Shown here: positions 1-55,495 of the stretch, piece by piece
How the letters are laid out: each line of letters starts with the position of its first letter
How positions within the stretch are numbered: position 1 is the first letter of the stretch
IMG/VR virus record: IMGVR_UViG_3300009071_000002
Location: 1 to 55,495 of that record
From: a virus
Reading direction: 5' to 3' (one strand)
Length of the DNA: 55,495 bases
Position numbers and translations under genes: made by a program
Notes under the pieces: generated by a model
Databases searched by the model: none
What the model was told of the DNA's origin: nothing
The model's input: the letters and a program-made list of their open reading frames with translations, nothing else

Positions 1-123
1 ACATTTGCATCAATAACAGGTTGCATAATTGTTAAACCAAACATGGAGTAGCAAATTAAAAACGTTGATAGTGCATACAGAAAGATAATCATATTACCAA
101 CCTCTTTGTATTATTAGTTTTAA
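1..123. repeat. Left copy of 123-bp terminal direct repeat
   Basis: These bases are identical to 55373-55495. The repeat cuts a gene: bases 1-92 duplicate the first 92 bases (start codon at 92, leftward) of the two-helix membrane protein gene that is complete at 55264-55464. The sequence is therefore either a circular contig with an assembly overlap or a genome with a short direct terminal repeat. Nothing in the repeat looks like a packaging site. Confidence 0.95.
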
Positions 124-348
124 TTGTTTAATTACGTTGTTCTCTCCTGATACTACGCCCAGATTAAATAACGCTTTATCACTGCCAGAGAAAGTATTGC
201 CTATATCCTTTGCTACAAAACTACTTACATTAGCTTTATAGACAGCAAAGTATAAATCATATACTGCCTGTTGTTGTTCTGGTTTCAGTGCCTTAAAAAA
301 CAGTTCTGCGTCTGGTGTGGTCGGTGGTGTTTTTTTATCTTGTGTCAT
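94..348 (-). CDS. Small unknown protein, leftward arm
   Basis: This is an 84-residue soluble protein of no recognised family, with a Lys/Pro/Thr-rich start and a helical middle (FKALKPEQQQAVYDLYFAVY). The ATG at 348 has a good Shine-Dalgarno sequence (AGGAGA) about 8 bases upstream. Its TAA at 94-96 is one base from the ATG (92) of the next leftward gene, the two-helix membrane protein completed at 55264-55464, so the two are probably translated together. A terminator lies upstream at 373-408, so this gene must have its own promoter in 349-372 or depend on read-through. Real gene likely; function unknown. Confidence 0.8.
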   Translation of the reverse strand: MTQDKKTPPTTPDAELFFKALKPEQQQAVYDLYFAVYKANVSSFVAKDIGNTFSGSDKALFNLGVVSGENNVIKQLKLIIQRGW

Positions 349-372
349 AATTAGGTTCTCCTGTATTAGGTT

Positions 373-408
373 AAAAAAAAAGTTAGCTACATTATATAAC
401 TAACTTTT
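373..408 (-). terminator. Rho-independent terminator after the DUF932 gene
   Basis: Read leftward, AAAAGTTAG (400-408) pairs with CTAACTTTT (378-386) around a 13-base loop and is followed by a run of T (A at 373-380 on the plus strand). It ends transcription of the 549-1580 gene and the tiny 435-545 reading frame. The rest of 349-434 shows nothing else. Confidence 0.75.
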
Positions 409-434
409 CCTTTCTGTCTACAATAATATTAATA

Positions 435-545
435 TTACATTACAGCTCCAATTATTAGTAGTAATAGTATAATTATTAAAAAAGACCTTATAGTACTTAA
501 AAGCATGACTTCGCCTTGTGTATTAGATGTTACGTATTTATTCAT
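435..545 (-). CDS. Possible 36-residue single-helix membrane peptide
   Basis: This reading frame fills the gap between the DUF932 gene and its terminator. It starts with ATG at 545, three bases after the DUF932 stop, and encodes a polar N-terminus (MNKYVTSNTQGEVMLL) followed by a very hydrophobic helix (SFLIIILLLLIIGAVM). The position right after a stop codon and before the terminator fits a real gene. The ribosome binding site is poor, so it would depend on coupling to the upstream gene. It could be chance in AT-rich DNA. Confidence 0.4.
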   Translation of the reverse strand: MNKYVTSNTQGEVMLLSTIRSFLIIILLLLIIGAVM

Positions 546-548
546 GTG

Positions 549-1580
549 CTATACTGCCAATGATTCTAGAGTTTGCCATGCCTGACTATCCAATGCGTTG
601 CGGACTAGGATTTCCCTATCCTTTTGGACATTAGCTTTCTGGCTACCTTTTCTACCCATGCTAATTGACTTTAATTCGCCCTTATCATTGACAGACTCAT
701 AGCTTTCATCAGTGTGCGTTGACCAATGTGTTAAAGCATTATATAACGCCCAGATTGTCTTGCCTAGACTAGCTTGCTCCTGTTCATATCTGTACAGCAA
801 GTAATCTGATAATCTGGTATTAACTAGCTTAGTATCTATGACAGTTGGACTAACAATATCACCAAGAGTTTCTACAGTTTTACTATCTTTTCTACAGATA
901 GAATGCGCCAGAAATAATGCCACTTGTTTATCGGTTAATTTAGCATTGCTCCACAATTGGAACTTCTCGGTTTGATTGGTAAAAACATCAAGTGTACTAG
1001 ATATTTTAGACAAGGCGGAATTGACGTTTAATCCAGAAGTGTGTTTTCTCCTCTCGTGGTAAAACTTTTGACCTCCGAACACTAGCGTATTTAAACAAAG
1101 ACTACGGTATGCACCTGTAAAGGTCTGGAATGACCAAGCACCATCTATAGAGTTAAAGATATCGGAACGTAGACAAACTTCATCACCATCTTTGACTTTC
1201 ATAGTGTGGTCTAGAAAATGCACTGTTCTCCTAGTCTTTGCACCCTTATCCCAGAGTTGGTCTATGACTTGAACATTGGACTGCCCTATATCACTAGTTA
1301 GAAGTTTTTCCGTGTGTTTCCTGTACAAGTCAATATGCGGAACTAACTTATACTTGTTAGAGTGGTTTCCCATAAAGTCCCCTGTATCAGAGCGAATGAC
1401 TGCCATTTTGCCATCTACTCTATGTTGCATATCATTATGAAAGTAATGCATACTCACAGGCTCAACTCCAAAGTCAAATAGACTCATGTCATTCAAATCA
1501 TTGTGTTCATACATTTCTGGCAAGATATGACCAGACTCCATAGCAATATCCGCTTTTGGTTTCATTAAATCGTAAGGCAT
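549..1580 (-). CDS. DUF932 family protein
   Basis: This 343-residue protein matches the DUF932 (phage/plasmid-like, TIGR03299-type) family, recognised from the stretch VCLRSDIFNSIDGAWSFQTF and the following YRSLCLNTLVFGG, the usual aromatic/Asn-Thr-Leu core. The length is normal for the family. The start (ATG 1580) has GGGAG 8 bases upstream. Family members are common in phages and plasmids; the biochemical role is unsettled. It has its own transcription unit between the terminators at 1611-1628 and 373-408, and TATAAT lies at about 1608, just downstream of the first hairpin, without a convincing -35. It is the largest gene of the leftward arm. Confidence 0.85.
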   Translation of the reverse strand: MPYDLMKPKADIAMESGHILPEMYEHNDLNDMSLFDFGVEPVSMHYFHNDMQHRVDGKMAVIRSDTGDFMGNHSNKYKLVPHIDLYRKHTEKLLTSDIGQSNVQVIDQLWDKGAKTRRTVHFLDHTMKVKDGDEVCLRSDIFNSIDGAWSFQTFTGAYRSLCLNTLVFGGQKFYHERRKHTSGLNVNSALSKISSTLDVFTNQTEKFQLWSNAKLTDKQVALFLAHSICRKDSKTVETLGDIVSPTVIDTKLVNTRLSDYLLYRYEQEQASLGKTIWALYNALTHWSTHTDESYESVNDKGELKSISMGRKGSQKANVQKDREILVRNALDSQAWQTLESLAV

Positions 1581-1610
1581 GTTTTTTCTCCCGTTGTGTT
1601 AAGTTATTAT

Positions 1611-1628
1611 AAAAAGTGGTTCTCCACT
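1611..1628 (-). terminator. Short hairpin terminator
   Basis: Read leftward, AGTGG-AGAA-CCACT is followed by TTTT and AT-rich sequence. It lies in the 91-base gap between the 58-residue gene ending at 1672 and the DUF932 gene, so it would end the upstream early operon. The stem is only five pairs, so efficiency may be low. A TGTACA site lies at 1653-1658 in the same gap. Confidence 0.5.
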
Positions 1629-1671
1629 GTACTTATAGTTTCATAGATATTATGTACATGCAAACTATTTA

Positions 1672-1848
1672 TTATTTATTTTTTTTATTGTTATTCTGTA
1701 CAGAAACAGATGCGTGAGAAAGATTTGCGTGGGAAATTAAATTATCCTCTACAACAACCTGCCTAGCTACACTATCTTCCTGTACAATAACAATACGTTT
1801 TTTAATGGGTTTGGCTGACATTATTTTAGCTGACAATTTCTTACTCAT
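1672..1848 (-). CDS. Small basic unknown protein
   Basis: A 58-residue protein, strongly basic at both ends (MSKKLSAKIMSAKPIKKR and QNNNKKNK), with a central valine-rich stretch. I take the ATG at 1848, because the longer frame reaching to 1905 lies inside the upstream gene and has no ribosome site. The start overlaps the stop of the 1841-2059 gene by 8 bases, typical of coupled phage genes. No family recognised; charge suggests nucleic acid or ribosome contact, which is inference only. Confidence 0.6.
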   Translation of the reverse strand: MSKKLSAKIMSAKPIKKRIVIVQEDSVARQVVVEDNLISHANLSHASVSVQNNNKKNK

Positions 1849-2059
1849 AATATCTAGTCCACGTTTCCTGTACAAGGTCGTACACACTATTCTCACTATA
1901 CTCATCGTTTAGCTTTAAATCCTTGTACTTATTGGTTGACAAAAGTTCAATAGCTAAAGAGTAAATGTCAGAAAAATCCCTCTCTTGCTTGACAAGTTCC
2001 TCTACCTCACATTGAAAATCTGTTTCCATGTCCAGAATATCATTGGTTAGTTTGTTCAT
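1841..2059 (-). CDS. Small acidic unknown protein
   Basis: A 72-residue acidic, helical protein (MNKLTNDILDMETDFQCEVE at the N-terminus). The ATG at 2059 is preferred to the one at 2077 because TGTACAGGAGG precedes it with ideal spacing; the upstream ATG lies within the neighbouring gene and has no such site. The ribosome site merges with a TGTACA palindrome, seen repeatedly in this arm. It overlaps the 2040-2588 gene by 20 bases. Function unknown. Confidence 0.7.
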   Translation of the reverse strand: MNKLTNDILDMETDFQCEVEELVKQERDFSDIYSLAIELLSTNKYKDLKLNDEYSENSVYDLVQETWTRYYE

Positions 2060-2588
2060 GGTGTTCCTCCTGTACAACCTTGTAAGACTCTTTTAAATAC
2101 CACATTGGCATAGGCCTTGACTTTTCCCATTTAGCTATGTTTTTCTTATCGTTGACGTAGTAGCATCTGTATGCCCTAACAGCATTGTTATGTATACGCA
2201 AATGGCTACATTTATATTCGTCTGGCATACACTGTGGGTGGGGTGTACCACTGTTATGTACAGAGTCAAACATAGTGGCATGTACCTTATCCAAATCCAT
2301 TATAACCTGCTGACATTTATGTATTTTGTTATACCTCCTAGTGTACTCAAAGCATAACTCCATACCATGATGCCAAAGCCACTCATAGTTTTCTGCACTA
2401 TCTCCTGTCCATAGTGTACAGGGGTGGTTTTTGTGTGCTTCTCTATAGGGTACTTTATCTCCTAGTCCATACCTGTGCCAAACAGAGCAAAGCATTTGTG
2501 CCGTCTCTAGTGGCATCTTGACAACATGCTTATCACACTGCATTTGTGCTGATATTATAGGGCATTCGTCTAGTACGAATATGTTCAT
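2040..2588 (-). CDS. Conserved marine-phage protein, possible Pyr_excise-like fold
   Basis: This 182-residue protein belongs to a family common in marine phages, recognised by the N-terminal pattern NIFVLDECP...CDKHVVKMPLETAQML and by a later Lys-Asn-His-Pro motif with aromatic residues (EWLWHHGMELCFEYTRRY). The DK-H-V-K-E and NHP pattern resembles, at a distance, the PF03013 pyrimidine-dimer glycosylase-type family, but I cannot confirm this by eye. Start at ATG 2588 with GGGAG about 10 bases upstream. It overlaps its upstream neighbour by 4 bases (ATGA). A DNA repair or host-DNA processing role would suit an early gene but is inference. Confidence 0.75.
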   Translation of the reverse strand: MNIFVLDECPIISAQMQCDKHVVKMPLETAQMLCSVWHRYGLGDKVPYREAHKNHPCTLWTGDSAENYEWLWHHGMELCFEYTRRYNKIHKCQQVIMDLDKVHATMFDSVHNSGTPHPQCMPDEYKCSHLRIHNNAVRAYRCYYVNDKKNIAKWEKSRPMPMWYLKESYKVVQEEHHEQTNQ

Positions 2589-2872
2589 CTGTACAGCACT
2601 CCCAATTTAGACAACACATCTAATTCTTTTTCTGTCATCTCTTGTACTTTATGTACTGTTATCCAATCATTATTATAATCTTCATAGGTATTAGTATCTT
2701 CGTTAAAGTTTTCTTCCATGTAATCATCTTCACCTGTATACGTTTCAAGTATCATATCTTTATCCGTAATAGACTTAGCATCTTCATAGTGTGCTATACT
2801 ATAGTTATTAAACCATGAATGCTCAAAATATTCAGAGTCCCCAGATTTTATTTTAAATGTTACAAATAGCAT
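2585..2872 (-). CDS. Acidic unknown protein
   Basis: A 95-residue acidic protein with a very Glu/Asp/Tyr/Asn-rich centre (about residues 45-70), bounded by a beta-like N-terminus (MLFVTFKIKSGDSEYF) and a helical C-terminus. The ATG at 2872 follows the stop of the 54-residue gene by one base and has GAGAGG upstream. The acidic centre could mimic DNA or RNA, as several small phage inhibitors do, but there is no family match to support that. Confidence 0.7.
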   Translation of the reverse strand: MLFVTFKIKSGDSEYFEHSWFNNYSIAHYEDAKSITDKDMILETYTGEDDYMEENFNEDTNTYEDYNNDWITVHKVQEMTEKELDVLSKLGVLYR

Positions 2873-2873
2873 A

Positions 2874-3038
2874 TCAATGTCCTCTCGGTGGTTGTAAGTT
2901 ATCTTTTTCTTTTAGTACAGCAAAGTCTACTGTGTATATCCACGTTGCACTATCCTCTTGTACTCCATGTATACTTCTATGTTCTACTACAGGGCAAGTG
3001 TCAAGCCAATCCATAAATGTTTTCTGTACATCTTCCAT
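2874..3038 (-). CDS. 54-residue unknown protein filling a gap
   Basis: A complete reading frame (MEDVQKTFMDWLDTCPVVEH at the N-terminus, ending in QPPRGH) fits exactly between its neighbours. Its ATG shares a base with the preceding TAA (TAATG at 3040-3036) and its TGA lies one base before the next ATG at 2872. It has normal protein composition, including a beta-like ATWIYTVDFAVL segment. The perfect packing makes it a likely gene. No family recognised. Confidence 0.65.
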   Translation of the reverse strand: MEDVQKTFMDWLDTCPVVEHRSIHGVQEDSATWIYTVDFAVLKEKDNLQPPRGH

Positions 3039-3214
3039 TAGCTATTCTCCTCTTCTTCTATTTCTTGAAGCCATTGATTAAAAGAATTTTCTATATCACT
3101 ATCCATTTCATGATTTAACTGTACCATTTTAGGATTATCACTCCACTCTGCATATATTTTATAGCTTACTATATGTCGTGGCACTGTCGGTATGGTGTTT
3201 ATATCTCTACTCAT
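3038..3214 (-). CDS. 58-residue acidic unknown protein
   Basis: The start at 3214 (MSRDINTIPTVP) is chosen because GGGGAGGAG lies just upstream; the longer frame beginning at 3235 would place that site inside the coding sequence. The C-terminus is strongly acidic (QWLQEIEEEENS). It overlaps the 3207-3602 gene by 8 bases and shares a base with the following gene start, so it is part of a coupled string of early genes. No known family. Confidence 0.7.
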   Translation of the reverse strand: MSRDINTIPTVPRHIVSYKIYAEWSDNPKMVQLNHEMDSDIENSFNQWLQEIEEEENS

Positions 3215-3602
3215 TGTCGTACTCCTCCCCTTCACTATAGGATTGATTGTCTAGGTCTTCTGTCTGTACAGTAGTAAGATGGTCTTTTAGTTCCTGTATA
3301 GCTTCGTCAATCTTATCATAGGCTTTCATTGCACTTTGCGGTGATAGCGGAATATGCAGTTTAGCATCTGTTAAAATACTTATTACTAAATCTATCACTG
3401 TGGCACTATTTACTTTAGGTTTGGTTTTCTTATAAAAAGATGCTTCTGTAGATGGGGCATCTCCTGTATAGATAGTTTCGTTATCTCTATGACCATACCA
3501 CTCAACATCCCCTCCTGACTCTACAATACAGCCCATAGGTGCTTCATCACAGTTTGGCCAAGAAGGACACCCTAAGTGTTTATCAATATGTTTGCCCATC
3601 AT
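3207..3602 (-). CDS. Unknown protein with cysteine-rich N-terminus
   Basis: A 131-residue protein. The first 30 residues carry His, Cys and Asp in a compact arrangement (HLGCPSWPNCDEAPMGC) that could bind a metal. The rest is a helical region with a pattern (AYDKIDEAIQELKDHL) and an acidic C-tail. AGAGGAAGG precedes ATG 3602, which overlaps the stop of the upstream gene (ATGATG). No family recognised. Confidence 0.7.
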   Translation of the reverse strand: MMGKHIDKHLGCPSWPNCDEAPMGCIVESGGDVEWYGHRDNETIYTGDAPSTEASFYKKTKPKVNSATVIDLVISILTDAKLHIPLSPQSAMKAYDKIDEAIQELKDHLTTVQTEDLDNQSYSEGEEYDNE

Positions 3603-3760
3603 ACCTTCCTCTTCTGTTCGGTTATATGTACAGAACCATTCTTTATATTAACGTCTATTCTTTTTCCTTTACCTAAGTAGTAGCCAATTCTTTTGTTCAT
3701 CTTAATCATATCCTGTTCAGTTTGTACAGCAATGACTTCATGTATTTTAGTTTTTTTCAT
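3599..3760 (-). CDS. 53-residue basic unknown protein
   Basis: The ATG at 3760 follows AAAGGAGG with ideal spacing, so the longer frame from 3823, which crosses non-coding sequence, is rejected. The product is a small basic protein (MKKTKIHEVIAVQTEQDMIK; C-terminus VHITEQKRKV). It is the first gene after a terminator at 3822-3859; a weak promoter, TTGTCT then 18 bases then TATAAC, lies between them at about 3792-3822. Function unknown. Confidence 0.65.
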   Translation of the reverse strand: MKKTKIHEVIAVQTEQDMIKMNKRIGYYLGKGKRIDVNIKNGSVHITEQKRKV

Positions 3761-3821
3761 GGTGTCCTCCTTTTCTACAATAACTCTTTCACAGTTATAA
3801 AACATTGTCAACCCCTTAGAC

Positions 3822-3859
3822 AAAAAAAAAAGAGCAGTCTAATTAAAGACTACCCTTTT
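3822..3859 (-). terminator. Rho-independent terminator
   Basis: Read leftward, AGTCT (3851-3847) pairs with AGACT (3840-3836), extended by partly mismatched AAAAGGGT and GCTCTTTT arms, followed by ten T (A at 3822-3831 on the plus strand). It would end the operon that starts at 5466 and includes the winged-helix gene 4035-4340. Confidence 0.65.
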
Positions 3860-4034
3860 ATATATAGGCTAGAACTCGGACTCTAAAGCTGTTCAGTTCT
3901 AATTAAGTGTATTTACCTAGAATTTCCTAACACACCTATAATATTATTCTGTACAGGTAACTTATCGGAAAGTAGCTACCTTTCAAGGATATTATTTAAT
4001 TGACAATCCTTATCTTTCATCAACCCTGTACAAG
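3860..4034. other. Intergenic region with inverted repeats and TGTACA sites
   Basis: No gene is seen here. The stretch contains TAGAACT/AGTTCTA (seven pairs, 18-base loop) at about 3870-3901, an AGTAGCTAC-centred palindrome near 3972-3987, AAGGAT/ATCCTT flanking an AT-rich loop near 3988-4013, and two TGTACA sites (3951 and 4027). Bases 3937-3956 are identical to 54990-55009. I tested it by eye for a tRNA and found no valid T-arm. It is probably regulatory. Confidence 0.5.
3937..3956. repeat. 20-bp early-region repeat containing CTGTACAG, copy 1
   Basis: TATAATATTATTCTGTACAG occurs here and at 54990-55009, each time in an early intergenic gap. It joins the palindrome CTGTACAG to an AT-rich block that can act as a -10 region on the minus strand. 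In the second copy a -35-like TTGCTA follows at the right distance; here the -35 is poor. A shared operator is the simplest reading. Confidence 0.6.
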
Positions 4035-4340
4035 TTATAATGAAGAAACAGGTATATCTCTGTCTAAATCTGCTGACAAAGGTGTTTCTCCGTACTCTCC
4101 TTCTTCTAGTCGGTAGTGATAGACACCACCTAGCCATTTTCCAATGACATTTTTTTTACCATAGTTTTTCTTTCGCAAAGTTCTTATACCCGCTGACGTT
4201 CCTGTTTCAAGATAGCCAATTCTTTTTGACACTTCTTGTACAGAATGCCAATATCCGTCTGACAATACGTCAAGTATTCTCTCTGACATTCCTCTGCGTT
4301 TGTGGTAATTCTTTTTCTCTTCCTGTACATCTTCAGTCAT
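4035..4340 (-). CDS. Winged-helix-like DNA-binding protein
   Basis: A 101-residue protein whose middle (ERILDVLSDGYWHSVQEVSK, then RIGYLETGTSAGIRTLRK) has the pattern of a winged helix-turn-helix: a first helix with the usual L-x-DG-W-H-S turn, a recognition helix, and a wing ending in VYHYRL. It probably binds DNA and may regulate the early arm. Three ATG codons lie in a row (4346, 4343, 4340); the last has AAAGGAA at the best distance. The longer frame from 4361 has no ribosome site. It overlaps the upstream gene by 8 bases and is last before the terminator at 3822-3859. Confidence 0.7.
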   Translation of the reverse strand: MTEDVQEEKKNYHKRRGMSERILDVLSDGYWHSVQEVSKRIGYLETGTSAGIRTLRKKNYGKKNVIGKWLGGVYHYRLEEGEYGETPLSADLDRDIPVSSL

Positions 4341-4686
4341 CATCATTTCCTTTCCAAACATTTGGATTATCTGCCCTAACTAACCCTTTGTACCAAGCCT
4401 TTATAATACTTCCTTTGTCCTCTCCATAATCTACTTTATGCTGTTGATGTTTTAGATTAGACTCTTCCACTACAGCATCATAAGCCTTATCTAATTTGGT
4501 AATATCAGAATAAGTAATGTGTTCTACTCCACTATCATTAATGTCTGATACAAGACTTTTTACTTGATTGACAAGTGTTAGTTGTGCATCTGTTATTATA
4601 GGGATTTCTTTCTCTTTCTTTTTCGCCATGTCTTCCTCCTCCTTTAATTTTAGTTCTTTGTTAATCCACTCTGAAAAAGTGTTCAT
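4333..4686 (-). CDS. Unknown helical protein
   Basis: A 117-residue charged, helical protein with an acidic tail (NVWKGNDDD). Two starts are credible: ATG 4686 (MNTFSEWINKELK) with AGGAGC about 8 bases upstream, and ATG 4629 (MAKKKEKEIPIITD) with AAAGGAGGAGGAA. I give the longer form because it leaves a 36-base gap rather than a 93-base one. The second site may give a shorter product. No family recognised. Confidence 0.7.
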   Translation of the reverse strand: MNTFSEWINKELKLKEEEDMAKKKEKEIPIITDAQLTLVNQVKSLVSDINDSGVEHITYSDITKLDKAYDAVVEESNLKHQQHKVDYGEDKGSIIKAWYKGLVRADNPNVWKGNDDD

Positions 4687-4722
4687 ACTTTATGCTCCTG
4701 TTATTTATAGTTGTCAAGTTAT

Positions 4723-4977
4723 TTATGTAGCTTCACCCCACACTTCGTACTTAGCAATGTCTTCATCTGTTAACATATCTTGCTCAATACAAAGCCTACT
4801 AATACTTCTGATAGCTATTCGTGGGTGCAATCTCTTTTCCTGTTCCGTCATTTTTTCAAGAGTAATTATACATTCATCATGTACCATAGGAGTTAAGTTT
4901 ATATATTTTTCCATATCATCTACAGTGCTACAAACTTTTAAACAGTAGCCAATAATGGCATAATAAAATATTTCCAT
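4723..4977 (-). CDS. Small unknown protein
   Basis: An 84-residue protein starting MEIFYYAIIGYCLKVCS, with two cysteines in a hydrophobic N-terminal helix and a charged C-terminal half. The ATG shares a base with the preceding TAA (TAATG at 4979-4975), and its ribosome site is weak, so translation is probably coupled. No family recognised. Confidence 0.7.
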   Translation of the reverse strand: MEIFYYAIIGYCLKVCSTVDDMEKYINLTPMVHDECIITLEKMTEQEKRLHPRIAIRSISRLCIEQDMLTDEDIAKYEVWGEAT

Positions 4978-5291
4978 TATTTTAAATCCACAAGATTATA
5001 AATGTTTCCTGTATTGCCAACAAATCTTTTTATGAGTTGGTTGCCACAGCTTATCTCTACAATGGTATTAAGATTTATGTTCCTGTATCCCTGACTTTTC
5101 ATATCATATACTGTTAAGTACCTATCTTTATTGTTAACATTTATGCCATCTTTTAAATGTTTCTTGACTCCAAGTTTACAATTCATTTCCCTAACTTCGC
5201 CATTCTTTTTGACAAACTTAGCTTTAAATATTTTTTGGCCTACCATGTTTTTAATTACAGGGGATACCAGTGCTTCAGTGTATAGTTTCAT
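4977..5291 (-). CDS. Conserved marine-phage beta-rich small protein
   Basis: A 104-residue protein of a type common in marine phages, recognised by the run KNGEVREMNCKLGVKKHLK and the later YRNINLNTIVEI. The alternating hydrophobic pattern suggests a small beta barrel (SH3- or WYL-like), which is inference. ATG 5291 is chosen because GGGAGGAAGATGACG places the ribosome site 9 bases away; ATG 5297 and the one at 5318 are too close or lack a site. It overlaps the first gene of the arm by 17 bases. Confidence 0.75.
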   Translation of the reverse strand: MKLYTEALVSPVIKNMVGQKIFKAKFVKKNGEVREMNCKLGVKKHLKDGINVNNKDRYLTVYDMKSQGYRNINLNTIVEISCGNQLIKRFVGNTGNIYNLVDLK

Positions 5292-5466
5292 CGTCATCTT
5301 CCTCCCATTCAAGTTCACTAGCCATTGTCATGTACAGACCGACTAATGTATTTAACATTATTCCTATCATATCTAATTTAGGTAAACCTAATAACATATA
5401 CTTACTATATACTTCAAGTAATTCTTTAATAAAACTTTCAGTTGCTTTTATATTAGTGTTTTCCAT
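5275..5466 (-). CDS. First gene of leftward early operon, unknown
   Basis: A 63-residue protein with an amphipathic helical body (IKELLEVYSKYMLLGLPKLD), a hydrophobic mid-segment (MIGIMLNTLVGLYMTMAS) and an acidic tail (WEEDDDETIH). ATG 5466 has AAAGGGAAC upstream. It sits directly after the leftward promoter at 5491-5519, so it should be among the first proteins made. Small acidic early proteins often act on host enzymes, but nothing here identifies a target. Confidence 0.7.
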   Translation of the reverse strand: MENTNIKATESFIKELLEVYSKYMLLGLPKLDMIGIMLNTLVGLYMTMASELEWEEDDDETIH

Positions 5467-5490
5467 ATATGTTCCCTTTAAGTTTAACTA

Positions 5491-5519
5491 AAGGTAATAC
5501 TTATAATTTTTTCTGTCAA
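5491..5519 (-). promoter_or_regulatory. Leftward early sigma70-type promoter
   Basis: Read leftward: TTGACA (5519-5514), 17 bases, TACCTT (5496-5491). The -35 is perfect, the -10 fair. It lies 25 bases before the first gene of the leftward arm and back to back with a rightward promoter at 5533-5561, so both arms depend on host RNA polymerase. Confidence 0.6.
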
Positions 5520-5532
5520 GTACTTTTTTTTG

Positions 5533-5561
5533 TTGACATAGTTTTTATAAAAAGTTAGTAG
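5533..5561 (+). promoter_or_regulatory. Rightward promoter of the replication arm
   Basis: TTGACA (5533-5538), 17 bases, TAGTAG (5556-5561). The -35 is perfect and the -10 weak; an alternative TATAAA lies too close to the -35. The primase start follows at 5587 with GAAGGAG in the short leader. It forms a divergent control region with the leftward promoter 14 bases away. Confidence 0.5.
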
Positions 5562-5586
5562 TGGTAGAGAGAAGGAGAAAAATACT

Positions 5587-6369
5587 ATGGTTGGAGAAAC
5601 TGATGTTGCTACATTTGTTAAGGCACTATCTATACCCACTGATGAAACTTACAGAGGCGATTGTCCTGTTTGTCATCGTAAAAATACTTTCAATGTTACT
5701 AATACTACTGGCAGGCTGTTGTATAATTGTTACCATGCTGACTGTACAGTTGGGGGCACTACAAAAACAGGCGACCTTATACAGACATCGTCTAGTACAA
5801 AAAATCAAAAACCTCAACGAGTAGACCTTTCTGTATATAACAAGCAGTGGGTGGGGCTAGACCGTAGCCAAAGAGTTGTTGATTACTTAAAGTCTGTACA
5901 GGCTTACCATGCTTACCAAAATAAATTTGCTGACATTCGTTATGATGTAAAGGAAGACCGTTGTGTGTTTCTTGTGTACAAGGACAAGACATTGGTTGAT
6001 GCAGTTGGTAGGTCGCTGACAAATTCTAAACCAAAATGGAAAAGGTATGCATCTTCCCGTATTCCTTTTGTGACAAAAAACCAGAGTGACAATCTTGTCA
6101 TTGTAGAGGATTGTGCTTCGGCTTGTGCGTTGACAATATCTGGAGTTAGGGGCATGGCTTTGATGGGTACGAATCTCTTGACAGAATATTTAAAATATTG
6201 TAAGGGGTATAATCGGGTCACCATTGCATTAGACAAAGACGCATCAAAAAAAGCAATGAAGATGGTACACGAATTATCTATTCATGTACGGACAAAGTTG
6301 GTGCTGTTAGAACGAGATGTAAAAAGGTGGAGTACAGAACAAATAAGGGAGAAGTTCAATGTCACTTGA
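5587..6369 (+). CDS. DNA primase (zinc finger + TOPRIM)
   Basis: A 260-residue T7 gp4-type primase without a fused helicase. A zinc ribbon is formed by C26, C29, C48 and C53 (CPVC...NCYHADC). A TOPRIM core follows, with the Glu in LVIVEDCASACAL (about residue 177) and the Asp pair in VTIALDKDAS (about 216-218). It makes RNA primers at the phage fork and should act with the helicase encoded next, whose start overlaps its end by 11 bases. In T7 both activities lie in one protein; here they are split. GAAGGAG precedes ATG 5587. Confident. Confidence 0.93.
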   Translation: MVGETDVATFVKALSIPTDETYRGDCPVCHRKNTFNVTNTTGRLLYNCYHADCTVGGTTKTGDLIQTSSSTKNQKPQRVDLSVYNKQWVGLDRSQRVVDYLKSVQAYHAYQNKFADIRYDVKEDRCVFLVYKDKTLVDAVGRSLTNSKPKWKRYASSRIPFVTKNQSDNLVIVEDCASACALTISGVRGMALMGTNLLTEYLKYCKGYNRVTIALDKDASKKAMKMVHELSIHVRTKLVLLERDVKRWSTEQIREKFNVT

Positions 6370-7570
6370 GAAACAAATACTATCAGCGTGTTTATCCAAT
6401 GAGTTTTATAAAGATACAGCAGAGGTTGTGTCTACAGAGATGTTTGCCAATGGTGTGGGAACAATTTTTGACACCATCAGTTTTGCACAACAGAAGTACG
6501 AGAGTGATTTAGATGTAAACACTTTGATACAGCTACACAGGAATAAATATCCTGCACTACCAGAATCATCAAGAGAGCCTATAGAGGAAGTTATAAAAGA
6601 CCTCAGTAAGTTTATGCCAAGCAACAAGATTATACTAAAAGATTTAATCATTGACTTTTGGAAGAAAGACAAGGCACATAAGATTAGTGACTTATCCGCT
6701 GACATTTGGTTAGGCAACAGTGACGACTTTACTGTACTGAGAACTTTAGTTGACACGGCTATAGAGAAAGCACCAGAAGATGAAGGGAACTTCCAAGAAG
6801 TGAAAGATGACATAAAAGATTACATAGATGGTTGGGATCAAGGTTTTGAATTTAAGTTTGAGTTGCAATCATTGGCTGACAAAATCAGTGGTGCGGGTAG
6901 AGGAAACTTAGGGATTATATTTGCTAGACCAGAGACAGGGAAGACAACCTTCTGTACATACATGGTTGCAGAATATATCCGACAAGGATTTAAGGTAGCC
7001 TATTTTGCTAACGAAGAACCCGGAAGATTGGTTAAAGGCAGAGTGTTCTCCGCATATCTTAAACGATCTATTGATGAGATGAAGAAGAACTTAGATAATT
7101 CTATGACTGTGTACAAGAACGAGATAGAACCAAACCTAAAGTTATTGGAAGGTAGAGGTATTACTTTATCAGAAATAGAAAAATTTATTGACATACATAA
7201 ACCTGATGTGGTAATGGTGGATCAGTTAGACAAAGTAGTCATCAACGGTAACTTTGCTAGGACAGATGAAAAGTTACGGGCATTGTATGAGGGGGCAAGA
7301 ACGATAGCTAAAAAACAACAAGTATTATTTTGGTCAGTGTCTCAAGCATCCTACGATGCACAGGGTAGACAAGAGGTAGACTTTAGTATGTTGGAAAATA
7401 GTAGGACAGGTAAGGCTGCAGAAGCTGACATCATTGTAGGTATAGGAAAGAATTACGGTGAGGAGGAAGATTACATTCGTCATCTTTGTGTATCTAAGAA
7501 TAAACTTAACGGGTGGCATGGGACAGTAACATGTTCTATTGATATACACAGGGCGAGATACGAGTTATGA
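6359..7570 (+). CDS. Replicative DnaB-type helicase
   Basis: A 403-residue RecA-fold helicase of the DnaB/T7 gp4 class. The first 150 residues are helical; the ATPase core has a Walker A (ARPETGKTT, 189-197; the first residue is Ala rather than the usual Gly), an acidic ANEEP motif after the second strand, Walker B (DVVMVDQLD) and a sensor-like FWSVSQAS. It unwinds DNA ahead of the polymerase as a ring. The start (GGGAG before ATG 6359) lies within the primase gene end, so the two are made together. Confidence 0.92.
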   Translation: MSLEKQILSACLSNEFYKDTAEVVSTEMFANGVGTIFDTISFAQQKYESDLDVNTLIQLHRNKYPALPESSREPIEEVIKDLSKFMPSNKIILKDLIIDFWKKDKAHKISDLSADIWLGNSDDFTVLRTLVDTAIEKAPEDEGNFQEVKDDIKDYIDGWDQGFEFKFELQSLADKISGAGRGNLGIIFARPETGKTTFCTYMVAEYIRQGFKVAYFANEEPGRLVKGRVFSAYLKRSIDEMKKNLDNSMTVYKNEIEPNLKLLEGRGITLSEIEKFIDIHKPDVVMVDQLDKVVINGNFARTDEKLRALYEGARTIAKKQQVLFWSVSQASYDAQGRQEVDFSMLENSRTGKAAEADIIVGIGKNYGEEEDYIRHLCVSKNKLNGWHGTVTCSIDIHRARYEL

Positions 7571-7797
7571 TATTAAAAGCTGACGGATTTGATGATGCGA
7601 TATTGGGCTTAGGCCGAAGATGTTCACAACCTGATCTGTTAGTTTATGATGTTGACAAATGTGTAGCCATACTTATGAAAGATGGAATGACAGACGAAGA
7701 AGCTATGGAATATTTTGAGTACAACGTGGTAGGATCATGTATGGGTGAAGGAACACCTATCTTTCTGTACAGAGGAGTGGAGGATATAGAACTATGA
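7567..7797 (+). CDS. Conserved small phage protein
   Basis: A 76-residue protein of a type found between helicase and polymerase genes in many marine phages, recognised by LVYDVDKCVAILMKDGMTDE and the EEAMEYFEYNVVGS that follows. Its role is unknown. It overlaps the helicase stop by 4 bases (ATGA) and the next gene by 4 bases. Conserved residues (Asp-x-x-Lys-Cys, Glu-Tyr-Phe) look structural rather than catalytic. Confidence 0.8.
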   Translation: MILKADGFDDAILGLGRRCSQPDLLVYDVDKCVAILMKDGMTDEEAMEYFEYNVVGSCMGEGTPIFLYRGVEDIEL

Positions 7798-8012
7798 AAA
7801 AAAGAATACACGTAAATCAGCACGTTATAAGAAGCAACAAAAAGAACAACGAGAATAACCCTGTAATAACTGTTAAAACTTACCAAGACAATACCTATGG
7901 TCACGAAGTAAGCATATTAGGAAACAGCAAGGTTGTGTACAGGCCAGATAAACCCCTGTCTTGTGGGGCAAAAGTATGGATAGAAACGGATGCGGAAGTG
8001 GTGGTGAAATGA
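7794..8012 (+). CDS. Conserved small phage protein, beta-rich
   Basis: A 72-residue protein with the familiar marine-phage pattern MKKRIHVNQHVIRSNKK, then VITVKTYQDNTYGHEV and PLSCGAKVWIET. It appears all-beta with a basic N-terminus. GGAGGATATAGAACT precedes ATG 7794. The family travels with replication genes, but no activity is known to me. Confidence 0.8.
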   Translation: MKKRIHVNQHVIRSNKKNNENNPVITVKTYQDNTYGHEVSILGNSKVVYRPDKPLSCGAKVWIETDAEVVVK

Positions 8013-8323
8013 CAAAAAAAAAGACGGGCTATAGGTATTTTAAAACTAATCGTAAAGGAGAGCCTGTATTTAGAAGAAATACGGATCAAACTTTATGTGA
8101 GGTAGAAACATACTTAAAAGAATCTAATATTAATTACGAATATAGATTAGGAGCTACTGCATTAAAAATTTATAATAAAGAAGAGATACCCTTTATATAT
8201 TATTTTACTACTGGAAGATGGAAGCGGTACAATGGGAGAAAGTTTCCCCACTACCACAGCAACTCTGTACAAGATTTTGCTATAAAATATTTAAATAGGA
8301 AGTTTGATGATAACCGTTCTTGA
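8009..8323 (+). CDS. Unknown basic protein before the DNA polymerase
   Basis: A 104-residue basic protein. The start is taken as ATG 8009, overlapping the previous stop by 4 bases; the longer frame beginning at 7961 lies in the upstream gene. The sequence (GYRYFKTNRKGEPVFRRNTD; IYYFTTGRWKRYNGRKF) is rich in Arg, Lys and aromatic residues, as in nucleic-acid binding proteins. It overlaps the polymerase start by 17 bases. Family not recognised. Confidence 0.7.
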   Translation: MTKKKTGYRYFKTNRKGEPVFRRNTDQTLCEVETYLKESNINYEYRLGATALKIYNKEEIPFIYYFTTGRWKRYNGRKFPHYHSNSVQDFAIKYLNRKFDDNRS

Positions 8324-10406
8324 CATAGAAACAACATATAAAAAAGATGAGGCAGGTAAGCTAGACCTTGATCCTTATACAGGAAACATGTTAGTGTCTG
8401 TGGGGTACAGTGCTGTAGGTTCTGATATAATAGCTCCCTTTACAGAGAAAAAGATTTATCGCCCTGACAGTGAGGGCTACCTCTGTTTTACCCACACAGA
8501 AAAAGAACCGACAGAGGATGGCTTTGCTGTACTGCAGAAAGTTCTGGATAATACGGAAGTTTTAGTGGGCCATAACATTAAGTTTGACTTGAAGTGGCTC
8601 CTTGCTTGTAACTTTACCTATACAGGAAAGCTATACGACACGATGATAGCTGAGTATGTTATACACGGTGGAGATAAAGTTGCTCTGTCTTTGTCTGAGT
8701 CCGCTAAGAGATATGATTTAGATGAGAAACGTACCGATTTAACTGCACAGTACATGAGAGATGGGGTATCTTTTGACTATATACCTTGGGATATTGTAGA
8801 AGAGTATGGCAGGGCTGATGTAGAAGTAACAAAACAATTGTATCTTGCACAGCAAGAGGCAGTAAAAGATGGGCTTGCACCCACTGTAATTTTAATGAAT
8901 GAGATGTGTCAGGTTCTTACCGAGATGGAAAACACAGGTATGAAAGTTGATGTGGATTCTCTCACTAAAATTAGAGAAGAATATAAGAATGAATACAATG
9001 AGTTACATGAATTTCTTGATGGAGAAGTTAAACGTACTATGGGGGATACTCCTATAAATTTAGACAGCCCAGAGGACAGGTCTAAAGTTTTATACAGCAG
9101 AGCAGTGACTGATAAAAAATTCTGGGCGAGTACATTCAATTTAGGATATGAACAGTATGGTAGTACAAAGAGAAAGAAAAGAGTTCGCAAGTTAGGTAAA
9201 GATGATTTTGTTAGGAAGGTAAGAACTTATACAAAAATAGTTCCCCACACAGAGTCCCACCAATGCGGTTCCTGTAAAGGGAGGGGATACTTTAACCCAC
9301 TAAAGAAAGATGGCACAACAGGTAAGGCTAAAAGAATTTGTAAAACTTGTAATTCTGATGGCATAGTATTTAAGTCTACAGGAGAAGTTGGTGGCTTTAA
9401 ACTTGTGCCGAGAGATGCTTATGATGTCAGTACACACGGCTTTAAAACAGACAGACCAACATTAGAGAACTTATCTATGTCTGCCAATGACGAGCAAAAG
9501 AAATTTATCAGTGCCTATATAAAATACAATGCTATAGGTACATACTTGAGAACATTTGTTGATGGTATAGAGAAGGGATTAGATAGTAAAGGTTTTATAC
9601 ACCCTCACTATATGCAATGCGTTACGGCTACAGGAAGACTATCTTCTCGTAATCCAAACTTTCAGAACATGCCAAGAGGTACAACTTTCCCTGTGAGGGC
9701 TTGTGTTGTATCACGATGGGAGGGAGGAAAGATATTGGAGGGAGACTACAGTCAATTAGAATTTAGAGTTGCAGGCTTTCTTGCACAGGACAAACAGGTG
9801 TATGCTGATGTGAGGAAAGGTTTTGATGTGCATAGCTTTTCTGCAGAAGCATTGGGTGTATCTAGACAGGAAGCAAAAGCACACACATTTAAACCACTAT
9901 ACGGAGGTACATATGGAACAGAAAAAGAAGTTGCGTACTACGACCTTTTCAAGGCCAGATATTCAGATGTTGCTAAATGGCACGTCTCTTTACAAAACGA
10001 AGCGATTAAGACGAAAAAGATCACCCTTCCTTCTGGTAGGATTTATCATTTTCCTCATGTTCGTAGGAACTTTCATGGCGGTTCTACACACGCTACCGCC
10101 ATAAAAAACTATCCTGTACAAGGATTTGCTACCGCAGATCTGCTCCCGCTTGCTCTTATAAATTTAAGACAAATTTTGTTTGACAGCGACATGCAGTCTG
10201 TGGTATGTAACACAGTACATGATTCAATTGTCCTTGATGTTTTTCCAAGCGAGGAGAAAAAGGCAATTGAAATTTTAACGGAATCCATGTTGAGTATCAA
10301 GGATGAAGCTATGAAACGATACAATATTGACTATGACATGCCGGTGGGTATTGAATTAAAAGTAGGTAAAGACTGGCTTGACATGGATGAAGTTTTAACA
10401 CTATAA
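8307..10406 (+). CDS. DNA polymerase family A with DnaJ-type zinc finger insert
   Basis: A 699-residue replicative polymerase. The 3'-5' exonuclease domain shows ExoI (LDIETT, D6/E8), ExoII (VGHNIKFDLKW) and ExoIII (YGRADVEVTKQ). Polymerase motif A is GDYSQLEFR (D480), motif B is KAHTFKPLYGGTYG (about 527-540) and motif C is TVHDSIVLD (D639). Between them, C320/C323 and C345/C348 form CGSCKGRG and CKTCNSDG, two repeats of the DnaJ cysteine-rich type, a hallmark of HMO-2011-type phages. Start ATG 8307 with AGGA 6 bases away; the TTG three bases earlier is not needed. Confidence 0.95.
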   Translation: MITVLDIETTYKKDEAGKLDLDPYTGNMLVSVGYSAVGSDIIAPFTEKKIYRPDSEGYLCFTHTEKEPTEDGFAVLQKVLDNTEVLVGHNIKFDLKWLLACNFTYTGKLYDTMIAEYVIHGGDKVALSLSESAKRYDLDEKRTDLTAQYMRDGVSFDYIPWDIVEEYGRADVEVTKQLYLAQQEAVKDGLAPTVILMNEMCQVLTEMENTGMKVDVDSLTKIREEYKNEYNELHEFLDGEVKRTMGDTPINLDSPEDRSKVLYSRAVTDKKFWASTFNLGYEQYGSTKRKKRVRKLGKDDFVRKVRTYTKIVPHTESHQCGSCKGRGYFNPLKKDGTTGKAKRICKTCNSDGIVFKSTGEVGGFKLVPRDAYDVSTHGFKTDRPTLENLSMSANDEQKKFISAYIKYNAIGTYLRTFVDGIEKGLDSKGFIHPHYMQCVTATGRLSSRNPNFQNMPRGTTFPVRACVVSRWEGGKILEGDYSQLEFRVAGFLAQDKQVYADVRKGFDVHSFSAEALGVSRQEAKAHTFKPLYGGTYGTEKEVAYYDLFKARYSDVAKWHVSLQNEAIKTKKITLPSGRIYHFPHVRRNFHGGSTHATAIKNYPVQGFATADLLPLALINLRQILFDSDMQSVVCNTVHDSIVLDVFPSEEKKAIEILTESMLSIKDEAMKRYNIDYDMPVGIELKVGKDWLDMDEVLTL

Positions 10407-10421
10407 ACCGAAGGAGAAATT

Positions 10422-11279
10422 ATGATGTCAAATGATGTTGTAACGAATACACCAAGTGTAGTGCCGTCACTAAAGAACATGTCAGTGGCAGAAATTGCGG
10501 CATTGACTGGGCAAGAAGTAAGTAGTAATGAAAGTCAGAGCCTTCCTCGCTTTGCCATTAATCATGGTGAAGAAGACAATGAAGGTAGGAGCATTCCTCG
10601 TGGGGAGTTCTCTTTAAAATTACCTGACGGTGTTACTGCCTATGCAAAGGAAGCTCATCTACGAATATTTTTTAGGTTGTTTACCTACAGTAGGTGGGAT
10701 GCAGAGCAGGGAACTTTTGGTAGCCAAACTATACAGGCACCAAATTTAAGTGCTGACTTTTATGATACAGAAGGTGGTATCCGGTGTGGGAGGCTGACCA
10801 AAGATCAAGCCGATGGTTTAGCTAAAGACAGTCCAGAAATGATGTTACACAAAAGTGTGAAGTGTAATCAGATTCTGTACAACACAGTGCAGTTGGTTAA
10901 TCCTGTAGATGCAGACGGTAACAAAGTAGATATGCCTGATGAAGTACCTTCCGTTTGGTATGTTAGAGGCTCTGGTTTTATGCCTGTCAGTGACCATATA
11001 AAAATGATTGACAGACAGAAAAAGATTATGTGTACGTCTGTTAACAAAGTAACTACCTCAAGAAAGAAGATGGGTGGTAATTCTTACTATGTCCCAGTTA
11101 TGTCTACACTTAAATACGTGGACATAAAAGATAGTGATCAAGAATTAATCGCTAAGTTTTTTGAGACCAAAGAAGCCATCAATAATAAAGTGATGGGCCA
11201 GTGGAGAGAACAAAAAGAGAAGAAAGCTAAATTAGGAGACTTGTCCGATTTTGGTGAAGTTCTTAATGCTACAGGATAG
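10422..11279 (+). CDS. Probable ssDNA-associated replication protein
   Basis: A 285-residue protein between the polymerase and the Fe-S nuclease, a place often held by single-stranded DNA-binding or annealing proteins in marine podoviruses. It has a Ser/Asn-rich N-terminus, a conserved-looking core (PRGEFSLKLPDGVTAYAKEA; RIFFRLFTYSRWD) and a C-terminal lysine-rich helix. It lacks the acidic tail of T7 gp2.5. AAGGAGAAATT precedes ATG 10422. The function is inferred from position and composition only; it could equally be a structural partner of the nuclease. Confidence 0.65.
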   Translation: MMSNDVVTNTPSVVPSLKNMSVAEIAALTGQEVSSNESQSLPRFAINHGEEDNEGRSIPRGEFSLKLPDGVTAYAKEAHLRIFFRLFTYSRWDAEQGTFGSQTIQAPNLSADFYDTEGGIRCGRLTKDQADGLAKDSPEMMLHKSVKCNQILYNTVQLVNPVDADGNKVDMPDEVPSVWYVRGSGFMPVSDHIKMIDRQKKIMCTSVNKVTTSRKKMGGNSYYVPVMSTLKYVDIKDSDQELIAKFFETKEAINNKVMGQWREQKEKKAKLGDLSDFGEVLNATG

Positions 11280-11284
11280 ATAGT

Positions 11285-12190
11285 TTGTCTAATCCTATCT
11301 TAATGAAAGTACAGGGATTACTAGATCGTGCCATGAAAGAAGGTATTGATCTAGACCCTGAACTTTTAGAAAACTTTAAAAATGATTGTGGTGATGCCTT
11401 AGTCAAACAACTGTCTCGTGGTAAAAGTGATTACTCGTTACGGATGAGTGGCTTGGGCAAACCCATGTGCCAACAATGGCATGACAAAAACGAATCACCT
11501 AAAGAGACACAATATAATTCTATCATGCGGTTTTTATTTGGTGACATCATAGAAGCTATAGCTATGGTAGTTTTAAAATCAGCTAACGTAAATATAGAAT
11601 CAGAACAAGAGAGAGTTAATTTAGATTTAGATGTGTGTGAACTTAACGGTACATTAGATGTTGTTATTGATGGCAAAGTGTGGGACATAAAATCTGCATC
11701 CCCGTATGCTTTCTCTAAGAAATTTGGTGGAGAGTTTGGTGGATACAACAAAGTAAAACAAGATGATACCTTTGGGTATTTGATGCAAGGATACCTGTAC
11801 AGCAAAGCAAAGAACATGGACTTTGGTGGGTGGATTGTTGTAGACAAAGCTTCTGGTGAATGGGCAGTATGTGAAGCACCAGATTACCAAGAGGAAGACT
11901 CTGTAGAGCAGTTGGCTAAGGCAAAATCTAATGCAAAAACAATGTTACAAGACAAACCATTAAAGAAAGAATTTAAAGATAAAGAAGAAACATTCCGTGT
12001 ACAGCACGGGAAAAGAAAAGGTGAGATAATTGCTACAGGAAACAGAGTTATGCACACGGTGTGTGGCTATTGTGATTATAAAGCACAGTGTTGGCCTACT
12101 GCACAACTACATAAAAAGGTAGGAACACAGGCAACGCAACGACCTCTTGTTTGGTATACAAAATTAAAGAAGAGAGAAATAGAGGTATGA
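11285..12190 (+). CDS. Cas4/RecB-like PD-(D/E)XK nuclease with Fe-S cysteines
   Basis: A 301-residue nuclease. The active site is D125 (GTLDVVIDG), D134 and K136 (VWDIKSAS), followed by the helix motif QGYLYSKAKN. Four cysteines, C62 and C260/C263/C269 (CGYCDYKAQC), match the C...CX2CX5C ligand set of the 4Fe-4S cluster in Cas4, AddB and related exonucleases. It probably resects phage or host DNA in recombination, as T7 gp6 does. The start is a TTG at 11285 with AGGATAG upstream; the first in-frame ATG (11303) has no ribosome site. Confidence 0.85.
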   Translation: MSNPILMKVQGLLDRAMKEGIDLDPELLENFKNDCGDALVKQLSRGKSDYSLRMSGLGKPMCQQWHDKNESPKETQYNSIMRFLFGDIIEAIAMVVLKSANVNIESEQERVNLDLDVCELNGTLDVVIDGKVWDIKSASPYAFSKKFGGEFGGYNKVKQDDTFGYLMQGYLYSKAKNMDFGGWIVVDKASGEWAVCEAPDYQEEDSVEQLAKAKSNAKTMLQDKPLKKEFKDKEETFRVQHGKRKGEIIATGNRVMHTVCGYCDYKAQCWPTAQLHKKVGTQATQRPLVWYTKLKKREIEV

Positions 12191-12579
12191 TTTATTTATC
12201 TACAGAAGTAACCATAGGAGATAGCTACATCAACGAAGGTGTATACTTTGGTTACCAAGAGTGTGATAAAACATTTGGTGGTGATAGTATTGTAAAAGAA
12301 CTACGCAACAGACCCAATGGCATACCAATCCGAATGACTAAAACATTTGATCTTGATGAACCTTGGGGTGATGATAGATTTGAAGAACATAAGGAGAAGA
12401 TAGATCATGATTTAGATATATTGGCTGTACAAGCAAAAGCAAGAAACAGTCTAGTAGTATTACACTGGACAGGCATAGAAGAACAACGAGGCATTCTACG
12501 GGAGAATGCACCTAAAACTTTTAAGTACTTTAACGATAAGTTTGAGGATATAATACATAAAAACATGCCGAGGGTATAA
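12187..12579 (+). CDS. Unknown protein between two nucleases
   Basis: A 130-residue protein of no family known to me (MIYLSTEVTIGDSYINEGVY; ending HKNMPRV). The ATG at 12187 overlaps the previous stop (ATGA) and follows AGAGG; the longer TTG frame from 12151 is a run-in through the nuclease gene. The composition suggests a mixed alpha/beta fold. Its position between the Cas4-like nuclease and endonuclease I suggests a part in recombination or DNA processing, which is inference. Confidence 0.75.
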   Translation: MIYLSTEVTIGDSYINEGVYFGYQECDKTFGGDSIVKELRNRPNGIPIRMTKTFDLDEPWGDDRFEEHKEKIDHDLDILAVQAKARNSLVVLHWTGIEEQRGILRENAPKTFKYFNDKFEDIIHKNMPRV

Positions 12580-12950
12580 TGGTACTAAGACATCATGGCT
12601 ACCGATCAGACTTTGAATTGTCTATCGCTGTAGCTTTAAATAGAAAAAATGTAAAATTTCAATATGAATCGGAGAAAATAGATTATGTTAGGCATTCTAC
12701 TTATAATCCTGACTTTGTTATAGAGGGAAAGAACTTCTATATAGAAGCAAAAGGACTTTTTACTACAGCAGATAGGGGTAAACATCTGTTAATTAAAAAA
12801 CAACACCCCGAAATTGATCTAAGATTTTTGTTTATGAGAGCAAGTAATAAACTTTATAAAGGTTCTAAAACTACTTACGCTGGGTGGTGTGAACGCTATG
12901 GTTTTAAATGGTGTGAAGGTTTTTTACCACAGGAATGGTTAGATGAATAA
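12579..12950 (+). CDS. Endonuclease I, T7 gp3-like Holliday junction resolvase
   Basis: A 123-residue PD-(D/E)XK resolvase. The catalytic set E13, D45, E56 and K58 (YNPDFVIEG...FYIEAKG) mirrors T7 endonuclease I (E20, D55, E65, K67) with nearly the same spacing. The enzyme cuts branched DNA before packaging and may help degrade host DNA. The start shares a base with the previous stop (TAATG at 12577-12581). Length is a little shorter than T7 gp3. Confidence 0.9.
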   Translation: MVLRHHGYRSDFELSIAVALNRKNVKFQYESEKIDYVRHSTYNPDFVIEGKNFYIEAKGLFTTADRGKHLLIKKQHPEIDLRFLFMRASNKLYKGSKTTYAGWCERYGFKWCEGFLPQEWLDE

Positions 12951-13296
12951 GGAAGATTTAAACGGTTACAGAAAGAAGCTCCCTTTAGGTATGTATGTTA
13001 TACTGCTTAAACCTGATGGGGAGGATGGTGTTAGTCTTGCTGTAATAGATACACATAATATTGGTGATAATCATGTTGATCTATCATACATTCTTTCTAG
13101 GGGTGTACTGTCTTTACTGGCCAATGATATGGATATGATAAAGGAAAGAGGGCAGAGTGTTATATTGGAGGAGATGAGAAACGAAACGAAACTCCCAATA
13201 ATTGATAGCCTTATGGACAGAACAAAACCTACCGCACGTGTACAGAAAGATAATATTGTGTCTATATTTGGGGAGGATACAGATGATAAGCAGTGA
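12943..13296 (+). CDS. Unknown protein
   Basis: A 117-residue protein beginning MNKEDLNGYRKKLPLGMYVI, with a beta-rich first half, a helical middle and an acidic C-terminus (GEDTDDKQ). CAGGAATGG precedes ATG 12943, which overlaps the endonuclease stop by 8 bases. It lies between the DNA nucleases and the nucleotide-metabolism genes. No family recognised. Confidence 0.75.
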   Translation: MNKEDLNGYRKKLPLGMYVILLKPDGEDGVSLAVIDTHNIGDNHVDLSYILSRGVLSLLANDMDMIKERGQSVILEEMRNETKLPIIDSLMDRTKPTARVQKDNIVSIFGEDTDDKQ

Positions 13297-13588
13297 TAGT
13301 ATACCAGAAGGACTGGAGTATAAGATGAAAAAAAGACAACAGTATGATTCACATGATGATATGATAAAACAATCTGTAAAAGGAAAAAATAGACAGGTAG
13401 GTGGCAATCACTACATAGATTTTGAGATTATGCCTATAGAATATATTTCTAAAAATAAACTTGACTTCCTAGAGGGAAATATTATAAAGTATATCTCTCG
13501 TCATAAAAAGAAAAACGGGGCAGAAGATATAAAAAAAGTTATACATTACGCAGAATTAATATTAGAATTAGAATATGGAGAAAATTAG
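13283..13588 (+). CDS. DUF3310 protein, T7 gp1.7-like nucleotide kinase
   Basis: About 101 residues; the C-terminal 60 match DUF3310: VGGNHYIDFEIMPIEYISKN, then FLEGNIIKYISRHKKKNG and DIKKVIHYAELILEL. T7 gp1.7, a member of this family, phosphorylates dGMP and dTMP. Here it would feed dNTP synthesis beside the ribonucleotide reductase. Two starts are possible: ATG 13283 (GGGGAGG upstream) and ATG 13325 (GGAG upstream); the core is in both. The longer frame from 13202 is antisense-like noise within the previous gene. Kinase activity is inferred from the family. Confidence 0.82.
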   Translation: MISSDSIPEGLEYKMKKRQQYDSHDDMIKQSVKGKNRQVGGNHYIDFEIMPIEYISKNKLDFLEGNIIKYISRHKKKNGAEDIKKVIHYAELILELEYGEN

Positions 13589-15511
13589 ATGGCATCATTA
13601 TTAGGGGGAAATTATTTACCAACAGAATATCAGGCGTTTATACATATGTCTAGATACTCTCGGTGGCTAGAGAAAGAAGGAAGAAGAGAAAGTTGGGGGG
13701 AAACAGTAGATAGACTTATATCTTTTTTTCGCCAAAACGTAGAAGGAATAGATGAAAAGTCTTGGGAGGACATGGAGGAAGCTGTACTGTCATTATCAGT
13801 TATGCCTTCTATGAGAGCATTGATGACCGCAGGTAAAGCTTTAGAGAGAGAAAACATTGCTGGCTATAACTGTTCGTATATACCGATAGATAGCCCAAGG
13901 GCTTTTGATGAAGTCCTGTACATACTGATGAATGGTACAGGAGTAGGGTTCTCTGTAGAGAGACAGTATGTTGATAAGTTGCCTACTGTGCCAGATGTAG
14001 AGTTTGAACATACAGAGGATGTGGTGTCTGTTGTAGATTCTAAAGAAGGTTGGGCAAAGGGGTTTAGAGATTTAGTATCTTATCTGTATACAGGAAGAGT
14101 TCCTAAAATTAATGTGTCAAAGATACGACCTGCAGGTACAAGACTTAAAACATTTGGTGGTAGAGCCAGTGGTCCACAACCGTTGGTAGACCTATTTGAC
14201 TTTACTGTAGAGAAATTTAAAGGTGCCAGAGGTAGAAAACTCTCCTCTATGGAGTGTCATGATATAGTTTGTAAGACAGGAGAGGTAGTAGTAGTGGGTG
14301 GTGTACGTAGATCAGCCCTCATCTCTTTGTCAAACTTATCCGACCAACGAGTGCGTGCGGCTAAATCTGGTGCTTGGTGGGAAACAAATCCAGAGAGAGC
14401 ACTGGCTAATAACTCTGTTGCTTATACAGAGAAACCAGACGCAGGTATCTTTATGAAAGAATGGCTGTCTTTGTACGAGAGTAAATCTGGTGAGAGGGGT
14501 ATCTTTAGCAGAGCTTCTGCACAGGCAAAGGCTGCTGAGAATGGTAGAAGAGATGCCAGTTGGGATTTTGGTACTAATCCATGTAGTGAAATTATACTAC
14601 GGCCTAATCAATTTTGTAATCTTACAGAGGTCGTGGTACGTGCCGGTGATACGGTGGCTACTCTCAGTAAGAAAATACAGATTGCTACATTGTTAGGCAC
14701 AATACAATCTACCTTTACTAACTTTGGCTACCTAAGAAAAAGATGGCAAGACAATACAGAAGAAGAGAGATTACTCGGTGTATCTCTTACAGGTATTATG
14801 GATAGCACACTGTTAAATGGCAAAGAAGGTGGGTTAGAAAAAAGATTAGAAACTTTAAGGGGTGTTGCTGTAGAGGCTAATAAATATTGGGCAGATAAAT
14901 TTGGTATAAACCAAAGCACAGCTATTACTTGTGTCAAACCTTCTGGTACGGTTAGTCAATTGGTAGACAGTGCCAGCGGTATACATGCAAGACACAACCC
15001 TTATTATATAAGAACAGTACGGGGAGATAATAAAGATCCCCTCACTGAATTTTTAATTAACTCTGGTATACCTAGTGAGCCAGATGTTATGAAACCAGAA
15101 CATACTACAGTATTCTCCTTTCCGATGAAAGCACCTATAGGTTCTGTTTGTAGAAACGATATGTCTGCAATAGAACAGCTTGAGTTATGGAAGATTTATG
15201 CAAAACACTGGTGTGAGCATAAGCCTTCTGTTACCATTTCGGTAAAGGAAAATGAGTGGGTACCTGTTGGTGCGTGGTGTTGGGAAAATTTTGAATACCT
15301 TAGTGGTGTCTCCTTTCTCCCCTTTTCCGATCACACGTATCAGCAGGCTCCCTATCAAGATATAGATGAGAAAGAATACAAGAAACTTGTAAAAAAAATG
15401 CCAGCAACTTTAGACTGGCGTAAATTACAGGACTTTGAAAAAGAAGATAACACAAAGGGGTCACAGGAATTAGCCTGTACTGCCGGAGTGTGTGAGTTAG
15501 TAGACATATAG
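13589..15511 (+). CDS. nrdJ: Class II (B12-dependent) ribonucleotide reductase
   Basis: A 640-residue monomeric adenosylcobalamin-dependent reductase of the Lactobacillus leichmannii type. The active-site cysteines are C95 (GYNCSYIP), C332 (NPCSEI, thiyl-radical position) and C343 (FCNLTE); the C332-C343 spacing of 11 equals C408-C419 of the reference enzyme. The C-terminal redox pair is C630/C635 (CTAGVC), spacing 5 as in C731/C736. It reduces ribonucleotides for phage DNA synthesis and needs host-derived cobalamin. No small subunit or activase is needed. The start follows the DUF3310 stop directly. Confidence 0.93.
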   Translation: MASLLGGNYLPTEYQAFIHMSRYSRWLEKEGRRESWGETVDRLISFFRQNVEGIDEKSWEDMEEAVLSLSVMPSMRALMTAGKALERENIAGYNCSYIPIDSPRAFDEVLYILMNGTGVGFSVERQYVDKLPTVPDVEFEHTEDVVSVVDSKEGWAKGFRDLVSYLYTGRVPKINVSKIRPAGTRLKTFGGRASGPQPLVDLFDFTVEKFKGARGRKLSSMECHDIVCKTGEVVVVGGVRRSALISLSNLSDQRVRAAKSGAWWETNPERALANNSVAYTEKPDAGIFMKEWLSLYESKSGERGIFSRASAQAKAAENGRRDASWDFGTNPCSEIILRPNQFCNLTEVVVRAGDTVATLSKKIQIATLLGTIQSTFTNFGYLRKRWQDNTEEERLLGVSLTGIMDSTLLNGKEGGLEKRLETLRGVAVEANKYWADKFGINQSTAITCVKPSGTVSQLVDSASGIHARHNPYYIRTVRGDNKDPLTEFLINSGIPSEPDVMKPEHTTVFSFPMKAPIGSVCRNDMSAIEQLELWKIYAKHWCEHKPSVTISVKENEWVPVGAWCWENFEYLSGVSFLPFSDHTYQQAPYQDIDEKEYKKLVKKMPATLDWRKLQDFEKEDNTKGSQELACTAGVCELVDI

Positions 15512-15663
15512 TGAAGTGTGCTAAACCTATAATAGCTCTAGAGGATGCTGGGTTAATAAGAAAAGTTATAGCTTATTACATAAAGTATGCATCGCCCCCA
15601 GATAAAGAAGTAGAAGAAAAACTTCTAAATCTATTTCACAGATTAGGAAGATTGGAAAAGTAA
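15511..15663 (+). CDS. 50-residue protein with GTG start
   Basis: The gap between the reductase and the last rightward gene is filled exactly by a GTG-started frame: GTG shares a base with the reductase TAG, and the TAA at 15661-15663 is one base before ATG 15665. The product begins MKCAKPIIALEDAGLIRKVI (GTG read as Met) and ends FHRLGRLEK; it is helical and basic. The packing supports a real gene; the ribosome site is weak, so coupling to the reductase is likely. Function unknown. Confidence 0.55.
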   Translation: MKCAKPIIALEDAGLIRKVIAYYIKYASPPDKEVEEKLLNLFHRLGRLEK

Positions 15664-15664
15664 G

Positions 15665-15883
15665 ATGGCGGAAGCAAGTCTGTTTGAACTATCTGTAAAG
15701 GTAAACTCAGACGGCAAAATTATTACACAAGTAAATTACATAGAAAAAGAAACTTTGATTACTGCCCTAGATGGGTGGAAGAAAGATTACCCTAACACCC
15801 ATGTACTAGGAGCCGTAGTAGAACACTTGAAAAAGATAGGCTCTTCTGTAGAGGAAGATGTAGCTAAACTTTGTAGGTCTTAG
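15665..15883 (+). CDS. Last gene of the replication arm, unknown
   Basis: A 72-residue protein (MAEASLFELSVKVNSDGKII; C-terminus EEDVAKLCRS). It looks like a beta hairpin followed by helices. GGAAAAG precedes ATG 15665. Its TAG overlaps the stop of the leftward late gene by 4 bases, so the two arms collide with no room for a terminator. Family not recognised. Confidence 0.75.
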   Translation: MAEASLFELSVKVNSDGKIITQVNYIEKETLITALDGWKKDYPNTHVLGAVVEHLKKIGSSVEEDVAKLCRS

Positions 15884-16830
15884 TAATTGTAGGAGGTTAC
15901 TTTACCACCACCTGCTAGTTTTTTCTTCTTCTTTTTTTTCTTTACAGCTCCACCATATACAAAAGGGCCACCCCCTTGACCTAACTGTCTAAGATCATCG
16001 TCTACAAGCGGAGCAAATTGTTGGGATGCCGTGTAAGCTTTATTTTTATCTTCATCTACACCTCCTAACATGCCGTAGCTGCGGGCATCCTGTGCTCTAG
16101 ATACATTCATTGCAGCTTCTGGTACCATCCCCCTTTGTTGAGGTTTAGCATAGGGGCTGTACTTTAATGGTTGGGGTCTCTCTGGCTGTGCAGGCACCCT
16201 CTGCGGGCTTTCCATATTTGCAAAATCTGGAGCAGCATTAGGGTTTTCACCAAATGGTAACTCAACAGGAGGTCTACGTGAGGCTGTTCTGTTTGGTACT
16301 GTTGGTCCACCAGATCTTCCGGCCTCTGCTCTGCCTCGTTCTAACATGGGGTTGATTGGTGATCCCCCTTGTATAGCTTCAGAATCTACCATATTATCTA
16401 CACCAAAATCATTGGTAGAAATAATGTTATCTCCTGCTAATCCCATATTTCTAGGTTCTATCATGTTTTGTCTCATTGTGTCAAATCTGCTAGGACTTAG
16501 TTTAGCCATTTTTTCTTTAGCAGCATCTCCTGCCATTCCACTTACAGCATTATAATACCCTGTAACTTTTTCGTTAGCTCTTTCTCTTAAAATTTCTTTT
16601 TCATTTTGAGCAATTGCTTTTTTACCTTTTATTACTTTAATATCATCATTTCCACCAATAAAACTTAACAAATCTCTTATACTACCATTGCCAACTTTTA
16701 TCTGTGTTACAGGGGAAGACTCTATTCCTCTATGTGGTGGCATTGGTGTTTTTCTTCTGTTCTTTTTAGGAACGGTACCATCTTTATTTAACTTAATACC
16801 TTTTCCTGTTTCTGCTCCTCTTACTGCCAT
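15880..16830 (-). CDS. Last late gene, disordered protein with polylysine/GGG tail
   Basis: A 316-residue, low-complexity protein rich in Pro, Arg, Gly and Asn (about residues 180-260), with a basic N-terminus. The C-terminus holds eight Lys in a row followed by LAGGGKVTSYNY, one example of a Gly-Gly-basic tag that recurs in other late proteins of this genome. GAGGAG precedes ATG 16830. Position at the end of the ejection-protein cluster suggests a minor virion protein, but that is inference. It converges with the 15665-15883 gene. Confidence 0.7.
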   Translation of the reverse strand: MAVRGAETGKGIKLNKDGTVPKKNRRKTPMPPHRGIESSPVTQIKVGNGSIRDLLSFIGGNDDIKVIKGKKAIAQNEKEILRERANEKVTGYYNAVSGMAGDAAKEKMAKLSPSRFDTMRQNMIEPRNMGLAGDNIISTNDFGVDNMVDSEAIQGGSPINPMLERGRAEAGRSGGPTVPNRTASRRPPVELPFGENPNAAPDFANMESPQRVPAQPERPQPLKYSPYAKPQQRGMVPEAAMNVSRAQDARSYGMLGGVDEDKNKAYTASQQFAPLVDDDLRQLGQGGGPFVYGGAVKKKKKKKKLAGGGKVTSYNY

Positions 16831-16832
16831 GC

Positions 16833-17069
16833 TTAACTCCTCACCTTTCTAGGTCCGTTGCTGTACATAATACTTCCACCATATTTCATTTGTCTTTTGT
16901 TAGGGTATTGTTTAACATTTAACGGTGCTACATTGGATAACTCTGTTGCATCTGTCATTGGTGTAGGCATTTCTACTCGGCCTGTTTCTAGTTTTGCTAT
17001 ATCTGGTTTAGCAGACATGTCAGCCCTACCTCCTTCAGCCATATATTTATACATGTGTTTACCCGGCAT
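16833..17069 (-). CDS. Small tagged late protein
   Basis: A 78-residue protein with the Gly-Gly-basic pattern at both ends (YMAEGGRADMS; RQMKYGGSIMYSNG). AAGGAG precedes ATG 17069, and its stop is 3 bases from the next start. Disordered appearance; unknown function. It sits directly after the giant 1709-residue protein, so it may be made with it. Confidence 0.7.
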   Translation of the reverse strand: MPGKHMYKYMAEGGRADMSAKPDIAKLETGRVEMPTPMTDATELSNVAPLNVKQYPNKRQMKYGGSIMYSNGPRKVRS

Positions 17070-17084
17070 TTTATTCTCCTTATT

Positions 17085-20000
17085 TTAAAAAAACAATTCA
17101 TCTAGTTGTTCTTGGGTTGCTTTATCTTCCATTTTAATATTTTGTAAACTATCTATTTTAGATGTGTCAGAATCTGTAAAATCAAAATTATGTTCTAATT
17201 CAAAATTTATATAATTATCACCCCACAAATTAGACGAAGCTCCTGCAGCTCTTAAACCTGTAGCACCTTCCCAATACGTTTTTAACGCAGAATCATTTAT
17301 TTTACCTGTAGTAAAAACACCGTGCATTAAATCTGTTAATCTTGGATCTCTTGCCATAAGCATAAATATATCAAGATTTTTACCTCTCAATTCTCTAACC
17401 CATATTGATCCACCAATCCACCAAGGAGAAACAACCCTTCTTAAATAAGACATAGTATTTGCCATGTGTTGATTAGTAGTATTAGGTGTAGGTAAATCTT
17501 GTAATCTAACCTCAGCTGACATCTTGTTTGCCCAAGAAGAATTATCTATACCTAAATCTTTCATAGTGTGCATTTCAGTATTTATGTATATAGATCGTGC
17601 TTTTTCCATATGTGAAGCATCTTTAAATAAACCAAATCTTGAGTCTTGTAATAAATTAGGAATCCTGTCCATTTCTGCAACAGCTCTTTCAGTTACAGGC
17701 ATAGTAACATATTCTTTTCTAACTCTGTTACTTCCATCTGGCATAACACTGCCTGTAGTGTAACTTCCATCAGGACTAATAATTCTTACACTGGTACGGT
17801 CTTTAAAACCTTTTTCTAAAACACGATTTATAAAATTGTAAGCATCTTTAACTCCTTTTTCACCATTTAATTTTTTTGCGTATTGTATATACTGCCCAAT
17901 GTATTTTCCGTCTTCAGATGTTAAAAAATCATATGCTTCGTAAAATCTAAATGGTCTTTTCTGTCCAGAAGTATCTATAGCCATTGCTTTTGTAAAAGAT
18001 TGAAAATCAGTTATTTGACTTTTAACTTTATTTTTTCTTCCTTTTATTTCGTTTACAATTTTTCGGTCTGCACGTTTAATTGTAGTCATGTATTGTGTAT
18101 AAGCACGCCTTGTTGCAGCATCGTTGTTTACAAGAGTTCTAATAACTGCATCCGTATTACCGATGCTGTTCATACCACTAAAATTAGTAGTTGCCATTTC
18201 ATCTGTAATAGTTAGCATAGTACCCGTTTTAAGATTTAATTTATCTATGTGCTCATATGTGCCACCCGCCATATTAAACAATGACATTTCATCAGAAAAA
18301 TTTTGAATATTATCTAAAATTGTAGTAAAATCTTGTATAGTTGCTTTTTTAACTGTTGCTGATTTAAAACCGGGCCCCTTTTTAGCTGCTCCTAATATAC
18401 CAACACCTTCTACAGCAATGTCAGCATACTCTCCTTCAGCAACCCTTTCTAAAATACTGGTCGTTCTTTTATCAAAATAAAGTCTATTGTTTATTTTCCA
18501 ATCTATTAACGCTGAAAGTTTACTAGCACTTTCTGGATCTACAATTCTTCGTGTAGTTGCTTCAGTTCCTACTGAAAAACTGTTGGTAACCATAGCCGTA
18601 CCTTTTGCTTTGTCCATAGGTAAAGTTATTATTTCACCAAATCTTTCGTTTAGCATAGAGGCTGCTTGGCTTGTTTTTCCGTCAAAAATCATGTCTACAA
18701 CAGTATCTAACCATTTTTCAGGAGGAGTAGTATACATTTTATTACTTGGATTATCTATACTTTTTTGAAATCCTTTAACTCTAGAATCTACTCCTGTATA
18801 CCTAGCTAATGAATTTGCAAACGCCCCAGATTTTGATGCATGAAAATGATTACCATAAATTTCTCCAGCACGAAGTATTTTTTGCAACACAGCACCATTA
18901 CCACTTGATAATTCTTTTTGTAAAATATCTATAGTTTTACCATATGCTTCAAATATAGGATTTCCTTTTTCTCCAAAACTTCTTCTACTTCCCGATAAAG
19001 TTTTATGTATATTTAACACTCTATCTGCAGGTATTCTAAATCCTTGTTTAAGAAGTTGTGGCACATACTCATTTAAAATATCTCTAACAGCTTCTCCTTC
19101 ATTTGAATCTTGAAGTATAACACGGTATAAATTTGTAAAATCATCGTATTTTTGAAGTGCACCTACTCCTGACTCCTCTATAAGAAGTTGTCTAATATCT
19201 TTATAATCTTGTGGAGTTGTATTTTTCTTTAAAGTTTGCATTAATTGAAGTTCAACAACTTCACCAATTATATTACTTATGTTTGCAGCATCTTTTGGTC
19301 TAATTGTAGCTTCACTTTGGTTTACTTTAAAAAACGACTGATCTAAAGTTTCAAAGATAGAACTTAATTTTACAGGTTTATTTTTTAAATCGCTTTTTAC
19401 TTCTTTATATATGTCGTCTGCATATTTATTTATCTGTCCTGCACGTTGCTCATCCAATTGTTGAAACTCTGCACCAGCACTTTTATCGGTCCAACTATTT
19501 GGATTTTCTCTTAATCTCCCTACAGTTGCTGTAAGATTTTTATTATTTTTTATTCTAGTGTCTAATATTAATTTAGAAATTTCTTCTTTTTCTACGCCTA
19601 TTAGTTTTTTAACAGCTATCCTTGCGTCAAGTATTTGTTCACTAATATTATTATTTCCTATACGGTCAAGAGCGTGTGGCGAAGTTAGAAGTTCTTGTTC
19701 TAAAGCTAATACAGTATCTAATTCTCCCAACTGTGCATCAGCTCTTTTTATTTCAAGATTTCCATTTCTAGACATTTGATTTAGGTGCGTTTTAATATTT
19801 CTATATTCTTCTCCATCAGGTAATGCTTTAAATAAAGGTTCTAAAGCTCTTAACAATTTCATAGAACTTTCTCTTCTTGCTTCAATATGTTCTGCAGCTT
19901 TTAAAGCCTTTTTAGCATCTACACTAAATCCTAAATTAGCTGCCTCCCCCACAATGTTATCCATTGCTTTTAAACCTACCAAACCTTCTAGTTCTACCAT

Positions 20001-22214
20001 AGCTAAATTATAATTATCTTTAAATGTATCTGGTAAATTATTCAAATCTTTTATAAACTGTCTACCATTTTCAATTTCTTGCACAATTTGTTGTGTAGTT
20101 CCAGACTTAACTGCTTGAGCTTTTGCAGCAATTATAACATTAGCCATATTTATTTTATGTTTTTTAGGTATAGATCTCCCATTTATAACATCAGGAATTT
20201 TTTCAGCAACTTGAAATGCAGTAACAGATGTATCACTGTAGCCTCCAAATTTTCCTCCAGTAAATGCAAATCTCATTACATCATACAAAGCTTCTGGTCC
20301 TGATAACAGAGCAATACCAGTTTGTGGCACAGCTTTAAGAGTAGAACTAATAGGTCTTTTTAAAGATAAAGTATTGTTCATAATACCTTGCTGTACACCT
20401 GTAGTAGAAATAGTGTAAGCTGTAGGTAATCCAAATATTAAGGCACCAATAAGATAGGGTATAACGGGTTCTTCAGTATTAGTATAATCTGTAAGAGGCA
20501 CTCCATAACCTCCTACGGCATCTGGAAAAGTCATACGTTCTCTCCCACTAAAAAATCCTTGAAAAGTTAAACCACCTACAGCCGATGTACTTGATGTACC
20601 TATATTTAACCTATCGCTAAGTTTCATGTTTTTAGCTTGGGCTATTCGGCCTCTATCTAAAAAGTTAGTAAGTTCAGGAAGGTATTTATTTTTATTATTA
20701 TTTAAATAATTTTTTGTAGCTGCTGTATAATAATCTTCTTTAATATATATGTCATCTTTTGGTATTTGATTCCATTTAATTTTTTTAGTAGGATCATTGT
20801 TAAATAATTCTTCAGCGTCTTTTTGCACTTGTCCCCAAAGTTTTTTCCCCCGTGGTGTACCAAAACCAAAAACTTTTCCACCTACTCTATCTAAAGTTCT
20901 CCATCCGGCAATCATACCAAGTATTTCTTGTCCGTATTTTACAGAGGTAGCTCTCCCTTCTCCGGCAATAATATTTCCAATTTCACCGTTTGCTAATATA
21001 CTTCTACCCATTATTGCATCACTTATTTTTTCAGGCGGAGTTATAAGAGCAGTAGTAAGTGGTACAGAATAAAATGGGGCTATTTTAGAAGATAAATCTC
21101 TTGTTAAATCATAAAATGTTGTTTTAGGAAATGGTATTGCTTTTTTTATTTCTTTCTTTTGTTTAAAATCAAAAAACCCAACTCCCGCAGTATCTTTTGT
21201 AGTTTCATAAAGAAAAGCATGGGAAGAAAACGCATTATCATTATTTTTTCCTACTACTACAGGTTGATTATCTACTATTTCTATATCAAGATTTGATAAC
21301 ATTCCAATTTTATGTAAACCTATGTAAGTTGCTTCTTTAACTGTTTGCTGTGCTGACCCCGCTCCTCGTATAGCTAAATCCAAAGAACCGGGAATTATAT
21401 CATATGAGAATCCACCGTAATGTGCTAACGCTTGAGCAGCCATAAGGTCTCCTACTGGCACATCGTACTCTGTTGGTGTTCCAAGTTTGTTTGGTTTAAA
21501 TTTAAAACTAGAACGATTTTTATTCCAAATAAATGCTTGCCCTAACCAAGTATTATCAATAAGATATGGTGCACCTGTTATCTCTCTACCGTCTTCATCT
21601 ACATCAAATTCTAATGCCCCACCTTGTGTGTGGTCAGATTTACCTGCAAGATACTTTAGTGTATCTATACCAAAGTTTTTTCTATCTTTAATTCCAGATG
21701 CCCACCCGTACATAATGTCGTTTATTTGATTGGTGGTTTTATCTTCCATTTTAAATATAAGACCATTTTGATCTACTATATTTCCGCTGTATAACATTTC
21801 CCCCTGTTCGTTTTGTCCTACAGGTAACCAGTTAGAAACATCTTCCATAGCACGTGCTTTATTTACATCTTTTGTATAAGTATTCCACTTAGGACTCCCC
21901 TCTGAAAAATATTCGTAAACAGGAATAGGAACTTGCGTCTCTGGATCTACTTCCATTCCTTTAAAACCACGATAAATTTTACTTCCCCACAGAGCATCCA
22001 CAGGTGTTCCTTTTAAATCTGGAGGAGCTTCGTTACCTTGACGATAAATAGGTTTCATTTCTGGATAATAGTATTGAGCTATGTTTACATCTTCTGTAGG
22101 CACATTTAATGCTTCTCCTAATTTTACTTTATAATTAGAAAACATTTCATCAAGAGCAACTTTACTTTCTGGGTTTACAAAATATTCTTTTTTATCTTCA
22201 GATATACCTACCAT
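17085..22214 (-). CDS. Giant candidate internal virion (ejection) protein
   Basis: At 1709 residues this is the largest gene, nearly a tenth of the genome. By order (capsid, adaptor, nozzle, fibres, then this group) it corresponds to the T7 gp14-gp15-gp16 ejection-protein region, gp16 being the largest there. I see no lysozyme or transglycosylase motif. One hydrophobic segment lies at about residues 580-605 (PYLIGALIFGLPTAYTIST), and long helical stretches occupy about 690-1100. The ATG at 22214 follows the upstream stop directly (TAAATG) with a weak ribosome site. It probably forms part of the DNA conduit through the host envelope. Confidence 0.65.
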   Translation of the reverse strand: MVGISEDKKEYFVNPESKVALDEMFSNYKVKLGEALNVPTEDVNIAQYYYPEMKPIYRQGNEAPPDLKGTPVDALWGSKIYRGFKGMEVDPETQVPIPVYEYFSEGSPKWNTYTKDVNKARAMEDVSNWLPVGQNEQGEMLYSGNIVDQNGLIFKMEDKTTNQINDIMYGWASGIKDRKNFGIDTLKYLAGKSDHTQGGALEFDVDEDGREITGAPYLIDNTWLGQAFIWNKNRSSFKFKPNKLGTPTEYDVPVGDLMAAQALAHYGGFSYDIIPGSLDLAIRGAGSAQQTVKEATYIGLHKIGMLSNLDIEIVDNQPVVVGKNNDNAFSSHAFLYETTKDTAGVGFFDFKQKKEIKKAIPFPKTTFYDLTRDLSSKIAPFYSVPLTTALITPPEKISDAIMGRSILANGEIGNIIAGEGRATSVKYGQEILGMIAGWRTLDRVGGKVFGFGTPRGKKLWGQVQKDAEELFNNDPTKKIKWNQIPKDDIYIKEDYYTAATKNYLNNNKNKYLPELTNFLDRGRIAQAKNMKLSDRLNIGTSSTSAVGGLTFQGFFSGRERMTFPDAVGGYGVPLTDYTNTEEPVIPYLIGALIFGLPTAYTISTTGVQQGIMNNTLSLKRPISSTLKAVPQTGIALLSGPEALYDVMRFAFTGGKFGGYSDTSVTAFQVAEKIPDVINGRSIPKKHKINMANVIIAAKAQAVKSGTTQQIVQEIENGRQFIKDLNNLPDTFKDNYNLAMVELEGLVGLKAMDNIVGEAANLGFSVDAKKALKAAEHIEARRESSMKLLRALEPLFKALPDGEEYRNIKTHLNQMSRNGNLEIKRADAQLGELDTVLALEQELLTSPHALDRIGNNNISEQILDARIAVKKLIGVEKEEISKLILDTRIKNNKNLTATVGRLRENPNSWTDKSAGAEFQQLDEQRAGQINKYADDIYKEVKSDLKNKPVKLSSIFETLDQSFFKVNQSEATIRPKDAANISNIIGEVVELQLMQTLKKNTTPQDYKDIRQLLIEESGVGALQKYDDFTNLYRVILQDSNEGEAVRDILNEYVPQLLKQGFRIPADRVLNIHKTLSGSRRSFGEKGNPIFEAYGKTIDILQKELSSGNGAVLQKILRAGEIYGNHFHASKSGAFANSLARYTGVDSRVKGFQKSIDNPSNKMYTTPPEKWLDTVVDMIFDGKTSQAASMLNERFGEIITLPMDKAKGTAMVTNSFSVGTEATTRRIVDPESASKLSALIDWKINNRLYFDKRTTSILERVAEGEYADIAVEGVGILGAAKKGPGFKSATVKKATIQDFTTILDNIQNFSDEMSLFNMAGGTYEHIDKLNLKTGTMLTITDEMATTNFSGMNSIGNTDAVIRTLVNNDAATRRAYTQYMTTIKRADRKIVNEIKGRKNKVKSQITDFQSFTKAMAIDTSGQKRPFRFYEAYDFLTSEDGKYIGQYIQYAKKLNGEKGVKDAYNFINRVLEKGFKDRTSVRIISPDGSYTTGSVMPDGSNRVRKEYVTMPVTERAVAEMDRIPNLLQDSRFGLFKDASHMEKARSIYINTEMHTMKDLGIDNSSWANKMSAEVRLQDLPTPNTTNQHMANTMSYLRRVVSPWWIGGSIWVRELRGKNLDIFMLMARDPRLTDLMHGVFTTGKINDSALKTYWEGATGLRAAGASSNLWGDNYINFELEHNFDFTDSDTSKIDSLQNIKMEDKATQEQLDELFF

Positions 22215-24509
22215 TTAATATTCCAATTCATTAGTGTCTGCAAAAATCTGTAATTTCTTTTGGTCGGTTGGTAAAATTGCTCCAACAGTTACGGCTTCTT
22301 TACTTAACAAGAATCCTAAAGATTTTTTTGTTTGGGCAGTTTGGTTAAGAAAATTATTCATTTTAGTTGTTTGTTTTGAAACCGTAATTTCATTTTCGGA
22401 TGGTTCTCGCTGCCCACCATCATTTAAATTTGTATTTTCACGAATATTTTCAGGCACCTGCGCTCTCCAAATTTGAGCATTAGGTAGTTTTTCTCTATCT
22501 AAAGAATTACTACTATCATTTAACATTGGATAAACACTGGTATAATTTAAAGCAGCCCATTTTTGTTGAATGTTACCATTGCCAATTCTTTCTGCTCTCC
22601 CCACAATAGAAGCCATACCTAAATCAAATTCATCAAGAGCAGCCAAAGCTTGTTCTTTTGTAGTAAATGGACTAACAGCTAAAGCCCTTGTTACCAACTC
22701 TCTATCACCATCGGAAATAGCTTTACCACCCTCTCCTTGGAATATAGCTGCAGCGTAGAATACAAGACCTCCTCGTAAAAGAGCTAACCTTGCAACTTGA
22801 ATAGCTTTTGTTTTGTTTTCATCGTCTTTATAATCATCAAGCTTTAAATACGCATCATTCATGTCTATACCAAGATATGTGTCCTTTAACTTGTTAAGCA
22901 TACTCTTAGTTGCTTCTAAATTTTTTAATCGTGTTTCAAGATCAGTTTTTGTAACACCTGTAGCACTACCTATTTGGGTTGTTAACTCGCCCATTTGAAC
23001 TTCTATTCCAGATACTTGCCCATCTATTTTTTCATTCATTAGATCCGTATTAAACTGCCCAGTATCAACGGCACCAGTAAGCATACTAACTACATCTTTT
23101 CCTGCTGTTGTAACTTGTTCATAAAGAGATATAGCCCCTGTTAAAAACGTGCCACCAAGATTTAATTTATCTATTAATTCTTTTTGTCTTCTTGTATTAT
23201 CTAATGCTAATTCACCTTGACGTGCCAACTCTCTGTAACCCTTTATAAGAGTTGGAGTAAGGGCAAAATTCTCTTCTAAAAATGAAGTCCCGTCTGCATA
23301 CGCTGGAAGTAATCCATACCCTTGATCTTTTCCAGTAGCAACAAAACTCCCGGGAAGATCATAGGGACCTGCAACTGATGCAAGTGCATCTATTTGGTAG
23401 TACACAGTATCTAGATAATTAAAATGGTAACCTTCTTTTCTTAACGTGTGCAAGGTTGACCCCGGAGTTAATTTACTATCTGCATATTTGTATGCTTCAT
23501 TTGTTACATAATTAGCAGCGTTTTTTAAATTTGGGTGTGAAAAAGGACTGTCGTAAATACCTTTAGCTCGCACATCGGTTAGCATACCTTTGTTATCATA
23601 CACTTTATCAAGCATAATTGGTGCAAATTGTGTAAAACCTACAGATTGTATAGGATGAGCTTGCATCCAAAGTTTTCCATTAGCATTTGAAATATTATCT
23701 CTTTGATTTAAATTTTCTTTTTGTGGCAATGGTGTTTGAAATAAAGCAACTTCCATGCTTACATTTGAAAAATATTCGTTAGCTTGTTTTTTATCTACTT
23801 TAGAATCGTAAGAATTGTTTTTTGTTACAAACGCCCAACTGTCAGCTATAGATAATGGAATTTCTTTTGGTGGTTGTTGAAGAACATTATCACTATTAAA
23901 AACTTTATTAGTTTCGTTTTCAATATTTCCTACAATCGTACCCCGTATCCAAGAATTGTAATCTCCAAATAATAATTGGCTGTTTAAAGCTCCCTCTGCC
24001 ATTCCTGATTCAGTTTGTCTCATATCTGTGTCAATTAAACTTACTCTTCCTTTAATTCCAGCTTTAATTCTATTAGCTTGATTTGGATACGTATTATTTA
24101 TGTAAGTCCATTCATCATCAGAAATATTATTTAACTGACTAATCCAATTAAAAGCTTTACCACTTGCATTTGCCCCGTCAGTAGTGGCTTTAATACCCCA
24201 CAATTTTGTACGAATACCTAAATCATACATAAATTCTGGCCCTTGTTTGTTTAAAAAATTAGTTACGTTTGGCCCACCCATATTAATAGGCAATAAATCC
24301 GTGGTAAACTCGGTAAACATGCTGGTGCCACCTTTTTTTATAAATTCTAATTGTCTAGCGTTAGTAAACTCCATGTTTTTTAAATTTACTTGTTGGCCGT
24401 ATTCATAATCTGCAACACTTTTAGCTGCTTCAGCAGCCTCAGACTTTGTTTTTCTTGCTGCTAAGTTGGACAACATACCAACTACAAACGGTACAATTGG
24501 AGCTACCAT
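22215..24509 (-). CDS. Candidate internal virion protein
   Basis: A 764-residue protein. ATG 24509 (MVAPIVPFVVGMLSNLAARK) is chosen for GGGAGAAATATA upstream and because it lies two bases after the previous stop; the frame to 24545 runs into the neighbour. The N-terminus is a hydrophobic helix followed by an Ala/Lys/Glu helix, and a coiled region lies at about 520-560. By position it resembles T7 gp15, a partner of the giant protein in the ejection apparatus. No enzymatic motif seen. Confidence 0.6.
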   Translation of the reverse strand: MVAPIVPFVVGMLSNLAARKTKSEAAEAAKSVADYEYGQQVNLKNMEFTNARQLEFIKKGGTSMFTEFTTDLLPINMGGPNVTNFLNKQGPEFMYDLGIRTKLWGIKATTDGANASGKAFNWISQLNNISDDEWTYINNTYPNQANRIKAGIKGRVSLIDTDMRQTESGMAEGALNSQLLFGDYNSWIRGTIVGNIENETNKVFNSDNVLQQPPKEIPLSIADSWAFVTKNNSYDSKVDKKQANEYFSNVSMEVALFQTPLPQKENLNQRDNISNANGKLWMQAHPIQSVGFTQFAPIMLDKVYDNKGMLTDVRAKGIYDSPFSHPNLKNAANYVTNEAYKYADSKLTPGSTLHTLRKEGYHFNYLDTVYYQIDALASVAGPYDLPGSFVATGKDQGYGLLPAYADGTSFLEENFALTPTLIKGYRELARQGELALDNTRRQKELIDKLNLGGTFLTGAISLYEQVTTAGKDVVSMLTGAVDTGQFNTDLMNEKIDGQVSGIEVQMGELTTQIGSATGVTKTDLETRLKNLEATKSMLNKLKDTYLGIDMNDAYLKLDDYKDDENKTKAIQVARLALLRGGLVFYAAAIFQGEGGKAISDGDRELVTRALAVSPFTTKEQALAALDEFDLGMASIVGRAERIGNGNIQQKWAALNYTSVYPMLNDSSNSLDREKLPNAQIWRAQVPENIRENTNLNDGGQREPSENEITVSKQTTKMNNFLNQTAQTKKSLGFLLSKEAVTVGAILPTDQKKLQIFADTNELEY

Positions 24510-24510
24510 A

Positions 24511-25125
24511 TTATATTTCTCCCATAGGTATTGCCGGTTCTTCAACAGGCGGTGTTAATTCTTCTGGCATCATTTCTTGTTCACCACCGGATGGAGGTGG
24601 TGCTAAAAATCCTTGGTTTTGCATTTCCATATCTTGCTGCTCCATATTAGCTGCTTCTTGTAATTGAGCAAATGCTTCTGGGTTTCTATCAGCCATAAGA
24701 GAAAGCACCTGATTATCTGGAACTCCATCGTCTGTTAATTCACCCGGATTGTTAAACACTTTGTACGGAATATCATATTCATTTGCGTAAGATATAAAGA
24801 AAGCCATAAGAGGTGGTTTAATAATTTCTGCTACATCAACAGTCCATTTCCCTTCCATAAAACCACCAAATGATATTGTGTTCACAATACTTTCAATTGG
24901 TAATCCTCCGAGCATAAGTTTAGAATACGCAGACTGTGTTTTTTTATTATCCTCAAATTTATCCACCACAAATAAAACTGCCTCATCTGGATCAGTTATA
25001 TCTGGTGTTCCTTCCCATGCCCATCTCCCCGGTTCATCTGTCAAAGACTGGCCCGGCACTGGTCCATCAAATGGTCTTTTAGCTATTTCGTTGTCTTGAG
25101 TTTGTACTTCTTGAAAACGTGGCAT
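24511..25125 (-). CDS. Conserved marine-phage virion-associated protein
   Basis: A 204-residue protein with a pattern I associate with marine tailed phages: KRPFDGPVPGQSLTDEPGRW near the N-terminus, followed by a short globular region (LMLGGLPIESIVNTISFGGF) and a Pro/Glu/Gln/Met-rich disordered C-terminus. Probably a minor structural or assembly protein, given its place among ejection proteins. The ribosome site is weak (AGAAAG). It stops two bases before the next start. Confidence 0.7.
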   Translation of the reverse strand: MPRFQEVQTQDNEIAKRPFDGPVPGQSLTDEPGRWAWEGTPDITDPDEAVLFVVDKFEDNKKTQSAYSKLMLGGLPIESIVNTISFGGFMEGKWTVDVAEIIKPPLMAFFISYANEYDIPYKVFNNPGELTDDGVPDNQVLSLMADRNPEAFAQLQEAANMEQQDMEMQNQGFLAPPPSGGEQEMMPEELTPPVEEPAIPMGEI

Positions 25126-25138
25126 TTTTTGTTACTTT

Positions 25139-25759
25139 CTATGTAGGTTTAGCACTGGTTAAACTTCCGTAGGCTGATCGGTAAGGGTTACGTACTGCGA
25201 TAGAACCTAATGATGCTTTAGGAGATAAATTTACATTAGATGATGAGTACGGATTAAATCCAACTCCACTAACCTCTGTATTGATTCTTTCTGTTATTTT
25301 AGAATCTCCTCGTATGTTTTCTATCATTCCATAACTTCTAGGAATATTCTGTCCTTGTCCTCTTCTTGTTGGTCTAAAACCACTTATGTTTGGATTAGAA
25401 CGGTAGCCTCCCCGTTTTGTTGATTGTGGCAATGGTATATCTGCTACTGGAGTACCAGCACCTTTTTCTTTTAATTTATTAATGTATTTCATAGTTTCTT
25501 TAAAGGTGTCACTTTTAATTACATCGCCACCCCACCTAACAACATCTTTTCCAGCATCGTATACATCACGAGCATAGTCCATAAAACTTCCACTGTAGTT
25601 TCCGCCACCACCACCGCTGCCTGTGACTCTTCCCATATTTTGAAAAGACCCACGACTGGTTTCTTTTGTTACATAATTATATGCATCACTGATTGCATCG
25701 CCTACATAGGATGCTGTATCTGAGACATAATCCCAAAAAGATGTTGTTCCGTTTGCCAT
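25139..25759 (-). CDS. Gly/Ser-rich late protein
   Basis: A 206-residue protein, starting MANGTTSFWDYVSDTASYVG, with an amphipathic helical N-terminus, a Gly-rich linker at about 45-55 and a basic, Ser/Arg/Asn-rich second half. AAGGAAATAAAAAC precedes ATG 25759. No family recognised. Position in the ejection-protein cluster suggests a minor virion component, perhaps the small membrane-active partner (compare T7 gp14), which is inference. Confidence 0.65.
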   Translation of the reverse strand: MANGTTSFWDYVSDTASYVGDAISDAYNYVTKETSRGSFQNMGRVTGSGGGGGNYSGSFMDYARDVYDAGKDVVRWGGDVIKSDTFKETMKYINKLKEKGAGTPVADIPLPQSTKRGGYRSNPNISGFRPTRRGQGQNIPRSYGMIENIRGDSKITERINTEVSGVGFNPYSSSNVNLSPKASLGSIAVRNPYRSAYGSLTSAKPT

Positions 25760-25776
25760 GTTTTTATTTCCTTAAG

Positions 25777-27207
25777 TTATTTAGTTGCATCTGGGGTTGG
25801 AGGCACTATGCCAGCCACATTACTAACTATATCAAATATCCCATCCAACGTACTACTTCCTAGCTGTGCATACATTGTATTTTTAAATTGGGAATCATAC
25901 ATTGCTTTATCATATCCTGCTTGTTGAGATATTTCTGCCATACTATGTGCACGATCTGCTGCATTCTCCACAACTTGTACAAGAAAAGATGCCTCGTCTC
26001 TGTATCTTTGCCATAGTTGTTCTTGCGATGATGTAGAAAGACCTAGTAATGCTTGTGCGTTAATTCGGTTTACTTCGTTTTGTCTTGCAGTGTTCTCTGT
26101 ATTTATTTGTCTACGCCAATTTGCATTTGCTTGATTAATTTGTGCAGACATATTTGAATTAAATTTATCTCGGCTGTCTTCCATCTGTGATTTAAATTTT
26201 AGTACAGAATTTTCTTCACTAGCGTTAAACTGCCTCATAGCTGATACACGAGTAGCATTGGCGTTGTCTATTTGTACACCCAACTCTGAAAAAAACTCCA
26301 TAGTTTGTTGGTTAGATTTTGCGTTAAACTGCCTAGATGCATTTTCTTGTGACTGATCAGATAGCAGAGTTTGTATTTTTGCTTGAGCATTTAATATGTT
26401 AGTTTTTTGGTTTGCATCTAAATTTGCCATATCCATAGATAAAAAGCTTTTTGCGTTGTTTACAGCAGATTGTAATCTAGAGTTAAGGTTTGCTTTATCC
26501 ATAGCTGCATAAGTCATAGCATTTTGTAAAGCAGTTTGTTGTTCATTAGTAAGATTAGCCAAATCCATAGTAGCATATGTTTTAGCATCCGTAGCAGCAA
26601 TAGGAACACCGGCTTCATAAACAGCTTGCGTTATTGCAGCAGCTGCCATAGAAGAGGCACCAAGACCTCGTTTTTGCATAATAGCAGAAGCAGCTCTTAC
26701 AGGGCCAGCTGCCCATGCGGGAAGTTCTTCGCCTTCTTTAATACTATCAAACAGTTGTCCCAGCTGGTATTTAACCGTTGCCTTTTCACTAACAGTACCT
26801 TGAGCAGCTTGTGCTTTTGCTTCAGTTGAAACAGTACCTAATACATCACCTAAAATTGCTTCTTGGGATAAATTTCCTTGAGCTGCAATTGCTTCTGGTG
26901 TATTTTGGTTTACAAAGTAATTACTGTACTGTGCAGCAACTTGAGCATTAGAACTAGGAATTTCTATTCCAGTGGTGCTGGCTTGGGCTGTTGTCATTGT
27001 TGGATCAGCCCCTAACTGTACATCTGTACCAGATAAAATTTCTCCCGGTTGTTCTGTTAAACTGGCTACGGCAGGTTGTTCCCCCGTTTGTAGTGTTGTT
27101 TTCTGTTCAGGAGGAGTTGTAGCATATGCTAATGCTGTTTCAGTGCTACCCCCATCTGCAAACCCTCTACGATTTATGTCTCTTATTACTTTTGGTAACT
27201 TTGCCAT
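25777..27207 (-). CDS. Late protein with 23-residue helical repeats
   Basis: A 476-residue protein. After a basic N-terminus carrying the tag GFADGGSTE, the middle holds about four 23-residue repeats with the pattern A-x-x-Y-A-x-M-D-x-A-N-L-x-x-x-Q-x-x-x-x-x-N-A (for example YATMDLANLTNEQQTALQNA and YAAMDKANLNSRLQSAVNNA), then a long coiled coil. I associate this pattern with marine-phage virion proteins. It probably forms elongated oligomers inside the capsid or tail. The ribosome site is weak. Confidence 0.7.
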   Translation of the reverse strand: MAKLPKVIRDINRRGFADGGSTETALAYATTPPEQKTTLQTGEQPAVASLTEQPGEILSGTDVQLGADPTMTTAQASTTGIEIPSSNAQVAAQYSNYFVNQNTPEAIAAQGNLSQEAILGDVLGTVSTEAKAQAAQGTVSEKATVKYQLGQLFDSIKEGEELPAWAAGPVRAASAIMQKRGLGASSMAAAAITQAVYEAGVPIAATDAKTYATMDLANLTNEQQTALQNAMTYAAMDKANLNSRLQSAVNNAKSFLSMDMANLDANQKTNILNAQAKIQTLLSDQSQENASRQFNAKSNQQTMEFFSELGVQIDNANATRVSAMRQFNASEENSVLKFKSQMEDSRDKFNSNMSAQINQANANWRRQINTENTARQNEVNRINAQALLGLSTSSQEQLWQRYRDEASFLVQVVENAADRAHSMAEISQQAGYDKAMYDSQFKNTMYAQLGSSTLDGIFDIVSNVAGIVPPTPDATK

Positions 27208-27210
27208 TTT

Positions 27211-27408
27211 TTAAAACCACTTATTCATTATTGTTGATATTGCTGCTCCAGCTCCACTTGCTACAAGGAGTATGCCTATAAATAAGCCCTTGCCTTTGTC
27301 CAGCTGGCTCTCTAACGAGTCTAATCTTTTGGACAGTCGGTCTACGTCTTTGGAAAGTGTCTGTACAGCTTGTATGAGCTTTCCCATTTCAATTGCATCG
27401 GTTGCCAT
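27211..27408 (-). CDS. Small coiled-coil plus transmembrane protein, XhlA/holin-like
   Basis: A 65-residue protein: a heptad-pattern helix (LSKDVDRLSKRLDSLESQL) followed by one membrane helix (LFIGILLVASGAGAAISTIM). The layout matches hemolysin XhlA-type holin partners, though a virion role is possible given the neighbours. The ATG at 27408 follows TAG directly, with GGGGAG 11 bases upstream. A second, clearer holin candidate lies at 41180-41575 beside the lysozyme. Confidence 0.6.
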   Translation of the reverse strand: MATDAIEMGKLIQAVQTLSKDVDRLSKRLDSLESQLDKGKGLFIGILLVASGAGAAISTIMNKWF

Positions 27409-28056
27409 CTATCTACGGCTCCCCTTGACTCCATAGTCATCGGGCCAGTCTTGTACTTTAGCTATAGTTTTTAACGTGCCATCATCGTTGTACACGTTGT
27501 TGTGAAGAGCTATAAATGCTGCCATGTCACTAGCATTATCTATGGCTGTACAGATAGAGGCATGTGCTGTTCTCACGGCTGCAATGTAGGTCAGTATATC
27601 AGAGGGGATGTCTGTATCGTGAGTTACTTTTCTTTGGATGAGCCAGTCAAAACCTTTGATGTACCCATCTGCAGCTACGTTTGCTTTGTGTTTAGCTTGA
27701 GATTTTAACCCTAGTGTTACTACCTGATTATCATGGTCGTCAAGAATTGGTTCGTCATCTTCATCTACAGCATCAACATCAGCAAGAGCTCTATCAGCTG
27801 CCTTAACACCAATTGTTCTAACTACACTAGCCTTATCATCTGCTATAGCATAGGCTTCATCTACTTCTATATAGTAAGCTGTATTCAGATGTGAACCAGT
27901 AGTTGTTACAGGAACTATTCCAATAGCTTTTCTTTCTGCATCTGTCCAAAGGGTAAACAAAGTTCTAGGATGATTTACTCCTGCAACCGTCATATTTTTT
28001 GGATTAGATATTATCTCTACTATAGCATCTTCTGCGTCATTTAGTAAAGCCCACAT
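27409..28056 (-). CDS. Tail-fibre-associated protein
   Basis: A 215-residue protein following the two fibre genes. The N-terminus (HPRTLFTLWTDAERKAIGIV) shows the Asn/His-Pro ... W-T/S-x-x-E-R/L-x-x-I-G-I pattern common in phage tail-fibre accessory or DUF4376-type proteins. The C-terminal part is helical. It may be a fibre chaperone or a fibre tip component. AAAGGAGAACAACAAC precedes ATG 28056. Confidence 0.65.
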   Translation of the reverse strand: MWALLNDAEDAIVEIISNPKNMTVAGVNHPRTLFTLWTDAERKAIGIVPVTTTGSHLNTAYYIEVDEAYAIADDKASVVRTIGVKAADRALADVDAVDEDDEPILDDHDNQVVTLGLKSQAKHKANVAADGYIKGFDWLIQRKVTHDTDIPSDILTYIAAVRTAHASICTAIDNASDMAAFIALHNNVYNDDGTLKTIAKVQDWPDDYGVKGSRR

Positions 28057-28077
28057 GTTGTTGTTCTCCTTTGTTAA

Positions 28078-30546
28078 TTACCTTGCTGTTGCGTATTTAA
28101 ATGGATTTTTTGCAAATGCTAAGTATATATACGTGTTACCATTTGTACCTAAATCTCCATCTGCATCTCGTATTTTAAAACCATTACTAAGCATATCTAT
28201 ATTATAATTACTTAACTCTGCACTTGCTGTATTTGCTTGAAGAGCAGTACTAGCAACATTAAAAGGAGAAGTTGCATTATCATGAAGATTCCATCCAGTT
28301 CCATCTGCATCTATACCTTTTATTAGTATAAATGCAGGTTTAAATCCTGTGTAGATAAATGCACCATCTACATTTCCATTGCCTTCGTATGATCCTGATT
28401 TAATATAGCCTTCTGTATCTGCAAAACAATAAGCAACATAATTTCTACCAGAACCATGTGTTTGAGTATAAGCACCTAAATAAACAAGAGTGCTTGATGG
28501 AGTTGTATTACCCCACATATTATCAGTACCGAAACCAGAAGTACTTTCTAAGAAACCATACTTTGTAGCAGCTGCACCTTTAGCATATACTGCCCAATTA
28601 TGAGTACCATTAGTTTGTTTAACTATTACAAAAGTTGGAGCAGAGCTTAAACCATGTCCAATAGTTGGTGTTCCATCTGTACCAGAATAAGTAGATATAG
28701 AGAATCCACCACTAGGATCAACTTGTTGTGTTACACTTATTGAACCTGAAGAATTTGTAGATGTTGTTCCACCATTTGCTCTCCAATTCCAAGAAACATA
28801 TGCTCTAGCATTTTGATTATAATATTGACCCATAGTATAACCATCAGTATCAAAAGAAGTTAAACCAGAAGAAGTTCCCTCTGCATTAGTATTATCAGAA
28901 TTTAATACTTTACTTGTTCCTCTACTACTATCAAATAACCCATGACTTTGACCACCACCTCTCCATTTAACCCATACCCAATCAGGTTGAAATCCTAAAC
29001 CAGTATAGCTATCTCCACCACTTGCAGTATAAGTTAAAGGATTAAACAATTTCTGTGGATAATCATCATCAGTTTGTGCAGGGTCTACTGCATCTGCTAT
29101 TGGGAGATTACCAGAACATAGTGCTAAAAATCCTGCTGGTACATCATATTTAAAATTGCCATAGCCTGTGTCATCTGCATTTCCACCTGCTGTTATAGCT
29201 CCTCCAAAAGTACCTTCTTGTCCACAGTTCATTACTATTTCTGCAACAGGATTAGCCCAAGAAAGAGTAAAAGGAAATTTATGATCTGTATAATTTGCAA
29301 TAGTCCAAGTTGCACTAGCATTTGCACCAGTAGCAGGGTTTCCTGTTCCAGAACCTATATCTCCCCATACACCATTAATACCCCACCAACACTTACCTGC
29401 ATCATTATCTATAGCACACATTATAACATCACCAGTAGTAGGAGCACCTTGATTAGTAAATGAAGCATGAGCAACTTGTGGATCACCTACTCCAGTATTT
29501 CCAAAGTTAGTAATATAAACATTATTACCAGTAAAATAACCCATATATTGCATATTACCTGCATAGCCATTATCACCAGTAAAATTAGTTAGACCATCTC
29601 CATGATGCCACCCTACAGACCATGAAGGATAACCTGCAGCTTTAATATACCATTCTATATACCATTTACCAGTTTTAACACCCATGTTTCCTATAATTTG
29701 ATGATATTTATCATTAGTTGTTGATTCTACCTGAAGATTACCTTCACTTAAAGCCATTAATTTTTGTGCAGTACCTTGTTCTTGTAAAGGATTATAAGTA
29801 CAAAAATTACCACCATTAGAACTAGAGTTGAAGGTTGGAGTATCTAGCATTTGATCGTGTGTTGCTAATGAATTATTTGTCCAATCATTATTGTTTCCAC
29901 TTACATCATTGCCAGGATCACTTGCTGAAGCAAAATCTAAATGGTATCCTTGAGAACCAAAGGTTAATCCTGAAACATCTTTGGGAATCCACACTCCATT
30001 TTTTGTTTCAGCAAAATCATCTGGATCATGTGCAGTTCCATCAATAAAAACTACCTCTGCCATATATCCAAGAAATCTACTAGATGTATCTGTAGAATTA
30101 TCAATTCCTATTCTATGTTGTACAGTATTACTCATAGCAGTATTACCAGAAACAGAATAAGAAGAAGCTAAAGTGCCATTAACATATTGATAAGAAGTAC
30201 CACCTGTTAATTTCCATACTACATGTTGCCATGCTGATGTATCACGATATAATGCTGTACTAGCATTAAAATTAGCATTTGCTGATGAAGCACTTAATTT
30301 ATTATCATACCAATACATTCTAATTCTACTATCTTGATCACCACCTGAACCTGCATCTAGTATATGCATATATACGTTTTGAGTTTTTTTAACCCAACAA
30401 CTAAAAGTCCATGTCTGCCTATTACCTGCACTACTAGGAGTTCTTTGTAAATATCCAGAATCAAATCTAAAACTATTAGCTATTTGATGGGTATAGAAAT
30501 CACCACCACCTGCTAGGGGTGCCTGCCATAATTCACTATTTAACAT
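28078..30546 (-). CDS. Lectin-type tail fibre (ConA-like, SPRY, DUF7483-like)
   Basis: An 822-residue candidate receptor-binding protein. Residues about 20-170 form a LamG/concanavalin-A-like domain (RQTWTFSCWVKKTQN, WQHVVWKL, GYMAEVVFIDGTAHDPDDF); about 270-450 a SPRY-like domain (GKWYIEWYIKAAGYPSWSVG, DNDAGKCWWGINGVW); and the last 320 residues resemble DUF7483 (GLGFQPDWVWVKWRGGG, RAYVSWNWRANGG). Such sandwiches bind surface glycans. It stands next to another fibre gene. AGGATAATAT precedes ATG 30546. Confidence 0.75.
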   Translation of the reverse strand: MLNSELWQAPLAGGGDFYTHQIANSFRFDSGYLQRTPSSAGNRQTWTFSCWVKKTQNVYMHILDAGSGGDQDSRIRMYWYDNKLSASSANANFNASTALYRDTSAWQHVVWKLTGGTSYQYVNGTLASSYSVSGNTAMSNTVQHRIGIDNSTDTSSRFLGYMAEVVFIDGTAHDPDDFAETKNGVWIPKDVSGLTFGSQGYHLDFASASDPGNDVSGNNNDWTNNSLATHDQMLDTPTFNSSSNGGNFCTYNPLQEQGTAQKLMALSEGNLQVESTTNDKYHQIIGNMGVKTGKWYIEWYIKAAGYPSWSVGWHHGDGLTNFTGDNGYAGNMQYMGYFTGNNVYITNFGNTGVGDPQVAHASFTNQGAPTTGDVIMCAIDNDAGKCWWGINGVWGDIGSGTGNPATGANASATWTIANYTDHKFPFTLSWANPVAEIVMNCGQEGTFGGAITAGGNADDTGYGNFKYDVPAGFLALCSGNLPIADAVDPAQTDDDYPQKLFNPLTYTASGGDSYTGLGFQPDWVWVKWRGGGQSHGLFDSSRGTSKVLNSDNTNAEGTSSGLTSFDTDGYTMGQYYNQNARAYVSWNWRANGGTTSTNSSGSISVTQQVDPSGGFSISTYSGTDGTPTIGHGLSSAPTFVIVKQTNGTHNWAVYAKGAAATKYGFLESTSGFGTDNMWGNTTPSSTLVYLGAYTQTHGSGRNYVAYCFADTEGYIKSGSYEGNGNVDGAFIYTGFKPAFILIKGIDADGTGWNLHDNATSPFNVASTALQANTASAELSNYNIDMLSNGFKIRDADGDLGTNGNTYIYLAFAKNPFKYATAR

Positions 30547-30554
30547 ATATTATC

Positions 30555-33164
30555 CTATCCAAATGCAATTTGTGCTGCTCCTAATTTAATAGAATTTGCT
30601 GCTGATACAAAATAAGGTATCACATCAATTGAGTTTGCTGCTGTACTAATCGTCAATGCAGCTGCTGCCGGAGTTTCATAGTCTGTTCCTGTACTTAAAG
30701 TTCTACTACCAGTGCCATCTTGAATAAATACTATAATACCAGACTGTCCTACTGCTTCTGTAGAAGGGTTTACTAAAGTTACATTACCTGTTGCTGTAAG
30801 CACAAAGTTTTGATTTGCGTTAAAATCTAATGTTACATTACCAGTTTGTGATCCTGCTGTCAAGGTCTTTCCACGAGCAGCAGCACCAAAGGTTGATACT
30901 AAGTTTTCATCTATGGATATTGCTGGGGTTGTTCCTAGTGCAGAACCTAAGCCTATCACAAGGTCATCGGCAGAGTCATCTAATCCTATATAGAAGTCTT
31001 GAGCATTGCCGTCAAACACAATCTTTGCATCCTCTGCACCAGCATCTCCAATTGTTAATGTTGGAGTACCTCCAGTTATAGTCACATCTCCGTCTATTGT
31101 CAATAGGCTATCGGCTACAGTAATCAGATCTGTATCATCGGTGTGGCCTATTGTTGTTCCGTTGATTAAAACATTATCAATATCTAGTGAACCACCAGAG
31201 ATAAGTCCTGTAGTTGTAATTGTAGAAGAGCCAGTGTCTATAGTTCCAAACCCAGAAGTAATTGAACCAGAATTTAGTGCACCTGTTGTAACGATACCTG
31301 ATCCACCAGCTATTGGACTCAATACAGAAGCTATTGCTGTACCATTAATTGTTATAACGTCAGCTTCTAACGTGCCATCTATATCAACATTCCCAGAGAT
31401 ATCTAATTCTGTAGCAATAATTTTATCGTTAAAAGTTGCAGCTCCAGCAGCACTACCATCTATTGTTAAGAATGTTGTGTCAGCACCTCCGTCTGTTCCT
31501 TTAAATACAATATCACTGTCATTAGCTGCAGCATCTATAACTATGTTACCAGAAGATGTTGTAAGAGTTACAGCTGCATCCCCAGCAGCTATGTCATCGG
31601 CAGCTACACTAGATCCTATGTATGTTTTAATTCTAGAAGCTGCAACTTTTCTATTTGTACCACCAGCAGCATCATCAATAATAAATAAATCTGCATCGGC
31701 TATGTCTGCCCCTATGTCCGTACCACCGTCTATATCTATGGCAGCAAGTGGTAAAGTTCCTGTATCTCCAGAACCTATTAAGTTACCTGTTGCTGTAGGC
31801 AATGTTAACACTGCTGAACTACCTGCAGAATGTGCAGGTCCTTTTAGCTGTACACCATGTGAGTTGTTTTCACAGTTAAACTGGATTGTACCCGGATTGG
31901 TATTACCCAATACAGATACATGTCCTGTACCTTTGGCAGTCAAATTAAGATCTATATTAGAATCATCACCTGTTGCAGATAATAGTGGAGCACTACCAGA
32001 TGCAGCATTAGTTATATCAAATTGATTAACAGCAGAGCCAGTTGTTTGGAATATAATTTGTTCATTACCACTTTCGTCTGCAATAAAATGTGCATCGTCT
32101 ATTAATATGTTTTGAGAATTAGTGTCTAAGTTGCCACCTAATTGTGGGGATGTATCTTCTACTACGTTAGCTAAATCTCCACTTGAACCGGTGCCAGCAA
32201 TAACCGTAGCTCTTGTTATTTTTTTAAGACCACCACCGGATGCATCAACAGCTAAAAGAACATCACCAGATGCAGCAGTGCTAATTTCTGATAAATCTGT
32301 AACAGCTACAGGATTAAAGTTAGTTCCATCTGCAACAAGTATGTGCCCTGCAGTGTTTGTTCCCATAACAAGATCGTCACCAGTTATTGTAAGGTCTCCA
32401 CTTACAACTACGTTACCTGCTACTGTTAGTGAACCATCAGCTAAAGTCATTAAATCTGTATCGTCTGTGTGGCCTATTGTTGTTCCGTTGATTAGTACGT
32501 TGTCAATATCCAACGATCCACCGGAGATAAGCCCTGTAGTTGTAATAGTAGATGATCCTGTATCAATAGTTCCAAAACCCGAGGTAATAGAACCCGAGTT
32601 CAAAGCACCAGTTGTTACAATGCTAGAACTGCCGGCTATAGCACTATATATAGAACCAATGGCTGTACCACCTATTGTTATAGCATCGGCTTCCATTGTC
32701 CCATCTATGTCTGCATTACCAGATATATCTAATGTTGCAGCATCTAACTCACCGGATAGAGTAATGTTAGTTGCCCCTGTAATAGCACCATTTAAAGCAA
32801 CGGCACCGTTTATGTCTATGGTTGTGGCAGCTATTTGTATTTCTGTGTCGGCTACTATGTCAAGTTGCCCATCAGTAGAAGAGTTGATGTACAGACCAGT
32901 GTCTCTAAATTGTATTTTTTCATTAGTTGCTAAGAGTAAATCATCGGAGAACAAAAAGTAATCTTCATCTTCCATCCATGTAAGAACACCATCGTTGGTC
33001 TCTCCGTCAAATGTTAGTACAATGTCTGCACCTGCTGTACCTACTCCAAATGTTGGTGCAAGGAATGCTGCTGCTAATTGGTCAAATTCATTGTTTAAAT
33101 CAACTGCTTCAATAACACCCCCGTCTACTATTGCTGATGAACTCTGTCTAGTATAAACAGCCAT
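30555..33164 (-). CDS. Repetitive tail fibre with internal duplication
   Basis: An 869-residue fibre of the marine podovirus type. The N-terminus (MAVYTRQSSSAIVDGGVIEA; LNNEFDQLAAAF) looks like the virion attachment end; the shaft is made of short beta repeats with Thr-Ile-Gly-Gly-Thr-Ala and Leu-Asp-Ile-Ser-Gly-Asn units; the C-terminus (TLTAGSQTGNVTLDF onwards) is a beta domain usual in these fibres. About 75 residues (from VTTGALNSGSITSGFG to GTTIGHTDDTD) occur twice, encoded at about 31126-31289 and 32459-32620. It should form trimers. Confidence 0.8.
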   Translation of the reverse strand: MAVYTRQSSSAIVDGGVIEAVDLNNEFDQLAAAFLAPTFGVGTAGADIVLTFDGETNDGVLTWMEDEDYFLFSDDLLLATNEKIQFRDTGLYINSSTDGQLDIVADTEIQIAATTIDINGAVALNGAITGATNITLSGELDAATLDISGNADIDGTMEADAITIGGTAIGSIYSAIAGSSSIVTTGALNSGSITSGFGTIDTGSSTITTTGLISGGSLDIDNVLINGTTIGHTDDTDLMTLADGSLTVAGNVVVSGDLTITGDDLVMGTNTAGHILVADGTNFNPVAVTDLSEISTAASGDVLLAVDASGGGLKKITRATVIAGTGSSGDLANVVEDTSPQLGGNLDTNSQNILIDDAHFIADESGNEQIIFQTTGSAVNQFDITNAASGSAPLLSATGDDSNIDLNLTAKGTGHVSVLGNTNPGTIQFNCENNSHGVQLKGPAHSAGSSAVLTLPTATGNLIGSGDTGTLPLAAIDIDGGTDIGADIADADLFIIDDAAGGTNRKVAASRIKTYIGSSVAADDIAAGDAAVTLTTSSGNIVIDAAANDSDIVFKGTDGGADTTFLTIDGSAAGAATFNDKIIATELDISGNVDIDGTLEADVITINGTAIASVLSPIAGGSGIVTTGALNSGSITSGFGTIDTGSSTITTTGLISGGSLDIDNVLINGTTIGHTDDTDLITVADSLLTIDGDVTITGGTPTLTIGDAGAEDAKIVFDGNAQDFYIGLDDSADDLVIGLGSALGTTPAISIDENLVSTFGAAARGKTLTAGSQTGNVTLDFNANQNFVLTATGNVTLVNPSTEAVGQSGIIVFIQDGTGSRTLSTGTDYETPAAAALTISTAANSIDVIPYFVSAANSIKLGAAQIAFG

Positions 33165-34703
33165 TTATCTTCTCCCTCCCGGTGTAAATTCTAATTCAAA
33201 ACCTTTTATGGAAAAAGGAATGTTGTTACTTGTGTCTGTTATTTTTAATGCTACAGCAAAGCCTGAACCTTCTACAGCTTGTCGTGTTATTGGCAAGTCT
33301 CCTTGACCATATGCAGAAGTGCCAAATATGCCTGATCCAAAATTTGCCCCACCCCCTGAAGTAGTTAAAGAAAATACCGCAGGTTGAGGGGTGTTAATAT
33401 CATCATAATTATATTTTATAAACATGCTTGCATCTACAGCACCTTCGGGTTTCCAATTAAGGTTTACTTTTTGCATGTTTTTTCTAACACCCGGATCACC
33501 CATTGTTATATCTGGTGATCGGTATGTTGCGTCAATGTTACTAGAGTAACCGCCCCTTGTCCAAACATTACCTGAATCTTGTTGGTAGATGTACCCATCA
33601 TAACCACCATGTATAACTGTCTCTACGTTAGCTATATAGTCAGAATCACAGGATGATACTTTTAATCCTTTTATGTCAGCATACTCAAAACCCATTTGCT
33701 GTGCATTTGGATTCATCTTTATTGTTGCAATTATTCCTTTTTGTGAACCCTCAAAACCATCGGTAAGAGGGTAGAATATGCGATACTGAGACTTGTCTCG
33801 TATTACCAAAGAGGTAACATTATCGTAAGTGATATCATTGATTCTATCTTGGATTTGCTTAGAAACAGTTCCAAGCTCCACGTCACCAATTCTTGCTGTA
33901 CCAGCAATTGTTCTGATACCATCGGCAGATAAGAATATAATGTCACCACCTAACTCCTGTATTGAATGATTAGCTATTGAACCCACGTTCTTTGCTACCT
34001 CAGCAAGTTGAAAGTCACTTGAACTTGTTCCTGCTACTTTATATATTCTCCTTTGGCAAAATATAAATAATTCGTTACGGAAAACTTTTAGTCCTGTAAC
34101 TACGTCACCAACTTTTATTTCACCAGCACCTGTGTTAAAGTCATCTTCGGTAAATGGGCCAGAGAATATAACACTGTGTGTAGAGTTAGACATGCCACCG
34201 TAAAACATATGGTTGGCAAAAGATTTTACAAATTTAGGGTTGGTAGGGGCTGTGCCTCCACCTGTTGCATTTATTATATCTTCTGAAAAACTTGTATCTA
34301 GTGTAAAAGCTGCCGCTGCCCCTGTAGCAATTATTATTTTATCTGTGCCGTTGTAGTTATATTTATCAAAATCGTAAGTAAACGTAGTGCCTTTACTTGT
34401 AGCTCTACTTGTCCAACTACCAGTTGTTGTTCCAGTATATACTGTTCCACCCCTTGCTGCAACTATGATGTCATTGAATATTACAGACATTAACACTCTT
34501 TCGTCTGCATTTGCTACTTGGGGAACAATGTTTGTATTATATTTTGTAGTTCCGTTTAGTCTTCTATATCCACCAGTTATATCTGGCTCAAAATTAGACA
34601 GTTGTAATGCCTCACCGGGTTGCATGGTAAATACGTCTTTGTTAAGTACAAGACCCCCTGCACAACTGGCTGTAAATGGTTTTTGATATGAAGTATCAGG
34701 CAT
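33165..34703 (-). CDS. Tail nozzle / P22 gp10- or T7 gp12-like hub
   Basis: A 512-residue, all-beta protein just downstream of the adaptor gene, the usual place of the tail tube nozzle in podoviruses. It has repeated blade-like segments (RVLMSVIFNDIIVAARGGTV; LKVFRNELFIFCQRRIYKVA; ELGGDIIFLSADGIRTIAGT) that suggest a beta propeller or similar hub. It probably closes the tail below the adaptor ring. The start overlaps the adaptor stop by 8 bases. Confidence 0.72.
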   Translation of the reverse strand: MPDTSYQKPFTASCAGGLVLNKDVFTMQPGEALQLSNFEPDITGGYRRLNGTTKYNTNIVPQVANADERVLMSVIFNDIIVAARGGTVYTGTTTGSWTSRATSKGTTFTYDFDKYNYNGTDKIIIATGAAAAFTLDTSFSEDIINATGGGTAPTNPKFVKSFANHMFYGGMSNSTHSVIFSGPFTEDDFNTGAGEIKVGDVVTGLKVFRNELFIFCQRRIYKVAGTSSSDFQLAEVAKNVGSIANHSIQELGGDIIFLSADGIRTIAGTARIGDVELGTVSKQIQDRINDITYDNVTSLVIRDKSQYRIFYPLTDGFEGSQKGIIATIKMNPNAQQMGFEYADIKGLKVSSCDSDYIANVETVIHGGYDGYIYQQDSGNVWTRGGYSSNIDATYRSPDITMGDPGVRKNMQKVNLNWKPEGAVDASMFIKYNYDDINTPQPAVFSLTTSGGGANFGSGIFGTSAYGQGDLPITRQAVEGSGFAVALKITDTSNNIPFSIKGFELEFTPGGRR

Positions 34704-35805
34704 TCACATGTATCCTTGTATCTGTCATATATGCTTTAGTATTTATGTATTCTGTACGTATTATTTGCATTTGGTTGTTAAACTCTCCTAAAGCCATTTG
34801 TGCTGCTTGTGGATCGGATCGTAATATATATGCATAATATTTTGCTCTTGTAGTAATTACAGATTTAAACCTGTCGTCTAAATCCATAGTGTCCCCATGT
34901 GCAGATAAATCTGTGTGCACTTTCCAGTATTCATACTGTATTGCATAGTTGCTTTGATTTGGTACAGGGGATAGCCCAAACTTTTTATCTTGTGTAGCAT
35001 AGACGTAGTCAGGAACACCTAAAGAATCTTTAGAGTTAGTTAAGTCCCTTTCTAAAAAACTTTTATTCCAATCATCATAGGTTAGGTACCTTAATTTTTT
35101 TACAGGTATATCTTCGGATATTCGTATGTAATCTACATCCATATTTGTTGCTGTAGACGGATTGTTTACTGTAACAAATGTAGTCTGTGCTGTTGCTGTA
35201 AATGTAGTATCTAAAACATTGCCAGACCCAAAGTCAGACACAGTTAGTGTTGTGCTTAAATTAGTGGTGTCTTCAGCAGAAGTACCTACTTGTACTTTCA
35301 ATGCTTGCCCTGTACTGTTTGAATCAAAAACTCTTACCTGTATTCTATACGCCGTATTCTTTACTGTAGAAAATGATTGGTGAGCAGCATAGTCGTTTAA
35401 TCTTAATCTACCGTTTCCACCAGAGTTATATGCAGCACTTCCGGCACCTGCTATTGTTGTCCAGCTAGATATGTTAGAAGTAAATTCACCGTTTGTTAAC
35501 AGTTCGTTTGGTACAAGTCTAAATGTATCCCAATCCATTTTTCTATATGCAAGATCGCCACTTTGTGGTGAGGCTGAAGATGGTAGAGCATAAGTTCTTT
35601 GCCCAGCATTTGTAACTTGATGAGTAGATTTGTACAGATCTGGTATTTCGGATAGAGAATTATATACTTCATGCATAGCTTTTACTACAAATTTCTTTAC
35701 AGCAGTTTGTATTCCTCTACTACTAGAAAAGTTAGAGGATGTTAATTCTGATTCATTCAATTCGTTTAGTACGTTGTTTACTAATACTAGATATGTTGTT
35801 GCCAC
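34696..35805 (-). CDS. Head-tail adaptor with inserted beta-sandwich domain
   Basis: A 369-residue protein. Residues 1-100 (VNNVLNELNESELTSS; GQRTYALP; WDTFRLV) and about 235-369 (KKLRYLTYDDWNKSFLERDL; YWKVHTDL) match adaptor / tail tube A proteins (T7 gp11, P22 gp4 type), normally about 200-240 residues. Residues 101-231 are an extra domain starting NELLTNGEFTSNISSWTTIA, the typical opening of a carbohydrate-binding-module sandwich. The start is GTG 35805 with GGGGAT upstream. Confidence 0.75.
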   Translation of the reverse strand: MATTYLVLVNNVLNELNESELTSSNFSSSRGIQTAVKKFVVKAMHEVYNSLSEIPDLYKSTHQVTNAGQRTYALPSSASPQSGDLAYRKMDWDTFRLVPNELLTNGEFTSNISSWTTIAGAGSAAYNSGGNGRLRLNDYAAHQSFSTVKNTAYRIQVRVFDSNSTGQALKVQVGTSAEDTTNLSTTLTVSDFGSGNVLDTTFTATAQTTFVTVNNPSTATNMDVDYIRISEDIPVKKLRYLTYDDWNKSFLERDLTNSKDSLGVPDYVYATQDKKFGLSPVPNQSNYAIQYEYWKVHTDLSAHGDTMDLDDRFKSVITTRAKYYAYILRSDPQAAQMALGEFNNQMQIIRTEYINTKAYMTDTRIHVNA

Positions 35806-35809
35806 TATT

Positions 35810-35986
35810 CTATCCCCATTGTTTTTTTGCTACAGTTTGTGCAGCTTTAGTAAGTTCTCCGTAGTGGTATAATCTTTTACTACTTTTGCTGTGTGTTTTA
35901 CCAGAATGTAATGTTCCATCAGACATTTTGTGCATGCCCCCTTTATGGACTTTACCTTGTTTAGTATAGTGATTTACACCTTTCAT
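35810..35986 (-). CDS. 58-residue basic late protein
   Basis: A complete frame fits between the DUF6321-like gene and the adaptor: ATG 35986 follows TAG directly, and its TAG at 35810-35812 lies 4 bases before the adaptor GTG. The product is Lys/His/Gly-rich (MKGVNHYTKQGKVHKGGMHK; ending TVAKKQWG), again with the Gly-Gly-basic pattern. Probably a small virion or assembly protein. Family not named with confidence. Confidence 0.7.
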   Translation of the reverse strand: MKGVNHYTKQGKVHKGGMHKMSDGTLHSGKTHSKSSKRLYHYGELTKAAQTVAKKQWG

Positions 35987-36268
35987 CTAACAATTCCACT
36001 TTCTTAATGCCTTATTAATTCTTGATTTAGGATCATTTTTCTTTTTTGCCCCTGTTAATTTCTTTTTCATTCCACTCATTCTGGCACAAAAACTCTTTCT
36101 TCTACTTGCTGCCTTTGATCCTTTTTTTAATTTGGATGGCTTGGTTGTTACAGCTGTTTTTAATTTTGATCCGGGGTTAGCTTTTCTGTAGGAAGCTACT
36201 CCTTTTTTATTTAATCCGCCTGATTTAGATTTGCCTTCTTTTCTTTGCCATGCCGGTGTTCTAGCCAC
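35987..36268 (-). CDS. DUF6321-like small basic protein
   Basis: A 93-residue strongly basic protein of a widespread phage family, recognised by TPAWQRKEGKSKSGGLNKKG, ASYRKANPGSKLKTAVT, RRKSFCARMSGMKKKL and the C-terminal ALRKWNC. The start is GTG 36268 with AAGGG upstream. Its role is not established; basic charge and place near the capsid genes suggest DNA contact inside the virion, which is inference. Confidence 0.82.
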   Translation of the reverse strand: MARTPAWQRKEGKSKSGGLNKKGVASYRKANPGSKLKTAVTTKPSKLKKGSKAASRRKSFCARMSGMKKKLTGAKKKNDPKSRINKALRKWNC

Positions 36269-36271
36269 TAT

Positions 36272-36430
36272 CTAACCCTTAGCTCTTTTAGCTTTATTTT
36301 TTGCAGAATTTGGAAACCCTGCTTGCATATTTTTATAAGCTTTAGCTGAGATTGTGGATTTTTTCTTTGTGTTACTTGTTCCAGCTTTTTTCTTTGCGTT
36401 AATGTTTGCATACAAACCTCTTTTAGCCAT
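36272..36430 (-). CDS. Small MAKRGLYANI-type phage protein
   Basis: A 52-residue basic protein starting MAKRGLYANINAKKKAG, a very common small phage protein often met beside DUF6321-type genes. ATG 36430 directly follows the TAA of the upstream gene (TAAATG). The sequence is rich in Lys, Ala and Asn with no visible fold. Function unknown. Confidence 0.8.
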   Translation of the reverse strand: MAKRGLYANINAKKKAGTSNTKKKSTISAKAYKNMQAGFPNSAKNKAKRAKG

Positions 36431-36571
36431 TTAGTTATCCAATTTTTTTAAGATTAAATTTAATGTTTGTGTAATGGATTTTAAACGAATTTCCATTTCT
36501 TCTATTCTATCGTCTGCAGTTGTTTTAGGTTTATATATTTTTTGTGTAGATCTTACATCTATTGTTGCCAT
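36431..36571 (-). CDS. 46-residue helical protein
   Basis: ATG 36571 (MATIDVRSTQKIYKPKTTAD) is chosen for AAAGGAAAATCT upstream; the longer frame to 36619 runs through a terminator hairpin. The C-terminal half is an amphipathic helix (EEMEIRLKSITQTLNLILKK), probably a small coiled coil. It stops right before the next ATG. Unknown function. Confidence 0.65.
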   Translation of the reverse strand: MATIDVRSTQKIYKPKTTADDRIEEMEIRLKSITQTLNLILKKLDN

Positions 36572-36590
36572 AGATTTTCCTTTACTTAAA

Positions 36591-36619
36591 TTGAGGGAGA
36601 AGAATAACCCCTCCCCCAA
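36591..36619 (-). terminator. Terminator-like hairpin behind the capsid genes
   Basis: Read leftward, TTGGGGGAG (36619-36611) pairs with CTCCCTCAA (36599-36591), one mismatch, 11-base loop. Only a short T-rich tail follows (TTTAAG), so it may act as a partial terminator that sets high capsid expression against lower tail expression, or as a processing site. Confidence 0.5.
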
Positions 36620-36631
36620 AGTTGTTTAGTA

Positions 36632-37096
36632 CTAACTTACAGTATCATGTTGAGCGTCTGTATTTGTGTCAGTTTCAGAATTTCCTGAAACATCACACAG
36701 AACAGCAAACACTCTAATTTTACCAGCAGATGAATCTGCACCACCGATAAGTATGTCTAAAGTATCTGCAGATGCTGCTATATGTCTAGCAGTTGCAGTC
36801 AATGTACCATAACCTGTTGCGTTAGAGTCACCGTCAACATAAATGTCAACGTCTCCACCTGTAATACCCATATCCATAGTAGCAGAACTAGAAAGTGCAG
36901 TTATCACTTCTATTCCAGCTTCCATGATTAAAGTCTCTGCAGGTATGTCTAGTACTTGTAAAACGTCTGCATTGTCTGGTCCAGTGCCACCTCTAAGTTG
37001 AGATAAATCAATAGTATTCTCAACTAAATAAGGTACCCTTCCATTAGAAGGATGACCTGTTGTGCCACCGGCACCGGTTACATTTAATGTACCCAT
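36632..37096 (-). CDS. Candidate capsid decoration or head-associated protein
   Basis: A 154-residue Gly/Thr/Ala/Asp-rich beta protein directly after the major capsid gene (MGTLNVTGAGGTTGHPSNGR; LVENTIDLSQL; MEAGIEVIT). Its composition and place suit a head decoration or fibre protein. AAGGATTAATATAAA precedes ATG 37096, and the terminator-like hairpin follows. Assignment rests on position and composition. Confidence 0.6.
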   Translation of the reverse strand: MGTLNVTGAGGTTGHPSNGRVPYLVENTIDLSQLRGGTGPDNADVLQVLDIPAETLIMEAGIEVITALSSSATMDMGITGGDVDIYVDGDSNATGYGTLTATARHIAASADTLDILIGGADSSAGKIRVFAVLCDVSGNSETDTNTDAQHDTVS

Positions 37097-37117
37097 TTTA
37101 TATTAATCCTTTCTAAT

Positions 37118-38074
37118 TTATGTATTTAAATCCACTACACCAGTGAATACACCTTTGTAGCCATCACCTGAGCCACGAAGTACTTTACGACCAAATACGT
37201 GTAAACCACGAACTATGTCAGAGAAACTATCTGGATCACGTATTACTTCTGTTTTAGCAATATGTGAAGCAGTAGCTACTGCAGACATATGTCCAAACAA
37301 GACATCAGCTTCACCTGATGTTCCTGAAGGTCCAAATGTATTTGCTGCATCTGATCCTGTAGATCCAACAACCATAACATTAGTTTGATACAGAGTAAAA
37401 CCATGTATCTTTCTATCTGTTACTTGACCGTTGAATAAGTTGGATGGGCCTCCTGTTACAGAAGCATCCATAACTTTTGAGTCAGCCTGTCTTAATATTT
37501 CAAAGAACTGAGGACTGGCACAAAGCCAACGGTTTTCACCCGGAACGTCATTGTCGTCTAATACACGAGCTGCTGTACTAAGGTAGTTTGCTATTTCGTT
37601 ACCTGTATTACCAGATATAGCAGTACCTGCAACACCCAATGTGCCATCTATAGTAGCAGCACCATCGTTAATTGCGTTTAGTACGTTGAAGTCGTATGAT
37701 TTCTTCAGAGCATATGCACCTGAAGATGTTGCAAGAGCTTCCCAGTTTACGTGAGCTTGTCTTTCTTCTATATCGTCAACTTTAAACGCAAAGTAATTGC
37801 CTTGATCCACTGTTAGTGTGATTTGATCATCTGCAAGTGTTTGTGTGTTTATAGTTTGTCCACGACCATAAGAAGCCACAGTAACTGTTGGTTCTTTTAG
37901 TATGTTTACAGTATCACCGTAATTCTCAATTTCTCCGGTATAATCAGTATTTGTAATTGCTTCAGCAACCGATGCCCTACGGAAATATTTAAGAACTTTT
38001 TGACTGTAAATAGCAGGTGCCCAATTTCCAGAAGGTAAATTCTGGTAACCAGCTGCTGATCCCATTGTAGCCAT
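37118..38074 (-). CDS. Major capsid protein
   Basis: A 318-residue HK97-fold coat protein. Recognisable parts are the N-arm region (YSQKVLKYFRRASVAEAIT), the strand LTVDQGNYFAFKVDDIEE, and the A-domain segment VLDDNDVPGENRWLCASPQF, which matches the D-x-x-V-P-x-x-x-R-W-x-x-x-x-P pattern of podovirus coats. The C-terminal part (KTEVIRDPDSFSDIVRGLHV; FGRKVL) is also typical. It is preceded by the scaffold gene and followed by the candidate decoration protein. AAGGATAACTTAAT precedes ATG 38074. Confidence 0.9.
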   Translation of the reverse strand: MATMGSAAGYQNLPSGNWAPAIYSQKVLKYFRRASVAEAITNTDYTGEIENYGDTVNILKEPTVTVASYGRGQTINTQTLADDQITLTVDQGNYFAFKVDDIEERQAHVNWEALATSSGAYALKKSYDFNVLNAINDGAATIDGTLGVAGTAISGNTGNEIANYLSTAARVLDDNDVPGENRWLCASPQFFEILRQADSKVMDASVTGGPSNLFNGQVTDRKIHGFTLYQTNVMVVGSTGSDAANTFGPSGTSGEADVLFGHMSAVATASHIAKTEVIRDPDSFSDIVRGLHVFGRKVLRGSGDGYKGVFTGVVDLNT

Positions 38075-38092
38075 ATTAAGTTATCCTTAAAG

Positions 38093-39013
38093 TTATGCTG
38101 AGTGGTTGACTCTACCATCTTGCATGGCAGCATCAATCTCAGCTTCATATTTCTCAAAGTCCCAAGGTTTCATATTTTGAATTTCAGACATATTCCAAAC
38201 TTTTTTATTCCCGGAGGCTGACCTCGCAGGATTAGTTTTAGTTTTTAATACCGCCTGAGCTGCATCCAATTTACGATTTGAGACCGCTCTAGTTTTGTTT
38301 GACGAAATACCCACATCCGCTTTGTATAAGTCAACAGTGCGAATTGCCCATTTAGAATCAGTATTGTTTTTACGAATACCATCCGCTATAGTGGCAGGTT
38401 GTTCCTCAAGCCATGCTAAAAATTCAGGAGTAGCCTTGATTTCATTAAAATCAGGGTGGGCTGAATTTAGCTGCTTAAATGCAGACTGTACAATTAACTT
38501 CTGTTCTTTTTCAGTAAGCTCGTTAATTTTAGCTTTAAGATCAGCAGTTTTTTGGTCAGCCATTTCGTGAGAGATAGTTTCAACAACTTGATATACATCT
38601 GGATATTTTTCTCTAAATTGAGCCAGTTCTTCCTTAGTTTTAGGAGGAGCATACTCTTGTTCTTGTTGTACTTTTTCAGCTACATTAGCTTGGGCAGCAA
38701 GAGTTACTTTTTCTTGTTTCCATTCATTTAGTTGCTGATCGTAGTATTTCTTTAGATCGTCATATCTTTTCTTATAATCATGTTCTTGTTTTTCTGTTTG
38801 TACCTCTTCATTGTTAGGAACAGCACTTGCAGTGTTTGCATCCATAAAACCTTCAGAGTCTTGTTGGGTAGCCTCTACGGTGCCAACTTCTTCTGGAGTT
38901 TCTATATCATCTTCATATACATCGTCTTTATAAGCACCTCTAAACATAGATTCTCTACTATCGTCTTTGATTGCAGAGTCGGGCTTATTTGTAGTCTTCA
39001 GTTCTTTCGCCAT
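38093..39013 (-). CDS. Scaffolding protein
   Basis: A 306-residue, charged, mostly helical protein upstream of the coat gene. The first 80 residues are acidic and disordered; a coiled coil (DYKKRYDDLKKYYDQQLNEW) occupies about 80-180; the C-terminus is basic then mixed, as in coat-binding ends of scaffolds. It would drive procapsid assembly and then leave. AAGGAAAACAAAA precedes ATG 39013; a structured leader lies upstream. Confidence 0.82.
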   Translation of the reverse strand: MAKELKTTNKPDSAIKDDSRESMFRGAYKDDVYEDDIETPEEVGTVEATQQDSEGFMDANTASAVPNNEEVQTEKQEHDYKKRYDDLKKYYDQQLNEWKQEKVTLAAQANVAEKVQQEQEYAPPKTKEELAQFREKYPDVYQVVETISHEMADQKTADLKAKINELTEKEQKLIVQSAFKQLNSAHPDFNEIKATPEFLAWLEEQPATIADGIRKNNTDSKWAIRTVDLYKADVGISSNKTRAVSNRKLDAAQAVLKTKTNPARSASGNKKVWNMSEIQNMKPWDFEKYEAEIDAAMQDGRVNHSA

Positions 39014-39124
39014 TTTTGTTTTCCTTCATGTGGGGCCTTCTTTAGGGTAGCCACTTCGGTTGTTGTATGTAGGGGCCGTTGAAGAAACGGGTAGCCTACG
39101 CTATATTTAACCCGGAGGTTAAAA
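39014..39124 (-). ncRNA. Structured leader of the scaffold-capsid genes
   Basis: This 111-base gap is unlike the other late gaps, most of which are under 30 bases. Read leftward it holds TTTAACC-TCCG-GGTTAAA (39123-39106, seven perfect pairs and a tetraloop), a GTAGGCTAC palindrome (39099-39091), CCGTT-TCTTC-AACGG (39090-39076), then two GGCCCC blocks (39077-39072 and 39037-39032). No T-run follows the stems. It could be a processing site, a translation control element for the capsid genes, or a weak terminator. Confidence 0.45.
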
Positions 39125-40756
39125 CTATTGTAAGTTCTCTATTACACTATTTGCATAGTTTTCTTTTTGGTCATTATCTTGATGCCCATAATAGGAACCT
39201 AAAAGTCCTTTTAAAGTACTACTTTCTTCTCTTAAAGATTTTAATTGCAATACTCTTTTGTAAATATTTTTGTACATTTTTTCTGAATTATCTGGAAGTA
39301 ATTCTGGAGGTATACCCTGTTCTTGTTTTGATTTATTACTTGGTAAAAAATACCCCTCTTTTACATATTGTATAAATTCTTGCGGGCTTATGCCTAATAC
39401 TCCCAATGCATCTCTACCTTTAGGGGATTCTCCTGTAGATACTGAACGGCTTGCACTACCGTCAAATAATTGTAAATTTATATTTAATGTTTGAGCAGCA
39501 GTTATTTTATCTACAAAACTTTTTTCAGTTTCACTAAGCAGTTTTACAAATTCTGGATCTGTTAAAGTTTTTTTAACAATCTGCACTGGCCCAAACGCTG
39601 AACTTCTTCCGGCTGGAGAAAAACCTTTACCAACTTTTACAAAACTAAATTTAGGTGTATCTCCTCGCCACTCATATTTTGCTGTAGCATCATAGAGTTG
39701 ATCAGGTGTGTAACCAAAATATGTTTGAACTTCTGTTGGTCTGTCCCCTGTTTCTTGAGGCACAAAATCTGTGGGTTCAACAGTGCTATCTGGAACATAA
39801 TTTGTTTTAGGTAGATCTTGTGTTGTTGGTTTATTTTTTTCAATTTGCCTTTGCATCAAATCTATTTGGTTTTCCCTATCTGGATTTTTTTTTTCTACGT
39901 TATCGGGTGCAGCAAGTGGTGAAGGTATGTCCGTAACTGCTGTTGAAACATCTGATCTAGATTGAACATCTAGACCCATTGCTGCCTCTTGGATAATTGG
40001 AGGCAAATTACTTTTTTGTTTAGGTTGTTCAGCTAACATTTTTTTAGTTTCTTTTGTTCCTACACCATTTATTTCTTCTAATTTATCATAGCCTATAACT
40101 GCCGCAATAACATCAGGAATAATAACTTCACCTTTAGATACAAGAATTTTTTCAGCATCTACAGGAATTTTAGAAGTGTCTAATTTTATTCCTTTTTCTT
40201 GTAGATAAGCCATAGCCTCTTCTATTAGATCATATAGTTTTCTTACACCTATTTTTCTAACAGCAGCAGCATTGATTACAAATCCATCACTTTCTGCAGG
40301 AACATCATCAGCAACACCAGATTTATCTGCCCCGGGTTGATTTACTACACCAACAGGGCCTGCTGCAACTTGACCAGCTTCTTGTTCTGGTGGTTTTTCC
40401 ATTTCTCCCCCTAAAGCTGACATTTGGGGAGCATTTTGAGGCATCTGCCCTTGTGCAGGGCTAGGAGGTACCATAGGTTGCATTTGACCTTGCTGAGCTA
40501 CATTACCACCACGCATAGCATCTAACGATACTCCTTGTGGATTTATAGAGCTTGTTTCTTCCAGATCCTGCGGATTATCTCCTGCAGCCTTCTGTAAAAG
40601 ACCCATAAATTGAGCAACTATAGGTTTTGCTTCTTCCATAAAATTTTGTTCTTCAGGACTAAGATTTTCTTGTATTAATGCTTCCAGTTTTTCACCTTCA
40701 ACGGTAGCACTTCCTTCTGTTAAAAATTCTTGGTCAAATTCTTCTATTTCAGGCAT
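39125..40756 (-). CDS. Virion protein with SLT-like C-terminal domain
   Basis: A 543-residue protein. The N-terminal third is Gln/Pro/Met-rich and disordered. Residues about 155-240 carry DDVPAESDGFVINAAAVRKI and VSKGEVIIPDVIAAVIGYDK, a motif common in phage structural proteins. From about 340 (YEWRGDTPKFSFVKVGKG; SSAFGPVQI) it resembles a lysozyme/SLT-type domain in which S-S-A-x-G-P-x-Q-I lines the active site. It might be a virion-bound peptidoglycan hydrolase. It overlaps the endolysin gene end by 8 bases. Confidence 0.65.
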   Translation of the reverse strand: MPEIEEFDQEFLTEGSATVEGEKLEALIQENLSPEEQNFMEEAKPIVAQFMGLLQKAAGDNPQDLEETSSINPQGVSLDAMRGGNVAQQGQMQPMVPPSPAQGQMPQNAPQMSALGGEMEKPPEQEAGQVAAGPVGVVNQPGADKSGVADDVPAESDGFVINAAAVRKIGVRKLYDLIEEAMAYLQEKGIKLDTSKIPVDAEKILVSKGEVIIPDVIAAVIGYDKLEEINGVGTKETKKMLAEQPKQKSNLPPIIQEAAMGLDVQSRSDVSTAVTDIPSPLAAPDNVEKKNPDRENQIDLMQRQIEKNKPTTQDLPKTNYVPDSTVEPTDFVPQETGDRPTEVQTYFGYTPDQLYDATAKYEWRGDTPKFSFVKVGKGFSPAGRSSAFGPVQIVKKTLTDPEFVKLLSETEKSFVDKITAAQTLNINLQLFDGSASRSVSTGESPKGRDALGVLGISPQEFIQYVKEGYFLPSNKSKQEQGIPPELLPDNSEKMYKNIYKRVLQLKSLREESSTLKGLLGSYYGHQDNDQKENYANSVIENLQ

Positions 40757-41183
40757 CTTCTATTAATCCCGTTACATATTTAGCTCGTCTAGCTGTTTGT
40801 TTTGCCCACCGAGAATCTCTTGCTTCTACAGCAGCTTCTTTAAAACGATCTTCTTGCATCAAAGCTAAAGTTTTTTTAAATTTAAGAACTCCAGTCATAC
40901 CTAACTGAAATCTCATGTGCATCAACGCCATTTGTATTTTAGCTGGTTTAGATCTCCACCAAGATAGGCTGTTGTCTAAACTTGCGGAACATTCGTCTAT
41001 GTCGTTGTGTAGTAAATAGATAGCTTCGTCTTTTGTAATTTTGCCACCTTTTTCTGGGTCAATCAATCTACCTATGCCAATTGTTGCATAACCTTCGCTG
41101 TCTACGTATTGATGAAGTACCAGACCTTCGTGGTCTATCAACGAGTCTACCAATTCAGACTTACGGAATCCATCCACTATCAT
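40749..41183 (-). CDS. Endolysin, GH24 T4-type lysozyme
   Basis: A 144-residue lysozyme with the T4 catalytic triad at the same spacing: E19, D28 and T34 (HEGLVLHQYVDSEGYATIGI), against E11, D20 and T26 in T4. It cleaves the MurNAc-GlcNAc bond of peptidoglycan at lysis. No signal peptide is seen, so it needs the holin encoded just upstream, whose stop overlaps this start (ATGA). Typical length. Confidence 0.93.
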   Translation of the reverse strand: MIVDGFRKSELVDSLIDHEGLVLHQYVDSEGYATIGIGRLIDPEKGGKITKDEAIYLLHNDIDECSASLDNSLSWWRSKPAKIQMALMHMRFQLGMTGVLKFKKTLALMQEDRFKEAAVEARDSRWAKQTARRAKYVTGLIEDA

Positions 41184-41575
41184 TTTTTACCTAACATTTT
41201 AGTAGCCCAACGAATACCAAGTGATGCGGATATTGCACCGATAAATGTGTAGCTGTACCACTCTGGTGCTCTAGATACATAATCCCACCCAAGCATGACG
41301 TACTCCTGTGTCCAAGGAAGAAAAGAGCCAATGAATGGCATAGTTATTACAAGCAACGCAAACTCATCTTTGTAGCTATACTGTTGTTGTTTTAATGCCT
41401 CTACATCGTAATTTATTTCTGAGTCTGCTGTTTTTTCAATGCGTTTTATTTCTGCATCTACTTTTGCTTCTGCTATTTTTGCTTTTGATTTAATTTTAGT
41501 TGTGCGTTCTTCCATGTATGATTTTACAGGTGCACTAACTAAATTTACAATTGGTCCTAAAAATGATAATAACAT
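41180..41575 (-). CDS. Holin, 3TM superfamily-like
   Basis: A 131-residue protein with an N-terminal hydrophobic segment (MLLSFLGPIVNLVSAPV), a long charged helix (residues about 25-65) and two further membrane segments (FALLVITMPFIGSFLPW; WYSYTFIGAISASLGIRWAT). This layout matches the GTA-type 3TM holin family (PF11351). It should form the inner-membrane holes that release the lysozyme encoded next. The start follows the upstream stop directly. Confidence 0.85.
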   Translation of the reverse strand: MLLSFLGPIVNLVSAPVKSYMEERTTKIKSKAKIAEAKVDAEIKRIEKTADSEINYDVEALKQQQYSYKDEFALLVITMPFIGSFLPWTQEYVMLGWDYVSRAPEWYSYTFIGAISASLGIRWATKMLGKK

Positions 41576-43210
41576 TTAATAATTTGATCCTCCGTTACCT
41601 TCGTTAAACCTTCCAACTAAATTATAATATAATATGTCATATGGGTTATCTACATCCCTTACTTTTGATTGACTGGTAAGATTTCGTGTATGGCGGCCGT
41701 AATAATCTATCGGAGATGACGTATCTGGTTGCCCCGTATCAACAGTTCTATAAATTTCAGTAGGAACTCCATCTCTAGTCAATTCTTGACCTATACCCGC
41801 TTTTTTTGCATCATATAATCCGCCACGTTCCATAGCTCTTTCTCTATAGTGTTCATTAAATTGTACCATAGCAGCTTCATATTCTTTTTGTGACCCAATT
41901 TGTTTTCCATTTACTTTAGGTGATCCTTGCATAAATCCTTTTATCTCCATTATAGATCGTATCATCATAGAAGCATCTGCATAACCACTTTGATTTATAT
42001 TTTCATATCTTCCTAATCTAGAATTTTCAGCTAAAGCTTTTTTATATGCTGGCTCATAAAATTTTAACCCAAAGTAATCTTTAAACGTATTTAAATAATC
42101 CGAAACTGCTGCTGCACCCGCTTGTCCAGATTCAGTTCTGTAACCATTATAACCATACCCTGAAGTTGCTTGAAAATAGTTATTTTTAAACGCTATATCA
42201 GCTCCACCTTTTGCATATTTAGGTTTCCCCCTTCGGCTTTTTAAAAAACTTACTAATCCTTTAAAAGCTCCATACGCTACTGCTACAGGGTTTCCAGTAA
42301 ATATTGCATATGTAGCTATTGCAGCATCTACTTTACCCTCTGTAGTTTGTGGGATACCTCCTTTAAAGGTATAGTACAAAGCAGCTGCTTTAATAGCGTA
42401 TGGAGCATACTTAGATACATTAGCAGCAATTTGTTCTCCAGTTCCCGGGGGAATATACGGAGCTAACCCCGTTTGTGTTCCCATTCCACCGTAGATACCT
42501 TTTGCTGCATCAAATGCGTAAGCAGACATAACTTGTCCGGTTGTAGATAGAGTAGAGGCAAATTCTGCCCCGTATGGGCCAGAGTAGTCTAGTGCAGCTA
42601 AATTACACGGTGGAGCATCAAACCTTTCTGGTGGATCAAAAAGAGATTTTACTTCACTACCTACTTTTCTTGCTCTATTAATATCCCCAAAAGTATCTTG
42701 CAAATCTTGCATTTGTTCCTCTAACCAAGATAAATTTTCTTGCTTAGGTCCCATTTGCTCCCCACCCTCTTCTAGTGACATGCTGTCATCAGTAAGAGAA
42801 ATGTCTTCTAACATCTGTCTATCTTCTATAGTTACAGTATCACCTAATTGTGTTGCTGTAATATCCTGCTGTTCTAAAGCATTTAGATTTGCTACAGGAG
42901 TTTCTGGAAAAATGTCTCCAGCGTAGGATGTGTACTTTGATCTCTGTTTAGCTTCTTCTTCACGTTTCTTTTTTAGAGCCTCTGGACTTAGTCCTTTTAC
43001 TAAACTATCTAAGCCGTACCCTAAAAAATCTTCTCTCTTTAACGATACGGAAGGAGCGTCATCTAAGGATACACCTTCCAATGAAGCTTTTTGACTACCT
43101 TCAAGCTCTTCTTTAAATTCTTTTGAAATTTGTTCAGAAGAAGATCGTTCAAAAGCTGTGACAGTAGGGTCTTGTACTTTTTGAAATGGTGCTAACGCAT
43201 TAAGAGACAT
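41576..43210 (-). CDS. Unknown late protein between portal and holin
   Basis: A 544-residue protein with a disordered, acidic N-terminus (to about 190), a hydrophobic Ala/Gly-rich middle (YAPYAIKAAALYYTFKGGIP; TYAIFTGNPVAVAYGAFKGL) and the tag-like KYAKGGADIAFKNNY. The C-terminal part is soluble and aromatic. It may be membrane-active or a virion protein. Its ATG overlaps the stop of the overprinted gene 43200-43445 by 11 bases, so translation is coupled. No family recognised. Confidence 0.65.
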   Translation of the reverse strand: MSLNALAPFQKVQDPTVTAFERSSSEQISKEFKEELEGSQKASLEGVSLDDAPSVSLKREDFLGYGLDSLVKGLSPEALKKKREEEAKQRSKYTSYAGDIFPETPVANLNALEQQDITATQLGDTVTIEDRQMLEDISLTDDSMSLEEGGEQMGPKQENLSWLEEQMQDLQDTFGDINRARKVGSEVKSLFDPPERFDAPPCNLAALDYSGPYGAEFASTLSTTGQVMSAYAFDAAKGIYGGMGTQTGLAPYIPPGTGEQIAANVSKYAPYAIKAAALYYTFKGGIPQTTEGKVDAAIATYAIFTGNPVAVAYGAFKGLVSFLKSRRGKPKYAKGGADIAFKNNYFQATSGYGYNGYRTESGQAGAAAVSDYLNTFKDYFGLKFYEPAYKKALAENSRLGRYENINQSGYADASMMIRSIMEIKGFMQGSPKVNGKQIGSQKEYEAAMVQFNEHYRERAMERGGLYDAKKAGIGQELTRDGVPTEIYRTVDTGQPDTSSPIDYYGRHTRNLTSQSKVRDVDNPYDILYYNLVGRFNEGNGGSNY

Positions 43211-43445
43211 TCTTTCTCATTTCTTTAAAATTATCCTTCAACTTGAGGAGCATTTCCAGTAAACCCGCTTTCCCCTGCAGTCGGTACACTTCCAGTTCCG
43301 ATGGTGCTACCACCAGTGCCGCTAGGGTCTGCTTGTGGAGGTTGTTGAGGTACTCCTCCAACACCTGCCATTCCAGCTTGTCTTGGCTGAGGAGCGGAGT
43401 TAGGGCCTTGAGGGGCTCCTTCCGGTTGTTCTGGTTGTTGGGCAT
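43200..43445 (-). CDS. Overprinted gene inside the portal 3' end
   Basis: An 81-residue frame, shifted against the portal and overlapping its last 215 bases. The protein looks folded: helical, with normal hydrophobic spacing (LEWQVLEEYLNNLHKQTLAA; ELEVYRLQGKAGLLEMLLKL). The portal in the same bases is a Gln/Pro/Gly low-complexity tail. AAAGGATTACAAG gives ATG 43445 a proper ribosome site. The N-x-x-E-V-L-E-E-Y-L ... E-L ... Q-G-x-A-x-L-x-x-L pattern resembles small proteins that follow portal genes in other podoviruses. I judge it real. Confidence 0.75.
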   Translation of the reverse strand: MPNNQNNRKEPLKALTPLLSQDKLEWQVLEEYLNNLHKQTLAALVVAPSELEVYRLQGKAGLLEMLLKLKDNFKEMRKNVS

Positions 43446-45342
43446 CTTGTAATCCTTTAAGTATTTCAGCGTATATCTGTGCTTCGTTTACATCGTTTAC
43501 TAAGCTGTCAGGATCAATATCCTGTGATATAGCTAGTTCTTTTAACAGGTTTGGTATTTTAATAAATGGTGCAAGCATTGGATTTCCTACAGTTTGCAAC
43601 AATGCTGTTAATCTTTGTGAACGTACTTCTTTTTGCATTACAGAAGCAGCTCCTTTTGGTTTAATTTCAAGATCTCCTTCTATATCTGGGTTATCTTCAT
43701 TAAACTGCATGTTCCATTGAAACAATGCCTCTCCTACAGGTTTAAGAAGATAATCATCTAAGTTTTTAATAACTGTTTTTATAGATAATCCTGAAGAGCC
43801 TAGCAACATAGATAAACCTGCAGCAGTTCTGCCTGTACCTGTTACACCAGTTTGACCATGCATAATGCTTGGTATGCCCGTTTCTTCATCAGCAAGTTGC
43901 CTTGCTTTGTCATACATTTGTATATTTTCACCAGCGGTGCTAGGAAATTTTATAGCGTTTACAGCAGTCCCAGTAACTCCTGACTGTCTTCTAAACACTT
44001 TTCCGGGAAAAATGTCGTAATTCTGTCCGGGTACAAGGGATGTTTCATCTACATCAAATACAAGGTTGCCAGCAAGTGCTAAATTATCTATAGCCATGCG
44101 TACATGCCCATTCATTAACATCTGTGCATCTTCCATGTTTTCTGGAATACCCACACCCCATATTTGATAGGGGTTTATTTCATATGGAAATATAGAATAG
44201 GGTAATCTAGCTGGCGTAAATGGATTTATACAAGCCCTTAATATTTGACCTCCTGAAATCCAAATGTTTACTTGAACTTCATCTAAATCATCCATGTCGG
44301 CAGCTTCTTCTAATCCTATTTGTTTAGCAAAAGTAGAATCTATTGTTCCCCAGTATTCTAACACTTCGTATCTTTCACTATCTACATATGGTTGAGTTTC
44401 GTCATCACGAATTGTATCTTCAAAATACTTTTCTTCGTAATTACCACCCCCAGCAATAACTTCTCTTATTGCTTCAGGATCAAACATAGGCATATTCATA
44501 AGATTACGTAATTGGGAACGATTCATTTTATGACGTTGTATAATGTACTCACAATCATCTACATTTGTTGCAGATGGATCGGAATATACATCCCAACAAC
44601 TGACAGCTTCTAGACGAGGAACTAATTTAGGATACGGAGTGTATGTTTTTGCACCCGACTCATCTTTTTCCCATTTATGAACAGTTTTACCAAAGTTAAA
44701 TGGTCCTTTAATTATTCCTGTACCCAATAGAGCAGATTCAAATATAGCATGACGTAAAACATTTACAGCATTAGTATCTGTAAGCTGATCATGCATAACT
44801 TTTTCCATACGCAAAGCTGCTTTTTTAGCTGGAGATATTTGGGGTTCTCCCATCCTTGAAGGACCTTCTGCTAAAGGAGCGTCTGCCCCATATTTGTTAG
44901 CTAATGATCCTAAAAAATCTAAATCAGCAGTTGCTTCTGTTGCTCCCGGATTTAATTGTTTTCCGTCACCTTCAAAACCATATGGACTAGATGATATTTC
45001 ATCAGCTGGTGTTTTAAGGTGAGCAAATTCTGCAATTCCTTCTGGTACAGGAGTAGACTCTACAGTAATTGGAAATTTTTTATTAGCAAATAAAATATCT
45101 ACAATTTGACCATAAGCAGCAAGCACTTTAGTTTTAGTTATTTTTATAAATACCTTAGATTTTTCAGTACTTGTGTACTGTGTAGTAGAATCATAAATAC
45201 CCCTAAAATTTTTATACGCTTTTAACCAGCGTTGTTCATGGGTTTGTCTACCGTCTTCGGCTGCTCTCATACGTTCTTGAATTAAACCTATAAGTCCAGA
45301 GCCTTCAGCTAAGGCTTCTTTTGCATCAATTGGATCAGACAT
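43231..45342 (-). CDS. Portal protein
   Basis: A 703-residue podovirus portal of the marine type. Key segments: RWLKAYKNFRGIYDST, EKSKVFIKITKTKVLAAYGQ, the wing region around CWDVYSDPSATNVDDCEYII, the crown-side PYSIFPYEINPYQIWGVGIP, and GQTGVTGTGRTAAGLSMLLG. It forms the 12-fold ring through which DNA is packaged and to which the adaptor binds. The last 70 residues are a Pro/Gln/Gly tail that doubles as coding sequence for gene 43200-43445. AAGGAACAGT precedes ATG 45342. Confidence 0.9.
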   Translation of the reverse strand: MSDPIDAKEALAEGSGLIGLIQERMRAAEDGRQTHEQRWLKAYKNFRGIYDSTTQYTSTEKSKVFIKITKTKVLAAYGQIVDILFANKKFPITVESTPVPEGIAEFAHLKTPADEISSSPYGFEGDGKQLNPGATEATADLDFLGSLANKYGADAPLAEGPSRMGEPQISPAKKAALRMEKVMHDQLTDTNAVNVLRHAIFESALLGTGIIKGPFNFGKTVHKWEKDESGAKTYTPYPKLVPRLEAVSCWDVYSDPSATNVDDCEYIIQRHKMNRSQLRNLMNMPMFDPEAIREVIAGGGNYEEKYFEDTIRDDETQPYVDSERYEVLEYWGTIDSTFAKQIGLEEAADMDDLDEVQVNIWISGGQILRACINPFTPARLPYSIFPYEINPYQIWGVGIPENMEDAQMLMNGHVRMAIDNLALAGNLVFDVDETSLVPGQNYDIFPGKVFRRQSGVTGTAVNAIKFPSTAGENIQMYDKARQLADEETGIPSIMHGQTGVTGTGRTAAGLSMLLGSSGLSIKTVIKNLDDYLLKPVGEALFQWNMQFNEDNPDIEGDLEIKPKGAASVMQKEVRSQRLTALLQTVGNPMLAPFIKIPNLLKELAISQDIDPDSLVNDVNEAQIYAEILKGLQDAQQPEQPEGAPQGPNSAPQPRQAGMAGVGGVPQQPPQADPSGTGGSTIGTGSVPTAGESGFTGNAPQVEG

Positions 45343-45357
45343 ACTGTTCCTTCTATA

Positions 45358-45603
45358 TTATGGTGTGTACTTTGAAGCACCCATTACTGTACCTAACGCA
45401 CCTGTTTGGTTTGCTGAGACAGATTTAGAGTCTTGTGTAGATTGAAATGGTCCGTTAATAGTACCGGCATTAGCACCAGCAATGCTTCCATCTAAAGCTT
45501 CACGATGTAATGAACTTTCATTAGCTTCATTCATTGCTCCTTGTTTACTCATCTGGCCCATTATGTAACCTGATTTGTAAGCTCCTGATACTCCTTGTGG
45601 CAT
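45358..45603 (-). CDS. Small protein upstream of the portal
   Basis: An 81-residue Ser/Ala/Gly/Asn-rich protein (MPQGVSGAYKSGYIMGQMSK; ending GTVMGASKYTP), likely disordered. AAAAGGAG precedes ATG 45603. Small genes at this place are common in marine podoviruses. Possibly a virion or assembly factor; unknown. Confidence 0.7.
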   Translation of the reverse strand: MPQGVSGAYKSGYIMGQMSKQGAMNEANESSLHREALDGSIAGANAGTINGPFQSTQDSKSVSANQTGALGTVMGASKYTP

Positions 45604-45630
45604 GGTAGTCTCCTTTTATAGTTGTTGTTG

Positions 45631-47721
45631 TTAAAATACTTCTTGTTTTTGTTCATCTAGATATATCAATTTACGACTATCTAAAATTTCTTTATCTTTA
45701 TCAGATAAAAAAGAACCTTCTGATTGTCTTAATTCTGCTACGTTTTCTTCTGTACTTGCAGGTTCCATCATAAGATTAGACCTAATTGTAATGTCTTTTT
45801 CTTCTGCAGATTTTAAATTTTTAGCCCGTTCTCCTGTATAATAATTTTCCGGAACTTCATTTGGAAATATTGCAAATTGAGCAAGTTGTTCTTCTACTGC
45901 TCTGTCTCCTTGTACTGCATATCTAATAGGTTCAAGAAGACCCATATATGGAAGTGCCTTTAGTCCTGCTTTTCCTATACCGTTTCTCCAAGCTTTTAAT
46001 CTTTGTTGAAATGTTCTTGGAGTTTCTTCGTTCATTCGCACAGGCCTACTGTCTTCTAACCTATTTTGTTCATCCATAATTTCTTCATCAGTTAAATTAG
46101 TACCTCTAATTGCATCTCTACTATCTTGGGCTTTTGCTCCCCTTTCCGCATCTATATTAAATTTACGTTCTGTTTTTCTTTTAATTTTTTCTTCTTCAAG
46201 AAATTTTTCGTTATTTGATATATCCTCTAAAGTTTCTTGATTTAATTTTGAAGCTTCAGCAAATCTTTTACGAGAATTAAGAAGAGCTTCCGACACTGCA
46301 TCATCAATATAGGCAGCATTGTTAGCATCTAAAGTGTGTAATCTACTGCTATTAGAATTTAAATTTTTAGCAAAATTAGTTTCGTGACTTTGCTCCCAAT
46401 CTATTAATGCAGCTTTTGGCATCCAACCCATAGCGTAAGTATGACGTAAAATTGCATCTTTTGCAGGTATTGCTGTATTATGTTTTACTTTAATTTCTGT
46501 TTCTGGTATAAGTATTTTACCACCAGTATTTTTGTACTCATTAATAACTCCATCTTTAGATAGTAAACTTTCTACAGAATTATAACCAGAGTAAGCAGTG
46601 TATTGATTATCTAAAATATCCATACCCGGAGTTATTATAGTTCTTAAAGCACCTTCAGTACTCATATATTTTATCATGGATACTGGAAGTTTTATACCAT
46701 GTGTTAAATTTTGATTATTAATAGCATTTTGAGTTATATAAAAAGGGTCTCCTTGTGGTAAATCTCCTCGTGCAAAAAGTGCACCAGATCTATCTTTAGC
46801 TAAATTTCTTATAAAAATTCTTGTTGGATTTTTTGTTTCATATTCTCCTAATCTTTCATTAAATACTTTAAATACTTTAGATGCATCTGTATTGTCAGGA
46901 ACATATGTATTTTTTAAATTATCTACTATTTCTTTATTTATTACAGCAGCATTTGGAAAAAGTTCTTTTCTACCATCTAATAGAGCTAACTGTCTGGCTC
47001 TTAAAACATAGTATCTTTCTAAATCTGTAAAATACGATAATCTACCTTTAGCAACATTTGCTTTTAAATTTTTAACTGCATCACCGCTATTATCTAATGT
47101 AGGATTATTTACATCATCAAAACTATCTACAGTTAACCTACTAAATTCAGCCGCTCTATCTCCTGTTAAAAATAGTAACCTAGCAGTAATTCTATCAATA
47201 CTACCTTTTGGATAAGTTTCTATATGGCGAGTTGTTGTAGCATATATATCATCTGGTATACTTGTAGGAACAACTCTGTCACCTTGACCACCAATCTTTA
47301 CGGCATAGCTACTATCTCCCGCAGATAATCTACTCATAGGTTTAACATCTGTATATTTTTCAAAAGTTGGGTCCATATAACCTTTTAATATTTTAGGACT
47401 ACCAAGTTTTTTATCTAATATATATTTTTGATTACTTAACTTTACATAATCTTTTGGAGACATATTAGCTATACGCATATCATTGTCAGGAAAACTATGA
47501 TTTCTATATTTTATCATAGTTGTAATCATTGCACTAACATCTGCTTTATTTAAACCTTTAGCAGCATTTACAGTGCCAGACTCTAAACTTTTTAATATTT
47601 TACTTTTCATATCAGCGGGTATAGAAGTATTCTGCATAAATGCTTCATAAGATTTTGCAGTCATTCCCGGTTGGGTTGTAAGCCTCTCAATAAAAAGATC
47701 TTCTACGGTAATATCAGCCAT
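45631..47721 (-). CDS. Large protein with tyrosine-recombinase-like domain
   Basis: A 696-residue protein between TerL and portal. Residues 174-200 (IDRITARLLFLTGDRAAEFS) match the Arg-I box of tyrosine recombinases, with R189; ALLDGRKELFPN (about 246-257) suits the later core; and 423-430 (AILRHTYA) matches the H-x-L-R-H-T box, R426, with the first His replaced by Ala. No Tyr stands about 32 residues on, where the nucleophile should be, so recombinase activity is doubtful. The rest is charged and helical. It may be a virion or packaging protein built on that fold. The start overlaps the TerL stop by one base. Confidence 0.6.
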   Translation of the reverse strand: MADITVEDLFIERLTTQPGMTAKSYEAFMQNTSIPADMKSKILKSLESGTVNAAKGLNKADVSAMITTMIKYRNHSFPDNDMRIANMSPKDYVKLSNQKYILDKKLGSPKILKGYMDPTFEKYTDVKPMSRLSAGDSSYAVKIGGQGDRVVPTSIPDDIYATTTRHIETYPKGSIDRITARLLFLTGDRAAEFSRLTVDSFDDVNNPTLDNSGDAVKNLKANVAKGRLSYFTDLERYYVLRARQLALLDGRKELFPNAAVINKEIVDNLKNTYVPDNTDASKVFKVFNERLGEYETKNPTRIFIRNLAKDRSGALFARGDLPQGDPFYITQNAINNQNLTHGIKLPVSMIKYMSTEGALRTIITPGMDILDNQYTAYSGYNSVESLLSKDGVINEYKNTGGKILIPETEIKVKHNTAIPAKDAILRHTYAMGWMPKAALIDWEQSHETNFAKNLNSNSSRLHTLDANNAAYIDDAVSEALLNSRKRFAEASKLNQETLEDISNNEKFLEEEKIKRKTERKFNIDAERGAKAQDSRDAIRGTNLTDEEIMDEQNRLEDSRPVRMNEETPRTFQQRLKAWRNGIGKAGLKALPYMGLLEPIRYAVQGDRAVEEQLAQFAIFPNEVPENYYTGERAKNLKSAEEKDITIRSNLMMEPASTEENVAELRQSEGSFLSDKDKEILDSRKLIYLDEQKQEVF

Positions 47722-49343
47722 CAGTATCCAAATACCTCATTTTCCGGCACATATCGTTGCATCTGCCTACTAGAATAGTACGGTGTGCTTGCATTGTGCA
47801 AAGATCGCACCATCATCATATATCGTAACGCATCGTATGCGTGGTCGTCTGCTTTTGTGTCTACATCCTCTGGGTTGTGCTTAGATAGAGGCAATGTAGG
47901 GAGTGTTCTTACTAAATTTGTACAATTGTCCATAATTCTTACTCTTGGTTGTCCTCTGCTGTCACAAGCTAGTCTTCTATGTATTTCTATCTTTCCTGCT
48001 AGTCTGTTTCTGTCGGATGGTATCCATCTACAGCCTTTTCTATTCATTGTTTCTGCTATACTTGGACCTAGCCCTGTTCTGTTCCAACAACTGGCATCTA
48101 ATACAGATATTTGCATGGTTGGGTCGTTTCTTTCTAACTCTAAGATTAGTTCACCAAGAGCTTCGCCGGTTCTACCCTTTATATACAGCTCTCTATATAT
48201 CCAGATATTGTTATCCCAGTCTATAGCACCCCAAAGAATACAAGAAGGACTACTGTAGCCATAATCTCCGGCACGTACCCTAGCCCAACCATCAGGTGGG
48301 TCAAAGGATTCCACGACATGTAGCGATCTACTAAATTCTGTAAAAGCTGCTCCCTCTGCGACATCCCAGTCTCCTTCTAATAATCGTTTTCGTTCTACTT
48401 CTGGTAAGGAGAGCAACATAGCTTCGTATTGCCCATCTATAGCAAGATACGGATTGTCTGTCAACCTTGCTGGTATAAATTTTTTTAGAAATAAAGGTTG
48501 CCCTTCTTTTGTATGTCCTGCAGGATACCTTATTGTTTTCTGTGTGTCAAACTCTTTTGCCCAAAATGCTGATCCGGGTGGGGATGGGTCTATGTACATC
48601 TTCTTTACCCACCAACCTCCTACTCCACCGGGGTTAGCTGTGCACCTCATGTAGAGACCAAGCTGTGGATCGGTACTTCTAAGTCTAGATCTTAGGTAGT
48701 TCCACACGTATGGAGTAGGATACTGTGTTATTTCGTCTATTCCTATCCAATTAAACGCTTGTCCTTGGTATCTTGTTACGTCTCTGTCGTCATCTACGTA
48801 GGAAAACCATATTTTAGCCCCAGAAGGAAACTCCCATGTAGACTTTGCTTGCTTAAACACTGCCCCCGGCACTGCTTTCATGTACAATTGCCTACTTTTG
48901 TCTATAAGTTCGGTCAATTCTGGTAGAGTACGTCTTAGTAGTAGGCCTCTGTGGTTAGGGTTACCTACATCTCTTAAAACATCAGCAAGAAGTGCATATG
49001 ATTTGCCTCCTCCAGCTGCTCCCCCGTACAATACGTCTCTTTCTGGGCTTTCTAAGAACTCTGCCTGTGGTCCATCGTTAGATTTAAAGACAACTTCGTT
49101 CTCAGCAACGTGGTTTCGTACTTTTTCTGGTAAAGCTAGTAGTTCTTCCTCAGATATAGGTTCTTTTCCATGTCCTGAGAGAGCTGCGTCTATCTTACCA
49201 AGGCTTTCTTGTAGTTTATTTGCCCTGTACCGTGCATTTACGGCACGTTTTGATTCTTTTTTTGCTTTTGCTTTAGCGTTAGATAGTTTTGTTGATACGG
49301 ACTTGCGTATCGCTTTCCTATCCAGTTTGGCTTTCGCTGCCAT
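47721..49343 (-). CDS. Terminase large subunit
   Basis: A 540-residue packaging motor. A basic helical extension precedes the ATPase: Walker A GGAAGGGKS (about 107-115), the arginine-rich LLLRRTLPEL, Walker B FNWIGIDEIT, and coupling motif CTANPGG. The nuclease half shows RAGDYGYSSPS, ISVLDASCWNR and DDHAYDALRYM, the three acidic clusters of the RNase H-like fold. It pumps DNA into the prohead through the portal. The ATG at 49343 lies in the end of the preceding gene, with AGGAAC 10 bases upstream. Confidence 0.95.
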   Translation of the reverse strand: MAAKAKLDRKAIRKSVSTKLSNAKAKAKKESKRAVNARYRANKLQESLGKIDAALSGHGKEPISEEELLALPEKVRNHVAENEVVFKSNDGPQAEFLESPERDVLYGGAAGGGKSYALLADVLRDVGNPNHRGLLLRRTLPELTELIDKSRQLYMKAVPGAVFKQAKSTWEFPSGAKIWFSYVDDDRDVTRYQGQAFNWIGIDEITQYPTPYVWNYLRSRLRSTDPQLGLYMRCTANPGGVGGWWVKKMYIDPSPPGSAFWAKEFDTQKTIRYPAGHTKEGQPLFLKKFIPARLTDNPYLAIDGQYEAMLLSLPEVERKRLLEGDWDVAEGAAFTEFSRSLHVVESFDPPDGWARVRAGDYGYSSPSCILWGAIDWDNNIWIYRELYIKGRTGEALGELILELERNDPTMQISVLDASCWNRTGLGPSIAETMNRKGCRWIPSDRNRLAGKIEIHRRLACDSRGQPRVRIMDNCTNLVRTLPTLPLSKHNPEDVDTKADDHAYDALRYMMMVRSLHNASTPYYSSRQMQRYVPENEVFGY

Positions 49344-49584
49344 CTAGGTGTGTTCCTAACTTACTGCGTTTCTTTAAACCTTCATCAGATATATATCTAT
49401 CTGTTTTTGCCAATAGCCACTGGCTTGCTTTTCGCCACCCGCAAGACTTAGCGTATGTTAACGCTTGATCCAGTGCCTGCAGTTCTTCTGGTATAGGAGA
49501 CAAGTGTTTTTCGTCTTCTGTATCTAACACATAACCAAAAGGTATGGTGCTTGTTTTTCTTCGGATTTTACCAGAGTTTTGCAT
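49318..49584 (-). CDS. Serine-recombinase-helix-like protein before TerL
   Basis: An 88-residue protein (MQNSGKIRRKTSTIPFGYVL; SPIPEELQALDQALTYAKSC; WRKASQWLLAKTDRYISDEG). The I-P-x-G-Y ... L-x-P-x-P-E ... W-R-K-A-x-x-W-L pattern resembles the DNA-binding part of large serine recombinases and of small phage proteins placed just before TerL. It may recognise the packaging site. Start uncertain: ATG 49584 or TTG 49590, the latter closer to AAGGG. It overlaps both neighbours. Confidence 0.65.
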   Translation of the reverse strand: MQNSGKIRRKTSTIPFGYVLDTEDEKHLSPIPEELQALDQALTYAKSCGWRKASQWLLAKTDRYISDEGLKKRSKLGTHLDGSESQTG

Positions 49585-49807
49585 CAGCAAACATTTCCCT
49601 TTGTTCTTCTTCTGGAGTATCATACAATTCATCAATAGCTTCTATCTTATCTTGATTGTTTGCAATAGCTCCTATCCACTTATCCATCTCTGCTGTAACA
49701 TCAGAGTGTTCTCCAATACCTACAGCAGAATGTAATAATACATCAAGGTTAGCTTTTGCTAAACATATATTAGCCACGTACTGTGCCCTTAATGCTTGTA
49801 ACCTCAT
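49568..49807 (-). CDS. Conserved helical protein upstream of terminase genes
   Basis: A 79-residue helical protein: LRAQYVANICLAKANLDVLL, then SAVGIGEHSDVTAEMDKWIG and a C-terminal acidic helix. The V-G-I-G-E-H motif is one I associate with small phage proteins near terminase genes. It may be a coiled-coil partner in packaging. The ribosome site is weak, and the ATG follows the 56-residue gene closely. Confidence 0.7.
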   Translation of the reverse strand: MRLQALRAQYVANICLAKANLDVLLHSAVGIGEHSDVTAEMDKWIGAIANNQDKIEAIDELYDTPEEEQREMFADAKLW

Positions 49808-49810
49808 AGT

Positions 49811-49981
49811 TTAGTCTTTCTTTTCACGTATAAAAAATCCAACAGCACCGGCTGCACCACAACAAATCATAACTACGCTTTGCCACAGGTCATTTGGTAC
49901 CATTATACCTAACATAGCAAATACACCACTGAGTGCTGCATATGATGAAGGCTCTTTAAATCTATTCATTAGTTCAACCAT
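49811..49981 (-). CDS. Small membrane protein, holin-like
   Basis: A 56-residue protein found in a gap: MVELMNRFKEPSSYAALSGV, a hydrophobic segment, then VVMICCGAAGAVGFFIREKK. Two membrane helices with the F-K-E-P-S-S-Y-A/W-A-x-L-S opening are typical of small phage holin-like proteins. AAGGAGAAGATAATA gives ATG 49981 a good ribosome site, and its TAA is 4 bases from the next start. It could assist lysis or remodel the membrane. Confidence 0.75.
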   Translation of the reverse strand: MVELMNRFKEPSSYAALSGVFAMLGIMVPNDLWQSVVMICCGAAGAVGFFIREKKD

Positions 49982-50096
49982 TATTATCTTCTCCTTGTTT
50001 ATCAGTCATACACGCACAGGGATTTTCCTCTGAACATGTACAGTTTTCACAATCACAATCTTCTCGGTTGCAATACTTTTTATCCTCGTCTGCCAT
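49974..50096 (-). CDS. Seven-cysteine mini-protein, metallothionein-like
   Basis: A 40-residue acidic peptide with cysteines at 9, 14, 16, 19, 21, 27 and 29 (CNREDCDCENCTC, then ENPCAC). The C-x-C-x-x-C-x-C spacing is that of metal-thiolate clusters. It has no signal peptide. The ATG shares a base with the preceding TAA (50098-50094), and the reading frame overlaps the next start by 8 bases, with the next gene's ribosome site inside it. The tight packing supports a real gene. Zinc or copper binding is inferred from composition. Confidence 0.65.
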   Translation of the reverse strand: MADEDKKYCNREDCDCENCTCSEENPCACMTDKQGEDNNG

Positions 50097-50710
50097 TACT
50101 GGCCAGCCAAAGGATTATCTAAAGCTCTTTGTAACATTGTACGTAACCTTTCTTCTAACTCTTTAAGTTTTGTATCAAGTGCTTCGGCTCTACGGTTTGC
50201 ATCAGATTCAATTGCAGTTCTTTTGCCATCAAATCTGTCAGATGCATGGTCAATTAGATCTCGCATGTCTTTTTCTATATTTCTAAGTTCTACTCTTACT
50301 TCTTGTCCAAGTATTCTAGACCTTCTCTCTATACCAGATATTTGATCGTGAGCTTCATGTATACTTGATCTTAAATCTGTACGAATTGTTCTTGCATCAT
50401 CTTGTGCTGCACCAACTAATTCTTTTACCGCAGACATCTCTGTTTCTATATTTGTTTTTAACGAGTCTAACTCAGTCTCTACTACCGTTTCTATGCCAGT
50501 TAATTTTTCTTCTAGCACATCAAGTTTTATAGTAAAGCCAGTAAGATCAGGAGCAACGTAGCCATCTATCTTTTTCTCCATTGCTACCCAACGTGCGTAC
50601 CCTTCAAAACCAGCCCAAAGACTTCCTCCAAGTGTACCAAGTAAAGGTAGGATTAGCAGTAACTTACTGCCTTTAACTTTAATTCCTTTATATTCTACCT
50701 CACTACTCAT
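50096..50710 (-). CDS. Membrane-anchored coiled-coil protein
   Basis: A 204-residue protein with a short basic N-terminus (SSEVEYKGIKVKGSK), one membrane segment (LLLILPLLGTLGGSLWAGF) and a coiled coil from about 60 to 195. ATG 50710 is used; the earlier TTG at 50722 is part of the run-in. The layout recalls spanin or lysis-accessory proteins, though I see no lipobox partner. It overlaps the 573-residue gene by 8 bases and the seven-cysteine gene by one base. Confidence 0.75.
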   Translation of the reverse strand: MSSEVEYKGIKVKGSKLLLILPLLGTLGGSLWAGFEGYARWVAMEKKIDGYVAPDLTGFTIKLDVLEEKLTGIETVVETELDSLKTNIETEMSAVKELVGAAQDDARTIRTDLRSSIHEAHDQISGIERRSRILGQEVRVELRNIEKDMRDLIDHASDRFDGKRTAIESDANRRAEALDTKLKELEERLRTMLQRALDNPLAGQ

Positions 50711-52394
50711 ACTGTTGTCCAATCATTTTTTCTATTTGTAGATTTGATCGTACACTAAGGTAACTTCCTAGGGGGTCAGGCATAATAGAATCTGTATATA
50801 TATCTTCTGAAACATACCACGTTGGCTGTACAACTGTTGCTGCATTTTGGTATGTTGTTATGTTTGGACCAAGGGCATTAACAAGAGCAAGGGTTGTAAT
50901 CTGTGATACAGGGTCGTAGCTATTTGGTAACCCTGCTATAATTTGATTTGCTTTTTCTTGTTTCTTTTCCTGCTCTTTAGTTGGCTTTTCCTCCACTGTT
51001 TCTTTTGGTTTTTCCTCATTAACTTCCTTAGCTACAGGTTTTTCTTTTGGTTCTTCTTTTGCTACTTTTTCTTCCTTTGGTTTGTCCTGCTCTTTAACAA
51101 CTTTTTTAACTTTAACTGTATTGCTAGTAGCTGTCTCTTCTTCTGAGCTACTCTCCTCTTTAACTTCTTCTTTAACTTCCGGAGTTGTTTGCATTGGTTT
51201 ATCAGCAACTTCTACAGTCTCCTTCACTTCTTCTTGTGCAACTTCTACTGGTTTAGGTTCAGGTGCCTCTATTTTTGGTTCTTCTACTGGTTCACTCATT
51301 GGTTCTACGTTGTTTATAACAACTTCTAACTCTTGTTCTGGCATCTTGACTGCTACAGTTTCTACTTCCATACCTATATTCTGTATTTCTTCTACCATAG
51401 TTTCAACCTCTACCATCACCTCTTGCATGGACATTTCCCCCATATCCACATCCTGAAACAAACCCTCAACGACACCAACACTTAAAGTTTCAGGCATACC
51501 CTGTACATCATCCATACTACCCATAGAAATTGTAGGCTTTAAATCAAAATGCATTACCGTATCCATGTTTTGCATTTCTGTTTCCATCTCTTGCTGTTCT
51601 TCTACAGTAGCACTTTCATATGTATCCATTAGTTCTAACTGTATAGACTCTTGCATTTGCATCGGCTGGACTATTTCAATCCAAGTATTTACAACTGTTG
51701 TTATGACATTGTAGTTTACTGTATAAGATACATTGTCAAACAAAGGGCCGGTAGCAAGGTTTGTGTTATCTACCCCGCCAACTCTTACGAATACTCTATC
51801 AAGACTGTTATCAAAATCATAGGAGCCTGTATACGTAGTGGCATTGTTGTTGTTCTGTAAGTTTATTTCTCCGGTGTCCCACTGTAGTACGTTATTGGAA
51901 TACCCTTTAGTTTGGAAATATGCACTATCTTCTGTGTCATAAAAGTGCATAGATAATTCCCAATCTAGTGCACCCCCTTGTGTTATGTGAAAGTTACTTA
52001 TATCTACATACTGGTCAAAGGTAGTTAAAGTAGACCCCGTAATCTCAGCGCACTTACCAGATCCAATTTCTTGTGAGGGACAGGTACTGTGCATCTTTGC
52101 TGGTCCAATTCCTCCCCAGTCTGAATCCATGTCTCCTTCTTTGGTGTTGCCCACAAGACCCTGATCTGCGTGGAGGATGTCTCCGGTTGTTTGGTTTTCA
52201 ATAATTGTAATCGTTTGAGTAACTGTATCAATGTGGCCTTCACCTAAATGTTCTGTTTCTACTTCTTCAACGATTGTTTCGCCTTCTTCTAGTAGTTCTG
52301 CCCGTGCTACACTACAATAAAAAAAGCAACAATAACAAACTGCCACCAATGCTAAGACCAGTAGCTTCTTCTTCAGTGGGTAACCAGTCCACAT
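50703..52394 (-). CDS. Exported protein with Glu/Lys/Pro-rich stalk
   Basis: About 563 residues. A signal peptide or anchor (PLKKKLLVLALVAVCYCCFF, then YCSVARA with a plausible cleavage site) is followed by a beta-rich domain (about 90-230; FDQYVDISNFHITQGGALDW), a Met/Glu-rich region and a long Glu/Lys/Val/Pro repeat (about 370-500), then a short structured end. It is probably in the periplasm or spans the envelope, perhaps in lysis. The start is uncertain (ATG 52394, 52403 or 52424; no clear ribosome site). Its first 83 bases or more lie inside the upstream gene. Confidence 0.7.
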   Translation of the reverse strand: MWTGYPLKKKLLVLALVAVCYCCFFYCSVARAELLEEGETIVEEVETEHLGEGHIDTVTQTITIIENQTTGDILHADQGLVGNTKEGDMDSDWGGIGPAKMHSTCPSQEIGSGKCAEITGSTLTTFDQYVDISNFHITQGGALDWELSMHFYDTEDSAYFQTKGYSNNVLQWDTGEINLQNNNNATTYTGSYDFDNSLDRVFVRVGGVDNTNLATGPLFDNVSYTVNYNVITTVVNTWIEIVQPMQMQESIQLELMDTYESATVEEQQEMETEMQNMDTVMHFDLKPTISMGSMDDVQGMPETLSVGVVEGLFQDVDMGEMSMQEVMVEVETMVEEIQNIGMEVETVAVKMPEQELEVVINNVEPMSEPVEEPKIEAPEPKPVEVAQEEVKETVEVADKPMQTTPEVKEEVKEESSSEEETATSNTVKVKKVVKEQDKPKEEKVAKEEPKEKPVAKEVNEEKPKETVEEKPTKEQEKKQEKANQIIAGLPNSYDPVSQITTLALVNALGPNITTYQNAATVVQPTWYVSEDIYTDSIMPDPLGSYLSVRSNLQIEKMIGQQYE

Positions 52395-52872
52395 CTGTAA
52401 CATTTTCTTCAACCCATTTATCATAATCTGGTTTCATCTCCGGATTCTCTGCCCATGCTGTTGCAGCCTCTATTCCTATTTTTCCTCTAAATGGGCACGG
52501 GGTTCCTGCCATTTCCATCGCATTAAACACCCTTGCATCTTGGCAGAGCATAGCTACGGCTCCTACTTTCATTCCCATTCTATATAAGGCACGGCTAAGT
52601 TTTAGTCTTTCACAATTCATGTCTCTTATAGATGTGCCACCTGCTACACCTAATATTTGAGTTTGTATCGCTGCACTCGCTGCATAACTACAAACATCTT
52701 GGTTATTGTTGCCAAACGATGGGGCGTTAGCTGTGCCAACCGTTCTGTCAACCGTGGTAGTTCCCGACACGGTACTACTGGTGGATGTCACCGTATTTGT
52801 TTGTGCCCAAGATTCTTCTTGCCAGAAACCTATACAGACCACTACTAAAATAGCTAGCCACCATTTGTGCAT
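52312..52872 (-). CDS. Exported Cys-containing protein with C-terminal anchor
   Basis: A 186-residue protein: signal peptide (MHKWWLAILVVVCIGFWQEE, ending SWA-Q), a Thr/Ser linker, a conserved-looking domain (AAIQTQILGVAGGTSIRDMN; CERLKLSRALYRMGMKVGAV; CQDARVFNAME) with about four cysteines, and a C-terminal Leu-rich helix (SIGGSLLLLLFLL). I associate this family with marine phages; its function is not known to me. GAGGATTAGAA precedes ATG 52872. The C-terminal anchor overlaps the signal sequence of the next gene. Confidence 0.8.
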   Translation of the reverse strand: MHKWWLAILVVVCIGFWQEESWAQTNTVTSTSSTVSGTTTVDRTVGTANAPSFGNNNQDVCSYAASAAIQTQILGVAGGTSIRDMNCERLKLSRALYRMGMKVGAVAMLCQDARVFNAMEMAGTPCPFRGKIGIEAATAWAENPEMKPDYDKWVEENVTDVDWLPTEEEATGLSIGGSLLLLLFLL

Positions 52873-52874
52873 TT

Positions 52875-53291
52875 CTAATCCTCACCGCTGTCAACCACCG
52901 TTGGCATTGCTGACTTGCTTGGCATAAGTACAATTCCGTGCAGTGCCTTTATGTCGTGCTCTTGTTTTTCTATTTTGCCCAGCCCTACTCTGTCTAATAG
53001 AGTTTGTGCTGCCTTTAGTCTAAGTTCTTGTCTAGGGTTTAGTCCGTCATCGTTCATGGACTCTACCACTCTTGATACGGCTGTCGCCGAATTAACGGCT
53101 AGTTCTCGTTTAGATATGTCTACGATTTCGTCTGCAAGGCTTTTAACCAACCATGTTCTAGAAGAAGGAGAGTAACCGGCTTCCTCACAGGCTAGGGCTA
53201 TGTCGCCTTTGTTTACGAAGAGACAGTTGAGAAACTTTTGTTGCTTCTCGGTAACTTCCTTTTTTTTCTCTGCTAAGAGTGCTGAAGTCAT
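52875..53291 (-). CDS. Small terminase-like protein
   Basis: A 138-residue helical protein. EVTEKQQKFLNCLFVNKGDI followed by ALACEEAGYSPSSRTWLVKS matches the N-terminal DNA-binding helix-turn-helix of TerS (PF03592 type: T-x-K-Q-x-x-F ... A-A-x-x-A-G-Y-S). The C-terminal half (RQELRLKAAQTLLDRVGLGK) suits oligomerisation. It probably recognises phage DNA for TerL, although TerL is four kilobases further on. The start overlaps the upstream stop (ATGA). Confidence 0.78.
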   Translation of the reverse strand: MTSALLAEKKKEVTEKQQKFLNCLFVNKGDIALACEEAGYSPSSRTWLVKSLADEIVDISKRELAVNSATAVSRVVESMNDDGLNPRQELRLKAAQTLLDRVGLGKIEKQEHDIKALHGIVLMPSKSAMPTVVDSGED

Positions 53292-53455
53292 CCGTACGTC
53301 TTGGCCTTTCTCATTCCGCCACCCATAGCGTACGTCTTCTTGTGGACCTTGCCACCACCCATCATCTTTTTCTTTTTAGAAATAACACCTTTACCCATAA
53401 GGATATCCTTCTGAGTAATTTTACCGTCACCGGATAGGTCTGGAAATTTAGCCAT
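53288..53455 (-). CDS. Small EF-hand-like protein with C-terminal tag
   Basis: A 55-residue protein. Residues 6-17 (DLSGDGKITQKD) form a canonical 12-residue EF-hand/dockerin calcium loop. It is followed by GKGVISKKKKMMGGGK and the tag KTYAMGGGMRKAKTYG, nearly identical to the end of the neighbouring 53448-53726 gene. The start lies inside that gene's final codons and the stop overlaps the next ATG. I associate the family with marine phages; its role is unknown. Confidence 0.75.
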   Translation of the reverse strand: MAKFPDLSGDGKITQKDILMGKGVISKKKKMMGGGKVHKKTYAMGGGMRKAKTYG

Positions 53456-53726
53456 ATGTTTTTGCCTTTCTTATACCACCACCCATAGCGTACGTTTTCA
53501 TTGCCTTGCCACCGTATGCCATCTTTTTCTTTTTAGCTCTGCCACCGTAGGCTTTGTTACCCGGCCCACGAGGTCCAGTTTTTCCTTTAAAGACAGCAAA
53601 GTTATTTATCAGTGCATTTGCAGCAGAATCACTCATTTTACTTAATTGGGTTTGACCAACGCCTGTTTTTTCAAGGGCTTTCATAGTGGCGGCTAAATCT
53701 ATATTGGCGGGTAATTTAAATTCCAC
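53448..53726 (-). CDS. Small basic protein with C-terminal tag
   Basis: A 92-residue protein: an N-terminal helical domain (EFKLPANIDLAATMKALEKT; QTQLSKMSDSAANALINNF), then basic Gly-rich repeats (AYGGRAKKKKMAYGGK) ending in KTYAMGGGIRKAKTYG. The start is GTG 53726 with GGAG 9 bases upstream, three bases after the PqqA-like gene. Probably a virion-associated or DNA-contacting protein; no family named. Confidence 0.7.
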   Translation of the reverse strand: MEFKLPANIDLAATMKALEKTGVGQTQLSKMSDSAANALINNFAVFKGKTGPRGPGNKAYGGRAKKKKMAYGGKAMKTYAMGGGIRKAKTYG

Positions 53727-53729
53727 CCT

Positions 53730-53804
53730 CTAGATCTCCGCACACGCATAACAATTAATTTCTAGTCCTACGGCTACTTCTATTATTCTTGGTGATTTCC
53801 ACAT
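53730..53804 (-). CDS. PqqA-like peptide
   Basis: A 24-residue frame starting MWKSPRIIEV and ending VGLEINCYACAEI. PqqA, the peptide from which the cofactor PQQ is made, has the same length class and plan: Trp and Pro near the start, then G-x-E-x-x-x-Y, whose Glu and Tyr are crosslinked by PqqE. Here W2, P5, G13, E15 and Y19 are in the same positions as in 23-residue bacterial PqqA. The ending recalls alphaproteobacterial PqqA (from memory, M. extorquens: VGMEVTSYESAEI). AAAGGATACATACC gives ATG 53804 a good ribosome site. It is the first gene after the late promoter. No other pqq gene is present. Confidence 0.75.
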   Translation of the reverse strand: MWKSPRIIEVAVGLEINCYACAEI

Positions 53805-53847
53805 GGTATGTATCCTTTTATATATATATTTATTTTGATTGGGTTGT

Positions 53848-53912
53848 CTTGGGGGATACGGAGCATAGATGCCCCCTCCGGAGATAGTATATTAATTGTG
53901 CTACCCCCCAAG
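53848..53912 (-). promoter_or_regulatory. Structured element in the late leader
   Basis: CTTGGGGG (53848-53855) pairs perfectly with CCCCCAAG (53905-53912); inside, CGGAG (53859-53863) pairs with CTCCG (53876-53880). A second stem, CCCCC (53942-53946) with GGGGG (53970-53974), lies closer to the promoter. These lie in the roughly 195-base leader between the late promoter and the PqqA-like gene. There is no T-run after them. A control or stability role is likely; I do not recognise a known riboswitch. Confidence 0.5.
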
Positions 53913-54005
53913 GACTTAAAATTATGTAACACAAACCGTGACCCCCTTGTGTATATATTTTGTTCTTGTGGGGGCGTGAGTGTACTTGTATTACATGTAC
54001 CTACC

Positions 54006-54033
54006 ATTATACACCGTATATAGAAACTGTCAA
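54006..54033 (-). promoter_or_regulatory. Late-arm sigma70 promoter
   Basis: Read leftward: TTGACA (54033-54028), 16 bases ending ATACGGTG, TATAAT (54011-54006). Both hexamers are perfect consensus. It faces the whole late arm and is the strongest promoter I see in the genome. The spacer end and -10 (ATACGGTGTATA) form a 12-base inverted repeat with the promoter at 54071-54098. Confidence 0.8.
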
Positions 54034-54070
54034 GGAAAAAGTGTTTTTATTATGTTTTTTTATTTTTTAC

Positions 54071-54098
54071 TTGACAAGTCTGAAATACGGTGTATACT
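54071..54098 (+). promoter_or_regulatory. Rightward twin promoter without a clear gene
   Basis: TTGACA (54071-54076), 16 bases ending ATACGGTG, TATACT (54093-54098). It mirrors the late promoter, including the same eight bases before the -10. Downstream on the plus strand there is no convincing protein gene before the leftward genes beginning at 54578, so it may drive a non-coding or antisense RNA. Confidence 0.7.
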
Positions 54099-54521
54099 GA
54101 GGGTACTCCCGTTAAGGTAAACCACCCCGTATGTTAACTACAGGTTAACTGTTGGTTCTACTTAAAGTATGCACAGGTTTTACTGGGGAATATCCTGTAG
54201 GAATAGCCCTCTGGTTGGACTGGTGGTTGGCCCCCAAAATTACTGGTAGGGTGGTTCAAAAATATACAAAATTGATTGTGGTTGCATACACATGTACGGG
54301 TACCCCCCAGTGCCCCTATAGGGGGGATTACATTAATAATGTCCAATATTTCCAAGAGTTTACCAGACAATGACAACATAAATTAACAAACAATACTACA
54401 TAAACATTTACACCTGTCCGCACGTGGTTTACATAATGACAATTTTTTGGTTTATCTGGTTGTCAACCTTGAAGGGGGTCTATGTAGTGTATAAAAGCGT
54501 GTCTTTTCCCACCACCACCCA
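54099..54521 (+). other. Non-coding region, possible RNA gene
   Basis: No convincing gene on either strand. It contains GTTAAC-TACAG-GTTAAC (54133-54149), the 12-base palindrome CCCCTATAGGGG (54313-54324) beside another CCCCCC run (54303-54308), and several isolated C5/G5 runs in otherwise AT-rich DNA. The 73-codon frame at 54152-54373 begins with TTG and lacks a ribosome site, so I discount it. The stretch could hold a replication origin, packaging signals or the transcript of the rightward promoter at 54071. Confidence 0.4.
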
Positions 54522-54552
54522 AAGAAAAACCCAGCGGTTTAAAACACTGGGT
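54522..54552 (-). terminator. Rho-independent terminator of the leftward arm
   Basis: Read leftward, ACCCAG (54552-54547) pairs with CTGGGT (54534-54529) around a 12-base loop, followed by TTTTCTTT. It lies 26 bases beyond the stop of the 54578-54952 gene and marks the end of the leftward early arm. Confidence 0.75.
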
Positions 54553-54577
54553 CTCTTGTGGTCTATGTTGTGGTTAG

Positions 54578-54952
54578 TTAGTAGGTTTTTAAAAGATTAC
54601 CAGATGCTCCCGCCATCTTAAACAGTGGTTCTAGGTTCTCCGCCTGTTGTGGTTCAATCTGGATATCCACTCGGAAAGGGTCAGAGTTTAGGTCAACCAA
54701 TGGATACTCTCCGCTTGCAACCTTCTTCTTTACTTCCTTGTTAGGAACTCCAAGAAACATAGCAAGATATTTAGAAGTTGTTGCGGAGTAATTCCAGAAC
54801 TTAGCGTCTAGTTCTATCTTATCCGTTGCATTAATGCGCCTTGCGATTATGCTTTTGTAAGACTGAAAGTATGCATCGGAATTGTCGTTTGTTATTACGA
54901 ATTGGTTCGGAACTTCGTTCCCGTGTGGGCTAATCATATTAGAAACGTACAT
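54578..54952 (-). CDS. Conserved phage protein, DUF8033-like
   Basis: A 124-residue protein with a pattern seen in many phages: YVSNMISPHGNEVPNQFVIT, YFQSYKSIIARR, FWNYSATTSKYLAMFLG and YPLVDLN. It resembles DUF8033-type small early proteins; function unknown. AGGAGAAAATAC precedes ATG 54952. It has its own promoter candidate at 54988-55017 and is last before the arm terminator. Confidence 0.8.
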   Translation of the reverse strand: MYVSNMISPHGNEVPNQFVITNDNSDAYFQSYKSIIARRINATDKIELDAKFWNYSATTSKYLAMFLGVPNKEVKKKVASGEYPLVDLNSDPFRVDIQIEPQQAENLEPLFKMAGASGNLLKTY

Positions 54953-54987
54953 GTATTTTCTCCTGTTAATTAAATTAAAGTTAACTT

Positions 54988-55017
54988 AATATAATATTAT
55001 TCTGTACAGATTAGCAA
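54988..55017 (-). promoter_or_regulatory. Early leftward promoter with TGTACA in the spacer
   Basis: Read leftward: TTGCTA (55017-55012), 18 bases, TATATT (54993-54988). The palindrome CTGTACAG (55002-55009) lies within the spacer, where a bound protein would block RNA polymerase. Bases 54990-55009 repeat the sequence at 3937-3956. This is 36 bases before the 54578-54952 gene. Confidence 0.5.
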
Positions 55018-55024
55018 GTAAATA

Positions 55025-55267
55025 TTATAGTTCCTCATTTTGTAAGCCCTTCACGTGGTAAAATCTTTTAACTTTCTCACGTTCTCCAAAGGTATCTATT
55101 AAAGTTATAGTTTTATAAAAGTTAGATATAAATAGCTTGTAATTATGGTCGTCTAATCTGGCTATTGCCGAATGTAAATCATCGGTAGCTTGCGCCAGAC
55201 TATCAACCCTAGTTGATGCAATACCCATATCCAATAGCATCTCTTTAAAGTATAGATTAGTTTTCAT
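55025..55267 (-). CDS. Small unknown helical protein
   Basis: An 80-residue protein (MKTNLYFKEMLLDMGIASTR; LHSAIARLDDHNYKLFISNF) with no recognised family. AAAGGGG precedes ATG 55267, which overlaps the stop of the two-helix membrane gene (ATGA). Its stop is 8 bases from the promoter candidate for the next gene. Confidence 0.7.
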   Translation of the reverse strand: MKTNLYFKEMLLDMGIASTRVDSLAQATDDLHSAIARLDDHNYKLFISNFYKTITLIDTFGEREKVKRFYHVKGLQNEEL

Positions 55268-55464
55268 TGGTTGCCCCTTTCGTCAGTTGTTAAAGTTAAT
55301 ATTAATAGTACACTTGAACCAACGGCAAGCAATGCCATTAGACACACAAAGTGTACAACCGCAAAATAACCTACATTTGCATCAATAACAGGTTGCATAA
55401 TTGTTAAACCAAACATGGAGTAGCAAATTAAAAACGTTGATAGTGCATACAGAAAGATAATCAT
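55264..55464 (-). CDS. Two-helix small membrane protein
   Basis: A 66-residue protein with two membrane segments (IIFLYALSTFLICYSMFGLT and FAVVHFVCLMALLAVGSSVL, running on to LLILTL) and a short charged end (TTDERGNQ). AGAGG lies upstream of ATG 55464. The start codon falls inside the terminal repeat; in the circular form the gene follows the 94-348 gene by one base. It may modify the host membrane early in infection; unknown. Confidence 0.75.
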   Translation of the reverse strand: MIIFLYALSTFLICYSMFGLTIMQPVIDANVGYFAVVHFVCLMALLAVGSSVLLILTLTTDERGNQ

Positions 55465-55495
55465 ATTACCAACCTCTTTGTATTATTAGTTTTAA
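55373..55495. repeat. Right copy of 123-bp terminal direct repeat
   Basis: Identical to bases 1-123. It contains the start of the two-helix membrane gene and the last codons of the 94-348 gene. Joining the two copies restores an unbroken leftward operon, which argues that the sequence is complete. Confidence 0.95.

Follow-up and report, generated by a model that had tools for sequence, protein, structure and literature searches.

Identification of a second reading frame at the portal 3′ end

The 3′ end of the portal gene in a marine phage genome poses the question of whether one stretch of DNA there encodes two proteins and, if so, which of the two is the older. The genome studied here (termed the window, the whole of a 55,495-base virus record) is that of an HMO-2011-type marine podovirus, as judged by its homologous portal, TerL and major capsid genes and by a length within the ~ 53–56 kb expected of the group. 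The portal gene (43231–45342, minus strand) encodes a 703-residue member of the SU10/P22-type portal family (PHROG 332, E = 6.7e-77; Pfam PF23899 SU10_portal, E = 7.5e-25) that is 48–52% identical to the portals of HMO-2011 and of the Pelagibacter phages HTVC033P, HTVC104P and HTVC115P. Most of its Gln/Pro/Gly tail lies beyond the family models, the PHROG 332 match ending at residue 666 and the SU10_portal match at residue 551.

The head module is arranged in the order TerL, a 696-aa protein, an 81-aa protein, the portal, the small frame studied here (termed S), a 544-aa protein and lysis genes, with the major capsid gene farther down. The gene for the 544-aa protein (41576–43210, minus strand) has no assigned function, and a search of PHROG and Pfam returned no family above threshold. 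The genes around the head module at 39125–40756, 45358–45603 and 45631–47721 (minus strand; 543, 81 and 696 aa, respectively) gave no confident PHROG family. Two long plus-strand open frames with TTG/GTG starts (31006–32025, 339 codons; 32122–32961, 279 codons) were also observed antisense to an 869-codon gene (30555–33164), and are probably composition-driven.

The S frame occupies positions 43200–43445 on the minus strand, where the 81 codons proposed in the initial annotation were recovered with an ATG start and in +1 relative to the portal. The proposed 215-nt overlap with the portal gene was also found, a figure that includes the portal stop codon, and positions 43231–43445 of the minus strand thus encode portal residues 633–703 in frame 0 and S residues 1–71 in +1. 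The Shine–Dalgarno-like AAAGGA that had been noted upstream of the ATG is located at 43453–43458 (minus strand), within the portal codons for Lys-Gly and separated from the ATG by 7 nt. In the overlapped bases the portal tail is indeed rich in Gln, Pro and Gly, and contains a motif (termed T; DPSGTGGSTIGTGSVPTAGESGFTGN; 43252–43329, minus strand) that is shared with the non-overlapping portals of HMO-2011, CRP-2, CRP-235 and phiM6. The same bases carry, in the +1 frame, the conserved core of S, SELEVYRLQGK (43269–43301, minus strand). Beyond the portal stop S continues into the first 11 nt of the next gene, a second overlap on which the initial annotation was silent.

A local rise in GC content had also been reported. 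The rise itself is real, at 0.557 in the overlap vs 0.366 in the rest of the portal gene, but it is no signature of overlap. The non-overlapping portal tails of relatives have a GC content of 0.548, and stand-alone S genes one of 0.380; GC-richness belongs to the tail in all relatives and was rejected as a sign of overlapping genes.

When the window portal codons were shuffled synonymously, ~ 18–20% of the shuffles kept the S frame open (12 of 60 in one set). An open S frame in a single sequence is, taken alone, weak evidence for a gene, and the fact that about 18% of such shuffles stay open would suit a chance, unexpressed ORF in a GC-rich tail.

Conservation of S among related phages

A set of 542 portal loci was collected from IMG/VR contigs, phage isolates and the window, and the exclusion of 15 loci cut within the portal left 527 that were complete. 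Of these 527 related loci, 520 carry S at the 3′ end of the portal gene, a count in which the IMG/VR contigs are partly redundant and the S start codons were picked by a simple rule. Three marine clades make up 394 loci (115 window-like, 145 HTVC033P-like and 134 HTVC104P/115P-like), and in all 394 there is a long overlap of about 160–224 nt between S and the portal in the same +1 frame. Stops in the S frame beside an intact portal would speak against a second gene; none was observed among these 394 loci, and this openness across relatives is decisive against chance. A Shine–Dalgarno-like site of at least 4 nt precedes the S start in 253 of 324 long-overlap loci.

Next, each product of the window was scored against a profile built only from sequences free of the overlap. 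Window S reached 44.5 bits against non-overlapping S genes, compared with 2.8 ± 3.9 bits for synonymous shuffles preserving the portal, while the portal tail reached 21.8 bits against non-overlapping tails, compared with −2.6 ± 3.6 bits for shuffles preserving S, of which merely 0.08% keep the portal frame open. Both products therefore beat shuffles that preserve the opposite frame, indicating that each frame holds information not forced by the other.

Within an 80-sequence alignment of S (A2), Gly58 is invariant and Gln57 nearly so. S is separate from the portal gene, or overlaps it slightly, in alpha phages (HMO-2011, the CRP phages, phiM6 and Rhizobium phages) and in gamma phages (CHOED, MQM1 and Slicky01). 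Where the two genes overlap the frame is always +1, whereas separated arrangements use frames 0, 1 and 2.

A few loci were unusual. In IMGVR_UViG_3300029448_004324 (L355), a frameshift within the overlap fuses the portal and S in one frame (portal ...MAGSGG-LNQQTVVFRALTAAISESELRQLQGK...), which could reflect either misassembly or a genuine fusion. Two deep Rollin-type loci with no S-profile match, L457 and L458, have a portal tail that is still richer in Gly/Ala and contains a +1 ORF of ~ 70–80 codons; the L458 ORF is borderline S-like (8.4 bits vs a shuffle maximum of 8.2) and the L457 ORF is not S-like. Locus L482 has a Slicky01-like portal without S, and the sole small ORF at its portal stop (after the portal end at 3489) is unrelated and Lys/Glu-rich; S may have been lost or replaced there.

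Profile matches, together with alpha and gamma members in a further alignment (A1), identified S as homologous to small post-portal genes annotated merely as hypothetical: HMO-2011 phage1322_50, CRP-2 gp59, phiM6_11, CHOED_090, RHph_N3_19 EVB99_108 and MQM1_05. All occupy the same place, with the portal on one side and the next structural gene on the other. These genes are separate from the portal or overlap it by 1–74 nt, whereas in the window clade and the HTVC pelagiphages nearly the whole of S lies within the portal gene and is unannotated. S is absent from the GenBank records of HTVC033P, HTVC103P, HTVC104P, HTVC115P, CRP-1 and CRP-345, probably because gene callers reject long overlaps. 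In HMO-2011 (L085, 4488–4703), an ATG with a strong Shine–Dalgarno site lies 39 nt upstream of the annotated phage1322_50 start and gives a 71-aa product and the 74-nt overlap; as this ATG is conserved in HMO-2011 relatives, the annotated start (GTG, 58 aa) is probably too late. The paper on HTVC033P lists the portal among the core genes (PMC9038755), and a term search of its text returned no mention of the overlap. Literature searches likewise found no description of a portal/S overlapping pair.

Selection in the doubly coding stretch

Selection was studied in 124 non-overlapping pairs of relatives by classifying the changes in the doubly coding stretch by site class, as pairwise counts without a codon model. 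Sites that are synonymous for the portal and nonsynonymous for S differed at 0.0725, sites that are synonymous for S and nonsynonymous for the portal at 0.168, and doubly nonsynonymous sites at 0.063. Upstream of the overlap, the same portals gave a pS of 0.334, a pN of 0.089 and a dN/dS of 0.215. Stand-alone S genes gave a pS of 0.355 and a dN/dS of 0.147, and stand-alone portal tails 0.283 and 0.277, respectively. Portal-frame synonymous sites are therefore ~ 4.6 times slower within the overlap than upstream, which supports the earlier proposal that the tail is shaped by the second gene, and S-synonymous change in the overlap is half the stand-alone S rate. The class-specific rates and their controls show purifying selection on both frames in the shared bases. 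From the comparison with stand-alone genes, S is about as constrained as when it is alone, and the tail is constrained too, but more loosely; the two frames constrain each other, S being under the stronger constraint. Some slowing of both site classes could come from codon-pair or GC constraints, but the two stand-alone controls show no sign of it.

Along the portal gene pS is flat near 0.33 and then falls from 0.26 to 0.08 to 0.06 at the start of S, and the 20-codon windows that begin exactly at the S ATG have a portal pS of 0.08, 0.06 and 0.07. This drop in portal synonymous change at the exact ORF start argues against a chance ORF, as do the homology of S to stand-alone genes and its confident predicted fold (below). 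With homology and selection both against it, the chance ORF was rejected, and we give it practically no credence.

Predicted structure of S

AlphaFold, supplied with the 80-sequence alignment, predicted S to be a confident helical hairpin (mean pLDDT 85.7, core 98) with helices at residues 9–19, 24–45, 50–67 and 69–80, in line with the helical protein proposed from the sequence. The AlphaFold model of the portal has a low-confidence C-terminal stretch (pLDDT < 50) at residues 633–703, exactly the part encoded over S. On these models, an ordered S and a disordered portal tail are encoded by the same bases.

Searches with S against Pfam and NCBIfam gave nothing above cut-off, and PHROG returned no named family, its best matches (E = 0.0003–0.002) being single members of unassigned function; S was thus placed in no named family of these three collections, and no known domain that would back a portal or assembly role was found in them. 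Comparison of the predicted fold with the PDB gave no match below E = 0.97, and Foldseek against viral models found only unnamed small phage proteins at a TM of ~ 0.7, with no neighbor of known function.

Relative age of S and the portal tail

The initial annotation had offered a second possibility, that the tail gave rise to S. Two points would suit a recent birth of S from the portal tail: de novo origin is common among long +1 overlaps, and the downstream frame is a small one. Against this, alpha, gamma and Y3-type phages have S homologues that lie outside such an overlap. Many phages of other hosts, among them phiM6, CHOED, Slicky01 and the CRP phages, carry S as a gene in its own right, and a homologue is present beside the tail-less portals of gammaproteobacterial prophages. 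A birth from the tail was rejected on the strength of these homologues, and is considered very improbable.

The prophages in question are the deep-branching Y3-type gammaproteobacterial prophages, whose portals end without the Gln/Pro/Gly tail. Several of them have a 57–71-aa S homologue at the portal stop or no more than 14 nt from it, which hhalign matched to gamma-phage S at E = 8.8e-10 and to all S at 2e-4; the score against all S was 25.1, and column-shuffled controls reached at most 17.3. These outgroup portals lack the tail and keep S, as would be expected if the tail were the newborn partner. Because S is separate in relatives and also stands beside tail-less portals in deep-branching prophages, the portal tail most likely overprints an older S gene. 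It may be that the tail was lost in the tail-less prophages rather than gained elsewhere, and the branches leading to them are long.

Ancestral overlap or later superposition

The motifs T (DPTGAGGGNIGTGxVPxPGExGFSGN) and S (SExxxYRxQG) are both conserved in alpha phages, where they lie on different DNA. In the pelagiphage clades they lie on the same bases, which in the window read VPTAGE and YRLQGK. As T and S are both conserved on separate DNA in the Roseobacter/HMO phages, an ancestral overlap was probably unpacked later. The overlap, with T and S on the same bases, would then be ancestral to the whole HMO-2011-type family, an extension of the tail-over-older-S account; we give this extension even odds. 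Unpacking would have occurred in the Roseobacter/HMO/Rhizobium phages and in the Vibrio/Aeromonas/Pseudoalteromonas phages, and, as part of the same reading and on an equal footing with it, a duplication or unequal recombination would have produced two copies, the first retaining T and the second S.

Several observations point this way. Overlapping and separated phages alike conserve T (HTVC033P, DPSGAGGGNIGTGDVPMPGEAGFSA; HMO-2011, DPTGAGGGNIGTGQVPVPGEQGFSA) as well as S. The overlaps are always in +1, in contrast to the three frames of the separate arrangements. The portal/S overlap of the Rollin-type outgroup phages ranges from tens of bases to ~ 146 nt, and is in +1 at all 13 of their loci with S. 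In a first quick tree, the long-overlap phages all fell to one side of a branch supported at 54, while a later, more careful tree, with more outgroups and a mixture model, made them paraphyletic, with long outgroup branches; there the window clade is sister to the gamma phages (92/78) and the HTVC033P clade is sister to the alpha phages (87/90). However, AU tests reject neither a single long-overlap clade (P = 0.186) nor a single alpha-plus-gamma clade (P = 0.267), and T is weakly similar in gamma phages. The separated phages also bear no trace of a duplicated segment, though divergence is saturated there; a search of the unpacked phages for a duplication scar, by the S-likeness of the +1 reading of T and by T/S DNA similarity, gave nothing above the null. 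Apparent S-like matches in the +1 reading of T were rejected, being due to the true 74-nt overlap.

Alternatively, the family ancestor would have carried T and S apart, and in the pelagiphages the original tail was lost, the portal then overran S fully and T re-evolved in the second frame. A single gain of the long overlap is equally parsimonious if the overlapping clades are monophyletic, which the AU tests allow. Gly/Pro/Thr-rich tails are also permissive, as permuted tails encode S-like residues in +1 almost as well; the pre-adaptation of T to encode S is weak (mean z 0.5). This sequence of events, however, requires the convergent return of a motif of ~ 25 residues under the constraint of S, and T scores far above its null given S (21.8 vs −2.6 bits). 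Both the best tree and the overlap in the outgroup speak against it, and a secondary superposition is judged unlikely. Since the best tree makes the overlapping clades paraphyletic and the outgroup overlaps as well, unpacking is favored and is more likely than a T rebuilt on S by convergence. The affinities of the alpha phages are mixed, T being nearest the HTVC033P clade and S nearest the HTVC115P clade, which is compatible with recombination. We put at slightly below an even chance the reading in which an ancient doubly coding end has stayed packed in three abundant marine clades and was unpacked on two or more occasions elsewhere.

Expression, function and significance

Taken together, S is best explained as a genuine, old, small head-module gene that is expressed with the portal and that was later overprinted by the portal tail, a joint reading to which we assign a probability of about 80%. 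S would be translated from its own Shine–Dalgarno site inside the portal cistron, and its translation is probably coupled to that of the portal and of the next gene. Coupling to the latter is likely as the ATG of the next gene lies within the last S codons. The portal would have gained its disordered tail later, by reading on through S in the other frame, leaving S as the older text and the tail as an overprint, each frame now limiting the other. The near-constant linkage of S to the portal, its place before the next head-module gene and the nested Shine–Dalgarno site suggest that it is produced along with the portal protein and takes part in head assembly or binds the portal, alongside which it may act.

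The pair resembles the overprinting and 3′-extension overlaps reviewed for viruses (PMC8227390) in its +1 frame, in the mutual constraint and in the pairing of an ordered with a disordered partner. Typical +1 overlaps are short, with a median of 14 nt (IQR 8–26; PMC8903798), and 84% of overlaps between virus genes measure less than 50 nt (PMC7017920). The present pair is unlike these in that the upstream portal appears to be the overprinter, the older downstream gene is almost entirely overlapped, and relatives carry the pair unpacked.

Phages of the HMO-2011 type belong to the dominant viruses of the sea (PMC9038755), and several isolates are annotated in GenBank without a gene that is near-universal in the group. 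S can now be flagged as a conserved small head-module protein without an assigned function. Hundreds of natural portal/S sequences that range from packed through partly packed to unpacked, a likely polarity and a constraint that can be measured in both frames together make the cost, stability and loss of overlapping genes directly testable. If the ancestral overlap and its later unpacking are true, two proteins that share one stretch of DNA in pelagiphages have adjacent but separate coding DNA in the relatives of these phages, which would amount to a natural experiment on what an overlap costs and what it buys.

Follow-up and report, generated by a model that had tools for sequence, protein, structure and literature searches.

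The gene that lies between the genes of the terminase large subunit (TerL) and the portal protein in a marine podophage genome codes for a divergent homologue of the tyrosine recombinases, as judged from profile comparisons. The best explanation of this protein, to which we give a probability of about 0.55, is that it would be made late in infection, would be tethered by its C-terminal tail and would act on the phage's own DNA. The alleles of the gene are exchanged as a whole between otherwise near-identical phages, and their tails are found on unrelated catalytic heads.

The slot gene and its neighbourhood

The window, that is, the whole stretch of DNA that was analysed, is a virus record of 55,495 bases with identical ends of 123 bases. 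It contains the genes of a primase, a DnaB-like helicase, a DNA polymerase, a Cas4-like exonuclease, a ribonucleotide reductase, an amidase, a capsid protein, the portal protein and TerL. The TerL and the DNA polymerase are nearest to those of the HMO-2011-type phages (CRP-207, CRP-603, HTVC033P and HMO-2011), with 37-57% identity. The window belongs to an HMO-2011-type marine podophage, and as a genome it looks complete.

The following genes are arranged one after the other on the minus strand: TerL (540 residues, positions 47721-49343; PHROG terminase, E=1.7e-60), the recombinase gene, which we call the slot gene (696 residues, 45631-47721), a gene of 81 residues that is conserved in related loci (45358-45603), and the portal gene (703 residues, 43231-45342; SU10_portal, E=7.5e-25). 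An earlier note on this DNA had pointed to a 696-residue open reading frame between TerL and the portal, and this frame is indeed present, starts with ATG, has relatives, and is separated from the portal by the 81-residue gene. The start codon of the slot gene overlaps the TGA of TerL, as the junction in L001, an identical contig, shows. On the 3' side of the slot gene there are only about 10-35 bp, which are common to different alleles and carry the ribosome site of the next gene. The product of this small downstream gene is Gly/Ser-rich and conserved; it was considered as a possible Xis and rejected, with no winged helix discernible by eye. Only short inverted repeats occur in the slot gene, near it and in several further parts of the window that were inspected, and no target site was found.

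Related contigs and loci (denoted by L- and G-numbers) were fetched by means of TerL, at 63-100% identity. Identical and contained slot proteins were removed, and some of the contigs are overlapping or redundant. In nearly every contig that is long enough, TerL is followed by a slot gene, a gene of about 75 residues and the portal. Throughout this large uncultivated clade, the slot protein is usually 540-810 residues long, belongs to one recombinase superfamily and has a long C-terminal tail. The close relatives (83-100% identity) of P0001, the slot protein of the window, come from IMG/VR contigs, and its distant relatives (19-26%) were found next to TerL in contigs and by a profile scan. A search of annotated phages with P0001 and three other slot alleles gave no match, so that no isolate with such a gene is known.

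A minority of the loci are organized differently. The contig L085 has no slot gene, and in a side group called g5 (L138, L139, L140, L144, L148 and L155) the slot is occupied by lysine-rich proteins of 202-355 residues. These loci suggest that the function of the slot recombinase is dispensable in some backgrounds. The TerL-portal gap of Sinorhizobium phage phiM6 (L097) contains a 535-residue SGNH hydrolase-like protein, and that of Rhizobium phage RHph_N3_19 (L095) contains an unrelated protein of 849 residues, which is probably the one that matched an FAD-oxidoreductase. The position between TerL and the portal thus takes unrelated large genes. The gap proteins of g5, phiM6 and RHph_N3_19 share the genomic position with P0001, but no recombinase domain was found in them.

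Several other features of these genomes were observed. A 300-base internal duplication of the window (31070-31369 and 32396-32695, 75% identical) is situated within an 869-residue gene (30555-33164), which is overlain by long antisense open reading frames of 339 and 279 residues. A pair of 55-base direct repeats, which are 80% identical, occupies positions 53285-53339 and 53445-53499, and the second repeat lies at the 3' end of a small gene on the minus strand (53448-53726). The product of this small gene carries a basic Gly-rich C-terminal tag, KAYGGKAMKTYAMGGGIRKAKTYG. The tag recurs near TerL on several small proteins that differ from one another, and whose open reading frames lie upstream of TerL at many loci (for example L005:69-557 and L012:619-1282). 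The non-recombinase slot proteins of g5 end in a similar C-terminal tag, RKPYAMGGKVYSN. Possibly, KAYGGKAMKTYAMGGGIRKAKTYG and RKPYAMGGKVYSN are DNA-binding or packaging tags.

Recombinase homology and the active site

Single-sequence searches with P0001 give no Pfam match at E<=10 and no PDB match, and PF00589 has no match anywhere in the 55,495-base window. The Pfam family Phage_integrase is matched by 7 of 24 aligned slot proteins (the best one, at 2.1e-6, lies above the curated cut-off), and the PHROG integrase family by several of them (best 2.5e-8). A profile of 22 slot proteins finds XerA (PDB 4a8e; 7.9e-6), on which box II and the tyrosine fall in register, and other recombinases more weakly. 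The profile of g2, the group to which P0001 belongs, matches that of the neighbouring slot group g1 with E=1.2e-18 (4.2e-15 when only the catalytic half is compared). The g1 profile matches the reference integrases (lambda Int, Cre, XerD, HP1 and HMO-2011-type) with E=2.1e-7. Control comparisons, made with column-shuffled profiles and with TerL, stay at noise level, with a probability of 1% or less. The direct match of g2 to the reference integrases is weak (E=0.05), so that the homology chain has two links and passes via g1; the g2 profile has no match in the PDB. On the strength of these comparisons, P0001 is a divergent tyrosine recombinase homologue. The proposal of the earlier note that the packaging module houses a domain of the integrase type, which is unusual, is borne out by them.

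The catalytic core, as placed by the g2-g1 profile alignments and by PDB 4a8e, spans approximately residues 150-365 of P0001 (46627-47274; this and all the following features are on the minus strand). The profile alignment of g1 with XerD pairs R179 with R148, K204 with K172, R282 with R247, R307 with H270 and Y316 with Y279, and that of P0001 with g1 pairs R189 with R179, R305 with R282 and Y352 with Y316. R189 (47155-47157) is thereby aligned with XerD R148, R305 (46807-46809, in the motif PTRIFIR) with the box II arginine R247, and Y352 (46666-46668, in GIKLPVSMIKY) with the nucleophile Y279. The motif LLFLTGDRAAEFSRL, in which R189 had been taken for the box I arginine, is present in the sequence and represents the true box I. 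All three residues are identical in the 10 complete g2 proteins, and R189 is invariant in the distant relatives. As 34 of the first 400 g2 columns are invariant, the probability that three preselected columns are all invariant by chance is about 6e-4.

The lysine of the beta-hairpin would be either K220 or K225 (47047-47064): K220 is on an invariant lysine column of the slot alignment, and the placement by hhalign is not decisive. This lysine is clear in g1 and g0b. In the other slot groups, the few invariant residues include R, K, R, H/R and Y, and in g0b the residues R206, K247, R331, H354 and Y381 are kept in all 12 proteins. In L040, the spacing, with positions +23 and +32 after the arginine and the tyrosine at +32, equals that of XerD when counted by eye in the alignment.

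Box II had been identified in the earlier note with R426 and H427 (46441-46446) of the motif AILRHTYA. The motif exists, but it is only a look-alike of box II. It lies outside the catalytic core and aligns with V375/D376 of g1, it is not conserved beyond the relatives of 88% identity, and the position is not R-H in L045, L050, L058, L103, L104 and L106, which belong to the same group (about 19-26% identity). As box II and the nucleophile were sought at the wrong place, the description of the domain as lacking a nucleophile and being inactive is not supported. With R305 at box II and the invariant Y352 on the nucleophile position, the protein is probably not without a nucleophile.

Both active-site histidines are replaced in g2 and g1, that of box II by I/K and that of box III by I/R. 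In P0001, I302 takes the place of the histidine in the HxxR of box II, the arginine of which is R305, and I343 is found where box III would have a histidine or a tryptophan; g1 has R307 at the latter position, and the groups g0a, g0b, g0c, g4 and g6 have a histidine. The box III position varies across the tyrosine recombinase superfamily, where it is His or Trp. The loss of the histidine therefore weakens the claim of activity more than the claim of homology. P0001 is probably an active enzyme with Y352 as its candidate nucleophile; it is only probably so because both histidines are replaced and the hairpin lysine may be either K220 or K225.

Exchange of slot alleles and tails

Allele exchange at the slot is unusually sharp. 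In 128 protein pairs with 95-100% identical TerL, the identity of the slot proteins has a median of 23%, with 85% of the pairs below 35%, and that of the portal proteins a median of 87%. The last 360 bases of TerL are identical in L053 and L054, which diverge from the start of the slot gene and become nearly identical again right after its stop codon. Whole slot alleles are thus exchanged, from the TerL stop codon to the slot gene's own stop codon, so that the protein is wholly replaced while the preceding gene can be the same to its last base. Selection within one slot allele is purifying: comparison of the window with L002 gives a dN/dS of 0.227 for the slot gene (0.173 for the catalytic part and 0.347 for the tail), and the dS of the slot gene is like that of TerL (0.31 and 0.33, respectively). 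As the evolution within an allele is normal, the diversity of the slot comes from replacement by unrelated alleles and not from fast point change.

The C-terminal tail of P0001 (residues 473-682; 45676-46305) is charged, then Gly-rich and hydrophobic, then acidic, and is recognized by a tail profile with E=1.1e-24. The tails of L042 (group g0) and L050 (group g2) are 50% identical over 156 residues, and no similarity is detectable between their heads. The tails of P0001 and L036 are 35% identical over 138 residues. These cases of tail-only sharing show that tails move between catalytic heads that are not related to each other. The profile of the P0001 tail has no match to other open reading frames of the window or of the loci. 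The idea that the tail is a module shared with the g5 proteins, to which it bears a likeness by eye (GKxGLKxLP), was rejected, the profile match being not significant.

Possible role, alternatives and comparison with known recombinases

By combining the above observations, it is possible to outline how the slot protein might work. In P0001, the N-terminal part would occupy the position of a DNA-binding domain and be followed by the catalytic core; about 300 further residues would extend the protein at its C terminus, the tail module coming last. The conserved residues suggest that it nicks and rejoins DNA via a 3'-phosphotyrosine at an allele-specific site. As the start codon of the slot gene lies on the TerL stop codon, the gene is expected to be expressed late, together with the packaging and capsid proteins. 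The tail, as our best guess, might tether the enzyme to the packaging machinery or to the virion. The enzyme would then act on the DNA of its own phage during packaging or just after injection, leading to circularisation, multimer resolution or integration, and whole-gene exchange among close relatives would change the DNA specificity. More tentatively, an active, late, possibly virion-borne recombinase with an exchangeable tail might represent an undescribed kind of specificity locus in a large marine phage clade, with alleles of different DNA specificity swapped between near-identical phages; it might serve to circularise the genome, to integrate it on entry or to compete. Literature searches brought up no report of a recombinase in the TerL-portal position.

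It is possible, but doubtful, that the phages are temperate and the slot protein is simply their integrase, relocated from its usual site ahead of the replication genes, with different attachment sites for different alleles. Conventional integrases are present in HMO-2011, CRP-1, CRP-3, CRP-207, CRP-235 and ctYwJ313, and the TerL-portal regions of HMO-2011, CRP-207, CRP-235 and ctYwJ313 contain no slot recombinase of this length (in ctYwJ313, a 219-residue open reading frame only). Such a distribution would suit a relocation, and there is no integrase match outside the slot in the window or in the slot-bearing contigs G001 and G002 of about 55-57 kb. PF00589 matches were found in 6 of 21 related contigs, some of which are of the g5 type or partial, and all six are inside the slot gene; most of the 21 contigs are fragments, so that an integrase elsewhere is excluded for the long ones only. 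Allele exchange would suit a changed target site, and integration of CRP-3 has been reported (PMC9038755). The int gene lies upstream of the replication genes, and none is reported in the HMO-2011-type subgroups IV-X (PMC9038755). However, HTVC033P and HTVC115P, as well as RHph_N3_19 and phiM6, have neither an integrase nor a slot recombinase, and the slot protein has an additional C-terminal part of about 300 residues. The slot gene abuts TerL and leaves no non-coding room for attP on either side, which speaks against an ordinary int-attP unit, although a site inside the slot open reading frame or far away is conceivable. The window has no tRNA genes, and no Xis-like partner is visible by eye. 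In a prophage scan of 84,980 genomes by TerL alignment, none of the best 80 loci was a prophage of this kind, and no relative exceeded 56% TerL identity; at the five best loci, the slot held a 189-residue non-recombinase open reading frame in two cases and no large open reading frame in three.

The view of the earlier note, that the integrase fold is reused in a catalytically dead structural or DNA-end-binding protein, now appears unlikely, and the case for a purely structural reuse is weaker than it seemed in that note. The late position of the gene, the loss of both histidines in g2 and g1 and the lack of a direct profile match for P0001 would agree with it. But the tyrosine and both arginines do not vary between groups that are only about 12-25% identical, and one would expect a structural protein neither to keep exactly these residues nor to give way to unrelated alleles next to a portal that is conserved. 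More unlikely still is that the slot protein is a delivered or late-acting weapon against the DNA of rival phages or of the host, in which variable heads and exchangeable tails would be combined as in polymorphic effector cassettes. The shuffling of heads and tails, the allele swaps between near-identical phages and the replacement of the recombinase by unrelated proteins in g5 all fit this idea, but recombinases are poor nucleases, and no gene resembling an immunity partner changes along with the alleles: the small gene that follows the slot is conserved. Finally, a likeness to recombinases that is due to chance short motifs is very improbable: the R426-H427 motif was indeed a coincidence and the single-sequence searches are empty, but the profile comparisons with their controls and the Pfam and PDB matches of the slot relatives argue otherwise.

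The late, tail-tethered recombinase acting on the phage's own DNA is thus the preferred reading. Phages of the HMO-2011 type reportedly dominate in the ocean, and their subgroups IV-X have been described as having no identifiable lysogeny genes and therefore as possibly obligately lytic (PMC9038755). At least some of the HMO-2011-type phages without int appear to carry a recombinase that is nearly missed by standard profiles, and lifestyle calls made from PF00589 only may therefore be wrong. The many natural slot alleles, some of which (those of g0b and g4) have the full R-K-R-H-Y set, offer material for the role of a recombinase in a packaging operon.

The slot protein resembles XerA/XerD, lambda Int, Cre and HP1 Int (PF00589) in having the box I arginine, the box II arginine and the tyrosine in the same order, and the likeness to XerD extends, in g1, to the lysine and to a similar spacing. 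P0001 differs from XerD in the interval between R305 and Y352, which is 47 residues as compared with 32 in XerD and points to an insertion. The known tyrosine recombinases differ from the P0001 group, in which the histidines are replaced and a long C-terminal extension is present, and also from the slot gene in general, which is located in a late packaging operon and undergoes extreme allele exchange. The integrases of the HMO-2011-type phages (HMO-2011 phage1322_09, CRP-3 gp02 and CRP-1 gp13) are of the same superfamily and come from the same kind of phage as the slot gene. They are, however, encoded upstream of the DNA primase gene, have 290-360 residues and match PF00589 at 1e-13 to 1e-22, whereas the slot gene is located elsewhere and is nearly invisible to PF00589.

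Follow-up and report, generated by a model that had tools for sequence, protein, structure and literature searches.

To our knowledge, the product of a familiar phage auxiliary metabolic gene is an enzyme or an electron carrier. The locus described here carries a gene of only 24 codons resembling pqqA, which encodes the raw material of a cofactor that the host must finish. Is this an authentic PqqA, and what would a phage gain from making it? The stretch of DNA analysed is an entire IMG/VR virus record of 55,495 bases (hereafter the window). Its large terminase subunit (47721..49343, (-) strand; phrog_979, E = 1.7e-60) and its portal/head-tail adaptor (43231..45342, (-) strand; phrog_332, E = 6.7e-77) are at most 57% and 52% identical, respectively, to those of HMO-2011-like podoviruses, such as HMO-2011, CRP-207, HTVC033P and HTVC115P, whose named records span 53-55 kb. 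By these similarities we classify the phage as an HMO-2011-like podovirus; the label 'marine' for its group comes from the named relatives and from host genome titles. The window also encodes a primase, a DnaB-type helicase, a family A DNA polymerase, endonuclease I and a B12-dependent ribonucleotide reductase.

The gene at 53730-53804 on the (-) strand comprises 24 codons and a stop, with the start codon context AAAAGGATACATACC-ATG. Its translation, MWKSPRIIEVAVGLEINCYACAEI, has W2, P5, G13, E15, C18, Y19 and C21 exactly where the original prediction had placed them. PqqA is a peptide of about 20-30 residues with a W-x-x-P motif close to its start, and the window peptide shows both traits, as do the host copies described below; it also contains the Glu-x-x-x-Tyr stretch (E15/Y19) that becomes PQQ and that is kept in relatives. 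Curated models agree on its identity. TIGR02107 scores 28.7 bits (cut-off 20, E = 8.6e-7), and PF08042, the search proposed in the original prediction, scores 24.6 bits against a cut-off of 21.1 (E = 2.6e-5); searching the whole record in six frames gave no PF08042 match other than this gene (E = 1.8e-5). The gene is PqqA by these models, and this identity is directly supported. A tblastn search of 50,697 phage records with the peptide gave no match even at E 10, which we do not take as absence because a query of 24 residues is too short.

No pqqB-E genes adjoin the window gene; such linkage is not decisive, because bacteria carry unlinked copies and the curated models require none. Among the 50 window ORFs scanned, PqqA is the only match to a PQQ family, with neither PqqB-E nor any other maturase, and six-frame searches of the record found no PqqE and no PQQ alcohol dehydrogenase. 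The expected lack of PQQ synthesis genes is thus borne out, so enzymes of the host would be needed. The window gene also has the marks of an auxiliary gene, being a host-type pqqA in a genome that its terminase, portal, DNA polymerase and helicase genes show to be truly a phage's, and accessory, as it occurs in only part of the phage group.

The gene had been proposed to stand first after the strongest promoter and to head the late operon. The first statement held: a TTGACA-16-TATAAT site (54006..54033, (-) strand) agrees with the sigma-70 consensus at 12 of 12 positions, is the best of 13 sites between 52000 and 55495, lies in a region that aligns in relatives, and is presumed to drive the operon, in which pqqA, about 200 bases below, is the first ORF taken as a gene. 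Genes leading to the terminase begin within a few bases 3' of pqqA. Directly behind it is a Gly/Lys/Tyr-rich ORF of 92 residues (53448..53726, (-) strand; start listed as GTG) with no family match in profile searches, followed by an ORF of 55 residues without a PHROG match (53288..53455, (-) strand) and by a putative small terminase subunit (52875..53291, (-) strand) with weak PHROG matches (best E 0.00058). The 55-residue ORF has a C-terminal repeat, MGGGMRKAKTYG, resembling that of its 92-residue neighbour; the two adjacent ORFs have near-identical Gly/Lys/Tyr-rich ends (MGGGMRKAKTYG and MGGGIRKAKTYG). The second statement stands only for the window and its near relatives. Where the terminase is 73-76% identical, several relatives have pqqA directly behind the small terminase gene, and we rejected a general operon-head role.

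Between the promoter and pqqA, at the start of the late operon, lies a putative structured RNA leader (53829..53919, (-) strand) with an outer stem, an inner hairpin, compensatory changes and an invariant CTATCTCCGGAGG. Among nine distinct sequences, 17 cells were changed on both sides, compared with 5.7 in shuffles that ignore relatedness, and none of 500 shuffles reached this value; on another measure, further pair types, 39 of 500 equalled the real alignment. The structure was drawn from the window together with its relatives, of which L021 and L025 align poorly in the outer stem. The leader has no match in Rfam. A complete listing of the motif AATNAATRTNCTATCTCCGGAGG in the viral collection gives 34 matches, with the pqqA start 49-77 bases downstream in every one, and a looser motif adds two matches (L401, L402) that have no pqqA and look like chance. 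A covariance model of the leader gave no match in the 81 other loci searched; when 16 genomes or records were scanned, it was strong only in the four of the window's group (best other E 0.10). With pqqA as the first gene in this group, its association with the leader may be incidental. The spacing of 49-77 bases behind a covarying element in near relatives could also mean that pqqA serves as a short leader ORF which acts with the structured RNA, to which it is coupled, in controlling translation of the late operon, its PqqA resemblance being inherited and unused. We regard such cis regulation as very improbable, because conservation is of amino acids rather than bases, pqqA is placed elsewhere in other relatives and phage groups, and the RNA model matches nothing in those groups' loci searched.

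The distribution of pqqA among relatives was followed through the large terminase, which served as the query, in the contigs it matched (the best 80 of at least 586 confirmed), divided into three identity classes, counting contigs with at least 700 bases before a match to the small terminase or the next gene. Within these best 80, pqqA is present in 11 of 11 relatives with a terminase at least 88% identical (including L010, where the contig end truncates the gene and a separate search identified it), in five of nine at 73-76%, and in none of the 16 at about 66% that have enough upstream sequence. Three contigs with less upstream room (L027, L030 and L032) also have pqqA, and L039 has none, though its contig covers the region behind the small terminase. 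The gene was likewise found in 0 of 12 named HMO-2011-like relatives, a set that held no positive, by a search that does match other viral records. The phage group can therefore do without pqqA, which is an accessory gene of movable position.

The two reacting residues are invariant in the relatives tested, as the original prediction had anticipated. A search pattern leaving the Glu and Tyr codons free matched at least 120 stretches, and all 119 that were mapped encode both residues. Similarly, the leader motif, which makes no use of pqqA, led to 34 contigs, many of them close relatives, all of which carry pqqA with the reactive Glu and Tyr. This conservation is directly supported, and it is unevenly spread along the peptide. 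Over 102 distinct coding sequences, pN/pS is 0.05 in the core (VG...AE; 0.024 in the window's group, range 0.024-0.053), a value that leans low because the sequences were found by a regular expression fixing most of the core; the free-codon pattern, the terminase relatives and the leader-motif contigs check conservation outside that expression. Silent changes are common in the core codons, and silent sites are strongly diverged. The N-terminal part has a pN/pS of 0.58 over the same sequences (range 0.46-1.15). This part is expected to matter for PqqD binding, and its weak constraint in the window's group (1.15) counts against a role in PQQ supply.

These patterns bear on two alternative readings. 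Had pqqA been picked up lately from hosts as a passenger free of selection, a patchy distribution and peptides identical to host copies, both of which we find, would be expected. We give this reading almost no credence, since the low core pN/pS amid strongly diverged silent sites contradicts it, and the 11 near relatives with enough sequence, among the best 80 of at least 586, all retain the gene. Alternatively, the phage peptide could act as a decoy, tying up PqqD or PqqE so that PQQ synthesis in the host is blocked, for instance as a way of diverting electrons. Host enzymes are required and the peptide should bind PqqD or PqqE, as a decoy would. Yet the relatives tested keep E15 and Y19 without exception, although a decoy could do without one or both of the reacting residues; moreover, the strongest constraint falls on the part that becomes PQQ, and the sequences of some phage peptides are exactly those of host peptides. 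Given that the phage peptide retains the host's reacting residues and almost all of its C-terminal half, we consider a decoy improbable. Of the options set out in the original prediction, blocking host PQQ synthesis accordingly fits the retained core poorly, and feeding it appears to fit best.

The same type of peptide recurs well beyond the window's relatives. At least 131 viral loci on at least 126 contigs, five contigs having been entered twice, fall into 11 context groups, defined by single linkage over 5 kb on either side with one representative protein identified per gene family. The window's type (group 1) accounts for 34 loci on 29 contigs. In group 0, the 47 loci have pqqA behind a portal gene, followed by one small ORF and a GroES-like gene. 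A major head protein and a terminase unlike the window's (phrog_38) are encoded nearby, and the group's proteins have almost no similarity to those of the window. Group 2 is a mixture of 32 loci: 21 are T4-like, with representatives including a helicase loader, a single-strand binding protein, a late transcription regulator and an exonuclease; nine form a separate type that shares a ribonucleotide reductase with 54-86% identity to that of the window; and two are unplaced. One of the smaller groups has a T4-like baseplate hub, and another has a further terminase with an adaptor. By gene content, group 0, group 1 and the T4-like loci thus make at least three unrelated backbones that carry pqqA, a recurrence that indicates repeated capture and therefore argues for a benefit. 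In groups 0, 2 and 3, peptides of the INCYACAE and INSYACAE types both occur, as they do among bacteria, which suggests that pqqA has been replaced within phage groups to match the host. PqqE was found in none of 28 viral records, namely the window and 27 others with pqqA, many of them fragments. TIGR02107 matches 19 of 33 hand-chosen viral records, a set that includes chance matches to the pattern. The peptide of one record of 265 kb (L162), which we take to be Methylobacterium-like, was left out of the phage locus counts.

Which bacteria have this type of PqqA? Among the matches listed in a pattern scan of species genomes, its carriers are for the most part Alphaproteobacteria, many with titles that point to a marine origin, including the single cells Rhodospirillaceae AG-430-C17 and AG-896-G13, MED-G10 HIMB59, MarineAlpha9 and 'Candidatus Pelagibacterales' SP94. 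We picked 30 genomes from the scan matches for tests of the PQQ pathway. TIGR02107 matches in all 30, at 60 places; PqqE scores above cut-off in 25 of the 30 and in none of 14 control genomes; and the PQQ alcohol dehydrogenase model does so in 21 of 27 bacterial genomes (L223, L284 and L268 being left out) and in none of the 14 controls. Sub-cut-off matches occur in the controls (14 of 14 for PqqE, 9 of 14 for the dehydrogenase), so only counts above the cut-off are used. The pathway and the dehydrogenases are therefore directly seen in bacteria with near-identical PqqA, and the enzymes that the original prediction called for exist in the candidate hosts, one of which has a pqqABCDE locus (L355) with B-E matched by NCBIfam equivalogs.

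In 24 genomes pqqA lies within 5 kb of PqqE, and 15 of these also have unlinked copies, up to four per genome. Unlinked copies make up 33 of the 60 places; three are in contigs of metagenome-assembled genomes (MAGs) that we read as phage or mis-binned, and others, in draft genomes, were possibly split from pqqE by contig ends. Some lie near an AAA ATPase gene that looks MoxR-like by eye; in the G034 type, the neighbour is a LysR gene. G034 itself has a pqqA-B-C-D-E operon (B-E by NCBIfam equivalogs) with the peptide MWKSPVVREVAVGLEINCYACAEI and a second copy, MWKSPVVKEVAVGLEINCYACAEI, adjoining a LysR-type gene; the neighbours are the same at L253, whose peptide differs from MWKSPVVKEVAVGLEINCYACAEI by one residue, and at L374. 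MWKSPVVKEVAVGLEINCYACAEI is identical to the peptide of five phage loci (L016, L110, L136, L175 and L348), and a sixth (L132) equals the L253 copy exactly; for two phage peptides equal to host peptides, the best nucleotide identity is 0.89 and 0.85. Host copies of the MWKSPVVKEVAVGLEINCYACAEI type agree with the window peptide at 21/24 residues. This comparison left out L223 and L284 and included L268.

By peptide type, we infer that the clade G034-G043 is the likeliest host group. The window terminase matched none of 28 genomes of the candidate host order, in a search that had no positive control. Three other candidates were rejected as hosts. The MAG contigs L223 (Maricaulis IN14) and L284 (Flavobacteriaceae SAT25) share many ORFs with the phage groups; these two MAGs contain sequence of pqqA phages belonging to groups 0 and 2, either mis-binned or infecting. 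L268 (Verrucomicrobia TMED40) has a HIMB59-type peptide in a MAG with no PqqE match. The genomes G048-G057 and G062 (for example L358-L366 and L370-L372) come from marine Alphaproteobacteria with small genomes, some of the HIMB59 type; they have between two and five copies of pqqA and, in most of them, a single pqqE above cut-off.

Set beside bacterial PqqA (TIGR02107/PF08042; L355, L356 and L373, and the extra copies L227, L253 and L374), the phage peptide shares its length, W-x-x-P, G-x-E-x-x-x-Y and nearly the whole C-terminal half, including C18 and C21. It differs in that the gene sits in a packaging operon of a phage with no PqqB-E match, and three residues separate it from the nearest host copies. 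The two cysteines had been thought unusual for PqqA, but that view does not survive, as the operon-linked host peptides of L355, L356 and L373 carry both; C18 and C21 therefore need no special role, and we rejected them as a sign of new use. A related reading holds that PqqD/PqqE or another radical SAM enzyme turns the peptide into a different RiPP or a signal rather than PQQ, with Cys21 and Cys/Ser18 beside Tyr19 belonging to that product or binding metal. Host genomes do have pqqA copies away from pqqE, and Cys21 is invariant in the 102 distinct phage sequences, although the regular expression used demanded it. As operon-linked host PqqA carries the same cysteines and no other maturase appears among the 50 window ORFs scanned, we consider a different product unlikely.

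We therefore return to the reading in which the phage peptide is authentic PqqA, made during infection and matured to PQQ by host enzymes, which we judge likely from sequence comparisons; through it, the phages probably top up the host's cofactor supply during infection. The biochemistry of PqqD and PqqE is established, and PqqA is consumed one for one in PQQ synthesis, so extra peptide would be the cheapest way to raise or sustain PQQ. The phage pqqA would be a substrate-only auxiliary metabolic gene, its peptide produced in infection from the operon leading into packaging and structural genes. Host PqqD would bind the peptide, host PqqE would crosslink Glu15 to Tyr19, and a host protease, PqqB and PqqC would complete the cofactor. 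Wherever these enzymes outlast falling host transcription, the added peptide could raise or sustain PQQ, and the host's PQQ-dependent alcohol (methanol-type) dehydrogenases would keep running, feeding electrons to respiration while virions are built. We infer the host identity, the timing of expression, the maturation and the benefit.

In the available portion of PMC9851590, PqqE makes the Glu-Tyr crosslink, a cell-free extract of G. oxydans is cited as converting 70-80% of added PqqA to PQQ, and one methylotroph has five pqqA copies; the host genomes of this group likewise often have more pqqA than pqqE copies. In Acetobacter, overexpression of pqqAB raised PQQ by 29% and that of the whole cluster eightfold, according to the part of PMC7936290 consulted. 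PqqA supply is thus not always limiting on that account, and the gain from the peptide alone may therefore be modest.

Virus-encoded PqqA has already been reported, in the excerpts available of PMC7678222 and PMC13188868, and further reports may exist. The former describes a Lake Baikal virus population, VP_266, a T4-like freshwater virus assigned to Methylophilaceae that carries PqqA and methanol dehydrogenase; as there described, its phage-borne PqqA is, like that of the window, proposed to help PQQ supply, whereas the window is an HMO-2011-like podovirus with an alphaproteobacterial type of PqqA and no PQQ alcohol dehydrogenase match. The latter lists viral pqqA, pqqE and pqqD among phosphorus-cycling auxiliary genes of reservoir sediments; pqqA is again on viral contigs, listed in the excerpt without its conservation, context or mechanism. 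A literature search joining HMO-2011 with pyrroloquinoline found nothing, and the part of PMC9004378 (Melnitz) seen names PQQ only as a medium component. As far as the literature was searched, the occurrence in an HMO-2011-like group, the alphaproteobacterial type, the covarying RNA leader and the recurrence in unrelated phages without PqqE are new.

On balance, we lean towards a wider view, in which a ribosomally made cofactor precursor serves as a viral auxiliary gene that supplies substrate only: several unrelated phage lineages may each have acquired pqqA without the other pqq genes, in a form matching the PqqA of their alphaproteobacterial hosts, and may thereby set PQQ supply and dehydrogenase-driven respiration in infection, which the new covarying leader at the transcript start may tune in the window's group. 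If so, phages would directly influence PQQ and PQQ-dependent alcohol oxidation in small-genome marine Alphaproteobacteria, and a gene of 24 codons would offer a simple test of phage effects on carbon oxidation.

The named HMO-2011-like records, while lacking PqqA, differ from the window also in carrying other accessory genes above the terminase. In the corresponding block, HMO-2011 has a methanesulfonate monooxygenase gene (L210, 3285-4367), so this slot may serve host-specific metabolic genes, and it is perhaps shared by redox-related accessory genes; in ctYwJ313 (L211, 3176-3565), the block above the terminase holds a gene for a high-potential iron-sulfur protein.
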